Both the position numbers and the translations under genes were made by a program. Below are positions 1 to 64,000 of a stretch of DNA of 64,000 bases, piece by piece. Location: NCBI RefSeq assembly GCF_003597395.2, contig NC_133770.1, positions 5,948,038 through 6,012,037 on the forward strand. Direction: 5' to 3'. Under the pieces are notes generated by a model, which saw only the letters and a list, made by a program, of their open reading frames with translations, ran no database searches and was not told the DNA's origin. Each line of letters starts with the position of its first letter. Position 1 is the stretch's first letter. This DNA is from Chelonoidis abingdonii. Taxonomy: Eukaryota > Chordata > Testudines > Testudinidae.

Positions 1-350
1 GAACCAAACACCTGACCAGAGGACCAATCAGGAAACAAGATTTTTCAAATCTCAAGGGAGGGAAGTTTTGGGTGTGTGTTCTTTGTCTTGTTCTGTAACA
101 AGGCCAAGAATTCCCTGTGGTTGGCAGCCATAGAGTAACTTGAAGGGACAGAACCCTGTAGAGGCCTGCAGGACCTTCCTTAGGAAAATCAGGAGTGGCA
201 GGAATAGCTGGTCCTAGTGCTTGGGGTATTTACTAACAAAGTGTCTCAACATTCCCTTCAGAGTCTCATTAAATTGCTCCACTAGGCCACCTGTCTGGAG
301 GTAGAACACTGAGGTTTTCAGGGACATGATCTTCAGAAGGGAGCCTAATG
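1..350 (-). mobile_element. gypsy-type (Ty3-like) LTR retrotransposon, integrase remnant
   Basis: Read on the minus strand, this stretch gives a conceptual translation typical of the C-terminal half of a gypsy Pol integrase: a GLVEQFNETLK core (usual family form GLVERFN.TLK) near 270-290, followed by a run matching the usual 'STGFSPFELLYG' region as STGFCPFKLLYG. At least one in-frame stop interrupts it, and the window edge truncates it on the left. It is a dead copy. The gag-like piece lies directly upstream on the same strand, so the two belong to one element that has lost protease, reverse transcriptase and RNase H. Family placement is from memory of reptile and fish gypsy elements; the subfamily is not determined. 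Confidence 0.7.
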
Positions 351-354
351 TGCA

Positions 355-802
355 CATCAACTGGAAGGCAAACCTTACTTGTTTCCAGCCCGTAGCCTCC
401 TCTAAATCCAGGCTACGGTAGGCCTGCCTGTGCCAGATCAGTCAAGTGTGGAACTAAAAAGGCCACTGCTCAGAGGGCCACAGAGATGCTAGTGCTACTC
501 TCTCAAATGTAACTAAAAAGACCTTGGGATTATCGTCTGGTGCCATCTTGGTTAGCTTCACAGATACAGGTGGGGGTGTAACCCACTGGCCTTCTGTGGG
601 AGTATAGGGCCAACGCTATCTGTTGTATCATTTCCTTGAGTAACTCCTGCTGCTGGGTCTTCAGTCCCCTCAGCAGCTGTTGTGTGGTTTGAACTTGCTG
701 TCGGGTAGCCCACGGCTGCAGCAATTGCTGGAGTTGTTGTTGCTGAGCCCCATGCTGCTGTCGCATGTTCGCTAACCATTTACACCACTGTTCAGGTTCC
801 AT
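355..802 (-). pseudogene. gag-like remnant of the same LTR retrotransposon
   Basis: A minus-strand reading frame opens at 802 (MEPEQW start) and stays open to 530 (90 codons). It is very rich in Gln (QQQQLQQLL run) and looks like the N-terminal coiled-coil part of vertebrate gypsy Gag. Past the stop, similarity to Gag continues to about 355 in short open pieces (a 'VFLVTFERVALA' segment and a 'QAYRSL' segment), as in the SCAN-like middle of these Gags. It then passes straight into integrase sequence, which implies an internal deletion of most of pol. Another + strand frame at 765-1007 is not supported as a gene. Confidence 0.6.
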
Positions 803-1330
803 CTTGCTCAGAACTGCTAAGCTCAGTATGCACCCTTGTATCAGGTGTTATGCCTGCATTCTCCACCCCTTGAGGTGGGTGAGGGACCCTCTGGGCTGCT
901 CACAGAGTCCTTCCCTACTTGTGACATACAAGGGATTCTCCAAACAAAAAGGTTCTTTCCAATCTTTTGGTCACCCCTTTGAGGTTCAGCTTATCTGCAG
1001 CTTTTAGTGTCCTTGATTAGGGTTAGGGTTGCCTCCAGTCCCTTTTTGGTACCCCCCACTTTATACCAGGTCCTTGAAGTCTCAGGGGAAGAAGGGTCTG
1101 CAAATGTCTTCCTCTTTGCTGCTCTATCCTTGTAGGCCATTTTCTCCAAGCCCTCTGCCCTAGTCATTCCCTAGTTTTCTCCTAGTCACATCCCCTTCCT
1201 GTGGTAGGTGTTCCCTTTTTAAGATTCCTCCTTCTGGGCACAGCAAGTCTTGCAGGTGTGTCTGGATAGTGCTGGCTGAGCCCATAAGAGCTCGCTGGCC
1301 TCCTCTCTACTAGAACGTGGGCGCGCTACC
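803..1330 (-). mobile_element. probable leader/LTR portion of the gypsy remnant
   Basis: This lies just 5' (minus strand) of the gag start, where an untranslated leader and a 5' LTR are expected. I could not identify a convincing TG...CA pair, primer-binding site or target duplication, and the outer border at 1330 is a guess. Two and a half TTAGGG units at 1017-1030 are probably fortuitous. Confidence 0.3.
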
Positions 1331-4300
1331 TCACGCATGTCCTGTGGAGTACCTGTTCTGTGATAGACAGAAAGCTTCAGTTCAAGGCTGTCTCTCTGGT
1401 TGCTTTTGTCAGGCAGCTGTGTTTCTTAAAAGAGTATATATGAACATGAGTACGGTGACTAAATAAGCTTCAAAAATACAGTTAAAACACATATATATAA
1501 AATCAGAGCAAAGCAGCAACTGCTTCTTTCAGGGCCCCGGGACCTTCCATTCTAAGCATGTCACAAGTTTCAAATTGTTCGGCTCTGGTTGGTATCATTG
1601 CCACGTATATGATTTTTGTGTCTGCTTTAATTTGCCATTTTCTCGCACAAGGCAACTACCTCAGCACCATTAGTATGTCACATAACACCATATTCTGATA
1701 GTTGTGAAGAACCACAGGCTGACTAAAGCGTGGGGGCACTGTGGGACAAAATACAGACAGAGGGCTTGCAAATGTCAGGGCCAGGATGGTCTTGAGAAGG
1801 AACAAAATGAATAAAGACACTGGGCCAAAAGGGTATAGAGCAGAGAGAGACAGAAATACAGGCACCTCTGTGCTACACACTATTATTTAGTATTCTTGGT
1901 GCTGACCAAATAAGGTGCTTGGTGCTGCACAGCACACAGAAAGGAGTGCCTGCCCCAAGGAATTTACAGTCCAAGGCCTCAATCCTGCTAACACTTATTC
2001 ATGTGCTTAACTTTAAGTATGTGAAGAGCCTAAGTGATGTCTCATATGCTTGAAGTTATTATCACCACCTCTCCTGATGTTCTAAATCTCAGAACTTTTG
2101 GTGTTTTTCTTAAGGCCCCAGTTCCTGGGAATAAAGAAAATCTGAGCTTTATTTAACTAAATTATTTATTTATTGGGTTAAGAATTTTTCAGCCCTTTTG
2201 ATTGTGGAGAAAAGCTTGAAAAAGTGAAACCTACAGACTCAAAAACCAGAAAGCAATTCAAAAGAACCTCAGATATTTTTTTAATAATCTCATGATTTTT
2301 GAATATTTGGTGTTGGCAATACTGAATTAAGCACATGCATAAGTGTTTGCAGAGCTTAACAGAAGATGAGGCACACTAGGAAATTCAGAGGTAAACGTGA
2401 CTTTTTTTTAACTAAATCTATGTCTTGTGGTTAAATACTAATCCCAATATTATGTTTATTCACCACACAAAATCTTGCTGCACTATTTTTCCATATGCAC
2501 AAGAGACTGACAGGAGAATCATGAGAACAAAGTGTTATCACCTGAATACATTTTAAAACTCTGTATTCATTTTTTTATTGATAGAGTTTTTATACAAAGA
2601 GAGAAAATGAGACCAGGCTCTGGAAACAGAGAGAGAAAGCAAGTGGGGGAAATGAAAGCAGCTAGAGACACAGAACTGTTGCAGCAGTCAGAAAACATGT
2701 CCAGAGTCTGAGGTCAATCAACCAGGTGTAAATCCACAATAACTCCATTAACTTCAATGGAGACCACAATAACTACATTAACTTCAATGGAAATACACAG
2801 ACAGTAGTAACAGATTAGAATATGGCCTTAGAAGAAAAGGCATATTTTTAAACCATAAAAAAAGAACATAAAATATTCACCAGACAGATCCTGGTAAAAA
2901 TATTTTACCTCTGATTCAGCAAGCTATTCTGTAGGAGTCCAATATTAACCCATGAGTACAATCAACTGGACACAACAGTAACAATTGCTATCTCCTGCAT
3001 GTCATCAACTCTCCTTATTTTATTGCAATCGATAAACATGATAATTGGTGTTAATCTTAAAGCCCTTGCTTCCCGAGTCACGCGAATATACGAGACCCTC
3101 AGCTGTCATGGCTGCAGAAAAGAACTTGAAAATGTGACTGAAGTGCAACCTAAGACTAAAAAAACTGAAGGCAAATATGGAGAATCCAATTTTTTTTTTA
3201 AAATCTCATGATTTTTTAGTCAATCTAATGACTAGGGTTTGACTCATGATTTTTAAATCTCTGGGGTTGGCAGCACTGCTCCTATTATGCAAGCACATAT
3301 GGTTTCAAAGTTCAATACAAATCTGTCTAATAATACCAGTGACTACACAGTACAGTTAGGACAACAGCCCTATGCTGGCCATACCTCAGCAGTTTGTCTG
3401 GTAGATGTTGTCTTTAGTGAATATTGTTTAATTCATTTTAGATAAGGCATCTAATGGCCTTCAGGCACAGAGCGCTAGCGTAACTGTGCGAGCTGATTCC
3501 CGTACAAAGTCCCTTTGAAGTCTATGGGACTCCACATGAATGCAGGATTCTGCAAAAACAGGGCTCATTGGAGGATTGATGCCTAAAATATTAAAAAGTC
3601 GAGTTAACAAAGTAACAGATAATGATGTTCTACTTACAGCCCAGCCAAAGTGACAACAATAAATTCCCTTATGTACTGGCTTAATGGTTTGCAGGAGCAG
3701 AATCTACATGCACACAGGATCAAGCTCTTAATAATTATTGCTGGTTAAATAGTAGTAAAAATATTATCAGATGTTGACAAATGTTATTTATTAAGTAAAT
3801 TATTCATATTAAATCAGCTATAAAGATGAGCAAATACTTCAAAAAGTGAGTTGTCAAATAACAACAAATACCAGCATCACGTTATATATTTGAGCAGTTG
3901 CCTATGATTCCAACTCTGCAAACACACATGTGCTTAAGTACCACAAGCAGCACCTATTAGGGGGCCTAATGGTGACGTTATACAGACCAGAGAAAAACAT
4001 GGTTTAACTAGCAGATCCCAGGCTGGGTTCTTCACACTAACTGAAGAAACAACTTTGCATTCATAAATTGAATACATTTCATCTAGAAATTATTGAGACG
4101 TTAACTACAGAAGCCCATAATCCCTTTTTCAAGAGTCACTTTTCAGAATGAGTTGACTAACTTGTAAGGGAAAGTTTTGTTAGTGACACCACACAAGTGA
4201 AAGACAGTACTATATCATCCTAGAAAAGAATGATGCAGAGTCTTTTCTCATGCATGAGCCTATTTCAAAGAAGCAACACCTAACTGCTTTACTGCTTAGC

Positions 4301-4905
4301 CTAAATGAACCTGCTGGCTTACCTCAGACTTCCTTTTTATCACCCCACAGATATTAGAGGCAGACCCTGGGCAGAACACAGGTGGAGACTTACCTCAGCT
4401 TCTTGTTAGTCCCAATAAAAGGAGAGAGCAGGCAGCCTCCCTCCCCCTAGGGAAATCAAAGACCCAGCTGTACTAGCAGAGCAATAGGGCATATACTGAG
4501 GGAATACTGCATCAGGTAAGAGGATTAATAAATTCTACTGTATGGATTTATTTTAGAAAAATAATTTATTAAAAGTTAGGGTTACTTTCATACCCCTATA
4601 ACCACCAATGGGGGATTTAAAAATGCATCCTCCTAAGCCTGATTGAAAAGTCCCTTAATTTAAGAGATCCCCAAAGGCAAAATACAGTTGAACTAAAACA
4701 TTTGAATTGGATAGGTTCAAACACAGTGTAGTCTACTGGGAATACAGGCAGCCTAAGACAACATAGGCTAAAGTCCCTTTTGGTGGCATATCCACTGTCC
4801 TTGACACACTTTGCTTGCTCCTGCTTCTTAACAAAACCAGTATCCAGGACTCTTTTCAGCTCTGCTCTTGTATAACTACTATCATGGCTAGTGTTTAAGT
4901 GGCTA
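1331..4905. other. upstream non-genic DNA with short dispersed repeats
   Basis: No coding exon is recognisable. About 1912-2060 resembles an old amniote interspersed repeat (phrases such as 'aatttacagtccaa' and 'catgtgcttaactttaag'). 2280-2325 and 3203-3285 share the motif CTCATGATTTTT followed by a GGTGTTGGCA / GGGGTTGGCA block, so both are copies of one dispersed repeat. 2730-2792 holds a direct duplication of a unit reading CACAATAACTMCATTAACTT. The remaining open frames are short and have no recognisable domain. Confidence 0.5.
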
Positions 4906-4913
4906 GACAGTAG
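4906..4913. repeat. target-site duplication, left copy (GACAGTAG)
   Basis: This 8-bp sequence is repeated exactly at 5032-5039, on the other side of the MITE at 4914-5031. An 8-bp duplication is the hAT signature. Confidence 0.85.
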
Positions 4914-5031
4914 TAGGGTGACCAGAAGTTGTGATTTTATAGGGACAGCCCTGATATTTGGGGCTTTTTTTATATGGGCTATTACCTCCCACCCCATCCC
5001 GATTTTTCTCACTTGCTATCTGGTCACCCTA
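4914..5031. mobile_element. 118-bp hAT-type MITE
   Basis: The element starts TAGGGTGACCAGA and ends TCTGGTCACCCTA, a perfect 13-bp terminal inverted repeat. The GACAGTAG duplication flanks it exactly. It contains no coding capacity. I recognise the sequence type as one common in turtle genomes, from memory. A 131-codon minus-strand frame that runs through it is not a gene. Confidence 0.9.
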
Positions 5032-5039
5032 GACAGTAG

Positions 5040-7482
5040 ACACCAGAACAGATACAATCAATTGAGCTGCCTATGGGTAGATGATTTGGTGCCGATCATG
5101 CAAACATTTATGCATGAGTGTGGGACTATGCACGTGTACTAACCAGTTCAGTAGGATTGCTCACGTGGATAGTTACTTGCATGCATATGTGCATACAAGA
5201 TTAGGACCTTGTTGCTTCCTGTATATTATTTGGATCTTCCCTGCCATGACCTCATACGAGGAAAACTAATATGGGAAACTCCCTCTAGCCAAGCCCCTTG
5301 TAGCTGGGCTGAGATTGTAAACTATGAACATCATTCTGTGTGTGTTACAATTACTTTCTCTGCTTAATCATTCTTTTTGGCTGCTATCCCTAACAAACCA
5401 TACTCAACCATGTATTATCTACATACTAACAGTCACCACACAACAGCATATTAAGTAATTGATTTGTGATTATTTAATTAATTTTACACAATATCCAATT
5501 AACAACTAACAATAGACACCACTGAATGCTATCTGACAAGTATATTGAACAGATTGTGTTGTATTGAATATTGTATGGCATATTGCAGCACTTTCAGCTG
5601 GATCAAATCCCAAATTTGGAGGTTGTTTTAAAAAAAAGTCTTCGTGCAAATTTAAATTTCAGACAATAATATTATAATTTAAACAACCCTCTGCCCCTAC
5701 TACAGCCCAAATAAATTTGTTAGTCTCTAAGTTGCCACAAGGACTCCTCGGTTTTTTTGCTAAATAATCTGATCACTAGAAAATGCAAATATACAAGGGA
5801 AAGTAAGTAAAAACTAGAGAGAAAGTAGAGCAAGATTAGATTTGAAAAGTTCCTTGTTCTAAGAATTTCAGATGCTAAGGCAGAAGTAAATATAAACTTA
5901 TCTTTAATAAATTATTATTTCTAATATTTTTATTAATAAAAGTTAAATTACTTCTGGCTTTCGCAGGGCATCCTATCTTCTCTATGTCTATGTTTTAGGC
6001 CTTAATCCAGTGAGTTGCTCCACATGGGTTCTCTTTACCATTGACTTAAATGCCTTTTACCCCAATCCTGCACAAATTCACATGCATGTTTAACTGTAAG
6101 AATTATGCCCTAACACTGCCATGAGTTTCATGTATGGTGGCTCTTCACTTAAATCAACATGACTATGTGTGCGCACAGGTCTTCCATGCAGAACTTGCTG
6201 CAGGTAATGGTGTAAGACTCACTGTAGTAAAGTTAAGCATGTGTGTAAGTGTTTGCAGAATTGGGGCCTATGTGTGTAAATATTAAGCATATGTGTAAGT
6301 GTTCACGGGATCAGGGCCTTAGGCCACAAACTTGCAACTTGCTACGTACAAGCAAACCTTTGTACTCATGTGGAGATCCAGTGATGTCCACAAAGGCACA
6401 GCGGTTCACCTGTCTGGGTTCAGAGCATTGCCCTGCAAACTCATTAGGAGGCGACTGTCTGTTTGTCAGTACAGTACTGAGAATGATGTTGTTACTTAAC
6501 AATTAATTGATGATGATTATGGCCGTATCCCTTTCATGATGCATTCAGAGGTAACTGTCCCTTGTACTGTAGATCTTTTATATTGACTAAACAGCATTCA
6601 TTATTTCTTGCTGTTTTTAAAGTAGTTATTGATGAATAAAATTATTTTATTGTGCCTAAGTAGCAGGCTTTATTTTACCATTGCTGTAAAAAATGAAGGA
6701 TAAAATCAAAGAACAATATAATACAGCGTCTATAATATAAACATTGCAGTTGCTGTGCAAGTGCAGGAGAACCAGCAAGCAAAAATGACTCATCTGCTTT
6801 TATTATCCAAGCTGATTGAAATGCAAAACAAACATAAATAGTGAAAAATAAGACCTTGATTCTGCAATAAGCTCAATGGAGCTGCAATGGGGCTATGTCA
6901 GGATATGAGAGCCTCCCCATCCATTCATAGCTTTGTGTAATTTAACTCAAGAAGGGAAAATTATGATAACCTAATCCGATCTCCATTTTATACAGACCAT
7001 AAGATTTCACCAAGTGATTCCTTCATCAAGCCCATAACTCCTGTTGTGCTAGAGCATATCTTTTAGAAAAACAACCAGTCTTGACAAGTGGTGCTCATTG
7101 TGGGATAGGGATCTAATTTAAATTCCTTCTGTAATTTAAGAATCAGAGACCAATATGGTTCAATGGTTCGTGCCAGAGATCAGGAAATTCTGAATAGTAC
7201 TGCTGGCTTTCCCACTAGATTCATGGCTGACGTGTCCAGCTCAACTAGAAGTTACAGTCTTGAGGCAGGAATTACTGGGTGAAATGCAATAGCTTGTGAT
7301 ATGCAGGATATCAGACAAAATGAGCATAATGAGTCCCTTCTGGCCTTAGATTCTGACATGTCATTGAATCTCTCTGCCCCAACTTCCCTGTCTGTAAAAT
7401 TGGAATAATACATGCCTTTCTGGTGTGCTGAGGATTGATTAATGTTTGTAATCATGTTGAACATAATGTGTTATGTATGAGA
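5040..7482. other. upstream non-genic DNA, mostly AT-rich
   Basis: 5711-5758 matches, on the minus strand, the end of the repeat found at 7483-7597 (shared CTAAGTTGCCACAAGGACTC versus GTCCTGTGGCACCTTATAGA). 6040-6325 looks like an old amniote interspersed repeat, with internally repeated phrases such as AAGCATGTGTGTAAGTGTTT and AAGCATATGTGTAAGTGTTC, each followed within about 20 bases by GGGGCCTA or AGGGCCTTA. 7375-7440 resembles a MIR tail. No exon was identified. Confidence 0.45.
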
Positions 7483-7597
7483 GGGGTAACTGTCTTAGTC
7501 TGGATCTGTAAAAAGAGTCCTGTGGCACCTTATAGACTAACAGATGTATTGGATCATAAGCTTTCACAGGTGAATACCCACTTCGTCAGATGTATGT
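7483..7597 (+). repeat. interspersed repeat, turtle-type (GTGGCACCTTATAGAC family)
   Basis: The stretch contains the consecutive landmarks GTCCTGTGGCACCTTATAGA, GCTTTCACAGGTGAATACCC and CACTTCGTCAGATG. I know this as a high-copy reptile repeat, but I do not know its class with certainty. A reverse-oriented partial copy lies at 5711-5758. The 81-codon frame through it is not a gene. Confidence 0.6.
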
Positions 7598-7726
7598 TTT
7601 ACATGCACTACATGCATCTGACTCTTTGTCATGATGTGTTATGCAAGTACTACGTATTTTTTTTGTTAATAAGAAGCTAAGATGCTAACATAGGTAAAGA
7701 AATGTACTTGATAAAAATAGTAGACA

Positions 7727-7870
7727 AGGTGGGTGAGGTGTAATATCTTTTATTGGAGCAACTTCTGTTGGTGGGAGACACAAGCTCTCAATCTTACACA
7801 GAGCTCTGAAAGCTTGTCTTTCTCACCACCTTGTGTCTAATATCCTGGGACCAACTCGGCTACAACACTT
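7727..7870 (+). repeat. interspersed repeat, copy 1 of a family also at 20364
   Basis: GGGTGAGGTGTAATATCTTT, TTATTGGAGCAACTTCTGTT and AGAGCTCTGAAAGCTTGT are closely matched at 20364-20450. These are two independent insertions of the same short interspersed repeat, one upstream of SETD2 and one in intron 1. Confidence 0.65.
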
Positions 7871-8639
7871 GAGAAAAATGTTTTTTTAACCTGTGTCCTG
7901 TGGTGCCGCTTGACTCTGCATGAGAAGACTACCATGTCCACTGACTAATAAGCCCACCCACAGGAGTGACTTGTAGTATCACAGCCTTCAAATGCACTAG
8001 TCTACCTTGTCCTGTAAACTGGGGGCAAGCTGTGCAATGGCTACTCGAGAGGAGGGAGATCAAGTAAAAGTAACAGCGCTGTGGATGGAGGTAAATAAAG
8101 TGCTGTAATGATTATGCAAATTCTCAGAAAATCTATAGAAGACAAAAATACAGCCCTTGGGCTGGGGAAATCACTGCGTGTTTATATCCATGGAACAGGT
8201 ACTTGAAGGGGGAGAGGGCACTGCTTCTAGTTCCCAAATGTAAAAAAAAAGGCTGTAAACTACTCATCCGGGAAGAAAAACCTCATCTTCAATGCAAGCC
8301 CCAAACCAACAAAACAGACACGTCTCCTTTAATAGTGAGCTTCCTGCTCCATGTTTGTTTCCACGACATGAAATTGCTTCTTTACCTTGCAGAGAAGGAG
8401 CAGCAGCTTGCATTTATGGCAGTTGCTTGCTTTGGGGCCTTATCGCTGTTTCTCTCGCGCTCTGTATTTTCTGTTACTCTCGTAGTAGGAAGTAGATGAG
8501 TTACAGTTTCCGTTTGTGTTTCAGAGCAGGAGGAGGAGGGAGCGAGGAAGAAGCCTCTAAGCTCAGCCACCGCTAAAGAGCAAAAATACAGTATAAGGGG
8601 AAAGGGAGAGCTATTAAAAAATATAATCCACTTTTAACT
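7871..8639. other. upstream flank of the SETD2 promoter, nothing identified
   Basis: Base composition rises gradually toward the CpG island. The 98- and 67-codon frames on + and the 62-codon frame on - overlap each other and show no recognisable domain. No gene is called. Confidence 0.4.
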
Positions 8640-9361
8640 CCCAGAACTACATCATAAGGGTCTCTGAACCCCCCACCCCTTCCTCCAGGGAATCGGATCG
8701 AACAGCTAGAGCAGAAGAGGAGCAGAAACCGAATCAGCGACGGGGGAGACACGTTCGTCCACGTCTAAACTTGAGGATTTACAGTTACTGAGGGAAGGAG
8801 GTTTCAGTTGGGTTGATTTTTTATTTTTTTATTGTATTGCTTGGCTGGATTATTTCATTGGGAAGAAGAGTGGCTCCTTTTTGGGGTGGGGCCTGGATCT
8901 CCGTGGAGGACACAGCCCACCCCGCTCTCTCCACCACCCCGGCAAGGCGATCGCTTTTGGAGGGAGAGGATTATTGCTAATTATAAATTGGCTTCTTTCT
9001 GCCCCCTCCCCCCGCGGGATGGAGGGGAGCCCCATGGCCTGGGCAGCAGCAGCAAGTTCCTGAGGCTGATTTCTGTGCATGGGAAGCGTTTTGTTGGCTG
9101 CAAGGGGGTGGCCGGAGGAGAATCAGCCCTGAGACACCCTCCTACCACCAGAAACTCCTCGCCGCCGGGACAGTCCCTGGTGCCCGTTGTGGTGTCCCCA
9201 TCCCCGGGGAGGAAGAGGAGGATGTGAAGGAGGCAGCCGGGGCAGGAGAGCGCGCACCCCCGACCCCCCCAGCCCCGGAGGTGGTTTGGTGTCTCTGGTG
9301 CCTGGGGACCCGGAGGAGCAGAGCGGGGGGGGGGTTGTTTAACACCCTCCCCACACTCTCT

Positions 9362-9403
9362 ATGCGGGGCGGGGGCTGCTCGGATCCTCGCTGCTGCTGC
9401 TGA
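9362..9403 (+). CDS. in-frame upstream ORF in the SETD2 leader (13 codons)
   Basis: ATG at 9362 opens a 13-codon frame (Gly/Cys-rich) that ends in TGA at 9401-9403, immediately followed by an in-frame TAG at 9404-9406. It lies in the same frame as the SETD2 ATG at 9422, with only 15 bases between the second stop and that ATG. It is seen only as sequence; whether the transcript starts upstream of 9362 is unknown. If it does, the uORF would affect start selection. It also shows that no N-terminal extension is available upstream of 9422 in this frame. Confidence 0.4.
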   Translation: MRGGGCSDPRCCC

Positions 9404-9421
9404 TAGCGGGGGAGGCCGAAG

Positions 9422-9459
9422 ATGGGGGATTTTTATGATCCGGAACATCCCACCCCTGA
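9422..9459 (+). CDS. SETD2: SETD2 coding exon 1 (N-terminus)
   Basis: This encodes the 12-residue start MGDFYDPEHPTP plus two bases of a Glu codon, then a donor GAGTAAGT at 9458-9465 (GT at 9460-9461). The start context is good, with A at -3 and G at +4. From memory, human SETD2 has 11 further residues (MKQLQPQPPPK) before this Met. Here the codon just before the ATG is Lys as in human, but a TAG at 9404-9406 blocks any in-frame upstream start, so this species should begin at the Met equivalent to human residue 12. The exon ends in phase 2. It was too short to show as a long open frame and was found by matching the protein N-terminus. Confidence 0.92.
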
Positions 9460-9535
9460 GTAAGTATTGAATTTCCCCACCCCTCGCCGCAGGCCGGCTC
9501 ACGGGGGGGGCACCCACACACCTGAATTGGCCTGC

Positions 9536-9806
9536 TGGGGGGGGGGGGGGCTTACCCCAGGGCCAGGTAACCCCCCCCAGGGGCCAGGCCTGCTCGTGGG
9601 GTTACCCCCCCCAGGGGCCAGGCCTGCTCCCCTCGCCCCCCGGGCCAGGCCTGCTCGTGGGGTTACCCCCCCAGGGGCCAGGCCTGCTCGGGGTTCGCCT
9701 CCAGGGGCCAGGCCTGCTCATGGGGTTAACCCCCCCCCCACCCGGCCCAGGCCTGCTCGGGGTTCGCCCCCAGGCGACAGGCCGGGGGGGGGGTTAACCC
9801 CCGGCT
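9536..9806 (+). repeat. minisatellite just inside intron 1
   Basis: There are about six to seven degenerate copies of a unit of roughly 30 to 35 bases, built around CAGGGGCCAGGCCTGCTC and separated by TGGGGTTACCCCCC-type spacers. Runs of G (9539-9550) and C flank the units. It begins about 75 bases after the exon 1 donor. It is likely to be length-variable and hard to sequence. The 161-codon frame at 9467-9952 is a by-product of the repetitiveness. Confidence 0.85.
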
Positions 9807-10084
9807 GGGGGGAGGGAAAATGGTTCCCTGAGCGGGCTGGGTCCGGCCTGTGGGGCCTGGCGCGGGAAGGGCACCCGAGGCGGCGGCGCGGGCAGGTGCG
9901 CGCGGGGCTGGAGCGGGACTTGTGGGCCTGTCGGAGCTGGCGGGAGGGTTAGGCCGCGCATCCGCGGCCTCGAGTGAGAGCCCGTCCCGGGAAAGCAACG
10001 GCTGAGCCTGGGAGGGGTGTAGTGTGGGGGCGGCGAGGAGCCCACAGCCAAGGACAGGCTCCGCTTGTGGGGAGGGCGCAGGGC

Positions 10085-10360
10085 GGGTCATTCTCCTTGT
10101 CAGCCCCCGGGGGTGTACGGTGGGGGGTGGGACTGGGGGTCACGCTCCCTGCCCCCCACGCCCAGGGGTCTGTTTGGAGGGCTCGCTCTCCTTGCCACCC
10201 CTCCACCCGCCAGTCTGGGGGGGGAAGGCAGGGTGGGTCACTCTCCCCGTCAGCCCCTGAGAGTGTATGGGGGGGGGGTGGGGATTGCTCTCCCTGTCAG
10301 CCCCAGGTGTGAAGGGGGGCAGGCTGGGGGGGGTCACTCTCCCTGCCACTTACCGCTCTC
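10085..10360 (+). repeat. second degenerate tandem repeat in the CpG island
   Basis: Five or so imperfect copies of a unit of about 50 bases contain GGGTCACTCTCCCTGTCAGC-like blocks (near 10085, 10137, 10235, 10285 and 10330), alternating with G runs. Overlapping proline/glycine-rich frames on both strands here come from the repeat and are not genes. Confidence 0.65.
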
Positions 10361-10799
10361 CCAGTGAGGCTCTTTCTCCACTTTTTTGTGTGTGGATGAT
10401 TAAATGGCTCCTCTCCCTGCCTGCTCCTTTGTGAATCGTCCCCAGTTCCCTTAGGGATGGGTACCAGGTTGGGACTGCGGCTCTGGCCAGGTAGGTGAAC
10501 ATGGCATTCTCAGAGAAATACTGAAGTTGAACTAAAGCCATGTTGTGCCCCTGCCCCATTTTCTAGCTGAAGGGAAAAACGGTCAATGAGATACAAGGCT
10601 GAGGAGGGGACAGACTAATGGCTGATGTTTGTTTGTTTTTCTCTCTGCCAGGGATTTTCACCAAAATATACACACACAACAAGCAGCATGTCAGGGCTGC
10701 TGGTTTCATCGCCTCTTGGAGAAGGTGGTTCAGTAGCTAATAGTGTTTTTCATCTTCTTCCTCAACAGTCTAACAGTTAGCTGCTGGTCCTGAATAATA

Positions 10800-10990
10800 T
10801 TTTGTGTTTATAGCATGCTTTGCATCCTGAAGGATCCCAGAGTGCTTCATAAACTTTATACATGCAGCATCACTGAAATGCAGTCACCTCTGGGATGGAA
10901 GGAGGCAGACAACTGGCACATAGCACTCTTCCAGTGCAGTAGTTGGATGGATGTGAAGGGCAAAAAGGGATATTTTGAACAACAGTGCAA
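10800..10990 (+). repeat. old interspersed repeat (SINE-like)
   Basis: Phrases such as GCATCCTGAAGGATCCCAGA and CTGAAATGCAGTCACCTCTG are ones I associate with a widespread reptilian short repeat. The exact family is not determined. Confidence 0.4.
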
Positions 10991-13312
10991 ACCTTTTAAG
11001 TGAAGTGCCACAAGATCTCTAATGTTCAAGGAGAACAGATGGGATTTATATGTCAACCAAAATGAGGTTTTGCTGAATGATGCTTACATCTGATGCTTCT
11101 AAAATTAGTAAAATGCCAAGGATTTTAGTTTGAATTCAGGTTCTGTTTTACTAAGCCTAGATCATAGGCTTAGATTATTTCTTCTAGCAAATGATGAATA
11201 GGTGTATGTAGAAGTGCAATTACACCCTAATTGTTGGTGTAATTTTTGGCATTCCAGGTCATTTCAGTATTAAAATAAGTAGCTCATACATATTAAAAAA
11301 CCTATTTATCATCTTGCATAGTCACCAGTCACTTAGAACAATCTCCAAACATATTGTAAACCCAATTTATAAAAATTCATATTGGCTTTATTTAACAACT
11401 TTAAGTTACAAATATTTCTTTAATATTTTATCACAACAGGGGTTTATTATCTCTTAATAAATTTATTAAGGGGTGGGATTTTGAAAAATCTTCAGACAAA
11501 AGTTATGTTAGAGAAGCCTTTTGAAGTGTGGTCATGTAAAGAATCCATAGAGAAGCTGTCTTCCTAATCACCCTCTTGTGTACTAGATCCTGGAACCTTG
11601 CTCTTATGTATCTGGTCAGTGTTTCCCACTCTGTTAAAGCAAGTGTTACATCTTATTCAGGCACATGTTCTTCTATAAAGCAAAAGGTGCATATGCTTTA
11701 TAAAGTAGATCAGTCATGGCATCTTCTTTAGAGGCAGGAATGCTTTGTCTTTCATAACCTCCTTCCCCTTTCTCAAATGTCTCATTTTAAAAAATGCAGT
11801 GCATAGCATGTTCCAGTAGCCAGTTGAGTATTTTCAAAGCACAATTGTCTGTCATGTTGGAGGACACAGGTTAAAAACAAATCATGATAGCTGCAGGATA
11901 TTTTATGCTGCTATAGAACATGGCTTCCTCCAAATATGGTACCCGCGCAGGGTACAAACGATCAGCCTGTATGCAGACTTGTCACTGACAGATTTCTTAC
12001 TCTGTTGCTCCAGAATTTCTGTTTGTTCCCCCTTTGACTGGGAGATTAAATGAAATACTTGTTACATATCCCTGTAGCTAGTGCAATTAATGACCTATCT
12101 GAACATTCATGGATTTCTTTTACTGTTTAGGTGTAGTTGCTGTGAAAAGAAAGAGGAGATACATTTTCATATTTTGAAAAAGCAGGATTTGTAACTTTTT
12201 AATGTCTGAAATGTATAAATAAATAGTGGTGTTTTGGAGAGTGACAGTAATGGCTAGGTGACTTGAACCCTTAACTGGAGACCAGTAAATCAATAGGCTT
12301 GTACCTAGTGCAGTGGTTTTTCTTAATGGCACTATTGCTGAGTAAATTTTGCACTAGATATATTAGACTGAAGGGAACTGTTTAATCACATGGTTGGCTG
12401 TTATATTTGTAAGTGTCAAAATATTGAACTTGAGTGTACAGTGATGATGCCGCTGACTTGAGTTTTCTTGTAAGGAATTAAAGTCCCTTTACACTTTCAC
12501 CTGCTTATGTTTTATGGTACATGTTCCTCTCAACAGTAAAACTTAGAATTTTTGTGAAAGTCACAGTATAAGAAAGCGAATTCATGTTGCCTTTGTGTGA
12601 AATAGAACTTGCCGTATATCTGGATAACTGCCTTATAGACAGTCTTTCCTAATTTTTGTGTCCAGATTCAAAGTCACATTCATTGTAAATCTGTCTGGAT
12701 TCCTCTTGTAAATTTGCATAGTATTGACTTTGATTTAGCAGTGATATTTGACAAATTAGTTATTTGTTGTTTGTTTTGAACTTGGATAGGCTAAAGTGGG
12801 AGGAAACGTAATCTGTATGTGGGTAAAGTTACTAGTGAGCATATAGGGCTGCTAGTGGTGTTATTAAATGCTGGACAAACTATTTTCGTAGAGAAAAAAT
12901 TCAGTTTATTTTTCAGTTCAGATTATGTATGTATTAAAATACCCAGTGAATTGAAAATGCAAAAACATCTTAAATGTTCCAGATTAAAGCTGACACTTCT
13001 ATGGCACTAGATATTTGTTCACTGTGAGACAAATTCAGAGAAAAAATTTGTAGTTTACTTCAGATATTTGTAAACCATTTATTACACCTGGAAACTAGAA
13101 TACACCACCAAGAATTGCCTGCAACAAAAAAGCAGTATGAATTAACACATTTGAACGGTATAAGGCTGAAATCTGCACTTGTTTCTTATTTTGCTCTCTG
13201 CTGCAGGTTATAGCTTGGCTGTATCTTCTTCAACTTTACTGCCAAAGGCCCCAGACCTGGATAGGTGACACTGCCCATCCACACATAAAGGTCTGCCTGT
13301 ATGGATCACTCT

Positions 13313-13845
13313 ACAGCGGAAGTTCCCAAACCTTTTTTTCAGCATCCCACCTTTGGAGATTCATGTTCTACATATGCCCCCCTTAACATAGGGGTAAGAG
13401 AGGAATCCGGATGGTACAGAGTTTGGAGGGAGTGGGGGGAATCTCCGATCGACCAACGTGTACAGGGAGAAGGCTTGTATACCTTGTTTGAACCCCAGCT
13501 GTCCAGAACAGTTACTCATGCATGCTCAGCGGTTCTACCCCCTCAGTGTATGCATGCGCGTGCCAGAGTGTGAGGTTTTTGTTGTGGGGCAGGACATGTC
13601 TGCAGTGCCATGGTTATGTTGATTCTGAGTGCAGTCACTAGGGCTGGCGGGGTGAGTGTTTGAGAGAGGAGGAAGGTGTGGGTTCTTGGGAGGGTTCTTG
13701 AGAAGCTGGCTGGCACTAGAATGGCAGTATGGCACTGAGTATACTGGGTAATGGTTCATTTTTAACCAGTCAGGTCCTTGCCTCCCCCGATAACCTCATT
13801 GCACCCCTCAGTGGGGCATGCCCCACAATTTAAAAGCCAGTGCCC
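13313..13845. mobile_element. probable decayed hAT-type MITE
   Basis: The left end, CAGCGGAAGTTCCCAAACCT, and the right end, with GGGGCATGCCCCACAATTTA followed by AAGCCAGTG, resemble the CAGYGGTTCCCAAACTTT termini of hAT MITEs in inverted orientation. I find no convincing 8-bp duplication at the borders, so the limits are approximate. Confidence 0.4.
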
Positions 13846-16800
13846 TTCAGGATCAGGGCCTAAAACTATAGTATTCAAAATTGATAGATTTTTAAAATAC
13901 TTTAAGGAAATGTTTAGCCTAAAATTTGAGCTTTATAGTAGTTGCCATGACTTTATTATTTTTCAAAACATATTGCTATTTTAAAGACTCCTGGGCAATT
14001 TAGTACTGTTTGTGGGTAGTGTCACTTTGGGATTTGATTACTTTTTTCTTGTTGGCAGCTGGATTCTATTTTCTTTTCCCCAAGAGTAAATTATCGGTAG
14101 CTTAGTGCCCTCAACACAAGGTAGGCGCTCCTGGCAAACACATTGTAGGTGGATATAGTTAAATCAGAAAGGTAGTTCCCACAATTATGTTGTTATAATG
14201 CATCAGGGAGACACTAATGCAACTGAAAAAGACTTATTTTACAGCTGCCTCTCCCTTTGATCACTCTTCCTTATTAGAGAGACTAATGGTCTCCCAGGGC
14301 ATGAAACTGAGGGAGGAAACTTGGCTGTTGTGGCATGTGAATTTTTTTTAACTACATTCTTGATATTACTGCACTGTGTCACTTGCTTCTCTAAGAAAGA
14401 GCTTTTTAAAGAAAAAAATGAGATTTAATTATATGATGCATGTACAGCTTAGATTATGGATATTAGGCTCAAAAAACAGATAATTTATAGCTTGCAGGTC
14501 CAAGTTTGTATATATCTTTTTATTAAAACATCTCAATGTTGTTCAATAAATAAATTGAAACCAGGCAGAAAACTGTCAGTGCCCTAGATTTCTGCTACAC
14601 CACTTATAATTGGAGTGCTGTGAATAATTTTCAGTCCTTTATTCTCTCAGGCAAGTCAGTCTTAAAGAATGAAAGCATCCAAAGTGTATTTTCAAATGTA
14701 TGTAGCATTTCGGTTAAATTATGCAATTAATGTACCCATTGTTTTCTATTTCTAGAATCTGTATATATGCAGTCTGTAATTTTACGACAACTATTCTGTT
14801 TTTCAGAACTTTGAAACATAAATTTCTGCAGGCACAAATTGTATTGGGCAACACTACTTTGGTACATCTTTCCTATTTTCAATATTTTTTTCTCTACAGG
14901 AAGGGATACACAATGAATAATAACAGACTTGAACCTCCCCCTTTGTCCCCAGAATGCTTGCTATAAATTCAATGCAGTTCTCTTGTGCTCCTGAAATGTA
15001 CACTGTGAATCTTGTCATTGCATTGATAACTGAACTGCATTGAGGTGGCTAATCACACACCACTTGAAGGCTTAATGAGGAATCAGTTGAATCCAGTACA
15101 TTTATTCCCATTTTTTAATGTAAATACTTAAAGCCAAAACTTTCAAACTTGGATGCCTAAAGTTAGGTACCTCTATCTCTGTTTAAAACCTTAAGAAGTG
15201 GCCTAACTTTCACTGGACACCACAGTTCCAGCTGAAGTAAGATATGCCAAACATCTGCAACTTTCACTGAAAATCAAGCCACCTATATTTTGGTCTCTGA
15301 ATATGGATTTTAGGTGCTTAGCTTTAGGCAGCCAAGTCTGAAAATTATTCCTATGTGTCTGAGAGAACAGTAGTGTCTGACCCTTCAGTTACTTACTTCA
15401 TGGTGTAGTGCTTGCTTCAGTGGGACTACTCTCAGCAGTTGAGTCTGCACCTAATCGTAAATGTTTTCAGGGTCAGCTCCATAATTTAAATTAGATATAA
15501 TTGTCCCACCCAGTTTGAAAATACTTTGAGGTAATGTAGAGCTGAACAGTGCACAGTACCCAATTGTGGGAAAATAGCTTACTGACTTGTTCACATAAGC
15601 AGGTTAAGTTATTTGAATAATTCATTAATTATCTGCAGAGTATTCATGTGGTAATTGTATGTTGAGTTCCCAACTAGAGCTATACTTTATACAATCATCC
15701 TGTATAGCTTTAACTATACAGATGTTACGGTTCTCTAACTGGAAACCCCCTTCTGGATTTTACAAAAATTGATCCTATTCTCTGGACTTTGGTAGAGAAC
15801 TAGTTGAGTGGAATTACATGAGGTGGTTTGCTGATCACTTTGCACTTATAATAGGACAACAAGCTTATTGTGTGTAAAATGGTACTGTATAACTTACGTT
15901 CTGTCATGCTCTAACCTAATTTTTCTTTTTCCAACTTCGTGTTCTCCAACAGTTGATTTTCTTTCTTTGAAAAATAAAAAATCTGTTATTTACAAATCAG
16001 AGCTGGACTTTTCTTTCCTGCATTAAGAATTCTCTTTCCTTTTCTGTTCTTGGATATCTAACTTTGAGCTCCCTCACTTTTTTTGGCAGATGGAGAGGGA
16101 TTTCTTGCTCTGTGCTTTCTCCCCTCCATTGCTTTTCTTATTTCTTTTTATTTCTCATACAGCTTCCACCTTAGTCATCTCCCCTGTATCACTCTTCCTC
16201 TTCCATCTGCTTATGTCTCAAGAAACATGGCAAATCTACCCTGCCCATGCTGCATACAGTGTCTTGAAGGAACACAGTCAATCTGAAATTAAGTTAACTG
16301 AAAGAGTATAAATTACACTACGTTTCAGATACTTCATCTACCACTGAGTTCCTGTGCCAATTTCTGTAGTTTTACAATTTTCCCTCTGTTTTCATAAGGC
16401 TCTTAGTTTTCTGCTTCTGGTGTAAAAGATTCTTACAAAAAGGAAAACTAACAGAAAAATGCTGTCAAATGCATGAAGTAAACAAACTAGGACTGGAGAA
16501 ATACTTTCCCCCCTAGCTTCCAGTGATAGTAATTCTAGGTGTGTGGTGACAATAGACAAAAGTGATCTAGATTGAGAGTGTCCCTTTGACATGGGATAGT
16601 TATAGAAAGTGGAAGGAAGGGAATGGATAAACAGGTGAAATGGCATCTAGCGAGTAGTTGCATAATTAGGTGTTCAGTTTGATTATTGTTTTCATAAAAG
16701 GTGTGTCCTCTAAATGTAGCAGCTTTTGAGCACTTCAAAATAGTTATTTTGAACACCGAATAGTGTTTAATATTTGCATTGACATCGTAACTGCTCCATG

Positions 16801-17814
16801 CTAAATGGCATGACCATGTCAGTAACGCTTTTTTCTTTTTAACTACTGTAAATGTTATGGATGGATGAAAAATAACAAAAGCAGGAGTTAAGGTTGCTAG
16901 TATATCCTAGCTGTTGCTAGGTATTGTAGCACATACAATATGTTTTCAGGCCTCTGATTAGCTGGACAAACCATTATGAGACAGATGCTAAAATCTGAAG
17001 CAGGTAAAAAAGCCTTTTTCTACCTGGCTTTATTATCATGTGAAGTCCTGTCCCATTGTGGACAGAAACAGTTAGCATAGTATTTAATTCTTTAATATTA
17101 AATACTTTCTAGTTTTATAGGTCTAACATGTCAGTAACAAGTTAGACTTCAAAAGTATAAAGGGCAGAACTTTTAAGTAGCTTTAAGTATATATGTATTG
17201 AGGATATATATATGTTTCTATAAGATATACATGTAGTATCCTAACTAGTAACGAAAAGTGCTGCCTCTGCAACAGGGATGTACTAACAGTGCAATGAGAA
17301 ATTTAAGTGTAATTTCCTGAGTTGTATGGTCGTATGTGTAAACTTAATGCTGCATTAAAAATAGGTTGTTTGCATTTAATTATGCTTAATTTCAAAGAAA
17401 AAAAATGGATCCTGGTTGCATTAGTGGAATTGTGCAACTTCTGTTTGATCACTTCATAGATACTAAAGTTGACTAGTCTATTAGTTACTGACTGACAATA
17501 AGTTACCTACTGGGTACACTGGACAGTTATGCAGCTGGTTCTTATAACTCTGTAATTCCATAGGCATTACTTTTACTATCCATGGTCAAGCCCATTTTTA
17601 ATTGCTTGTATCTTGTTAATTTTCAGTGTATGCTGATGGGACCCAGCATTCCTCATTGAGAACCAATCGCATGTGAAACGTAAAGTCTAGTTCAATTACC
17701 TGAGCTGTTTGTTTTTTTAAAAAGTTTTGGAGTAGAAGAATCACCTTCTCCCACCTATATTACTCATAAATATCTAATGGATTTTTCTATTTTCCCCCCA
17801 AAATATCCCATTTG

Positions 17815-18240
17815 AGACTAAACAGGCAAGGTTTTGCAGTTGACAAGGAGAAATTGACAGTTTTGAGTGGAAATAGTGTTAGACATGCCAAACCTGCAAA
17901 AATACCGCAGAAATTGGGCTTGTTTTTGGATTAATTGTCTTGTGAGTTGCTTGTTGGCTAGTGTTTGGCTTGTAGCTTGTTGCTTATAGCTTTTTTTTTT
18001 TTTTTTGATCGTCTCCCGGCAAACAGTAGCAAGGGGCAAAGTGGCAAGAGAGGCAGGGGTGCACAGTGGGCCCACCACAATCCCAGACTGTATGCTGGGG
18101 GGATCTAGACACACAGAATGTTGGGGTTCTTGGGGATTAACTTGTTTTGGCCTTGTTTTGAATTGAGATTAGCTTGATTTTTGGCTTATTGTGAAAGTCT
18201 GGGTACTTATTTAACCATGTGAAAGCTGGCAACTCTGGTT
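17815..18240 (+). repeat. unclassified interspersed repeat with internal poly-T
   Basis: The phrases TTGGCTTGTAGCTTGTTGCT and GATCGTCTCCCGGCAAACAG flank a 15-T run at 17991-18006. I believe the sequence recurs in turtle genomes but cannot name its class. The 98-codon minus-strand frame across it has a Lys run only because of the poly-T and is not a gene. Confidence 0.35.
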
Positions 18241-20060
18241 ACAGTAAAAGTTGTGAAGCACTTGCAGTTGTACTTATAATACCCTTTAATAGCAGTGCTG
18301 ATACCTTGCAGAAAATTCTGAAGACCAGTGTTTAGAAACCTACATAGCCTATTTTCATTTTCACTTCCTTTATTATTTGTTATATTTGCATAAAAACAGG
18401 ATATGTTAAGTTTCTGCTACTACTGTAGTTTGCCCACCTGAAATCAGCTTCTATTGAGTGTTGCCGCAGCAACCAAACCAGGATGTTGGGAACTGTACCT
18501 GTCTGAGGGCACTAATACACTTCTTATGTTTGCCCAGAGTGTTTCACTGTGTTTTCAATAATGTGTTTCTCCCCCTCCTGCAGTGGTGGGCTTTACCAAG
18601 TAATGTATTTCAGACAATCCAATTGTTTAAAAAGTAATGCCTAGAGTTTAGGTTATTTTTAAATTTGTAGCCCCTTGTGTTGGAGGGGAGGGAAGAGTGA
18701 CTTTCAAGATGTGTGTTGTTACTCGTTGAACCTAGTTGGCAAGTTTTGTAATATAAGCTTAAACTTTATTTATCACATAAGAAACAACAATGTAAAACAA
18801 GGATTTTGGATTCTGTACTGAAGCAGTGACCTGGATAAAAATCTGGCGGGGGTGGTACATAGTTCATAAATGTCAGCAAAGGAGTAAGTGATGTCCTTCA
18901 GAGCTCTGTATAGCGGCTAATCTCAATTTTATCTGTAAAACCAAAAACATGCATCTAAACTTGCTGATGCCTACACTGGATCTGTCATAAATACTGTGGA
19001 AATACAGATTTGCAGAAGGATCTGTGAAGATAAGTGGCAAAGGCAGTCGTCTTATAAAATGTAAGGACCAGCATTTGATGAGATGAGGTGTAGTAGGTAG
19101 TGAATGGGTAACATGCTACCATTGGAATTTAGAAAGACCCTAATTGTGTTAGTAAGTATCAAACTGTATGATACTGCAGGGAAAGCAAATGGTGTTTGTA
19201 TGCACTGGGTTATAAAGAAAGGGACTAAGGATTCTGCTGTAGAAGATGCTTGAGGCCATATCTAGAATACCAAATGGAGGACATCCATGCATTGGAAGAC
19301 ATACCAGGGAAAACATTGACTAATTTGGGGTACAAATGTAAAGCCTTGTGAAGATAGGCTTCAAGAACTAAGCATGGTCAGACTTGAGATAAGTTTCCTT
19401 AGTGAGATCTTAAATTATCCAAAAACTCATGGGTGTCAGACCAGAACCTACGTTAAAATCTCTTCTTGATCTGTTAACAGCATTGATAAACCAGGGAATG
19501 ATTTAAATTTGATTTTAGTTTTTTTCATCCAGAGATCAGTGAGCCTAGGAATCTAATTAATGATGGGTGTTATTAAACTATTGAAAAATTGATTCTAAGA
19601 TGGGTGTGTGTGTGTGTATATATGTAAAATTTATATGGCAATCTGTTGAACTCTGAGTACTGAAAAATACAGTGAAAACATTCTAAAAGTGAATGCTCTT
19701 CATTTTAAGTTTGACATGGAAAAATCTTGGAATATATATGAAAGCTGTGTGCTGGTTGGACGACAGAGGACATGATTAGTTGAGTCTTTAGTTCTTTCCC
19801 TTTTGGGAGGAAATAATGGGAACAAGGGCTTAGTTATCAACTTTAATGATAAAAGTGTGTCTAATACCTACCACAGATAGTGTAAGTTTACACCTTGATA
19901 TGTCAGTGCTTTGTCTATTTTGAACTATCTGGATTTTTCCTTCATCTTTGGTTCCTGACCTTTTTTACAGTTTGATAGCATTTGTTTTGTCATGCAGGTC
20001 TAAAGTAATGATGAACATAAAAACTTTTTACCTTTTATTAGAGACTAAGTAATGCGTGTG

Positions 20061-20175
20061 TAACACCGACAGACCCTGGTTGTCGGCGAGCGGGATCGAA
20101 CCTGGGACTTTTGAAGCTTAGTGCATGCATCTCTACTGCATGAACTAAAAGCCAGATGGCTCTTAGCTAATTCTG
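20061..20175 (-). mobile_element. tRNA-derived SINE, minus strand
   Basis: On the minus strand there is an A-box-like TAGTTCATGCAGTAGAG (complement of 20131-20147) and, about 30 bases further on, a B-box-like GGTTCGATCCC (complement of 20092-20102). These are in the order and approximate spacing of a pol III type 2 promoter. It is probably a turtle tRNA-related SINE head; a short unique tail may extend on either side. It is not a functional tRNA, because the cloverleaf arms cannot be completed. Confidence 0.65.
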
Positions 20176-20363
20176 TAGTAAACTTGTTAATCTCTGGAAT
20201 GGTCTAGGTGCTATTATAGGGGAACAGAGCACCACATCAAGCAGGCATAGGTTACACATGCAAACTGTATTTGTTAAAGTGAGGGGGATTATGACAGGTG
20301 GGAATGATGTATATGGCTATAATTTCCTGGCTTATCAGACTAATTTTTTTCATGATGCAAAAT

Positions 20364-20450
20364 GGGTGAGGTAATATGTTTTATTGGACCAACTTCTGTT
20401 GGTAAAAGAGACAAGCTTTTGAGCTTCAGAGCTCTTCTTCAGCTCCATAA
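20364..20450 (+). repeat. interspersed repeat, copy 2 of the 7727 family
   Basis: GGGTGAGGTAATATGTTTTA, TTGGACCAACTTCTGTTGGT and GACAAGCTTTTGAGCTTCAG match 7727-7830 closely. This copy lies inside SETD2 intron 1. Confidence 0.65.
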
Positions 20451-22719
20451 CTTTTCATGGTTAGACAGCTTGATTGCCTTTAGCTATGAATCTTATTTCT
20501 TGCCTGTCACTTAAAATGTTTGCTAGACATTTGACCCCTAAATATCTTTAATATATGGATGAGTGGACTTTGCTTTCACTGGCTGACGGAGAGCCTTCAG
20601 AACAGTGAAGAAGCATCAGGAAAGGAGACAAAACATGTTGGCTCAATCTGGAGGAATGCTGTACTTGTCCAGCCCTCAGAGGAGGTTGCAAATGTATATA
20701 ATAGAACCCTTCTGCTAGAAGGAGAGCTGCAGGGAGGACCCAATTGTTTTCTTCAAAACAGAGAGGAAAACAAATTGCAGGTGACACATCAGAGCTGCAC
20801 GTTGTCATTAGGCTTGTCTAGTTGATACGTCTGTTTTGCAGGGTCCTTGAGATTCGTTAAATTTAATGGCCAAAACCTTTTTTCCCTTGCACAACTATAA
20901 ACATGCTCTCTGAAGCCATTAATGCCAAAGAGTTTAAAAGTATCACCATTGATTATTCTGTGTTTCAAAGGCCAGCTTGAAAAGGGCTAGCTTTTGCGGG
21001 AAGGGTGTTGGTATGTATATTCATGCATCAAATTTGCAGTCTAAATCCTAACTGTTTATGGAACTCAGGAAATCTGAAAGATCCTGCCCAGAAATGTTCA
21101 GCGTGAATCCATTTTTGAATCTTTTAACAAAGTTACTTTAAGCCTAAGACTAGTCTTATTTCTTAGTTTATGTTAACAGCATTAAAATGACTTTTCTTCA
21201 AGTGGCACAGACAAGTCTAGTTTTCCTTCCAGTTAGCAAAAAGTCTGTCTACATATGGCAAACATTCCTTGACATTGTGGCGGCCAAAGTTTGTTACAGC
21301 ATGGTCTAGCTAGCTGCTGTTGCTGTGTCCTTACTATTTTTTCAGAGAACTGCCCATCATTCCATTGGCACATCTCTACTGATAACAATGATGAGGGAGC
21401 CTTAGTTGGTTTTAACCACTGTGACTTGTGGTACTTTGTCTCCTGTTGCTCCCACCATTGCTAGCAGGGAATATTTTAGAAAAAATGCTAATATAGTTAG
21501 ATCCAAACAGCGTTATCACTGGTTATGAAACCAGGTGGAGGTACAGCCCTGGTTTAGAGCATGCGTCTTAAAATTGTTTATTGATATTGATCTTGTTTCA
21601 TTGTATTGAGAGCATTTTTTTTTAACCTGGTTATAACACAGTTTTGCTCAGTCCACACTAATAGACCAAACTTCTTAGTATAACCAGTTTGTTACTACAA
21701 TGTATAAACTCGGCTTATACCGGATGGTTCACTGTGTTTTTTTGTGCTCTGTGTAGGAGAGGGGCGGAGGGAAAAAGAAGCATGTTTCTTTAGTACCTTT
21801 TGCCTCCATACCAAGAAATGGTATCAACATATTGCCCACGTAACTGTTTACGTAGAGCTTTGATGATTACATGAAACTGTCAGGGTGAGTTTTGAAATGG
21901 AAGAAGTTATGAGCAAAAAGCCAGCTGGTGGCAGCTCAGACACTTAGATGAAACACTGCAGCAGTTTACAAATAGCCGCCATTTGTTCATTAATGAAATT
22001 GAAGGGGAAAACACCGTACTACTAGCAATTAAGTCTTCACAAGAGTGTGTTTGAGAACTTCTCTGCATATCCATGTGTGGAAAGTAATCTTTAGTTTGCA
22101 TAATCATTGCCCTTTGTGGTATAATGTTGTGTTTTTTCTTAGAATTGTGTTACTTCCTCTGGTTAAGTGTCAGTTTTGTGGCCATGAGGGTTTTTCTTTG
22201 CATCTTTTCTGAGCTCTCACAGGTTTGCATCTGAGATAAATAAGATTCTCATATAATGTCATAATTTTAGGAAGGCTATTCTGCCCTAGGGTAACCTTAT
22301 TTTTTTTATTTTTAAAATGAATCAGAAGACAGAGTAGAGTTTACATTATGAAAAGTATGTACCAACCCCTTCCTTATGGTAGTTCAAGGAATTGTTTGCA
22401 CAAACAGGAGATTAAATGAACTTTCAAAAATATTTCCAAATTGAAAAGCTGAAATGGTTTTCATATTAAAAAAAGGACATAAAAGGACACACGATTATTT
22501 CCAAGATCAACATTTGACCTAATTTTTGTCTTTATCTGTCTTTGCAAAATTCAGGTAATTCTTCATGGCCTTCATTTTAATTCTTTTCTACTATATATGC
22601 TCAACAACAAAAAGCTCAGTATTTAGGAATAATCCTATAGCAATAGACAGGGTGTGCCCAATGGAGGAAATCTTTTTATTTTTTGTTTGTATTAAAGTAG
22701 TGCCGTGAGTCCTAAACCA

Positions 22720-22965
22720 ACATCAGGGCCTCATTGTGCTAGGCGGTGTGCATAGAAATATTAAGAGACAGTCCCAACCTGGAGTGCTTTCTTTATAAAT
22801 AGACAAGACAAAGGATGAGAGAGAGGGATAGAACATACAAGCATAATATTGGGAACTGGAGTAGGGAGATTGAGTGAGTTGCCCAAAGCCACACAGGGTG
22901 TCTGTGGCAGAGCTGGGAACTGAACCAAGATTTCCGACATCCCAGTCCAGGCCTTAGCCATTGGA
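22720..22965 (-). repeat. MIR/CORE-SINE-like or L3-like repeat, minus strand
   Basis: TTGCCCAAAGCCACACAGGG and GGCAGAGCTGGGAACTGAAC are the reverse complement of typical MIR-type sequence. The left part ('cctcattgtgctaggcggtg') resembles a widespread amniote LINE/SINE tail. The frames on the minus strand here are not genes. Confidence 0.55.
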
Positions 22966-23202
22966 TGTAGTTTTTAATTTCAAGCTTCCAAGGAGTTTTA
23001 AAAACATTTAAAAGGGCAAAGTGAAAAGTACTAGGGATATCATGTATTTGCCATATCTTTGTAAGTATCACCTTACTTTGATTAGGAGTATGTCACTGTC
23101 TTTTTAATGTTACACTTGATTTTATAGCTCTTCTTCTTGTGACTTTGTATCCTAAAGGAAAGATTTGAAAACAGTCACTTTAGTGTGTCATCAGGGAATG
23201 TT

Positions 23203-24390
23203 TAACATAAGAACAGACATACTGGTTCAGACTAGTAGTACATTCAGGTCAGTATCCTGTCTCTGATAGTAGTGGCGCATAGGGAATGAACAGAATGGGT
23301 CAATTTCAAGTGATCTGTCTTCTAGTCCCAGGTTCAAGAAATGGGAGGGTTCGGGACACCAAGAGCATGGGTTTGCATCCTGACCATCTTGGCTAAGAGC
23401 CATTGATAGACCTAGCCTCCATCAACTTAGGATTCTTTTTTGAACCTAGTTATACTTTGGCCTTCACAGAATCCACCAGCAATGAGTTCCACAAGTTGAC
23501 TGTGTGTTGTATGAAGAAGTACTTCCTTATGTTTGTTTTAAACAAATTAATTTCATTGGGTATCTTGTTATCTGAAGGGGTAAATAATACTTCTCTATTC
23601 CATTCATGATTTTATAGCCCTCTATCCTAGCCTAGTCATCTCTCTTCTAAACTGTACAGTCCCAGTCCTTTTACACTCCTCTGATATGGAAGTTGTTCCA
23701 TTCTCCTCCTCATTTCCATTGCTCTTCTCTGCACCTTTTCCAATTGTATCTTTTTTGGATGGGGTGACCAGAACTGTATGCAGTTTTCAAGCTGTAGGCG
23801 AACTGTGGATTTACATAGTGGCATCATGATATTTTTTGCTTTATTAGCTAACCTTTTCCTAGTGGATCCTAACCTGTTAACTTTTTTTGACTGCCGCTGC
23901 ATGTTGAGTGGATGTTTTCAGAGAACTAACCATGATGACTCCAAGATCTCTTTCTTGAGTGGTAACAGCAAATTTAGATCCCATCATTTTGTATGTATAG
24001 TTGGGTTTATTTTTTCCAATGTGCATTCCTTTGTACTTATCAACACTGAATTTCATCTCCCATTTTGTTGCTCAGTCACCCAATCTATTGTGATCCATTT
24101 GTAACTTTCTGCAGTCAGCTTTGGACTAAATGATCTTGAGTAACTTTGTATCATCTGCATATTTTGCCACCTCACTGTTCATCCCCCTTTCCAGATCATT
24201 TATTAATATATTGAACAGCACAGGTCCCAATAGTGATCCTTGGGTGACCCTGCTATTTACCTCTCTCCTTTGTGAAAACTGACAATTTATTCCTATCCTT
24301 CAATTCCCATCTCTTAACCTGTTACTGATCTGTGAGAGGACCTTCCCTCTTATCCCATCACTGCTTAGTTTGCTTAAGCTTCTGTGGCTT
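23203..24390 (-). mobile_element. CR1 LINE, 3' part, minus strand
   Basis: This reads as the reverse complement of the 3' half of a reptilian CR1. From left to right on + it runs from the 3' end (TAACATAAGAACAGACATAC) through the C-terminal Pol region. The minus frame at 23636-23902 still reads like the CR1 reverse-transcriptase tail (contains 'LEKVQRRAMEMRRRMEQLPY'). It continues into the conserved 'gccacctcactgtt' region near 24165. It is several frameshifts and stops away from function. The same region appears on + in the copy at 37284-37966, so the two could be compared for age. Confidence 0.85.
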
Positions 24391-26426
24391 CAGTCAAGTT
24401 CTATATCTTTTTCTGTCTCACCTGCAGGTGGACTCATGATGCCGAGTAGATAGCTATGGATTATTTGTTGTAGTGATCTAAGTGTACACAACACATTAGA
24501 TGTGGAAAAGGCAAGGTCCCTGCCATGAGGCACCTACAACCTACCATGGACTACATGGAAGATGGGAGTAGCCATGCAAACACATTAAGGAGTGAAGATG
24601 TTAGAGTTGGAAGATTAATTTTCAATGGCTCTTCTGATACCTTGCAGTCGGTGTTTCATCACCATGTGTGCTGTTTTATGATGGGGTGATGTGGGGAGGC
24701 AGAATTCTGATACCAAGGTTTACATAAAGTGAGATTAAATTTAAACCAATCACTGGCATTTAACAAGCTATAAAGGCAGTAGGAATGGTGAGTCCCCAGC
24801 TCTTATACCTTCTAAGAGCTACAAATAAAAAATCCTCTGATATCTGGAGGAGGATGGATGGGGAGAGGACATTCCAAGGAAGTTATGGACTACCCATGCT
24901 GTGTCTGAGACATAACCAGACTAGAAGTCTTCATTTAAGATTATGTTGTGGATTTGTGGCTAACTAATTTTGATTTTATAAATTGATTTTAATATCTTTT
25001 TCTTGCCTTTACACGCTGTCTCAGCTGGACTGTGTTGGTGTCTTTTTCGTTCTCCACCTTTGTTTAGTCATTGTGCATGCAATCATTAATTTACTTGCAG
25101 TGTTCTCAGTAATCCTGTGCAAGGCTGCTATGGCAACGAAATTGCTTATGATGATTCCTGTCATGGTTTAAAAATTAAGCACTCATTTGGTTTCTTATTT
25201 AGACATCTCCTGGTGCTGAACAAAAGGGGGAGAGAGGGTGAGTTGAAAAGAATTATCTTTAACAGTCCAGGAAGATTTTACATTGTTTAAGGGGAAGTAG
25301 TGGGTGCATGTATTCTCTATTAGAACAAAAGACTGGAAGCCACTAAAAGCTGGTGGTATAATTCTGACCGAACCTCTTGCTTCCCAGAGCAAAGTATCCT
25401 AGATGCTCTAAAACTGTAATATTTTAATATAAAAATGTACAAATAGCAACTAATACATTTAGATTTTGGGGAAATTACTGCAATTTTTCACATGTGCTTG
25501 CTTTCTTTGACCCACTTTCTCATTGTGTGTCTTCTCAGAGTAGCAGTGAATGGCAAATGCTTTTCATAACATGCCCATGTATCCATTTTTCATCTTCTCC
25601 TCGGGCTTCAACTGCTTCCTACCAAATCAGCTCAGACCTTTATCATGGCAATCATCCTTCACCGACTCACCTCCCCCTACCACTCCATTTCCCTGACACA
25701 CCTCCTCTGGAACCAGAGGCAGCATTGAATGGTTGCTAGGGTAGAGTTTTCTCTGTTACCACAGCTTTGAGGATGCCAGTTGGCCAAGAAAAGACATTTT
25801 AGCTCATGCCAGTATCAAGCATGTATTCCCTCCAGCTATGAAAGAACTGAGTTTGAATGATCACAGTAAAAAAAAAATTAGAACTATAACTTTTCCATAT
25901 TGTGCTATGATGCCTATTGGATCTGTTCTTAATGGCTCATGTCCATGTAGGGATACTGCGCATGTCTGAATTGGAAGCTGTGTCAATTTAGGTTCTTAAT
26001 TATTTTAATATCTAGCATTTGAATGGACACTATCAATTTGTGTGGCTCAAAAGTTGATTTGCCTCTTTCTCAGTTGGCAAAGTTCAGCTTTTTGTGTATT
26101 AAGAGACAAACATTAACTCTGGGGATTGCTGGGATAATCTGTGCCAGTAGCTCAGCATGTGTAAGGAATTCTACACTGACATTCCAGTGACAATGCACGA
26201 TGCCACTGAGCACTGATGTAGGATTATTATAGGCCTGGCTAAAACATGAAGTTAAACATCCTGAAAATGTCAAGTCCTGTACAAGTCAAGTATTTAGATA
26301 ATGCTTTCCTTCAATGTGCTCTACAAAGTGTTCTTCACCAAAATGTATGTTGAGCAACAGATCTTAGTTTCCAGCTCTGAATGTTAGAGCCTGATTAAGT
26401 GAGGAAAGGAGAAGGCAGGGTTGAAA

Positions 26427-26699
26427 CTAAAGCCTTGTCTACACTTGACATTTGCCCTGATTACTGCCATTGATAATGGGCCCCTGGTATACCTGCATCA
26501 GTAGAAAATCTGTGTAGACCCCGTATATGCACAAGTGGAGCTTACCACTGTGTGACACTGGGATAAACTGCAGCAGTGCAAGTTATAGCTTACAGCCATT
26601 TATCTTGTCCACCCTAGGGGTTTGTGCTGATACCATTACATAGTGACAGGGCACACATTGTTGTAACTAGGCAGATTTCCATTGTGGACAAAGCCTTAG
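26427..26699. mobile_element. MITE with CTAAGGCTTTGTCCAC-type ends
   Basis: The left end is CTAAAGCCTTGTCTACAC and the right end reads, on the minus strand, CTAAGGCTTTGTCCAC, giving an imperfect TIR of about 16 bp. The interior is non-coding. The terminus matches the abundant turtle hAT-like MITE family. No clear target duplication survives. Confidence 0.7.
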
Positions 26700-27015
26700 A
26701 AATTAGGAAGGCCCCCCCCCTCCCCCCCGCCCATCTAAAATCTCTGTTAATTTCCTTAGGAAGCAGGCATTTTGTTATGAAAGTGTCTGTCACAGCTCTG
26801 AAGTTAGGGCTGAGTTGATAAACGAGTGTGTTAATGATGACTGTTGTACGTTGTTTATGGTAGCTGGGAGACAAGGGGCTGGTACAACAACCTGAAAGCA
26901 GAGTTACAATCAAGGTCAGGTATTTTGTTTTCTAAATGGGGGAAAAAAATGTGCACATACCTATAGTGACATATACACAATAGTCTTTAAGGTATCCTCA
27001 GGTAGGGGATTTAAC

Positions 27016-27312
27016 TAGGGGCTTGTCTACACTACCAGTCGGATCAATGGGCAGCAATCGATCCAGCGGAGGTCGATTTATTTTTGTCGAGTATAGACGT
27101 GATAAATCGACCACCGATTGCTCTAGCGTCGACTCCAGTACTCCACCTCAACGAGAAGCGCAAGGGGAATCGATGGGAGAGTGTCTCCCATCAACACACT
27201 GCAGTGAAGACACGGCAGTAAGTAGATCTACGTCTGTTGTTGTTCACTTAGCTGAAATTGCATAACTTAGATTGATATCTCCCCCTCCCCCCATAGTGTA
27301 GACCAGCCCTAG
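27016..27312. mobile_element. second MITE of the GGCTTGTCTACACT class
   Basis: The left end TAGGGGCTTGTCTACACTA pairs with the right end TAGTGTAGACCAGCCCTA as an inverted repeat. The interior has the TCGATTTA/TAAATCGA blocks I associate with this family. The 80-codon + frame at 27023-27265 lies fully inside and is not a gene. It sits only 316 bp from the previous MITE. Confidence 0.75.
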
Positions 27313-30300
27313 AAAAACACTACTCTTTTATTTTATCTTCCCAGCAATATCAGCTCAGATACAGTGCTCAGTTTTAGTGAAGTTCCTTGGTTTTAAAAAG
27401 ATGCTCTTTGTTTGAAGGAGGATAGGTTGATGTACTGGACTGAGTTGTGTAAACCAGATTAAAAGAGAGGAAAAAGGGGAGGGGGGGGAACTCCCTTCAA
27501 GCTTCAATAGAAATGAGTACTCAACATCAAAACACTTGTCCAGACACAGGTTGTATTTTGCCCCTACTGTTGCATCCTCTTCATCCCGCACCTCTTGGAT
27601 ACTAACCTTACTCCCTCAACTTCAGCTTCCAGAGTACTGCCACTCCTCTCTGAGGGAGAGGACTGGTTTTTAAAGGTAGTTTTATGTAATCCAGTGTCTT
27701 GAAAATCACTACACATTGTTGTTTAAGGTCTGCGTTCATGGTATTAGCAAATTATGACCATCAGAGATGGGGAGACAGGAAGCCGTACCACCCTTATAAT
27801 ACAAATTTATGGCTTCAACATGCTGTTTCTTGTGCCTCTTTTTCCTTAATCTGACCAGGGATTGCGTTGTGCCTAACAAAGCATCTCCAGCAGGAGCATC
27901 TGTCATTCCCTATACAAGATTGTTCAGCGACATCCCAGCCCAGTAATAATAGCTCTAAAATCACATTTCTGTCTAAAATGTCATAGCACTATTGTTACAA
28001 GTAGCCCCTAAGATTCCTGTAAATGAAAGATTAAAGAAAAAATGAATTATTTCTTTTGATATACTTTTTGCATTTGATAGAAGTGTGTGTACAGTAAACT
28101 ATGCTGTTTTCCTGGCACAGTCAGTCAGTTATCTCTGTTTGTGGGTTTTTTTCACAAAGCAACAAAGGAGAAACACTTTTAAAATAGGAAAATCTGTTAT
28201 AGAACCACAAACATTGACCATGGTAGAGAGTGGCGATGGATTGGAGCGAGGGGATTGATTCAGGGACATGTGTATACTTGAAACTCATTTAACTCCAGTT
28301 TGGACACTGAGTTGAGTTTGTTTCTTTTAAATAGGGGTCTTGAGACTGTTGCTGTATGTCTTAGCCCTCCTATTCTATGCCAGTTGTTGAGAGGAGGGAA
28401 AAAGGTACTGGATTGTCTGTTACTACTGTGAGAAATGGAGTGAAGTATAATCCAGTGGTAGTTGTCAAGGACATTCTTGTGGACTAGAAGTACGTTGTTA
28501 TTATCTGCAAAACTGCTCACAGTAATGTAGCACAACATTTATTAAATGTATTAATTGAAACTGTACTAATTTGTATGATTGTTTCAAATCTCCAGGCACA
28601 TTAGGGATTAATTAACCAAACACTTGATAAAACCTGAGTTTTCTAAACTTTTGGGGTTTTTTACTCTTAGTTACATTTGTCAGTGAGTGAGTGACAGAAA
28701 TAAAAATTAATAATTGTGAATTGGGCGTTTGTATTGCTTCTAAGCATGAATAATACCCTCTCATTTATTATGTCCGGCAGCTCTGTAGTGGCTTGCCCTG
28801 ATATAGATTCTATAATTTTAAGTGATGTGATATTGTTTCGTGCTGAAAATAAATATGATGGAAACTGGGTGAGTTGAGTTGAGCAATAAAATAGAGATTC
28901 TTTCATGTCTGGATTGTTGGTTCAGATTCAGCCTAGGACAGTAATGACTGACAGGTGTTGCTGGGCAATGGTGATTCAGTGGTCTAGGTGAAATTGAGGG
29001 GTTCTCGTATTCCCAATGTACAGCTATTCATATCATAAAATTTACCATGTCTACAGGCACTAACAGGCATTCTTGCTGGCAATGACGTCAGTCCCACCAG
29101 GTCAGGATTGACCACTGGAAGTATGAGGAAGGTTGTATTTCTGCTGCTCAGATTAGGGTCCAAGATTATAAATATTTATGGTCCCAAACCTGGATTTTTT
29201 TATAAAGTGTTTGTGAAGAAGCACTCAAAAAAATTGCAGTATTCCCCTATTATTTGCAGTTTGCCTTTCTTGTATAGTGTGGACTGCATATCTGCAGGGA
29301 AGAGAAAGTGAAGTCCTTGTTATAGGTCTCTTCTTTTTCTTCTATTTCTCAGTGCAATATTGTTAACACTTCATTCTTGAATATGCTGTATGGCTGAGAA
29401 TAGCCTGAAAAAAGTGCAAGGTACCTTTTCTTAAGGCTGAAGAGTTCTGTTTTGATGTTGCATTGTTTACTGTTTTGAATCTGTTTTCCTCCTGTAGAAG
29501 CCTCATAGCAAAGAGAGAACTTTTTCTTCAAACTTGGATCTTTTCTTTCTCAATGAGGACCGTATAAAACAAGTCAAATTTGCAATTTCTGGTTTCAGAT
29601 GTCTTCTGCAAATTTAAAAAATAAATAAATAAATAATCAGTATATTTTCACTCACAGAGCTCAAAAAACCTGCATGTTTGTTTAAGTGATAAAAATGCTG
29701 GAAACCTCCAGAACCCGGTTCTATTAGTGGTTCTATCACCATCAGGAGTTCTTTGGTAACATTGTCTAGTTTAGATAAAGCTTATAAGTAAATTACACTT
29801 GTGAGGTGGCATACAATAGAGGCAAAAGAAAGCTTTCATACCAAGTTGATAAATACATTAGAAATGCCTGAGATGCTGTACATTTGGGTGGGGGGAAGAC
29901 CTTCCTTTGTATTAACATGCCCATGACAAACTGGAATGGCTAAGATGTTCCTTATTATGTAGTAGTTAGGATTTATATTTCCCCTTAGTCAGTGTCGGAG
30001 TCAGACCCGTGCGGCTTGTGTGTATATGTACATTTACAAATCTCACTGTCACCTAACTGGATAAAAGTATTTTTCACTGTTGTGTAACTGTGACAGGCTG
30101 TCAGAATTGTGAATGTGGTTCTTTATTAATTTATCTTGATTGAAAAAAATTTTTTTTTATGCTAACACTTGTAGTATTTTATACAGGATTGCAGAAGGCA
30201 TATAATGGATAGTATGGTTGGGCGAATTGCATCGATCAGAATGCCACCCATCAGTTCATAGCTGTCTTCAATTTAAAATGTGATTTCTACTTTAGGTTTT

Positions 30301-32267
30301 AAAATCCTCTTTTTCTATGAAAAACCTTACAAAAATAAACTACCAAGCGGTCTCTGAGAAAAGGAAAAGTGTCTGATTTAAATATAAACATGTTTTCTTT
30401 TATAGCTGAAGTTTAATAAAATGCAAAACAGGAAAACTTTAAGCAAGGTTGCTAGAAACATAGTCCATTAACATGCCATCACTAAACCATTCTAGTTATG
30501 TTGTGGTTATAATGAAGTCATCAGGCTAATACCTTTTTGTTGTGCTTGTTCCTCTTTCATAAAGTTTACTGCAATGCTTGTACTTAATATGTAGCAATAT
30601 GGAATTTTCAAATGACTTTAAATCCAGTGTAGCCGGAATCTCTCAAACAGATTTCAAGCTAAAACCAGTGCAGCTGGTAACAGTAAGATGCCCGTGCATA
30701 TTTTTGATATGCACCAGAGGAGATGGTTTTAAATTTAACTTGCTATTGTTGATAGCATGTGTCACATCTTCTCCTTCTTAAAAATATCCTTCAGGAAAAC
30801 AGCAGCAGCAGGGTGAAACTGATGCAATCCGTGCAATCCTGGTCAGTTTAAAGCTGTAGGTAATGCTGAGTTATGGAGAAAGTGCTTTGTGCAGCAAATT
30901 TCAGTTCTGTGCTACTGACTGAAGTACTATGCGAGGGAGGAGATATTTCTTATGGTCTCCCTTCAGTATGAATTAATTTTTTCAGATAAGATTTGGCGAT
31001 TATACAAGATGCATTACAAAATTAGTTATATGTACAGCATTCCTGTTACCTATTTATGTTCTATCCAAAACCAAATTTATCTTGCATGATTTGTTCCCAC
31101 CAGTGTTGCTCTGTTCTGCTAATATACTTCAATTCCCTAGTAAAGTTCAATGAGTTAAATTTAATGGACTGTAATTACTAGATCAGGATCCTTCTTTTTT
31201 TGGAGTCATTACCTATTTTGCTTTCTCCTGCTCTCTCATAATCCTCAGACACCTCCCCAGTTTGCATCTAGAACAGCAGATTCTAAAGTAAGTGCATGGT
31301 CTTTGTGAGGAGGGGAGTGGGAGCCCATCCTCCCAGACAGAGTGAAATGAAATACCTGAACTGTCTAGTTCACCTCTGCCAAAGAAATTGGTATAAACTA
31401 TAGACATGGAAAATTTTCTCTTTTCAAATGCTAGTGTTTTTCACTAGATTGTGATGATATCATTAAAAATGGTTGTTCTGATAATGTTTTATTTTTAGAG
31501 GACCAAATGGTTTGGGTAAAAAAAATTGCAGGAAAACAGTTGGTAGTTGAGGGAAGGTGTTTTACAGTAGCAACATGTTCATTTCCTAGTTCTTTGGTGG
31601 TTTCTTCCCTCACTAAATGTTCACTGGGCATTTGAAGGATTGCAGTTAATTGTTTTTAATGGATGCACATACCTGGTGACTAATTTGTTTAAGCTGACTA
31701 AATTCCAGAGACCCTGTCAGGGAATTTGGTACAATACAGTAACATACTAGAACATGTGTTTAAATCAGATTTTGATTTGCCAAAAAGTATATAAGGTGAT
31801 AATTGTGGAGGTGGTTGCCACCAACATTCCAGGAGAATATAGGTGATTCACATTTTTTTTTTGGTCAGGCAGATGTATATGATGAATTGTGATATTGCAT
31901 TGGAAGTAGGAACAAATTAGATATTATCATTCATGATTACTGTTGCCAAAACAGCTGCCATCTACTCTTTTTCTTTAAGACTCTAACTGAATATATGTGC
32001 CAAATCTCTATCCAGTCAGTCCCCCATATTCTGAAGCATTACTGGGGCAGTGAGATCTGGTGGCTAGAGTATAGCAGTGGGGGTCAGTTACTTAATGGCC
32101 TTGTGCCTCAGTGTACCTCCCAGAAGTGTTGAGGCTTAGGGTAAAATGTTATGAGCATAAGTCTCTCTTTCACCAATGACCGTGATTAAGGAACCTTAAG
32201 AGTATGTATGTTCTGTAATCACAGACTATGATTACAGCTTATGTTGATATATAGCGCCCTGCATGGA

Positions 32268-32380
32268 TACAAAATTTGTATCAGCGTCCAATCTGCAAAT
32301 ATGGTCTGCGGATATGCACATCTGCGGATGCGGATATCCACAGATGTAAAGCAGATATCCGCAGATTTGCAGAGCTCTAG
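32268..32380. repeat. short repeat of GGATATCC-containing units
   Basis: Five or six direct and inverted occurrences of CTGCGGATAT / ATATCCGCAG-type words occur (near 32305, 32322, 32331, 32355). The stretch can fold back on itself. I recall similar sequence as a turtle interspersed repeat, but the class is not determined. Confidence 0.45.
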
Positions 32381-32604
32381 TGATGTGCCCTACCTAGTTC
32401 GGGTCCCAGAGCAATAAATTTGCAGCAGCTCAAGCTCTGCTAGCCCCGTGAGTAATTTGAATAGTTATCCAAGGTTCTAGGCAGGCTTATGCAGCCTACA
32501 CTGAAGCATGCACTGCTCTAGCACCCAAGATACCCAAGCTATAGATCGAGCTATGTCAGCTTGAGCTGTAACCACAACCAGTGATTCTGAGATAGATGTA
32601 CCTT

Positions 32605-33000
32605 AAAGCCTGGTATACACTAGAGTTAAGCCGGCGTAAGGTGCCTTATGTCTAATTGTCAGTGTCTACACTACATCCTTGCTCCTGCCGATGTAAGTGC
32701 CCTACTACACCGTCATAACCCCTACACCTCTCGTGGAAGTGGAGTTATGTCGGTGGAGTTATGGTGACACAGTGTCTATGTAGACACTGTTACTTACATA
32801 GGCTGTTAATTCAGGCCTCTGCTGCACTGGGCTCACAACTGGGGCGGTTAAATTGACAAGAAAGGATGGTGGGGTCCCTATTATGAAATTGAGTCCAGCA
32901 CCAGGCTCACAGCTCCTCCCTCCCCAACTGTCAGCCAGGTGACTGGCTCACAGCTGGAGCCCTTGCCCCCCACCCCAGGGGACAGCTTCAGCTGTGAGAC
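32605..33000. mobile_element. left part of a MITE-like element split by CR1
   Basis: It begins with TAAAGCCTGGTATACACTAG, contains CAGTGTCTACACTAC and GTCGGTGGAGTTATG, and continues to ACAGCTTCAGCTGTGAGAC, where the CR1 begins. The word ACAGCTTCAGCTGTGAG reappears at 38011-38027, 45 bases past the CR1 end. This suggests that both flanks belong to one element, or to two related copies. The exact outer borders are uncertain. Confidence 0.45.
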
Positions 33001-34200
33001 TCAATTATCCCCATATTGACTGGGTACATGTCACCCTAGGATGGGATGCAGAGAGGAAGTTTCTTGACACCTTAAATGACTGCTTCTTGGAGCAGCTGGT
33101 CCAGGAAGCCCACCGGAGGAGAGGCAATTCTTGATTTAGTCCTGTGTGGAGCACAGGATCTGGTCCAAGAGGTGAATATAGCTGGACCGCTTGGTAATAG
33201 TGACCACAATATAATTACATTTAATATCCCTGTGGCAGGAAAAACACCACAGCAGCCCAGCACTGTACATTTAATTTCAGAAAGGGAAACTGTGCAAAAA
33301 TGAAGAGGCTAGTTAAACCAAAATTAAAAGGTACAGTGCAAAAAGGGAAATCTCTGCAAGCTGCATGGAAACTTTTTAAAGACACCATAATAGAGGCTCA
33401 ACTTAAATGTATACCCCAATTTAAAAAACCTAGTAAGAGAACCAAAAAAGAGCCACCGTGGTTAAACAACAAAGTAAAAGAAGCAGTGAGAGGCAAAAAG
33501 GCATTTGTTAAAAAGTGAAAAGTAAAAGTTAAATCCTAGTGAGGAAAATAGAAAGGAGCATAAACACTGGCACTTGAAGTGTAAAAATATAATTAGGAAG
33601 GCCAAAAAAGAATTTGAGGAACAATTAGCCAAAGACTCAAAACAAATAGATAAATTAAACCGCAGTAAGTCACCAGGACCAGAAGGTATTCACCCAAGAG
33701 TTCTGAAGGAACTCAAATGTGAAATTGCAGAACTACTATGTGTAATCTGTAACTCTCATTTAAATCCGCTTCTGTACCAGATGGCTGGAGGATAGCTAAT
33801 GTGACGCCAGTTTTTAAAAAGGGCTCCAGAGGTGATCCTGACAATTACAGGCCTGTAAGCCTGACTTCAATACCAGGCAAACTGGTTGAAAGTATAATAA
33901 AGAACAATATTGTCAGACACATAGATGAACGTAATTTGTTGAGGAAGAGTCAACATGGTTTTAGTAAAGGAAAATTACGCCTCACCAATCTACTAGAATT
34001 CTTTGGGGGGTCAAGAAGTATTTGGACCAAGAGGCTCTAGTGGCTATAGTGTACTTCAATTTTCAGAGAGCCTTTGTCCCTCACCAAAGGCTATTACACA
34101 AAGTAAGCTGCCACGGAATAAGAGGGAAGGTGCTCTCATGGAATGGCAACTGGTTAAAAGATAGGAAACAAAGGGTGGGTATAAATGGTCAGTTTTCAGA
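33001..34200 (+). mobile_element. CR1 LINE, segment 1 (end of endonuclease, start of RT)
   Basis: Plus-strand frames read like CR1 ORF2: an endonuclease C-terminal motif GNSDHNIITF (33194-33223), then a Lys-rich linker, then reverse-transcriptase block 1 with KSPGPEGIHPRVLKEL (33673-33720) and FKKGSRGDPDNYRPVSLTSI (33813-33872). The frame shifts several times (33300, 33574, 33801), so the copy is inactive. It breaks off in the sequence GGTCAGTTTTCAGAAT, where a minus-strand CR1 fragment begins. The consensus continues at 35303. Confidence 0.88.
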
Positions 34201-34377
34201 ATCACAGAATATCAGGGTTGGAAGGGACCTCAGGAGGTCATCATCTACTCTAACCCCCTGCTCAAAGCAGGACCAATCCCCAGGCAGATTTTTGCCCCAA
34301 ACGGGTCCATCAAGGATTAAACTCATAACCATGGGTTTACCAAGCCAGTGCTCAAACCACTGAGCTATGCCTCCCCA
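34199..34377 (-). mobile_element. short CR1 3' end, minus strand, inserted in the CR1
   Basis: It starts with AGAATCACAGAATATCAGGG, the reverse complement of the CR1 3' terminus with its ATTCTGTG-type octamer, and runs to TGAGCTATGCCTCCCC. It is heavily 5'-truncated, as usual for CR1. It marks the left side of the block that splits the plus-strand CR1. Confidence 0.75.
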
Positions 34378-35302
34378 CTGGTTTTCCATATACAAGAGGT
34401 GGCTTCATTTTTCAGTGCACTAAATATTTTATTTCAGATAGGTCATGTTTAAGGAATGAAAAACAGATCTGATAAAGATTTCAGGTAATTCATCTTGACT
34501 TGTAATTTAAAAAAAACAAAAAATGTCATGATGGAGTTCTTAAATGTTCCCAGGAGTTGTTTTTTCTTCAGTAGAGACATGCACTATAACAATCTTTTAA
34601 TCATATATTTATAGACAGTGTGTCATCTAATGGTTAGAGCAGGAGCTTGAACCTAGGACTGACTCCTGGATTTTACTTCTAGCTCTGTCATTGATCTCTG
34701 TGTTGCTTTAGGCAAGTCACTTTGTGTATCACAGTTGATCTAACTGTAAAATACTGTCCAGAATTTAGGTGCAACAAAGCCTACTTAATTTTGTGACGTG
34801 TTTTGCAAGTCTCAAATAAATGCCCAAATATTACAATGATGAGCAGCATAGAAAACCCTGATTAGAAGACAACAGAATAAAATAAAGTGCCAGGCAATCT
34901 GAATATGGAGGTTTCAAGTGTGTCAGTCTTGAAATAAGCAAATCTCAATGATCTCTTTCATACTTCCGACCTCTCCCTGATATTCAGGGCTATCCATGAT
35001 ATTTCTTTTAAAAGTCTCCTTCAGGGACTGAACATATGTCAAATACTGCCGGGCACTAAAAGATAGGAGACATTGATTTTCTGAGTCTCTAGGTTTGATT
35101 CTCCATTTCTTTTCATCTTCCATATATAGTTACCTGTAAGCACAGGCTGCAGATCTGGTAGTTTCTTGTAGACAGTGCAGTAATAGTGGGTCTTGAGAAG
35201 AGAGTAAGTTTATAGACTGGTTCAGAGAGGACAGTCCAGTCATATAGCCAACATGAAAGAAGGCATGGATAATGGCATAGAGAGTTTTACTTTACAGTTA
35301 TA
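34378..35302. other. foreign block inside the CR1, contains a MIR-like SINE
   Basis: This 0.9-kb block lies between the minus-strand CR1 end and the point where the plus-strand CR1 resumes. 34612-34740 reads like a MIR/CORE-SINE (CATCTAATGGTTAGAGCAGG, then GCTTTAGGCAAGTCACTT). A minus-strand frame of 66 codons (34923-35123) has no family I recognise. Because an old SINE sits inside a younger LINE, the block probably arrived by duplication or rearrangement, not as a plain transposon. Confidence 0.5.
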
Positions 35303-35724
35303 AATGGAGAGGTAAATAGTGGTGTCCCCTGGGCGTCTGTTCTCTGACCAGTCCTATTCAACATATTCATAAATGATTTGGAAAAAGGTGTAAACAGTGA
35401 GGTGGCAAAATTTGTCGATAACAATTACTCAAGATAGTTCACAGAGGCAGACTGTGAAGAGCTACAAAAAGATCTCTTAAAACTGGGTGACTGGGCAACA
35501 AAATGGCAGGGAAAATTTAATGTTGATAAAGGCAAAGTAATGGACATTGAAAAGCATAATCTCAACTATACCTATAAAATATTGGGGTCTAAATTAGCTG
35601 TTACCACTCAAGAAAGAGATCTTGGAATCATTGTGGATAGTTCTCTGAAAACATCTAGTCAGTGTGCAGTGGCAGTCAAAAAAGTGAACAGAATGCTGGG
35701 AATAATTAAGAAAGGGATAGATAA
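35303..35724 (+). mobile_element. CR1 LINE, segment 2 (RT palm/thumb)
   Basis: It resumes exactly where segment 1 stopped (AATGGAGAGGTAAATAGT). It reads as reverse-transcriptase sequence around the catalytic box, here degraded to FVDN in place of FADD (near 35410), followed by a thumb region (TTQERDLGIIVDSSLKTSSQ, 35600-35659). It stops at GGATAGATAA, where the CACTG transposon is inserted. Confidence 0.85.
35722..35724. repeat. target-site duplication TAA, left copy
   Basis: TAA before CACTG is repeated as TAA at 37284-37286 after CAGTG. Removing the insertion and one copy restores an uninterrupted CR1 sequence (GATAGATAATAGGACAG), which fixes both ends of the insertion. Confidence 0.8.
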
Positions 35725-37283
35725 CACTGCTCTACAGCCAAAATGCTTCTGAAATAAATGTAGTCAAACTTTACTAATTCTGGGTCACTGAGAACGAAAA
35801 TGATGCTTAAAATTGTTGATTGGCTCTAGTCTAGCTGTTGGGCTCCAGACTACAGCAGTGGAATCTCCTGGCAGGTGATGTCAGGGTTTCCATGTTCCGT
35901 GACCGTCAAAAGGATCTTGTCCCATTCTTCTTCATGATAGGTGATCTTGTAGCCTGCAACAACATCGATGGTGCGATGGCAGCCCTCAACATCATTCACG
36001 ATCCAGATGAGTGGAGACTGTTCATTGATTCATCGAAGACGAGTCTTAAAGCTGTTTTGCTGCATAATGGCAATGTTTTGCCATCAATTCCAGTTGGTCA
36101 TGCAGTCCATATGAAGGAAACCTATGACAACATGAAACAACTTTTGAGGTGCATAAACTATGACCAACATCAGTGGCAGCTTTGTGGCGATTTGAAGGTT
36201 GTTGCTCTCTTGCTTGGTCTGCAGACTGGATACACAAAGTACTGCTGTTTTCTCTGCGAATGGGATAGTCGTGCAAGAGATTCCCACTACATCAAGAAAG
36301 ATTGGCCACTCCGACAGTCATTGGAGCCTGGGAGGAAAAGTGTTCAGCATCCACCACTTGTTGAATCAAGGAAGATTTTGTTACCACCCTTACACATCAA
36401 GCTGGGTCTGATGAAGAACTTTGTCAAGGCCATTGACAAAACACAAGCAGCTTTCAAGTACCTCCTTGGAAAATTTCCAAGGTTAAGTGAAGCTAAGATA
36501 AAGGAAGGTGTCTTTGTTGGTCCTCAGATTCGTGAACTTCTTCGAGATGATGCATTTGACCATGCACTGCGTGGCAAGGAAAAGACGGCATGGAAAGCCT
36601 TCCAGTTAGTGGCAATAAATTTTCTCGGAAACAACAAGGCAGACAACTACAGGTTGTTGGTGGAAAACCTCCTCAAGGCATACAAAAGCCTTGGTTGCAA
36701 CATGTCACTAAAGATACATTTTTTGCACTCTCATCTAGATTTTTTTCCACCGAACTGCGGAGCAGTGAGCGACGAGCACGGCGAGCGATTTCACCAGGAC
36801 ATTGCAACAATGGAGAAACGCTATCAGGGCAAATGGAGCCCATCAATGCTTGCAGACTATTGCTGGACAGTGACAAGAGATGCTCCATTTAATGAATACA
36901 AGAGACAAGCCAAGAAGCGCCGAGTAGACACTGAATAGGACTAAACTATGTACATAATAGTTTTTTGCCTTTTGTTTCATAATAAATTTTATTTATATAA
37001 CCCTTTTGCTGATTTTTAAAGTGTTACATAAACAGGACAGGTGAAATATTATCATGTAAAGCAACCATAAACACATGAAAAGACCTAGGTTTACAATTTA
37101 TGATTAAAACTCTACTATCTACACAATATACATAGACATAAAATGTAAAAACTTAAATATCTTAGAAACAGTAGCCAATCAGTTGTTTTAATTGTCATAT
37201 TTGAATTCAGCACATCAAAATACATAATAAATACTACATTTTATCTCTGAAGCAGACGACTTCTCAAAAATTGTAGACCAGTG
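35725..37283 (+). mobile_element. 1559-bp DNA transposon with CACTG ends nested in CR1
   Basis: The left end CACTGCTCTACA and the right end TGTAGACCAGTG form an inverted repeat (11 of 12). A second matching block follows a little inside: CTTCTGAAATAAATGTAGT on the left, against CTTCAGAGATAAAATGTAGT on the complement of the right. The target duplication is TAA (3 bp). CACTR-type ends with a 2-4 bp duplication fit the CMC group (EnSpm/CACTA, Mirage, Chapaev), but I do not claim the superfamily firmly. The only long frame is at 35838-36938; a polyadenylation signal AATAAA follows at 36981-36986. The element is short for an autonomous CMC transposon, so it may be a deletion derivative. Confidence 0.82.
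35838..36938 (+). CDS. transposon-encoded protein, C-terminal part, 366 codons open
   Basis: This is a continuous frame of 366 codons. The first codon is TTG, not ATG, and the first in-frame ATG is at 35892. A TAG at 35832-35834 cuts the frame off from what looks like more coding sequence upstream, so the N-terminal part is missing or broken. Recognisable landmarks are EWRLFIDSSKTSLKAVLLHN, CGDLKVVALLLGLQTGYTKY, the Cys pair CCFLCEWDSRARDSHY, LLPPLHIKLGLMKNFVKAID, and the C-terminal DEHGERFHQDIATMEKRYQG. I know near-identical blocks from repeated 'uncharacterized' proteins in arthropods and other animals. Asp and Glu residues in IDSSK, GDLK and DEHGERFHQD are candidates for a DDE-type catalytic set (inference). 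The frame is intact while the surrounding CR1 is full of stops, which suggests a more recent arrival. It ends with a basic tail (KRQAKKRR). Confidence 0.75.
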   Translation: MGSRLQQWNLLAGDVRVSMFRDRQKDLVPFFFMIGDLVACNNIDGAMAALNIIHDPDEWRLFIDSSKTSLKAVLLHNGNVLPSIPVGHAVHMKETYDNMKQLLRCINYDQHQWQLCGDLKVVALLLGLQTGYTKYCCFLCEWDSRARDSHYIKKDWPLRQSLEPGRKSVQHPPLVESRKILLPPLHIKLGLMKNFVKAIDKTQAAFKYLLGKFPRLSEAKIKEGVFVGPQIRELLRDDAFDHALRGKEKTAWKAFQLVAINFLGNNKADNYRLLVENLLKAYKSLGCNMSLKIHFLHSHLDFFPPNCGAVSDEHGERFHQDIATMEKRYQGKWSPSMLADYCWTVTRDAPFNEYKRQAKKRRVDTE

Positions 37284-37966
37284 TAATAGGACAGAAAATA
37301 ACATGTTGTCTCTATATAAATCCATGGTACGCCCGCATCTTGAATACTGTGTGCAGATGTGGTCGCTGCTTCTCAATAAAGATATATTGGAATTGGAAAA
37401 GGTTCAGAAAAGGGCAACAAAAATGATTAGGGGTATGGAACGGCTTCCATATGAGGAGAGATTAATAAGACAGGGACTTTTCAGCTTGGAAAAGAGACGG
37501 CTAAGGGAAGATATGATTGAGGTCTATAAAATGCTGACTGGTATAGAGAAAGTAGATAAGGAAGTGTTGTTTACTACTCATAACACAAGAATTAGGGGTC
37601 ACCAAATGAAACTAAAAGGCAGCAGGTTCAAAACAAATACAAGGAAGTATTTCTTCACACAGCGCACAGTCAGCCTGTGAAACTCCTTGTCAGAAGATGT
37701 GAAGGCCAAGACCATAACAGCAGCATTCAAAAAAGAGCTAGATAACTTCATGGAGGTTTAGGTCCATCAATTGCTGTTAGCCAGGATGGGCAGGGAGGGT
37801 GTCCCTAGCCTCTGTTTGCCAGACGCTGGGAATGGGTGATGGGATGAATCACTTGATTCTTGGTTCTGTTCATTCCCTCTGGGGCACCTCGCACTGGCCA
37901 CTGTCAGAAACCATAATATTGGGCTAGATGGACCTTTGGTCTGACCCAGTAGGGCCATTCTTATGT
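37284..37966 (+). mobile_element. CR1 LINE, segment 3 (C-terminal Pol and 3' end)
   Basis: It continues segment 2 without loss (after the TAA duplication). The frame 37303-37680 contains [20 protein letters not shown] and [20 protein letters not shown], the hallmark C-terminal region of CR1 Pol. After the stop at 37678-37680 the 3' UTR follows, with CCAGGATGGGCAGGGAGGGT and GGGCTAGATGGACCTTTGGT, ending near TTCTTATGTAGG. The three CR1 segments add up to about 2.3 kb of one element. Confidence 0.9.
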
Positions 37967-38480
37967 AGGGCTCAATTTCCCAGCGGGGAGCCTACGAGCC
38001 TTGTCAGTTTCACAGCTTCAGCTGTGAGCTCCTCTGCTGCTCTGAGTCTGAGGCAGTCCTGAAATGGACAGTAAAGGCTAGTAGGCTCCCTGTTGTGAAC
38101 CCCTTGTGGGCTCAGAGCTCAGGCAGCCATCCAGGCGCAGGTGGGGGGCTCCAGCTGTGTTTCCAGCTGCCACCTGGGTTCTCTGTTCCCCACTTCTGTC
38201 AGAGCTTACTAGCTGGAGCCTGGCTGCTGTCCGGGCTCTCAGCCAGAGTCCAGATAGTTTAGCTCTGTGAGGAGCGAGCCGCTGAGAGCCTGGGCAGCAG
38301 CCCCTCATGCTGCTCCTGTTAAGTTGGTGCAAGAGCTCCTATTGAGGACATGCGCTGCTGACAGAAGGAGGGTAGAGAGGACATGAAAAACCTCAGTAAT
38401 GACTGCAGTAGCTATATGTCAACGTAACTTAGGGCATGTCTACACTACAAACTTATGTCGACTTAAGTCGCATTCAATCA
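37967..38480. mobile_element. right part of the MITE-like element split by CR1
   Basis: It starts GCTCAATTTCCCAGCGGGGA, repeats the ACAGCTTCAGCTGTGAG word seen left of the CR1, and near 38431-38470 contains AGGGCATGTCTACACTACAA followed by the palindrome TCGACTTAAGTCG. The last part could instead be the start of another MITE copy. The 84-codon minus frame is not a gene. Confidence 0.4.
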
Positions 38481-39060
38481 TTTTTGTCACTCCTAAGTGC
38501 CCTAGTCACTTTGAAAATGGGAAATGACTTAGATGCTTTGAAATGTTTATCCTGCATGTTTATAATCACTTGGAGATCCGCAGGTGATAGAAGCTATATG
38601 TATATGCCATTATTTTAGGTTAATTTTGCTTTATATTACGTTGCGGGCCTTAAAACACTGAATAATTCTTCTTGGCTGCAAGTAGAAGATTGCTGTAACG
38701 GAAGAAAAGACCTGAGTGTTTGTTACCTGCAAACAGATAAGTTTTGAAAATCCAGTGCTTAATAGACAGCTGCTTACTTTAGTTTTATTTTTAAGTATTT
38801 GACTTCTTATTTCTTTCTGCAACCATTTGTTCTTATTGTATGGCAGCACTCTGTTGCTCCATAAGAGGCACTCTCTTTAACATGTATTTATAGACGGCTC
38901 ACATGTTGGTCAGCTGTATCTAATCTCATTGTGAGTTTTCAACCCCAGAAACACTTCCTTTTAACATGTGAAATATATGACTCAAGGATGGCGGTTTTCT
39001 GTTATTGTATTTCACTGTCTGGACTTGAAAATGAAACCTACTTTTAAATGCTAACTCAAG

Positions 39061-39500
39061 AAGGATGTTGATAAATTGGAGAGTGTTCAGAAAAGAGTCA
39101 CAAGAATGATTAAAGGATTAGAAAACATGCCTTATAGTGATAAATTCAAGGACCTCCATCTCTTTAGCTTAACAAAGGAAAGATTAAGGGGTGACTTGAT
39201 TACACTCAATATGTGCCTAAATGGGGAACAAATGGGCTGTTCTGTCTAACAGAGAAAGGTATAACACATTCAGACTGGAAATAAGGCATAAATCTTTAAC
39301 AGTGAGTAATTAAGCACTGGAACAGTTTATCAAGAGTCACAGTATATTCTCCATCACTGACCATTTTTAAATCAAGAGTTGATGTTTTTTCTAAAAGATT
39401 TGCTCTAGTATTTTTTTTGTGGTTGTTCTCTGGCCTTATTTATACAGGAGGTCAGACTAGATGACCATAATAGTGCCTTTTGTCCTTGTAATCTATGTTG
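39061..39500 (+). mobile_element. old CR1 LINE 3' end, plus strand
   Basis: AAATTGGAGAGTGTTCAGAA, ATGATTAAAGGATTAGAAAA and GGTCAGACTAGATGACCATA follow the order of a CR1 C-terminal Pol and 3' UTR, but with a different and more decayed sequence than the copy at 37284-37966. It is a different CR1 subfamily. Confidence 0.7.
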
Positions 39501-41392
39501 AAATACTTTTCTTAAGGGGCTTCAGGCTTCCTGCACATAGATAACATACAGAACTCAAGTCTTTCACAACCCCATTAAATTTTGTTTCTATCCTTTGTGA
39601 AGCCCATTGCTTGCTTAAACTCACTGGTCATGTTTTCTTCATAAAAACACAAAGCCTAATATTTATATTGTAAAAGTAACTTATGAATGATGCTTTCTGG
39701 GAGCACTAAAATAGATCTGGAGAAGGAACGAGTTAGGATTAACTAATAAATACTAAGTGTCGCCAACTAAACATTCACAATTTATCCCAACCCCCAGATC
39801 CCTCTTGGGCACGTTCCCTGGCAGATGATTCAGAAAAGCAATAGCATATTATCTGCGGTGATAGTTTTTTTCCTCTAGCTTGTTCATAACTGTATTGAGA
39901 TATTTATTTAGGAGGGGAAGTATCCAGTCAGGTCTTCGCTCCCATCTGTAGTAGTTGCTGCATGCTCAGAACAGAAAGTGAAAGCTGGCTTTCTGTTCTG
40001 TCACAGGAAGCCTCAGGATTGGAAGTCAGTGGTAAAATGTCCAGGCCCTCTCTGCATGAGCACTTAGACCATTGCTGCCAATGGTTGAACTGCACCAGTG
40101 GTGAATTATTAGTCTGAATCTAACGTAAACAAGGGCCTGGATTTCTTTCTTTTCCTAGTCCGAGAGAAATATCCCCACTCTTGTGCAATTAGCTGGGAAA
40201 TCATCTTTTGTTTATAAGATTTACATATAAAAGGACAGGTGTGCATGTCTGTAAAGGCCAGAATGTTTGGAGAACTTTTAAACAACAAATGACTGAGGAA
40301 GAACATGACGGATGAAGATTAATGGCTAGTTTATATATAAAACTGAACTTTCACAATAACCTCTGGTGATAGAAATATCTGAGCTTTTTATATCTATCCA
40401 TCAATGCAGTATTTGAGCAACTCCCAAGTATTTAAAAACAAACAGCAATAGAAATCATCTTCTTTTCTTGTTGTAGAAGAAATCACTTAGTTTTGTATAT
40501 AGTATATGTGTGAAGAACTTAATGAAGGAAAGCTAAGTCAGAAATGAGTGTTGCACTTAGTTCTGAATGCTATAAGGTTAGTTATAATTAGCTTAACACT
40601 TGCAATCATTTAGTGCTCAAAAGGCGAGAATGTTTAAAGTTCCTATCTCCGTGGCATTGAAGTGCTGTATAGAGTTTAAGTAATGGAGTCCATAGCATAA
40701 AATGAGGGTGTTTCTCTTGGTTTCTCTGGAAAATAATAGCAAGCTATAAAAAATAAGTTGTAAATATTTTATTTTTGATAGTGATGGAGTGGGAACTCTC
40801 TGGAAAAGGACAGGTGTTGTGATCTTTTCATGGCATTATTAAAAGTCATTTGACAAAACTGGAAGGAAAAAATGACCAAAATTTCTCAAGTTTATTTTTC
40901 ATGATTTCGTAACTGGAAGCCTGCAGTATGCTATCATATGGTCTTACTCATTGAAAGAGGCAGTTTATTAATTCTTAAAGCATCAGAAAAAAGGCATCTA
41001 CTTAATTATCTCTGTTTTAACAAGACTTTTACCCTGTCAGTGTCCTTGACTATTGAAGCCAGGGGAAATGACTGATCTTGTTTAAAAAACAAAGATTTGT
41101 TGCCTCTTCTTTTTTAGAGGTAGTTGGCATATGTGATTTGCTGCATGCTGAGAAAGTTAGTGCTCATAGGGAGAGACTGTGGCACGCTTACTCTGCAGGT
41201 AGCCTCATTCATTGCAATGGGGCTGTTTGGAGAGTAAAATGCTACTCAGTGTGAATAAAGGTTTCAGAATCTGGCTCATAGGGTTTTTTCTTTTTAAATT
41301 AAAGACTATTACTAGGTCTATTGTTTCGGCAAGATATTTACACTTTCTTTCTGTGTTTTCTTTTGCATGCTTTCTCGGCTGGATTGCAATAG

Positions 41393-41408
41393 AGAAGAAG
41401 AAAATGAG
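41393..41408 (+). CDS. SETD2: SETD2 exon 2, a 16-nt microexon
   Basis: AGAAGAAGAAAATGAG lies between a pyrimidine-rich tract ending GCAATAG (AG at 41391-41392) and the donor GTGAGT (from 41409). It supplies one base to finish the Glu begun in exon 1, then Glu-Glu-Glu-Asn-Glu. This joins exon 1 (phase 2) to exon 3 (phase 0) and gives PTP-EEEENE-GKTEN, which lines up with the human PTPEEEENEAKIEN that I recall. Skipping it would shift the frame, because exon 1 ends in phase 2 and exon 3 starts in phase 0. An alternative AG two bases later would give 14 nt and break the frame. Confidence 0.9.
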
Positions 41409-43820
41409 GTGAGTGTCCTAATTAATTCCTCACCTTTTGAGAAATGCTTTAGCAGAACAGTGGGGAGAAGCTAAAGCATTAGTAGTTTGTTCTGCATTAG
41501 AGTGCCTGAAAAAAAGGAATATTGAGACATCAAATATAAAGAAAACCTGATCAGACAATATTGGCATTGGAGGTATCGAAAGTAATAAGATTAAAAAAAT
41601 TATTCTGTGGCCCCTCTAGCCCAGTGGTTCTCAAGCTGGGGCCGCTGCTTGTGGAGGGAAAGCCCCTGGTGCAGTGGGGGCTGCGGGAAGTGGCAGCCAG
41701 CAAATCCCTTGCCCTGTACTGAAGATCTTTGCTTACTCTTGTTATGAACATCCTCAGAAATACCAGTGCTAACAGAATAGAAGTCTTTGAACCTCTGAAT
41801 ATCTAATTATATTGACTGCTTTCTAACCAAGCTTGTGTTTCATAATTACAAGATTATATAAGGACTTCAGATTCAAGAAACTCCGTGTGTGTGTGTTAGA
41901 AAGGGGAATCTGTTTCAAGCTAAAATGTATTCTGTAAATTCCCAGGCCAGGAGAGATATTTCAAATTTATAATTGTTGATGCATTACAGCCACAGATTGT
42001 TTCCACTGTTGTGGTTAAGATATCATCACAAGTGTCCACATTTCCTACTCTTGTGGCAAACAGGAAATCAGATTAATTGAAACAAGATCTTATTCATTCA
42101 TACTCAATTTACTCTACACCTCCAGCAGTCAATCAGCACTGCAACACAGGCCAGGCAGGTTGATCTTTTATCAGTTTTGTCATATTTGCCCTCAGAATGT
42201 TGCTCTGTGTATTTTGCAAATACAAATGTTTTCTGTAATACAAGATTAACCCCTTTAAGTGTTTTTTCTACCATAAATTTCACTTTATGGATGACAGAAT
42301 TTGTAATGTTCCTTTCTGTAACTTTTTTTAAAACGTGGCTCTCACATTATTTAACCTTTGTGTATTTTCATAAGGGGGGAAAAAAAAAAATCTGTGAAAG
42401 AGCTAACTTATGAGGTGGCTGACACACCTCAACTCCAGGTTTTAATGCTAAATAAACTATTAAAAACCGGAGGAACAAGATGTAGTTTACATGTTGTTTT
42501 TCTTATTTTACAAGTCTTGCACCTTATTTTATGTATAAATAGACCCAAACTACAAGGTTCAGGTCTGAGTTCAGATTCAAAACCCCTCGCCCCCAAAGTT
42601 CAGAAGTTTTTTATCTGAGGTTTTGATTTGGGCCTATCCCTAACGCTGTTAAATTGTTTCATTAAATAAATTCATAGACGGTTTAGTCCAAGAAGAATCC
42701 AGAATTTTGCTATTTTATATTGTTCCTAATTTTTCTGGTAGGATCCAGATATCCAGTACAAATGTAACAAGAAACAAAATGGAGGCAGTCCAGACATCCT
42801 ACACTTAGTACAACATGAAATACAAACATTGTGAGCAAAACTTTGAAAATATGTTCTTGTTCCATGGGGATATCAAGTAACTTAAAAATTAACTTTGTAA
42901 ACTATTCAATATGCAGTGTTCAAAAATAAGCAAACTCACAAAACACTTTTTGCCTGAACCTTTGTAGGCTAATTCCATACTCTGGCGTAGGCACATTACT
43001 GTGATGTTATTAGCATTCCACTTCCTGGGAATTCTCACAGAACAGAAGCTGATGGTTTGGGACTTTGGCAGAACTGTGAGAAGAAAATAGTGGTTTGAAA
43101 TTATTTATGGGGTGAATTCACCTTTCATGCTTATGGAGAGAATTTGGCTTGTAATCCTATAATTCATCTTTTTTTTAAAAAAAAATTCTTGCATCTCACC
43201 TACAAGAAAAAAGGAACATTGCATATAAATCCTGAGAAACAAATCTGCTAACACTTTCTATGTCTTTATTAGAGTATCCTTCCCAAAGATGATCATGAGA
43301 CACACATGCTCTAATCTTGTATCTTACAGTTGAACAGGCACAGGGGCCTACATTTTCAGAAATGACTAGTGATGTTGGGTCTCAATTTTTGGATGCTCAA
43401 ATTTGAGATATCTTAAAGGAGCGTGATTTTCAGAAGCTAGCATGTGCTCTACCTTTCCTGAAAATCAAGCCCCTTTACGTGTCCCAGGTTGGGTACTCAA
43501 AATTACTGGTCGTGTCTGAAGTTCCAGGTCATCACCTTTAATTTAGACCTACTGTATTTTGCTATTTGTAAAAATACTATGGAGAATATTATATTTATGA
43601 AAACTGGTTACTGTGTATAGCAAGTAGGTGAAATGCAATGGTGTTTCAATGCCACTGAAGTCTATTTAATTATTTACCATAGTGCCTCTTTCCTTAGCAA
43701 CTAGGCCTGTTTTGCAAAGGTTAAGCAATAACAAAGAACGTAAGTGATTTACCACGGAGTGCAGGAAACAGTTGCTGTTGTCAAGGATGGAATGATGTTC
43801 ATGGAATAGTTATGAAACTA

Positions 43821-44313
43821 AGGCTTGGTCAATACAGTTTTTGTACTGCTATAACTATTTCAGTTAAGGGTGTGATTGTTTTAATGAGTTAGTTATACCA
43901 GTACAACACCTAATTTGGATTTATGGGAATAAGCTATATTGGCATAAGTCCCTCTTTATACCAGTGTGGTATCCACAGTAGAGGATTCAGGGCCGGCTTT
44001 AGGTTGATCCCCCCCGAATTGGGCCCCGAGCCCTAAAGAAGAGTGCCTAACTTAGGTGCCTTTTTAATTTTTACTCACCCGGCGGCGCTCCGGGTCTTTG
44101 GCAGCACTTCAGCAGCGGGTCCTTCAGTGCCGCGGAAGACCTGGAGCGAAGACCCGGAGCGCCACCGGATAAGTCATCCCTGCTGGGGCCCTGTTGAAAC
44201 TATTTGAATTGGGACCCACACTTCCTAAAATCGAGCCTGAGGGGATTGTATTGTTCATATACCAGAATAGTTAAAGCGATACAATTTGTGTGTGTAGATA
44301 AGCTTGAAGTTTA
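43821..44313. mobile_element. outer MITE (AAGGCTTGGTCAATACAG ends), interrupted
   Basis: The left end reads AAGGCTTGGTCAATACAG and the right end on the minus strand reads AAGCTTATCTACACACACA, an imperfect TIR of the same general class as 26427 and 27016. Internal blocks such as GTTATACCAGTACAAC are typical of the turtle family as I remember it. It is split by the element at 43988-44239. Confidence 0.55.
43988..44239. mobile_element. inner 252-bp hAT-like MITE
   Basis: It starts CAGGGCCGGCTTTAGG and ends CCTAAAATCGAGCCTG, an imperfect 16-bp inverted repeat. The flanks are AGAGGATT (43980-43987) and AGGGGATT (44240-44247), a target duplication with one mismatch. Its G+C-rich interior (GGCGGCGCTCCGGGTCTTTG) stands out from the AT-rich host. 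It is non-coding. Confidence 0.75.
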
Positions 44314-45230
44314 AAGATGGATGTCCAAAAACCAAATAAGCCCACTTTGGTTCATGCACCGAACACTGCTGATTTCAGGTTCTGATGGACTGATAAGGAA
44401 AGTGAATTTCAAAGAGGAAGAGGCTCTTTACTGATAAAGTTTTATTGCCAGTCTCTGAGTTCTGTTTCTTTTCCATCATAAGAGCGTTCCAATTTTATCT
44501 GAGGAGACAGAGGTAGTCGCTCAGATAACCAGGTCCCAGACAATTCAGTAAGCTCCTCCCACATTTGAAATGTGTCTGAAAACCAATGGAATTGGTGGAA
44601 AAATACTAGCACCCTCTTTGGATTTTATCCAAAATCACAAGTTAGACAGCTGCCTGGAGGTGACAATAGTATGAATGGAGCTTCTTTAAGGCAGTTATGT
44701 TGGAATAATTCCATTCACTAACACCCAGCTCATTGGAAATTACCTGTGAATGATGTAAGATCATTGGAGAAAACTAACTTTTGTGAGTTTGTCAGAAATT
44801 TCACTTGCAGTCTGACTTGTTCTGAAAAGTTACTGCATTACAGTACAAAGTCTTCTATGAAGTGAAAACAAATGGGCATAATCTTGGCAATCCAGTATAG
44901 TTTTTCTAAAGTCAGAACAGGGGGCTGTGCAACTGTTGAAATAGTTTAATATATTAAATCCTTTACCTCCAAGAGAAATGGATTAACATTTTGAATGGGT
45001 CCTGTCTAGGTCCTAAAAGACATTTTGTTCAAACTTCAAAATTACTGCATAATTGATTCTGTATAGAAGAGACCCAGTTCTGGAATGTGGTGTGGTCATA
45101 CTATCTCTGACTTCAGCCAAGCTTATCTGTTATTTTTATGATCATTAAAAATTTATGAGTTAAAGGGTTATTGTTTAATACTGTATGCAGAGTGCAGTTA
45201 TTCCTTTAACTGCCTATCTTTTTATTGCAG

Positions 45231-48200
45231 GGGAAGACTGAAAATGTGCAGAAAGCTGGTTTTGTCAAAGGCCCAGTGTTCAAAGGTGTTGCTTCTAGCC
45301 GCTTTTTGCCCAAAGGCACCAAGACAAAGGTTAACCTTGAGGAACAAGGAAGACAGAAGGTGTCTTTCAGCTTTAGTTTAACAAAGAAAACCTTGCAGAA
45401 TAGATTTCTGACTGTTCTTGGAAATGAAAAACAGAATGAAACTCAGAACTCCCCAGCTACACCCCTTCCAACTGACTTTGCCCCCAAAATTAAAATGGAC
45501 CTTGGGGATACCTCTGGTTCAGCAGAAGAATCTTCACCACCAAAACCAAAGGTGGAATTGGGCAAGATCCATTTTAAGAAGCATCTGCTCAGTGTAACAG
45601 CAAAGCCACTGTCAGCTGCTGTAGCACCACCATCATCGCTAGCAGCTGTAGCACCAGCAGAAATACCAGCAGCAGCAGAATTGCCATTGACATCACCTCC
45701 GCTGCTCTCCCAAACAGCATCTCCACCACCACCAGTGCTAACAGCAGTAGCTTTTCCCCAACCACCTACAGCAGTATCAGTGACAGCAGCACCGCTTCTG
45801 CTACCACCTGTAGAATCAGAAGTCCAAACTTCAAAAGAGCTATCAAATGCAGTAGCAAAAGAAACTTTAGAACTGGACGTTAAACAGGATTCTGCATCTA
45901 ACAGTTCCGAAGAACATGTAACTCAAAATGTGTCTGAGCAAATGGAAATAACTTCACAGCAGGAAGATTCCCATATTGGGAAGGAGGAAGAAATTTCAAA
46001 CAGCTCAAGAAGTGTTTCTTTGTGCTCCAAAAAGCAGGGTTCTAAGAGGAAATTTTCTCAATCTGATGCCACGTTACTGGGTTCTGAATCTGATGAAGAT
46101 TCTATAAGGACTTCTTCAAGTCAGAGATCACATGAATTAAAAATATCAACAAGTACAGAAAAGGAAGGAGATCCAAAAAAGAGCTCAACTTCTCTCAAAA
46201 GTGAAGATTCGGTGAAATCTTCCTCACGATCTAAATCGGACAGAGATGAGAAACATTCTAGCCACTCAAAACCAGAGAGAGACTCTAGGTATATGTCCTC
46301 CCGGTCTAGGTCAGACAGGGACAGAAGACGGAGCAGGTCTCATTCTCGTTCTAGGTCTGACAGAGGTTCTAGAACCAGCTCATCCTATTCAAGATCAGAA
46401 CGCTCTCATTATTATGAATCTGACCGAAGATACCATAGAAGTTCCCCTTACAGAGAGAGGACAAGGTATTCACGTTCTTACACAGATAGCAGGACAAGAG
46501 AGAGTTCTGATTCAGAAGATGAGTATAGGAGGACCCATTCCAAGTCTAGTGACTCAAGACGTACGTCATCTCATTCTTCCTCATACAGGGATTCTAGAAC
46601 TTCTTCCTACTCTAAATCAGACCGGGACAGCAAAACAGAGTCTTCTTATGCTGAAACAGAGAGGAGAGGAAAGTCTTCAAAATCAGATAGAGAATCAAAA
46701 AGGACTTCAGAAAGTGAAGTATCAAAAAGATGTTCTCCCCTTAATGAGCTGGGTTATCGAAGGGGGTCATCCCATTCTAAACCTGATAGTAATGTGAACT
46801 CTTCCCATTATAAGTACACCCCTACAAAGACTTCTGCACCAAAGTCTGATAAGTCTAAAAGTTCTTTCTGTTGTACAGAATCAGTTGAAGTCAAACAGCA
46901 GTCTAATTCTTTAGATTTAGAGACACCTTGTCTAAAAAGCAATGAGTTGAGAATGACTATTATAAAAAAGTTTGAAAGGGAAAAGACGGTTTCTCCATTC
47001 AGTCAATTAAATGATTCACCTACTTTTAAAAAGCTAGATGAATCAAAAGATGGTTCTCCTAATTTGAAGTCTGAACTTATAGGAAATGATTGCCATGACA
47101 GTATTAAGGAACCAGAAAATTTAATAAAAGTAAAACGCGATCAATTAAGAACTTATTGTCCCATAGAACTGAATATAAATGGGTCCCCAAAGGGTAGATC
47201 TGATGACTTGGCAACTTTCTGTGTCTCCAAAACAGAGGATATTGCAATGTCTTTTGATGATAGTCTAGGTAGATCAGAGGAATCACCATTGATAAAAAGT
47301 AATAAATTTTGTGTGTTGCCATCTAATGGATTTCAAAGTGTATATAAATCTAAAGAACAAGATTTGAATGATTCTCATATACAGTCTAATGAATTCAACA
47401 GCTCATTTAAAGAAAGAGAGGCTCCAGTTCCTTCAGAGCAAGATGAAGTTATTTCTTCTCCTGTTACGAATGTAGATCATTCTGAAATGTTAGTTAAAAA
47501 ATTGGATAATCTGGGAACTCCTTGTAACAGAACCAAAGATTCAGACTTTTGCTACATTTCAGATGATACTAGTCCTTCTTTGTATCATTCAGAAGTTGAA
47601 ATTGAAGTTGAGCCCACTGATATAAAAGTTACTCAAGAAACTTTAATGGACATTCATGTAGAGCCACAAACGGTGACATGTGATTATAAAAACACGGAGG
47701 ATCAAAATTCAACGAAGTCTGCATGTGAAGATGAACTATATGATATTAGTTCCTCCCATGAGCCAAGCCTAACAGTAGATAGTTTAAGCAGAGATTCTTC
47801 CCAAGAAGAATGCTCCCTGGAAATCAAATCAGACAATGAAATTATTACACCACAACCAGAGGAAAACCTTGCTTCCAGATTGGATAGAGCCATGCAGAAT
47901 GAAAGTGAAGAATGCTTGCAACATTCTGAAACTGAGATGATGATTGAATTAGATGCCCAGCAAATTGGTCCTGATTTAGAAAAAGGAAAACCATCATTTA
48001 AAAATGAGCATTCATATTATTTAGAAGTACCAGTAGAACACTTAGAAAAAGAGAAACCAGTTGAGGAAAGTTCTACCATCTTCACTGAAAAAATCAGGTC
48101 TGATTTTAAGGACCAGTCTCTGGAAGTCTCAGTTGGCAATGATGAAGAAAATGAGTCAGTGGTGGTTTCTGCTTTTTCAGAGGCTTTGTTTCCATCTTGT

Positions 48201-49681
48201 GATGTCATTGTGACTGCAGAAGAAACAGAAACTGTAGTTCAAGCTGCCACCTGTGACAGTAGTGGCAATACTTCTGAATTCATTTCTACTCATAACGATG
48301 ATTATTCTGATACGGCAGAAAGTGAGAGTGAGCAGGACAGTGAAGAAAGCGATACAGAGGATTCTGATGACAGTGTTCCAAGGAACCGTCTTCAGTCAGT
48401 TGTGGTGGTTCCTAAGAATTCCACTCTAAGTATGGAAGAAAGTAGTCCTTGTTCATCTCGGAGCAGCCAAGGTAATACACGTTACTCTGATAATTGGGAA
48501 GACGATAGGCCAGAGTCCAGCAAACCTTACTATGAAGAAAGATCAGAGAATACAGCAAATAAAAATGGTCCACATATTGAGAACAAGTGTTCTCCTTCTA
48601 GGGGGATGGACAGGAGTCTAGCTACATCTACTGAGCTGAATAGAAAGGAAGCTGAAGATCTCCAGCCTGATATTTCTCAGCCTCAGAGTGATGGAGTTGA
48701 TAGTACAAGTCAGACAGACCTAACACCAAATTCTAATGGCAAACCAAATCCAGATGAAAGAATATTGAAAGAATTGATGTCATTAGCTAGACCGCTTGGC
48801 AGACAGCAAGACGAGCAGCCATTTTGTTTTTCTGAGAGCTTTGAAAGTGCTGAAAATAAATCTAGGCACCAGACAAATTTTTCCAAGCCAGACAGCAGGC
48901 AAGGAAAGAGTGGGTTCAGTAATGTATCTGGTACAGGAGAGTTCTCCAGATTGGATGGTTTTCATTCAACAGAGGACTTGGGTAACCTGGGGTGGGACTT
49001 CTCTCAACCAGAGAAACCCAGTAGCACATACCAGCAGCCTGACAGCAGCTATGGAATGTACTCGGGTTACGTTTGCCAGCAGGGTTCAGGATCATACAGT
49101 GGCTCACAGAATTACTGGCAAGGCAATGGCTGTTGGGACCCAAGGTTTGGTAGTAGGCCCTCTGGAATTAATTATGAACGAATACAAGGGCAGGTACCAG
49201 ATTCCCTAACAGAGGACCACGAAGGGTATGAACAGGATGACAATTGGGATGATGATTGCAAAGCTCACTTTCCTAGCCAGGCAAGTAAATTTCATTCTCT
49301 CAGTGATAAAGAAAAGGGTTCTGTGCAGGCACATGAGATAAGCAGTAATTCGGCAAAGGAACCAACAGTTGTAAATGAGAAAAAAGAGCAGGCAAGCATT
49401 TTGGAAAAAAATGATGTGAAAGAGCGAGGACCACCAAAGAAAAGAAGGCAAGAATTAGAGAGTGACTCTGAGAGCGATGGAGACCCAAGAGAGAGAAAGA
49501 AAGTAAAAACAGATGGAGAAGGGGAGCAGTCGGAGTCCTTGCCTCAGGGTTCAGTAGTGGTTCGCCCACTGTGTATCATGGAAGAGTTCAGAGACCCACA
49601 ACGCTGGAAGGAGTGTGCCAAGCAAGGAAAAATGCCCTGCTACTTTGACCTTATTGAGGAAAATGTGTATTTAACAGAAAG
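45231..49681 (+). CDS. SETD2: SETD2 exon 3, giant exon (N-terminal disordered region)
   Basis: The exon is 4451 nt with no stop, phase 0 in and phase 2 out. The acceptor is TTTTTATTGCAG at 45219-45230 and the donor AAAG|GTAACT at 49682. It encodes residues 19-1501 and two bases of Arg1502. It opens with the conserved block GKTENVQKAGFVKGP and KGVASSRFLPKGTKTKVNLE. A Pro/Ala/Val-rich stretch (about residues 139-218) is followed by a Ser/Arg- and Ser/Asp-rich region (about 340-520, with RRSRSHSRSRSDRGSR), then a long acidic, Ser-rich middle and a conserved end with KKRRQELESDSESDG and RDPQRWKECAKQGKMPCYFD. This part of SETD2 is intrinsically disordered and known to influence protein stability and condensation. 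It comes before the AWS domain. A second + frame of 183 codons (46246-46797) and several minus frames are shadows. Confidence 0.97.
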
Positions 49682-51647
49682 GTAACTAATGGATTTTCAC
49701 CTGTTTGCTTCTAATAGTTTACATTTCAGTTTATCGAACATTTAGAAAGATACAACAATCTTCTCCGAGCAGTAGGAGAGTGATGAGAGAGAGGGAATAT
49801 CACATTTTCACCACTTAAGAAAGCTTTTCATAGAGAAGAGGAAGGATTAGCCATGAGAGGTGTGGAGAGAGAAGGTCAAGATTATCAGATTCACTGGCAG
49901 TCCGTAGAAACATGTTAGAGCAAAATGTAGCCAAATGGAGGGGTGATAGTCATAAGTGCTTGGAGGAATTTAGCTCCTGCTAGTATTAATTGGCTATGCT
50001 GGTTTAATTTTCACATGCAGTGCTTAAAAAAAAATTGGTTGTCTTTGCTGTTGAGTGGCCTGATAAGCTGAAGATTGAAAATTAGGGGTGCATTTGAGGC
50101 TGCTCAGGTCCATGCTAGTTAGCACTTATTATTCTCATACATCTCCGTGTACCCATGGCAGTTCATAAGAATGGTTTTCATTATTTTACCTCCCTTTTTG
50201 TTATATACCATTCATCTGAACTTCATGTGAGTATACAGGAGCCTGGAGCATATAGAAACTTCTCTTCAGGGCTTGACATATCCATTTGCCTGTGGCCTCA
50301 GGCAACAGATTTTTTTTTCTCAGGACAGGTGAATGGCTGTCTTGACTGCAGGAAGAGAGGTTTTGCACTGTCAATGTGGGTTTTAAATGTTACATATGTA
50401 ACCACTTGTAAATAAAGAATATAATTTTAACACTCCCAGAATTGCAATCTGAATGTTTAAAAGATGACAGCTAATTGCAAATTATTTTATTTCCTGTTGC
50501 ATAGGAATATTTGATGTATTTTTACTATATCTTATCACTGAACCAGACATTCTGGTTTCCATGCTCTGGGAATGGCTAAAAACATGATGCTTCAGAGCCA
50601 GACATCCCTTCCCTCTCAGAAATGTCAGCACACAATTGTCTAGTGCTGTAAAGGAATGGGTATAAAAGTACTCTGGTGGCCCTCATGGCAATGAACTTAA
50701 ACTCTGAATTATTTGATTATAGTTAATTTATGTTATATGTAAACATTAATAATTTTGCCCTTTTGAAATCTAGCTGTGGTATGTAACTCAGCAGGTTTAC
50801 TGTATGATCTGCGAAATAATACTTAATTTCTTTTAAATATAATGGCCTGTATTTTCATCAAGTGATTCCTTGTTCTCATACAATTGGATGAGGTAATAAG
50901 TAGTACTTTATCATTCTTTTCATAGGTTTGAATACCTCAGCCAAGTTCTGTCCACTTGTTATCCTTTTTAGGACCCCCCCCCCCCCCAAAGGTCCCATTT
51001 ATGACACTATTTACGATTAGCGCCCTACAAGCTGTGTATCTTGCACTGTGATGCGAGAAACACAAATTTGATTCCCAGTCCTGCTCTCTGGTTCTTTAGG
51101 CTGCTGAAGGACAGCATGAACCCTGGGGCAGAAAGACTGTTTTGCCCCTGAAATACAGGTACAATCTTTCTGAAGACTTCCCCACATATCTCTTCTCCAT
51201 AAATTGTGGTGACTTGGAATGGTCTCTGCCTATCATTTGTGCCAGCCTAGCTCAGGCTAATTTCTATAAAGATTTTAAGATTTATTCCTTTGAAAATTCT
51301 ATTCTTACCCTGCACTGAAAAAACTAAGCTAGAGTTTTACCATTACTCAGCGTGTAGCTGCAATGAAATTAAAGTAGGACTGTGCATTAAAAAGAGGTGG
51401 AGAATACTTAAATTGCATTAACATCTTGATAGTCTTTTCTGAATATTGCATCTCGTCATGAACTTACCAAAAATAATGCTCCTGACTGCTCTTACATCCT
51501 GTTGATGTAAACTGAATAGTTGAACAGTGATTTCTAAAAGGCAAATCAATTTTAGTCCAGTAGCAAATGATAAAGATTGAGTTAATTTTAGATGGAGTGA
51601 TTTTTGTCTATATGGGTATGTTATAATGCTGCCTTAACCTCCCCCAG
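49682..51647 (+). other. SETD2: SETD2 intron 3 (2.0 kb)
   Basis: GTAACT donor and CTTAACCTCCCCCAG acceptor. It holds a poly-C run at 50976-50987 and, at 51010-51115, a stretch with ACAAATTTGATTCCCAGT that could be a very decayed tRNA-derived SINE (B-box-like). No exon is seen. Confidence 0.75.
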
Positions 51648-51779
51648 GAAGAAGAACAAATCCCATCGTGATATCAAGCGAATGCAGTGTGAATGTCCAC
51701 CTCTTTCCAAAGAAGAGAGAGCTCAAGGGGAGGTAGCTTGTGGTGAAGATTGTCTCAATCGCCTGCTCATGATAGAATG
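51648..51779 (+). CDS. SETD2: SETD2 exon 4 (start of AWS domain)
   Basis: The exon is 132 nt (1 + 43 codons + 2). It encodes KKNKSHRDIKRMQCEC and continues to CGEDCLNRLLMIE, residues 1503-1545, with Cys1546 split across the junction. Zinc-binding Cys residues of the AWS domain are visible at 1516, 1518, 1533, 1537 and 1546. The donor is ATG|GTAAGT at 51780. The AWS domain packs against SET and is needed for methyltransferase activity in this family (ASH1/NSD/SETD2). Confidence 0.97.
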
Positions 51780-53380
51780 GTAAGTACTCTTTGGTGAGAT
51801 GTCAAAACTGAGCTCTTTCCCTGGCATCGAGTATCAGAAGACACCAAGTTTATCTTTGTGTTGCTGTTTGCAGTGACATATATTCGTACGTTGGCCTTTC
51901 TCTTTGGAGATCAAAATTTAAATCCTAATGTAGGGCTTGTGAATCAGTGTAGTAGTCTCATACTCATCTCTGAGCCTATCACAAAAGCACTGAAGTATCT
52001 GCCCAGGAGGCTCAATGCACTGCAGCCTAGGCTTGAGGGAGGCAGGAATGGGGGAGGTGTAGCTTTCCAGGCTGCTGCCTTGTTTTTCAGTTTTTTCCTC
52101 TGTTGCCTACCTCTCCTCTCTCACTAGGCTCTTATCAGGCTCTTTCCTTCCCCTTTATCTTGAGTCCTCTTGCTCGGAAGAAAGAGGCAGCAGGGCTGAG
52201 ACAGCTGCTGCTCCATGTTTTCAGTTGGCAGGAGGCAAAGAACTGGGCAAAAGGAGCTGCACTAACAGCTGACTGGCAATCAGATTTGCTTCTTCATAGG
52301 TGGAGACATAATGATTGTTACCAAGTAAGATGGGAGAAGAGAGATGAATGATATGGACCTTGTAGTATCTAAGACCCTGGATCTCTGATCAGTCCAAGCT
52401 CTAGAGCAAGGGCAGGCAAACTTTCTGGCCTGAGGGCCACATCGGGTTTCGGAAATTGCATGGGAGGCTGTGCCTCCCCAAACAGCCCGGCGTGGCCCGG
52501 CCTTGCCCCCTATCTGATCCCCCCCCTGCTGCTTGTCCTCTGACGTCCCCCTCCCCCTCAGACTCCTGCCCCTTTCACCCTCCCCCCTGGTTCCCTGACA
52601 GTCCCCCTCCCCTCCCGGGACCCTTGCCCCATCCATCCCCCCACTCCCTGTCCCCTGACTGCCACCTCTAACCCCTCATCCAACCCCCCCTTCTTGACTC
52701 CGCCCCCCACCAGTACCGCTGCCCCCATTCAACCCCATTCCCCACCCTCTGACTGCCCTGACCCCTATCCACACCGCCACCCCCTGACCACTACCCCTGC
52801 CCTCTATCCGACCCCATCTGCTCCCTGCCCCTTTACCACACTGCCTGGAGCACCAGCAGCTGGTGGTGCTACAGTCGCGCCGTCCGGCTGGAGCCAGCCA
52901 CACCAACGCATCTCAGAGCACCGGGTCAGACCGGGATCTGGAGCTGCACTGACCTGGGAGCTTGCAGCCCTGCCACCCAGAGTATTGCGCTGGTGGCACA
53001 GTGAGCTGAGGCTGCAGGGAAGGGGCTGGGGGCTAGCCTCCTGGGCCAAGAGGGTCCCGCAGGCTGTAGTTTGCCCACCTCTGCTCTAGAGGCAGGGAAG
53101 GGGGCAGTCTCTTAGGAAGAAGCCATATAAAATATACAGGACAGATGCCAGTATGTTGGTTTAATCACAGTAACACTGCGGATCTAAAGAAATCTTAGTC
53201 TAAATATAAACCGTTTGAACATTGCTTGTCAGGCGGTTATACTTTGTAGTGAAATGTTGGTGGGTTTTGCACTGAACTTATTATTTATTGGTTCATGTCG
53301 ATTTCCCAGCTATTTCCCACGCTGCTTCTGTTGTCACTGCCAACCCACTGGGAGTTGATTGTTCTGTTTCCTCTACTCAG
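51780..53380 (+). other. SETD2: SETD2 intron 4 (1.6 kb)
   Basis: GTAAGT donor and CCTCTACTCAG acceptor. Apart from the hAT element at 52407-53083, nothing could be assigned. Confidence 0.8.
52407..53083. mobile_element. 677-bp hAT-type element with perfect 8-bp duplication
   Basis: The left end CAAGGGCAGGCAAACT and the right end AGTTTGCCCACCTCTG form a 16-bp imperfect inverted repeat. CTCTAGAG occurs immediately before (52399-52406) and after (53084-53091), an exact 8-bp target duplication that is itself a palindrome. The inside carries a long C-rich pyrimidine tract (about 52500-52860), then G+C-rich unique sequence. It has no transposase frame, so it is a non-autonomous copy. Overlapping Pro-rich frames on + (52456-52671, 52694-53089) come from the C-rich tract. 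Confidence 0.9.
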
Positions 53381-53509
53381 TTCTTCCAGGTGCCCAAATG
53401 GGGACTACTGTTCCAACAGGCGGTTCCAGAGGAAACAGCATGCAGATGTTGAAGTGATCCTAACTGAGAAAAAAGGCTGGGGACTGAGAGCTGCCAAAGA
53501 TCTCCCATC
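53381..53509 (+). CDS. SETD2: SETD2 exon 5 (end of AWS, start of SET)
   Basis: The exon is 129 nt (1 + 42 codons + 2). It encodes [20 protein letters not shown] followed by [20 protein letters not shown], residues 1546-1588, with Ser1589 split. Cys1550 and Cys1556 complete the AWS zinc cluster. GWGLRA (1578-1583) is the SET N-terminal motif that contacts S-adenosylmethionine. The donor is ATC|GTAAGG at 53510. Confidence 0.97.
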
Positions 53510-53639
53510 GTAAGGCTTTCCTCTTCATGTGACCTTTAATTGAGTTATTTCTCAACAAATAGCTAGATACTATAGCCAGTACTCCATTCTTGTCCTCCTT
53601 GGCCTCTGTTTCTCCTACTGTTTGTCACATACTCCTTGA

Positions 53640-54410
53640 AATCTTGTGCTCTCTTTTTGTGACTCTGTTTCCTACTATCTCACCTCCCCTCTGATCACTC
53701 TTTGGATACTTTGTTGGTTCTTCGTCCTCCCTCTCCTTGTGTGTGTGTGTGGGGGGTCCCCACAGGAATTGGCTCTTGGTCCTCTCCCCTCTTTCCTTTA
53801 TAAGCCTATGTCTGGGTAATCCCATCTGCTCATGTGCTTTTAACTACCATTTTTACACTGATGATTCAGGGGTCTGACTTTCCATGCTTAACTTGTCTAC
53901 CTCTAGCTAATCCCACATCACAGCCTGCTTGACATTTAAACTTAAGGTGGCCAAAACTGAACTCCTGATCTGTCCACTGAAATCCTCTCTATTCCCCTTA
54001 ATTTTCTGACTGTAACTACACCACCATCCTTGTGGCTGAGACCAATTACATGGGAGACATCTTTGACTTCTCTCGCTGAACTGATCTGTAAGGCCGCAGT
54101 CATATTACATCCTTCATATCTCCCCTCCACACCCAGCTCTGCTGTAATGCTTTTGAGAAATCAGCCATTTAATGATGGCAGATGGGGGTATTGCTGGTAC
54201 TTATTTGTTGTAAACCTACATTTATTTTAACTATATCTCTCTCTCCCCACCCCAACACACACACACCCCTTGTTACTTCTTTAAGTTTGGAAACTCTGTG
54301 GGGCAAAGGCCATGGATTCATGTGTTTGTACAGTGCCTAGTGCAAAAGGGCTCCAGTCCTTATCAGGGCCTACAGGCATGATTGTAATACAAATCTATTA
54401 TAATAGTGCC
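53640..54410 (+). mobile_element. L2-like LINE fragment, RT region and 3' tail
   Basis: 53765-53880 reads like the reverse-transcriptase catalytic region, with a LGPLLSSF-type phrase, 'NPICSCAFNYHFY' and a YTDD in place of YADD. 53938-54060 reads like the next RT block (VAKTELLICP). 54275-54405 reads like a LINE 3' tail (TGGGGCAAAGGCCATGGATT, GTACAGTGCCTAGTGCAAAA, TTGTAATACAAAT). It is heavily frameshifted. Assignment to L2 rather than L3/CR1 is from memory of the motif order. Confidence 0.6.
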
Positions 54411-57400
54411 AAGAGACCCCCGATTAGTATTGGAGCCAAGTTGTAAAAGATGCTGTGCAGAGTTACAGGCCCGGCCCTGAAGAGCCTTCATTCACAGGTG
54501 TAACAAAGTATGGTACTCAGAAGAAAGACAAGGAGAAGAGTAATGGGAGGCATATGCTTTTATATAAGTGAAATATGCACAGCTAGGTGGTTTCAGGCCA
54601 GTTAAATTTTCTTAAAATATATCTGAGACGTCCCTACTGGCACTCTACCAACTTAGGATTTGGCTGTTTCCCACAAGCACAGTAGAAAGGAGTTAGGGAG
54701 TGGGGGGAGCACTGACGTGAGGACAGGATAGTGTCTGCGTAGACTAGTTTAGGGCAGGTACTCCATGCTAAAGAGACAGTTTGGAAGAAGTTGCAAGGGT
54801 ACTTATGGGGGAAGCAGACAAAATGGTCTGTGAAGGAGGCAGGGGGAGACTTCATTAGAGACAAAAGTGGATAAGTAGGGAGAGGGTAAGTTGTAATGGC
54901 CTTAAAGGTAAATTCTGTGCTTAAATACTTGGATACATTTTCCTGACTGCTTATTTAGTTTAGACAGCATCATTTCCCCCCCCTCTAAATATATTTCATA
55001 TCCTTTCAGAATCTAAAGAGAAAATTCAAGTGTTTCTCTATAGAATGTGGTAGGTAGATTTTCTCCTGCAAAACCTTTTGTAGTTGCACACTTGGTTGTC
55101 TGAAGAGCCAGTGTTGTGCATTGGCAATTGCATCAGGCTCTGAAATTTGCTATTCAAAAGTCCGTGAAAGGGAGCAGTAAATCTGTTTTTTGTCTCAAGT
55201 GCATGTGACTTTGGGAAGTTTTAGATGACTGTGCCTTGTATTTTGCTATGCAACGATCTTCTGGTGTCTTGGAGTTTTTAGTATGTTCCCTTGGAAATTC
55301 TGGTTCTTTGCTAGTTTTTAACAAGAGGGCACATTTGGTCTTGTAGCAACTAGAAATATTGCTGTCCTCTCAATTATATGAGCTTTTGCATGAGGAAGAC
55401 GGAGGGAGTTTTAATGTGAAGCAGTCCTTCACAAATGAGCCACAATAGTGCTTAAAATGTAGCGAAAGCTGAGCAGCATATTTAAAGCAATATGTTTAAC
55501 TGGCGACTTCTGTACTGAAAGTCCATGTGAAAGGTAAATAACCAGTCTTTCAAAGCTATGGTTATCTTATGTATTGATTATTGAGAGTAGTCACAATCGA
55601 TCCTCACTTGTACAGAGCTTTGATAAGGATGAGCTTGAGAGGTGTGACAGTGGCTAGCAAATCAGTTATGAGGTTGCAGTGTAATATAGTATCAAAAATA
55701 ATTTTGATTGATTCTGGCCTGGATATGCAAAGGCATCACAGTTTAGACCCTCACAGCTGTCCCAGAGGTGTGTCTCTCTACATCTTTGGGAATAGTGGAT
55801 TTGGTACTGGGCTCCTCCATATTAGAGAATGGATGTAAACTGGGGAGGAGTTCAGAGAGGAGCAGCAAAATATTGAGGAGACAGGACTGACTTGGGATGA
55901 CTTGGGAGGAAAAATGTAAAGAAGGAAGTCTGTATAGTTTGGCACAGTAACGCTGAAGGTGAAAGGGACATAAACCCAGGAGCTGGGTTGGCCCAGCCTG
56001 GTTTGCAGCTGGTTTTAGTGCAGGCACTCTTTTTTAGCTCAGTGCTGCTGTTTTTCTCCTCACTGTGCTCCCATGCCCTGATGGTAGCACTGCTGCCACA
56101 TCCTAGAGTCAATGATTCTGAGTTCAGAGTTGTGCTGAAGCATAAAAGCCCAACAGAAAGTGCAGTCAGGACTGTAGAAGGTAAAAGAGCTAGCTGGAGC
56201 AATAGAGCGTCCATCTGAAAACTGCTACCGACTTCCCAGGGGGGCTGAGTTCTGCCTCATTGTACCCACCCCCGACAGAGGCAAGGAAAAACCCAGCTAC
56301 TTCATGAGAGAATCATGTGATGGTGTCTAGGTGATCTCAGTTGTGGAATACAGGAGTTGGGGCTTTCTGAGGTACCGGGGCCTGGTTTATTGGATAAACG
56401 GGGCAGAGGAGATGGAATAGAGGAGCCTGACTTATGAACACAGGCTCTTAGAAGAGATGGGTAACAGACGTGAGTTGAGATATAGATGGGCTAGACTACA
56501 GATTACAGGAGTTCAGGTCCACGCTTTGGTGTAGCAAGTGAGGAATGTTCAATTCAAGTGGAGCTCAAGAGGGTACCGTCACTTCCTCCCCATTGTCCCC
56601 CTCTTCATGATCTATCCTTTGATGTTTGCAGGCTATGAAGCTCTAGGGAGTGAAAGGAATTTTTTAGGATGTGATGAGAAAGTGTAACGGGGATTAGTGG
56701 GATGACGTTAAGAAAAGGAAAATTAAGGGAAATATCAGGAAAAAATTCTCGACAGTGCAACCTACCTGCCAGAGGAAGTGTGGAAAGCCTGAAGCATTTC
56801 AAGCCAGATTGGTTAAAGGTTGTAGTTAAGGTTAAAGCCAGTTTTCTGCTTGGAACTTGACTTTTCTAAGTGCTCTAAAACCTACAAGTTACTCAGATTG
56901 ACTTGAAATTTGATGTGCCTCATGAGGGACACCAGGTTCTCTTACTGATCCAAATTTGGAGACCATTTTGGAAATCAAGGCCCTCCTGATATACAGTGCC
57001 CTTCCCCCCCCCCCCATCTCCCAAAATTCCAGCTTACTTAAAGTGGAGAGAATTTGGCAACCTTTTTTGCTTACAGATTGAGATCAAACCAAGGCTTACG
57101 TCATTGCACCAGGGTCTCCAACACTCAAGGGTTGCCCCAATAGAGTGCCTAGCACTCACCAGCCCTTTGAGGGAAATCAAATTAAAACATTAGTTGAAAA
57201 AGAGTTTGCTTCTCTTTTTCAGCTTATTGCAAGACTCACGACTTGTGCTTATTCTCACTCCTAATAGACTACACAGAGCAGGCCCAGACAGAGGCGTTAA
57301 CAGGATTGTTAGCCTTCAAAATTTCACACTAGCAGGATAGCTCAAGAGAATAAGCAGTCCTTTGAATCTGACCTATCTAGTGCCTGTTTGAGTCCTACTT

Positions 57401-58355
57401 TGATCAGAAATCTGGAAAAGATTGGGAAGCATATTGTTAAAATCTTTCTCTGCCAGGGTTTTTTATTTTGTGGAAACGTAATCAAAGGTTTTTTTTGGGG
57501 GGGGGGGGGGGGGCGGGCGGAATGGGACAAAAAACTCCACACTAGCCATAAGGAGAGGCATTTTAGGAAGTGGAGGGTGTCCTACCCCTCTGCAGGGGCC
57601 TGAGCCCCTGTCCCTGCCCACTGTGTGTTCTGGGATCTGGGGGACCCTGTTCCACTTGGGGTATCTGAATCCATCTCCCTGCCCCTCTATGTGGGCTGGG
57701 ATCAGTAGTGGGAGTGGTGAAGGTAATGCATATTTAAATATCTGAAATCCAGGAAATGAATAGGTCAGATACATATCGCTAGAATGTGTGGAGTTGGGAC
57801 CTGGTTTGGAGGAGGGATGGACTGGGTGGACCTGGGGCATGGCGGAGGAAGCCTGGCTGAAGCAGCAGCAGGAGTCCCAGGCTGGAGGTGGGCAGTGAGA
57901 GTGAGGGACCCAGCTGAGTGTGCAGCTCGGGCTACATAACCAAGATAGCGTGTGGCCCTCCAGTAAGCTGCTGCCTCTGATACAAGCAGCATAGGACAGG
58001 AGACAGCAAAGAGAAACTTCTTACATATTAATGGCTTTTACAGTGCCAGATAATGGCTTAATGGGATGGGAAGGGATAGCTGGAAATGTTGGGAGGGCTA
58101 CGTGTTGTGGGGAGTGATGGGGCAGGAGGTAGAGGCGAGAGAGGCACCATTCTTCTCTTATGCTTAAAATTACAGTAACAATCATATAATAAAACTGTCA
58201 AGGTTTTGGGACATAGACCATGGAGGAGATTTCTCTTACAGGACCCGTCAGCAGCCACATGCTGCAAACATTTCAAAGCACGGCCGTTATCACCATTCTA
58301 CTACAACAAAAGGTAGAAGAGTGGAGAGGATCATTGTGGAATCATGTAGCAATTA

Positions 58356-58540
58356 TGTGGTCTAGTGGCAAGACCTCTGGACTGAGACTATTCCTAGACG
58401 TGCCACTGGCCTGCTGGGTGACCTGGGGCATGTCACTTTGCCCCTCTGCACTCAGTTTCCCATTTGTAAAATGGAGGTAATGATCTACATTTCTTTGAGA
58501 TTTACTGGTTAAAAAAAGGCCTGTATAAAATCTAGGTCTT
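58356..58540 (+). mobile_element. MIR/CORE-type SINE
   Basis: GTGGTCTAGTGGCAAGACCT (tRNA-like head), TGCTGGGTGACCTGGGGCAT and GTCACTTTGCCCCTCTGCAC, then CAGTTTCCCATTTGTAAAAT, is the standard order of a MIR element, in + orientation. Confidence 0.75.
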
Positions 58541-59996
58541 TTGATTATTACTTAGCCATAGTAGCATGTCTGCTGCAAACCTTGGCGCGAACTATAACTG
58601 CTTACATGACCACTAACTCCTACCAAAAAAAATTCTCTTTTCAACAAAGCCAGGAAATTAAATGGGAAAAAACTTTTAATGCAAAGTTAAAGTTGCCTGG
58701 TGATAGCTTATGCCCTTCCAGAACATTGAGTTCAGAAAACACAACGCTTACACAACTATAACTCTGTCCTCTTTGAGCAGCAACAACCCTAACACACACA
58801 CTGCCACTCAGCCTTTTCACTGTACTGAACAGGCACTGCCTGCACGTGCTCTATGCTCAAACACAACCTATTCTCCCTGTAGGAATACACACTCTGTGAA
58901 ATTTTACAACCCCTGCACACTTGCACACAGAATACCTCCTAAGCCTATACTTTCTTCTACCTACTCATCATTAAATCACAGATTGCTCTCATATTCTACC
59001 TCGCCACTGACAATACCCATGGCAAGAAGTTCCCAGTGTCCTGCAACTGACACATTTACAATTCTGTACTGAAATGATGCAGACTGAAACCTCAAGGTAT
59101 TTATGTATCTCTTTCCTCTGATACCACACATGGCGGGAAGGGAAGGCTCAGAACAGATCTCCTCAGATCACAATCACAACTCTTTCAAACTGCTCGAAAT
59201 TTTTCCTCCACCATTCAGTACAGTTACACCTAACACAGTGAATACAACTTGAGCGAATGCAGATAATTCTCAGTAGCTATTACCAGCTCCAGTGGGGCAG
59301 AGTTGTGGTTGGATGGGCATTTACCTTAACTCTGTATATCAGGAGTTTTAGCATTGCAGAATTTGATGCTCTGGAAAGGCTCAGGCTATCACCAAGCAAT
59401 CATAATGCTGTGCTAATGAAGTTTTTTTGCCATTTAATGTACTCTATAGCATGATCCTGTGATGACTCTGAGGGATATGGAGCAGATGACCTAATAAAGT
59501 CTCTTCCTTCTCTGATTTTGGGTTCATCTTTTCCTAAAAATACAAAGGATACTTAGTCCCCTCTTCATCCCTGCCCACAAGGTCAACGAGGTACAAAATG
59601 AGGCCATCACAGATAGCTTTTCATGGGGTTTTTCCCAAATCTGACAATGCACATTCTGCTGAAACTCCTTATAGTCTTCATATCAAAGAACTTCCTCAGT
59701 AAAATATAATATGCTTATATGATAGACTCAACTTAGCAAGGAACTTGTATTCTTCTCTGAAGTGCTTTCATGTTGCTTTGTAAATAACTGTGATAACGTT
59801 AGTTTAAAAAAATCCCAATTGCCCAAAGTATAATGCACTTAAAACTGATTATTTCAATACAAAAATCTAAGCCATATTGACAGCTCTAACAGCCAATTCT
59901 GTGAGTGTGTCTCAACAACAATAACTTTCATCCTTGGTATTTAACTTGGTTTGCTCCTAAGCAGATACTGATGCTTTTCCTCCTGGGGTCTTGCAG

Positions 59997-60120
59997 TAAC
60001 ACGTTTGTGCTGGAATATTGTGGAGAAGTGCTGGATCACAAAGAGTTCAAAGCCCGAGTGAAAGAGTATGCCCGAAGTAAGAACATTCACTACTACTTCA
60101 TGGCACTGAAAAATGATGAG
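59997..60120 (+). CDS. SETD2: SETD2 exon 6 (SET domain)
   Basis: The exon is 124 nt (1 + 41 codons). It encodes NTFVLEYCGEVLDHKEFKAR and VKEYARSKNIHYYFMALKND plus Glu, residues 1590-1630. The Y-C-G-E-V core of SET is present (1596-1600), and the HYYFMAL strand is intact. Where I recall human NKNYHYYF, this species reads SKNIHYYF. It ends in phase 0 at GAG|GTGAGT. A longer apparent frame starts upstream in the intron, but the acceptor at 59995-59996 fixes the true start. Confidence 0.97.
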
Positions 60121-61003
60121 GTGAGTGGCAGTGTATATACATTTGTAGGAGGGAATATCGTGTGTGTACACAGCTCTAGGTAAATACAATTTTACTTGAA
60201 TGTGGCATGCACAAATAGCAGGTTTTTTTCTCAAAGTCCAAATCCCTGTTTTTCATTTAAGCCCTTTTACCTGACAGGAGCTATATCAAACAGTGTTAAT
60301 GGCTACTTATAGCTAATTTAAGCTATTGATATACCAGTAGTTCTTCTTTCGTTGTCTTCTGTAAATCGCTGCTCTTGGAGTTAAATCCCTAACTGGATCT
60401 GGAATAGTTACAAGCCTAAGGAAGATTCATAGGCCCTAAGGCTCTGAGGGGACCATGTCTGTAAAAATACATTTTAATATTTTTCTTTTCCACGTAAGCA
60501 ATTTCTGTAGTTGGCCATGGGGTTGTTGTTATATGGTCACGAATTTGGGGGGAGAGGGTGCAGTAGAATAGTGTGCCCATTTGTGAATGGGTGGGCAACA
60601 TGGTACATGAGATAATCTTTGTATTAAAACATGATCTATGTGACAAAAACATTTCAGATCTCCTGGTGTGGACATTGCTGGGGGCTGCATGGGTGGGAAA
60701 TAATTGTTAAGATTTAAAATATAATAATAACCCCAGAACCAAGGAGAAATACGATGCATACTGTCTTAATACTATGGATAACAATGTAAATCAAATAAGT
60801 GTGTTTTCTCATACACAATTTTTATTACGAAACCTTTTTTCTCCAAAGCTATTACGGCTGATGCACAAAACAGGAAAGAATTATTAAAATTCTTATGGAA
60901 GTTTTCACCTTCAGCTTGCTACATACGCATGCTGACTTTTGCTTCTGCCATAGCACAGAGGAGAGGAAGAGTGCTTTTTGCTATAATTACTTTTCACTTT
61001 CAG
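60121..61003 (+). other. SETD2: SETD2 intron 6 (883 nt)
   Basis: GTGAGT donor, CTTTTCACTTTCAG acceptor. Nothing but unassigned AT-rich sequence was seen. Confidence 0.8.
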
Positions 61004-61081
61004 ATAATAGATGCAACCCAGAAAGGAAACTGCTCCCGTTTCATGAACCACAGCTGTGAACCAAACTGTGAGACACAAAAG
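61004..61081 (+). CDS. SETD2: SETD2 exon 7 (SET domain, NHSCEPN)
   Basis: The exon is 78 nt, 26 codons, phase 0 to 0. It encodes IIDATQKGNCSRFMNHSCEP followed by NCETQK, residues 1631-1656. The NHSCEPN motif (1645-1651) forms the SAM-binding pseudoknot; Cys1648 is the SET-core zinc ligand that pairs with post-SET cysteines. Arg1642 corresponds to human Arg1625 (from memory), a residue whose change abolishes H3K36me3. Confidence 0.97.
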
Positions 61082-61403
61082 GTGAGCTTCAAAGAAAACC
61101 TCCTGCTGCTTTGTTTTCAGTTTTGTTTCCGAGTTTTAACATGCTCAGTAGAAAATTCATTTGCCATTGATCTTTGCGCCTCTATCATTCAATCACTGCT
61201 ATTCAAAAGTAAATATATACCTTGGAAACCGGCTAATGCAGACACTTCAGTTTGGGATTTTAAGATCCTTCAGAGATGTTTTCTGCCTCTTGGAGGGTTA
61301 GCAATGTCTCTTGCCAGAGTTCCTTCATTTAATGTAGAAACTGGAGGGTCAAGCCTGGGTATTATAATAATCAATATTGTCATCTATTTTTTTCCTGCTG
61401 TAG
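61082..61403 (+). other. SETD2: SETD2 intron 7 (322 nt)
   Basis: This is the shortest intron in the window, GTGAGC to CTGCTGTAG. It has no in-frame stop when read from exon 7, so an unspliced message would stay open across it (see findings). Confidence 0.85.
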
Positions 61404-61501
61404 TGGACTGTGAATGGACAGCTAAGGGTTGGGTTTTTCACCACCAAACTAGTTCCATCAGGCTCAGAGCTAACATTCGACTACCAGTTCCAGAGATATG
61501 G
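61404..61501 (+). CDS. SETD2: SETD2 exon 8 (SET C-terminal motif)
   Basis: The exon is 98 nt, 32 codons + 2 bases. It encodes WTVNGQLRVGFFTTKLVPSG followed by SELTFDYQFQRY, residues 1657-1688, with Gly1689 split. ELTFDY (1678-1683) is the SET C-terminal motif with the catalytic Tyr1683 (human Tyr1666 by my count). The donor is TATGG|GTAGGT at 61502. The next exon, with KEAQKCFCG and the post-SET cysteines, is not in the window. Confidence 0.97.
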
Positions 61502-61649
61502 GTAGGTATTTTCTCTGTTTGTCTGCTTCAGTGTTACGAGTGGGTCTCCCTGAGTGCTCATATAATTAAGAAATTGTGCTGCAAAACTGACCAGTGAAAA
61601 GACATCCAAATGTATGTGAACAGTAGAAATCAAATTGGAGGTTAGGGAT

Positions 61650-62110
61650 GAAAAAGGTAATAGGATAATCTAGTCAATGTCCCGTCTAATGTAGGTTTAT
61701 TCTTGTAGATTTTACAGTATTTCTTTCAATCTGCCTTTAAATGTCCCAAGTCTGGGGGCTTCCCCCATTTCCCTTGGGAGACTATCCCACTGTCCGTAAT
61801 ATGGGAGTTTTCCAGATAATGATTTTATATACTCCTTTTCCTAATTTCATCCCCTTGCTAACTATCCTAGCTGCACCTCTGTTTTACGTAATTCCTGTTT
61901 TCCACTTCTGGACCTTTAGTATTCTACAGCTTTGCAAATATTTGTAGACAAATACCATGTTCCTCCTCCCCTTACACACACACTCCCTCTCACTATCCCC
62001 CTCCTCCCCCGATGCTTAGACAAGCTACAGCATACCTATTTAACTCTGTCTTTCCTTGTAGATCGGTTACTATATCGTAGTTGTTACTTTTATCTGAAAG
62101 TCCTCTAACT
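61650..62110 (-). mobile_element. decayed CR1/L3-like LINE end, minus strand
   Basis: GGATAATCTAGTCAATGTCC, then CTTCCCCCATTTCCCTTGGG and AGACTATCCCACTGTCCGTA, is the reverse complement of the 3' region of a CR1-clade LINE. It is strongly diverged from the CR1s at 23 kb and 37 kb. Confidence 0.5.
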
Positions 62111-62478
62111 TGGAAAGCTAGATGTGCTATTCCAGTTCTTACCCTAGGTTTACAGCGAGATGCTTTTTTCTCCCTGCTTCATACTGTGATGTTGCTGCAT
62201 TCTGCTGTGTGTCATGTTTGATACGTGAATGAGGCGCTCTAACTTAAACAGAGTTGAATTATAGAGAAATTTATACTCAATGAAAGTTCCTACTAATACC
62301 ATTTTAAAACATCTTGCCATTTGTTTTAATGAATAGTCCACTCCTACAGACACCATGCCATGTCAGAAGATACTGTATATTTAGAATTTGAGAGCTGGAA
62401 ATAAATTAGTTTGTCGTAAAATAAATAAATAAATACAAATAAAAAACCACCTATTCTAAAATGTCAATTATTCTCACA

Positions 62479-62545
62479 TGGTCACCCATTCCAAGTAGTA
62501 ACCAAGCTCAAACCTTGCCAGACTTCTGAAACCAGACCATCTGAG
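62479..62545 (-). repeat. 5S-rRNA-related sequence (5S-derived SINE or pseudogene)
   Basis: On the minus strand this resembles the internal-promoter half of vertebrate 5S rRNA. GGTCACCCATTCCAAGTAGT (+ strand) corresponds to the complement of the 5S box C region, ACTTGGATGGGAGACC, and the adjacent TAACCAAGCTCAAACCTTGC, CAGACTTCTGAAACCAGACC and ATCTGAGGCC follow 5S order with many changes. It is too diverged to be a working 5S gene. A 5S-derived SINE (SINE3/AmnSINE1 type) is the likeliest source. Confidence 0.55.
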
Positions 62546-64000
62546 GCCTGTCCACCTACGAGAAGAGTCAGTCTTCAAGCATTCCTATTGATTTCCACTT
62601 TTGTTCTAACATACTGTAACTCCCACGATGCATCTGTACGTCAAATTAGTATTTGTTTAATGTACCACTAACTTAATTTTATAAACTGCTGTCCCAGATG
62701 AAAATATAGGAGTGTTACTGTGGTAGGAAAATGTTAAGCATTTGTATGAAGTATGCAAACTATTATGAAGACACATGAACTTGCTTTGACATGTTACAAA
62801 TATCTCCTCAACCCTCTGCAGTCACTTGCAGTGGGGTGTATTGCATCAATGAGCGTGTAGAATATTGCGCATAGGGAAGAGTTCATGAAGTGAAGGAAAG
62901 AAATTTACTTCTTATTTTAAAATCCATAACCTTATTTCATATGCAAATTACTTCAAACTATTCAAAAGTGTTAGTTTTTATTCTGGACAAATAGTTACAG
63001 CCTGGGTTGAGTCCTCTCAATGGAGAGTCACCATTCTGCTGTCCTATACCCAACCTGGATCTCACATGCCCACAAGCCCACTGGGTCTGGGCAGCATCCA
63101 GACACTGTTTGTAGCTGTGATCTGTCTCACTCCCAGAATGCAGACTCCCTGACTAGCACCCTTCTGTAGTACAGTGGATCCTGCAGTCCTGCTGCCCTAG
63201 GCCCCAAGACTAGCGATGAACCCCTCAGATCTCCTCAGAGGTCTATGCATGCTATCACGATAGGCCACCCTCATGGGTACTCTGGTGTGCAGTACAACTC
63301 TTCAGGGACATGTGGCAGATAAAGTAAGGAATACTGAGGCTTTGCAACGGAACCTTTTAAACATACATACATTTCACTTAGAGTCAGCACAGGAGGTTTA
63401 CAGATCTATGTACAAATGGCAATACACTTCCCCACTCCTCTGAGACTATGCTCACCCCTTCTGTGTGTCCTTAGGCCCAGTGTATGTGAGAGGTGGGGCT
63501 CTTCTTCATGCAGGCCTTCTGCTTCCTGGTGGTGGTCTCCAGTGGGAGAGAGGATCTGGGGCAGACCCTGCCCTTAACTAAATTTGGTCTCCTCTGTCAG
63601 GTGATTCACTGGCTGGCTTCAAAGCCCTAATCATGTGGCTAAATTCCCAGCCTGCCTGCCCCTCCTATTCCCTCCCTCCCCCAACCTGCTTCCCTGAGAT
63701 CCTCCTTTTTAGCAAACCCATTGTTCTAATAGGGGAGTGTTATTCAAAGTTGGTAACCCCTTGATGTGCCTCATATTCAGGCACCAGGCTCCATAACATG
63801 AGTAATGATGCAGTCCAACATGACTGTTACAGTCCATGGTGAAGGGCATAAACAAGTTCACACTCAAAATAGAAGCTGAAATACAACATAATTTTCACAA
63901 AATCAGACTGGGGACCCAGACAACCCCTCAAATTGTCACTGTTATCTGCAATTTGAAGTTTTAAATTGGTCATTTTTGAGTTCTCTAAATACCAAAAATC

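Follow-up and report, generated by a model that had tools for sequence, protein, structure and literature searches.

We conclude, with a probability of roughly 0.86, that the transposon present in the 64-kb window (the whole stretch of turtle DNA analysed here) belongs to Chapaev3 (CMC/Transib group), is Merrow-like in kind, non-autonomous and internally deleted, and that its parent was acquired horizontally and one derivative of it amplified. This reading would add a turtle host to a group of transposons already on record as passing between animals only very distantly related; outside turtles, the nearest named host of the present family is a lamprey.

The element and its insertion site

The ends, terminal inverted repeats and TAA duplication that the initial annotation had recognised were all borne out at 35725-37283 (Table 1). 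The two terminal repeats share 11 of 12 bases, with little similarity further inward, and give the element the 5'-CAC...GTG-3' inverted termini of Chapaev3; the flanks read ...GATAA / TAATA..., that is, an ATAA / TAAT context in which a 3-bp target of the TWA type (TAA), lying between an A and a T as in Chapaev3, was duplicated. The ends also agree with those of other genomic copies: among the best 40 of 1,602 candidates from a DNA search, all 99-100% identical, 38 match over all 1,559 bases (1-1559) and two over 1,557 (3-1559).

Table 1. Positions in the window of the transposon, its coding features and the related CR1 copy.
Feature	Position	Strand	Basis
Older CR1 copy showing the empty target site	23379..24265	-	BLAST alignment crossing the restored junction (72% identity, 937 columns)
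Target site duplication TAA, left copy, preceded by A	35722..35724	.	Flank sequence
Chapaev3-type DNA transposon, 1,559-bp internal-deletion derivative	35725..37283	+	Ends, target site duplication, empty-site paralogue
5' terminal inverted repeat CACTGCTCTACA	35725..35736	+	Sequence
Junction of the 991-bp (net) internal deletion	35822..35846	+	Comparison with full-length copy L027; 949 genomic places
367-codon open frame and stop: putative transposase catalytic core lacking the N-terminal domain	35835..36938	+	Frame, homologues, model
Candidate first catalytic Asp, residue 65	36027..36029	+	Invariant in 43-row alignment; near end of strand 60-66 in model
Candidate second catalytic Asp, residue 119	36189..36191	+	Invariant in 43-row alignment; right after strand 115-118 in model
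C(2)C pair, residues 138 and 141, putative zinc ligands	36246..36257	+	C138 invariant, C141 nearly invariant in 43-row alignment
LH motif, residues 186-187	36390..36395	+	H187 invariant, L186 nearly invariant in 43-row alignment
H(4)H pair, residues 295 and 300, putative zinc ligands	36717..36734	+	Both nearly invariant in 43-row alignment
Candidate third catalytic acid, Glu 314 or Glu 317	36774..36785	+	Both nearly invariant in 43-row alignment; start of helix 314-329 in model
3' terminal inverted repeat CACTGGTCTACA	37272..37283	-	Read inward from 37283
Target site duplication TAA, right copy, followed by T	37284..37286	.	Flank sequence

Once the element and one TAA are removed, the CR1 reads through the junction in a frame of about 226 stop-free codons, and the BLAST alignment to a 72%-identical CR1 copy in the same window (24265-23379, minus strand) crosses the joined junction without a gap at that point, which upholds the claim that deleting the element restores the CR1. 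A near-exact empty site (25 bases, at most 3 mismatches) was not found within the 64-kb window. Because the transposon is nested inside the CR1, its position alone suffices to prove that it is younger than the surrounding CR1. The later arrival proposed by the initial annotation stands on that ground, but the argument offered for it, a CR1 full of frameshifts and stops, overstated the damage: the joined CR1 frame of 379 codons (region 35300-38000) contains 7 stops, 3 in the first ~280 codons and 4 in the last ~80, which presumably lie past the end of CR1 coding.

Internal deletion and amplification

The genome assembly searched amounts to 2.26 Gb in 3,849 contigs, in which 949 places match the deletion junction with no more than one mismatch (reversed control, 0). 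Compared with the full-length copy L027, which measures 2,550 bp, has a 564-codon frame from its ATG and lacks an exact target site duplication, the derivative has lost the start codon, some of the leader and about 196 codons of the N-terminal region, in agreement with the missing N-terminus noticed earlier. A tblastn search of the window copy with the first 200 residues of the metagenome protein P0125 found no remnant of exon 1 (best E 1.1). The best 111 of 2,522 candidates from a protein search were all stop-free, with 367 codons in 108, 372 in two and 566 in L027, and 78 of the 79 copies examined (window copy included) were the derivative, L027 being the only one of full length. A look for full-length copies elsewhere in the genome, which the initial annotation had advised, was rewarded by four more among five further long copies (L080-L084), the fifth being rearranged; all five have exact duplications and carry stops or frameshifts, and an open frame was found in one of the six long copies examined (L027). 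When the part missing from the derivative (961 bases) was used as query, 68 candidates were obtained and the best 40 scored, and 37 of 42 rows spanned at least 950 of the 961 bases at 88-100% identity.

The derivative majority differs from L027 in 2 codons, at none of 345 bases of 3' non-coding sequence and at 2 of 106 bases of the 5' end. From these copy numbers and this near identity, the derivative is the outcome of one deletion in an L027-like element followed by amplification many-fold beyond the parent. A derivative so large, young and uniform makes a good case of likely trans-mobilisation.

Six copies (L085, L090, L091, L097, L100 and L101) show 14 to 93 gap openings over ~1.5 kb against the window copy, which looks like uncorrected long-read stretches in the assembly rather than decay.

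Variation in the truncated frame

The readable frame of about 1.1 kb reported by the initial annotation is there, with 367 sense codons (35835-36935, then a stop) in place of the 366 counted, and 500 shuffles of the element gave no stop-free run as long (largest 179, mean 88). In a transposon, a long open frame does not by itself imply a selected product, and this one is not good evidence of function, because stops in the sampled copies occur at the chance rate. Our systematic sample comprised 20 copies, about every fifth of the first 100 of the 949 junction places, on contig C1 only; frames were intact in 8 and duplications exact in 16. Over all 20, divergence from the majority had a median of 1.01% and a mean of 2.69%, N/S was 0.96 of neutral and variant densities were equal (coding 0.422, non-coding 0.413); the six gap-rich copies dominate these variants. 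The 14 clean copies that are left when those six are set aside diverge from the majority by a median of 0.77% (mean 0.86%), with N/S at 0.83 of neutral (P 0.27; a weak test, with 74 coding variants) and 4 stops against 3.9 expected, and on these two measures there is a weak indication that the frame decays neutrally. Simulation put the chance of meeting no stop at 0.81 for 0.5% divergence and 0.65 for 1%, or at 0.43 and 0.19, respectively, once indels were added at one per eight substitutions; given these odds, and only 7 differences from the derivative majority, the open frame of the window copy is unsurprising for a young copy.

Variation at the derivative's coding sites is about half that at its non-coding ones, although codon changes and stops look neutral. 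In the clean copies, variant density per site was 0.067 in coding and 0.146 in non-coding sequence, and CpG was rejected as the cause, as the gap persists outside CpG (0.049 vs 0.185 and 0.127). We do not take this gap as proof of function, because selection on a protein should show first in N/S and in stops.

The same gap is nevertheless why we rate somewhat higher the reading, still an unlikely one, that the 367-residue frame is itself functional and was under selection as the derivative spread, for example as a transposition repressor like the repressor-type products of P element internal deletion derivatives. Both cases involve an amplified internal-deletion derivative with a partial open frame; the turtle derivative, however, loses the N-terminal domain and keeps the core, and there is no clear sign of selection on its frame. 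The stop-free state of the 111 best protein matches, nearly all with the 367-codon frame, would speak for a repressor, as would the 40 best DNA-chosen copies, 39 of which pass an exact frame test (the fortieth, L039, is without the start motif used in the test and is open by protein search) and in which the 57 coding variants confined to one copy include no stop, where 3.2 were expected (P 0.04), with coding density again below non-coding (0.052 vs 0.094). These sets, however, were taken from the top scores among 2,522 and 1,602 candidates, respectively, and choice by protein biases the first of them, as divergence there is 1.27% in non-coding and 0.26% in coding sequence. Constraint should, moreover, lower N/S and stops and not density alone, and N/S is 1.05 in the DNA-chosen copies; the systematic sample, with fewer than half of its frames intact and with N/S and stops in its clean copies as given above, likewise tells against a repressor.

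A related and quite doubtful idea is that a core-only protein made from intact-frame copies modulates transposition in trans, in a genome holding a horizontally acquired second RAG1-fold recombinase that is represented most abundantly by the ~950 core-only copies without the N-terminal zinc domain. If that were true, one genome would combine RAG1 with a RAG-like core of foreign origin that works on sites ending in CAC, and the low coding variant density would be a trace of the role of the core-only protein.

Host range and horizontal transfer

The nearest named proteins of the element come from Chrysemys picta and Gopherus flavomarginatus: the window frame is identical to two Chrysemys proteins at 246 of 255 and 164 of 173 residues, and a Gopherus protein is 93% identical over residues 20-125. 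A protein of the lamprey Lethenteron reissneri (247/276 residues, 89%) is closer than those of a moth (258/363, 71%) and a frog (244/363, 67%). In a tree of 32 selected rows, with the fish (Brienomyrus) row as outgroup, the four turtle rows and P0001 fall on one side of a branch (support 98/93), and together with the lamprey and P0125 they form a further branch (99/98) that is unresolved within; frog, fish, leech and arthropods fall outside. Because the element tree conflicts with the host tree, this distribution fits the transfer suggested by the initial annotation, and horizontal arrival of the parent element in the turtle lineage, from a pool shared with lampreys, is the most likely course. 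Vertical inheritance from a vertebrate ancestor would find some comfort in the fact that not one but at least two genera of turtles (Chrysemys and Gopherus) carry the family, which makes it more than an accident of a single species, but is quite improbable when lamprey and even moth are nearer to the window frame than frog, the fish outgroup is far away and the derivative copies are young (median 0.77% from the majority in the 14 clean copies).

Horizontal transfer of Chapaev3 families among lampreys, fishes and insects has already been reported in PMC4079192, which does not mention turtles, and no report of the group in turtles was found in text searches of the open-licence literature of PubMed Central. 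Relatives of the element were absent from phage records, IMG/VR contigs and bacterial and archaeal genome contigs, so that these collections gave no sign of a viral carrier.

The JGI metagenome protein P0125, 96% identical to P0001, groups with the turtles and the lamprey. The gene models P0051 and P0154, of Chrysemys (LOC103306399) and Gopherus (LOC127057686), take as their start the first methionine of the frame of the derivative, a hint that both genera may carry this deletion derivative, annotated there as a gene.

Family assignment and predicted structure

The initial annotation considered the transposase family poorly described. This was not supported, as the family, although without a Pfam model, appears to fit Chapaev3, already described by Kapitonov and Jurka (as cited in PMC4411706), in the features tested: ends, TWA target, core motifs, D/D/E residues and predicted core fold. 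The motifs C(2)C, LH and H(4)H, named for Chapaev3 in PMC4079192 (C(2)C also in PMC12730594), follow one another in this order within the core. A zinc site and a DDE triad had both been proposed, and conserved positions make both plausible, the Cys/His quartet as a putative zinc site and, with the help of the model, the invariant D65 and D119 with the nearly invariant E314 or E317 as the predicted catalytic residues. Chapaev3 carries an N-terminal Chapa zinc domain (PMC12730594, PMC4411706); L027 and its relatives have a conserved Cys/His region at the N-terminus that may correspond to it.

The RNase H-like fold that had been anticipated was seen in structure prediction and fold comparison, the predicted models having a RAG1/Transib-type core, as expected of Chapaev3. 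A sequence profile search of the PDB returned no relative, and fold comparison alone made the link to known structures, with 11-15% identity between the element core and RAG1 in structural alignments of the predicted model; among the matches listed for the full-length search, which the core occupied, the N-terminal domain had no fold match of its own. That such transposases share the RAG1/Transib core was previously argued from sequence, and the predicted fold now supports it, nearly end to end. The 4,235 homologues found, among them the expected arthropods (moths, firefly and pseudoscorpion), and the lack of any Pfam family matching the frame suggest that many proteins annotated as uncharacterised are probably Chapaev3-type transposases.

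That the element belongs instead to another CAC-ended superfamily (EnSpm/CACTA, Mirage or canonical Transib) is very improbable. Similar ends and the C(2)C and H(3-4)H motifs are indeed common property, the motifs being shared by Transib and RAG1 (PMC12730594, PMC4411706), and 3-bp duplications are given for EnSpm (PMC12730594); the TWA target inside ATWAT, the 564-residue protein and the LH and H(4)H motifs, however, match Chapaev3 and Merrow (PMC4079192), as does the fact that, turtles aside, the nearest named host is a lamprey. Across the 79 copies, TWA was found in 54 of 64 exact duplications, and ATWAT in 35. Transib duplicates 5 bp of its target, and the 5-bp duplication of Transib and RAG gives way here to one of 3 bp; identity to RAG1 is, besides, just 11-15%. 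A chance match or host exon, for which the lack of a Pfam family might speak, is contradicted by the results of the analysis and can be dismissed.

The Chapaev3 families treated in PMC4079192 (Merrow, Garfield and Conan) have TWA duplications between A and T. Merrow (Chapaev3-1_PM), present in lampreys, fishes and a dragonfly, shares with the turtle family both this target and the C(2)C/LH/H(4)H motifs; its protein has 562 residues against 564 here, and its length in the sea lamprey is 2,451 bp against 2,550 (PMC4079192). Merrow consists, however, of two exons (78 and 484 residues, PMC4079192), whereas L027 has one uninterrupted frame. Membership of Merrow is, besides, a matter of at least 80% nucleotide identity to the lamprey consensus over 300 bp, and the lamprey comparison made here, with a Lethenteron reissneri protein not labelled as Merrow, was one of proteins; for these reasons we write Merrow-like instead of Merrow. 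Garfield and Conan, of the same group and target type, also yielded amplified deletion derivatives, but of 295-468 bp (PMC4079192), whereas that of the turtle retains 1,559 bp and the whole catalytic core.

Proposed mechanism

Full-length copies would encode a 564-residue transposase in which a Cys/His-rich N-terminal domain, probably a Chapa-type zinc finger that binds the ends, precedes a RAG1/Transib-like DDE core whose Cys/His quartet may bind zinc. The enzyme is thought to pair both CACTG ends and excise the element, probably through RAG-like nicking and hairpin formation on the flanking DNA, and to insert it into ATWAT-like targets, where the flanks show the duplication of 3 bp. Because the window copy has kept both ends and lost the N-terminal third, it is probably mobile just with the enzyme of a full-length element; it is one of the ~950 copies to which a single derivative was amplified, and sits in a CR1. 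The ends, the 3-bp duplication, the target preference, the full-length relative in the genome, the deletion and the amplification are the observed parts of this scheme.

Genomic setting

The transposon lies ~8 kb upstream of, and on the same strand as, a 1,491-codon RS-rich frame (45210-49685, plus strand) of a SETD2-like host gene, from which a SET-domain match of 37 residues was also obtained within 60782-61597 (plus strand), with SETD2 as best solved relatives. A GC-rich stretch at ~8-10 kb is possibly a CpG-rich region upstream of the SETD2-like gene, and a 61-bp tandem repeat is found within it, at 9577-9737.
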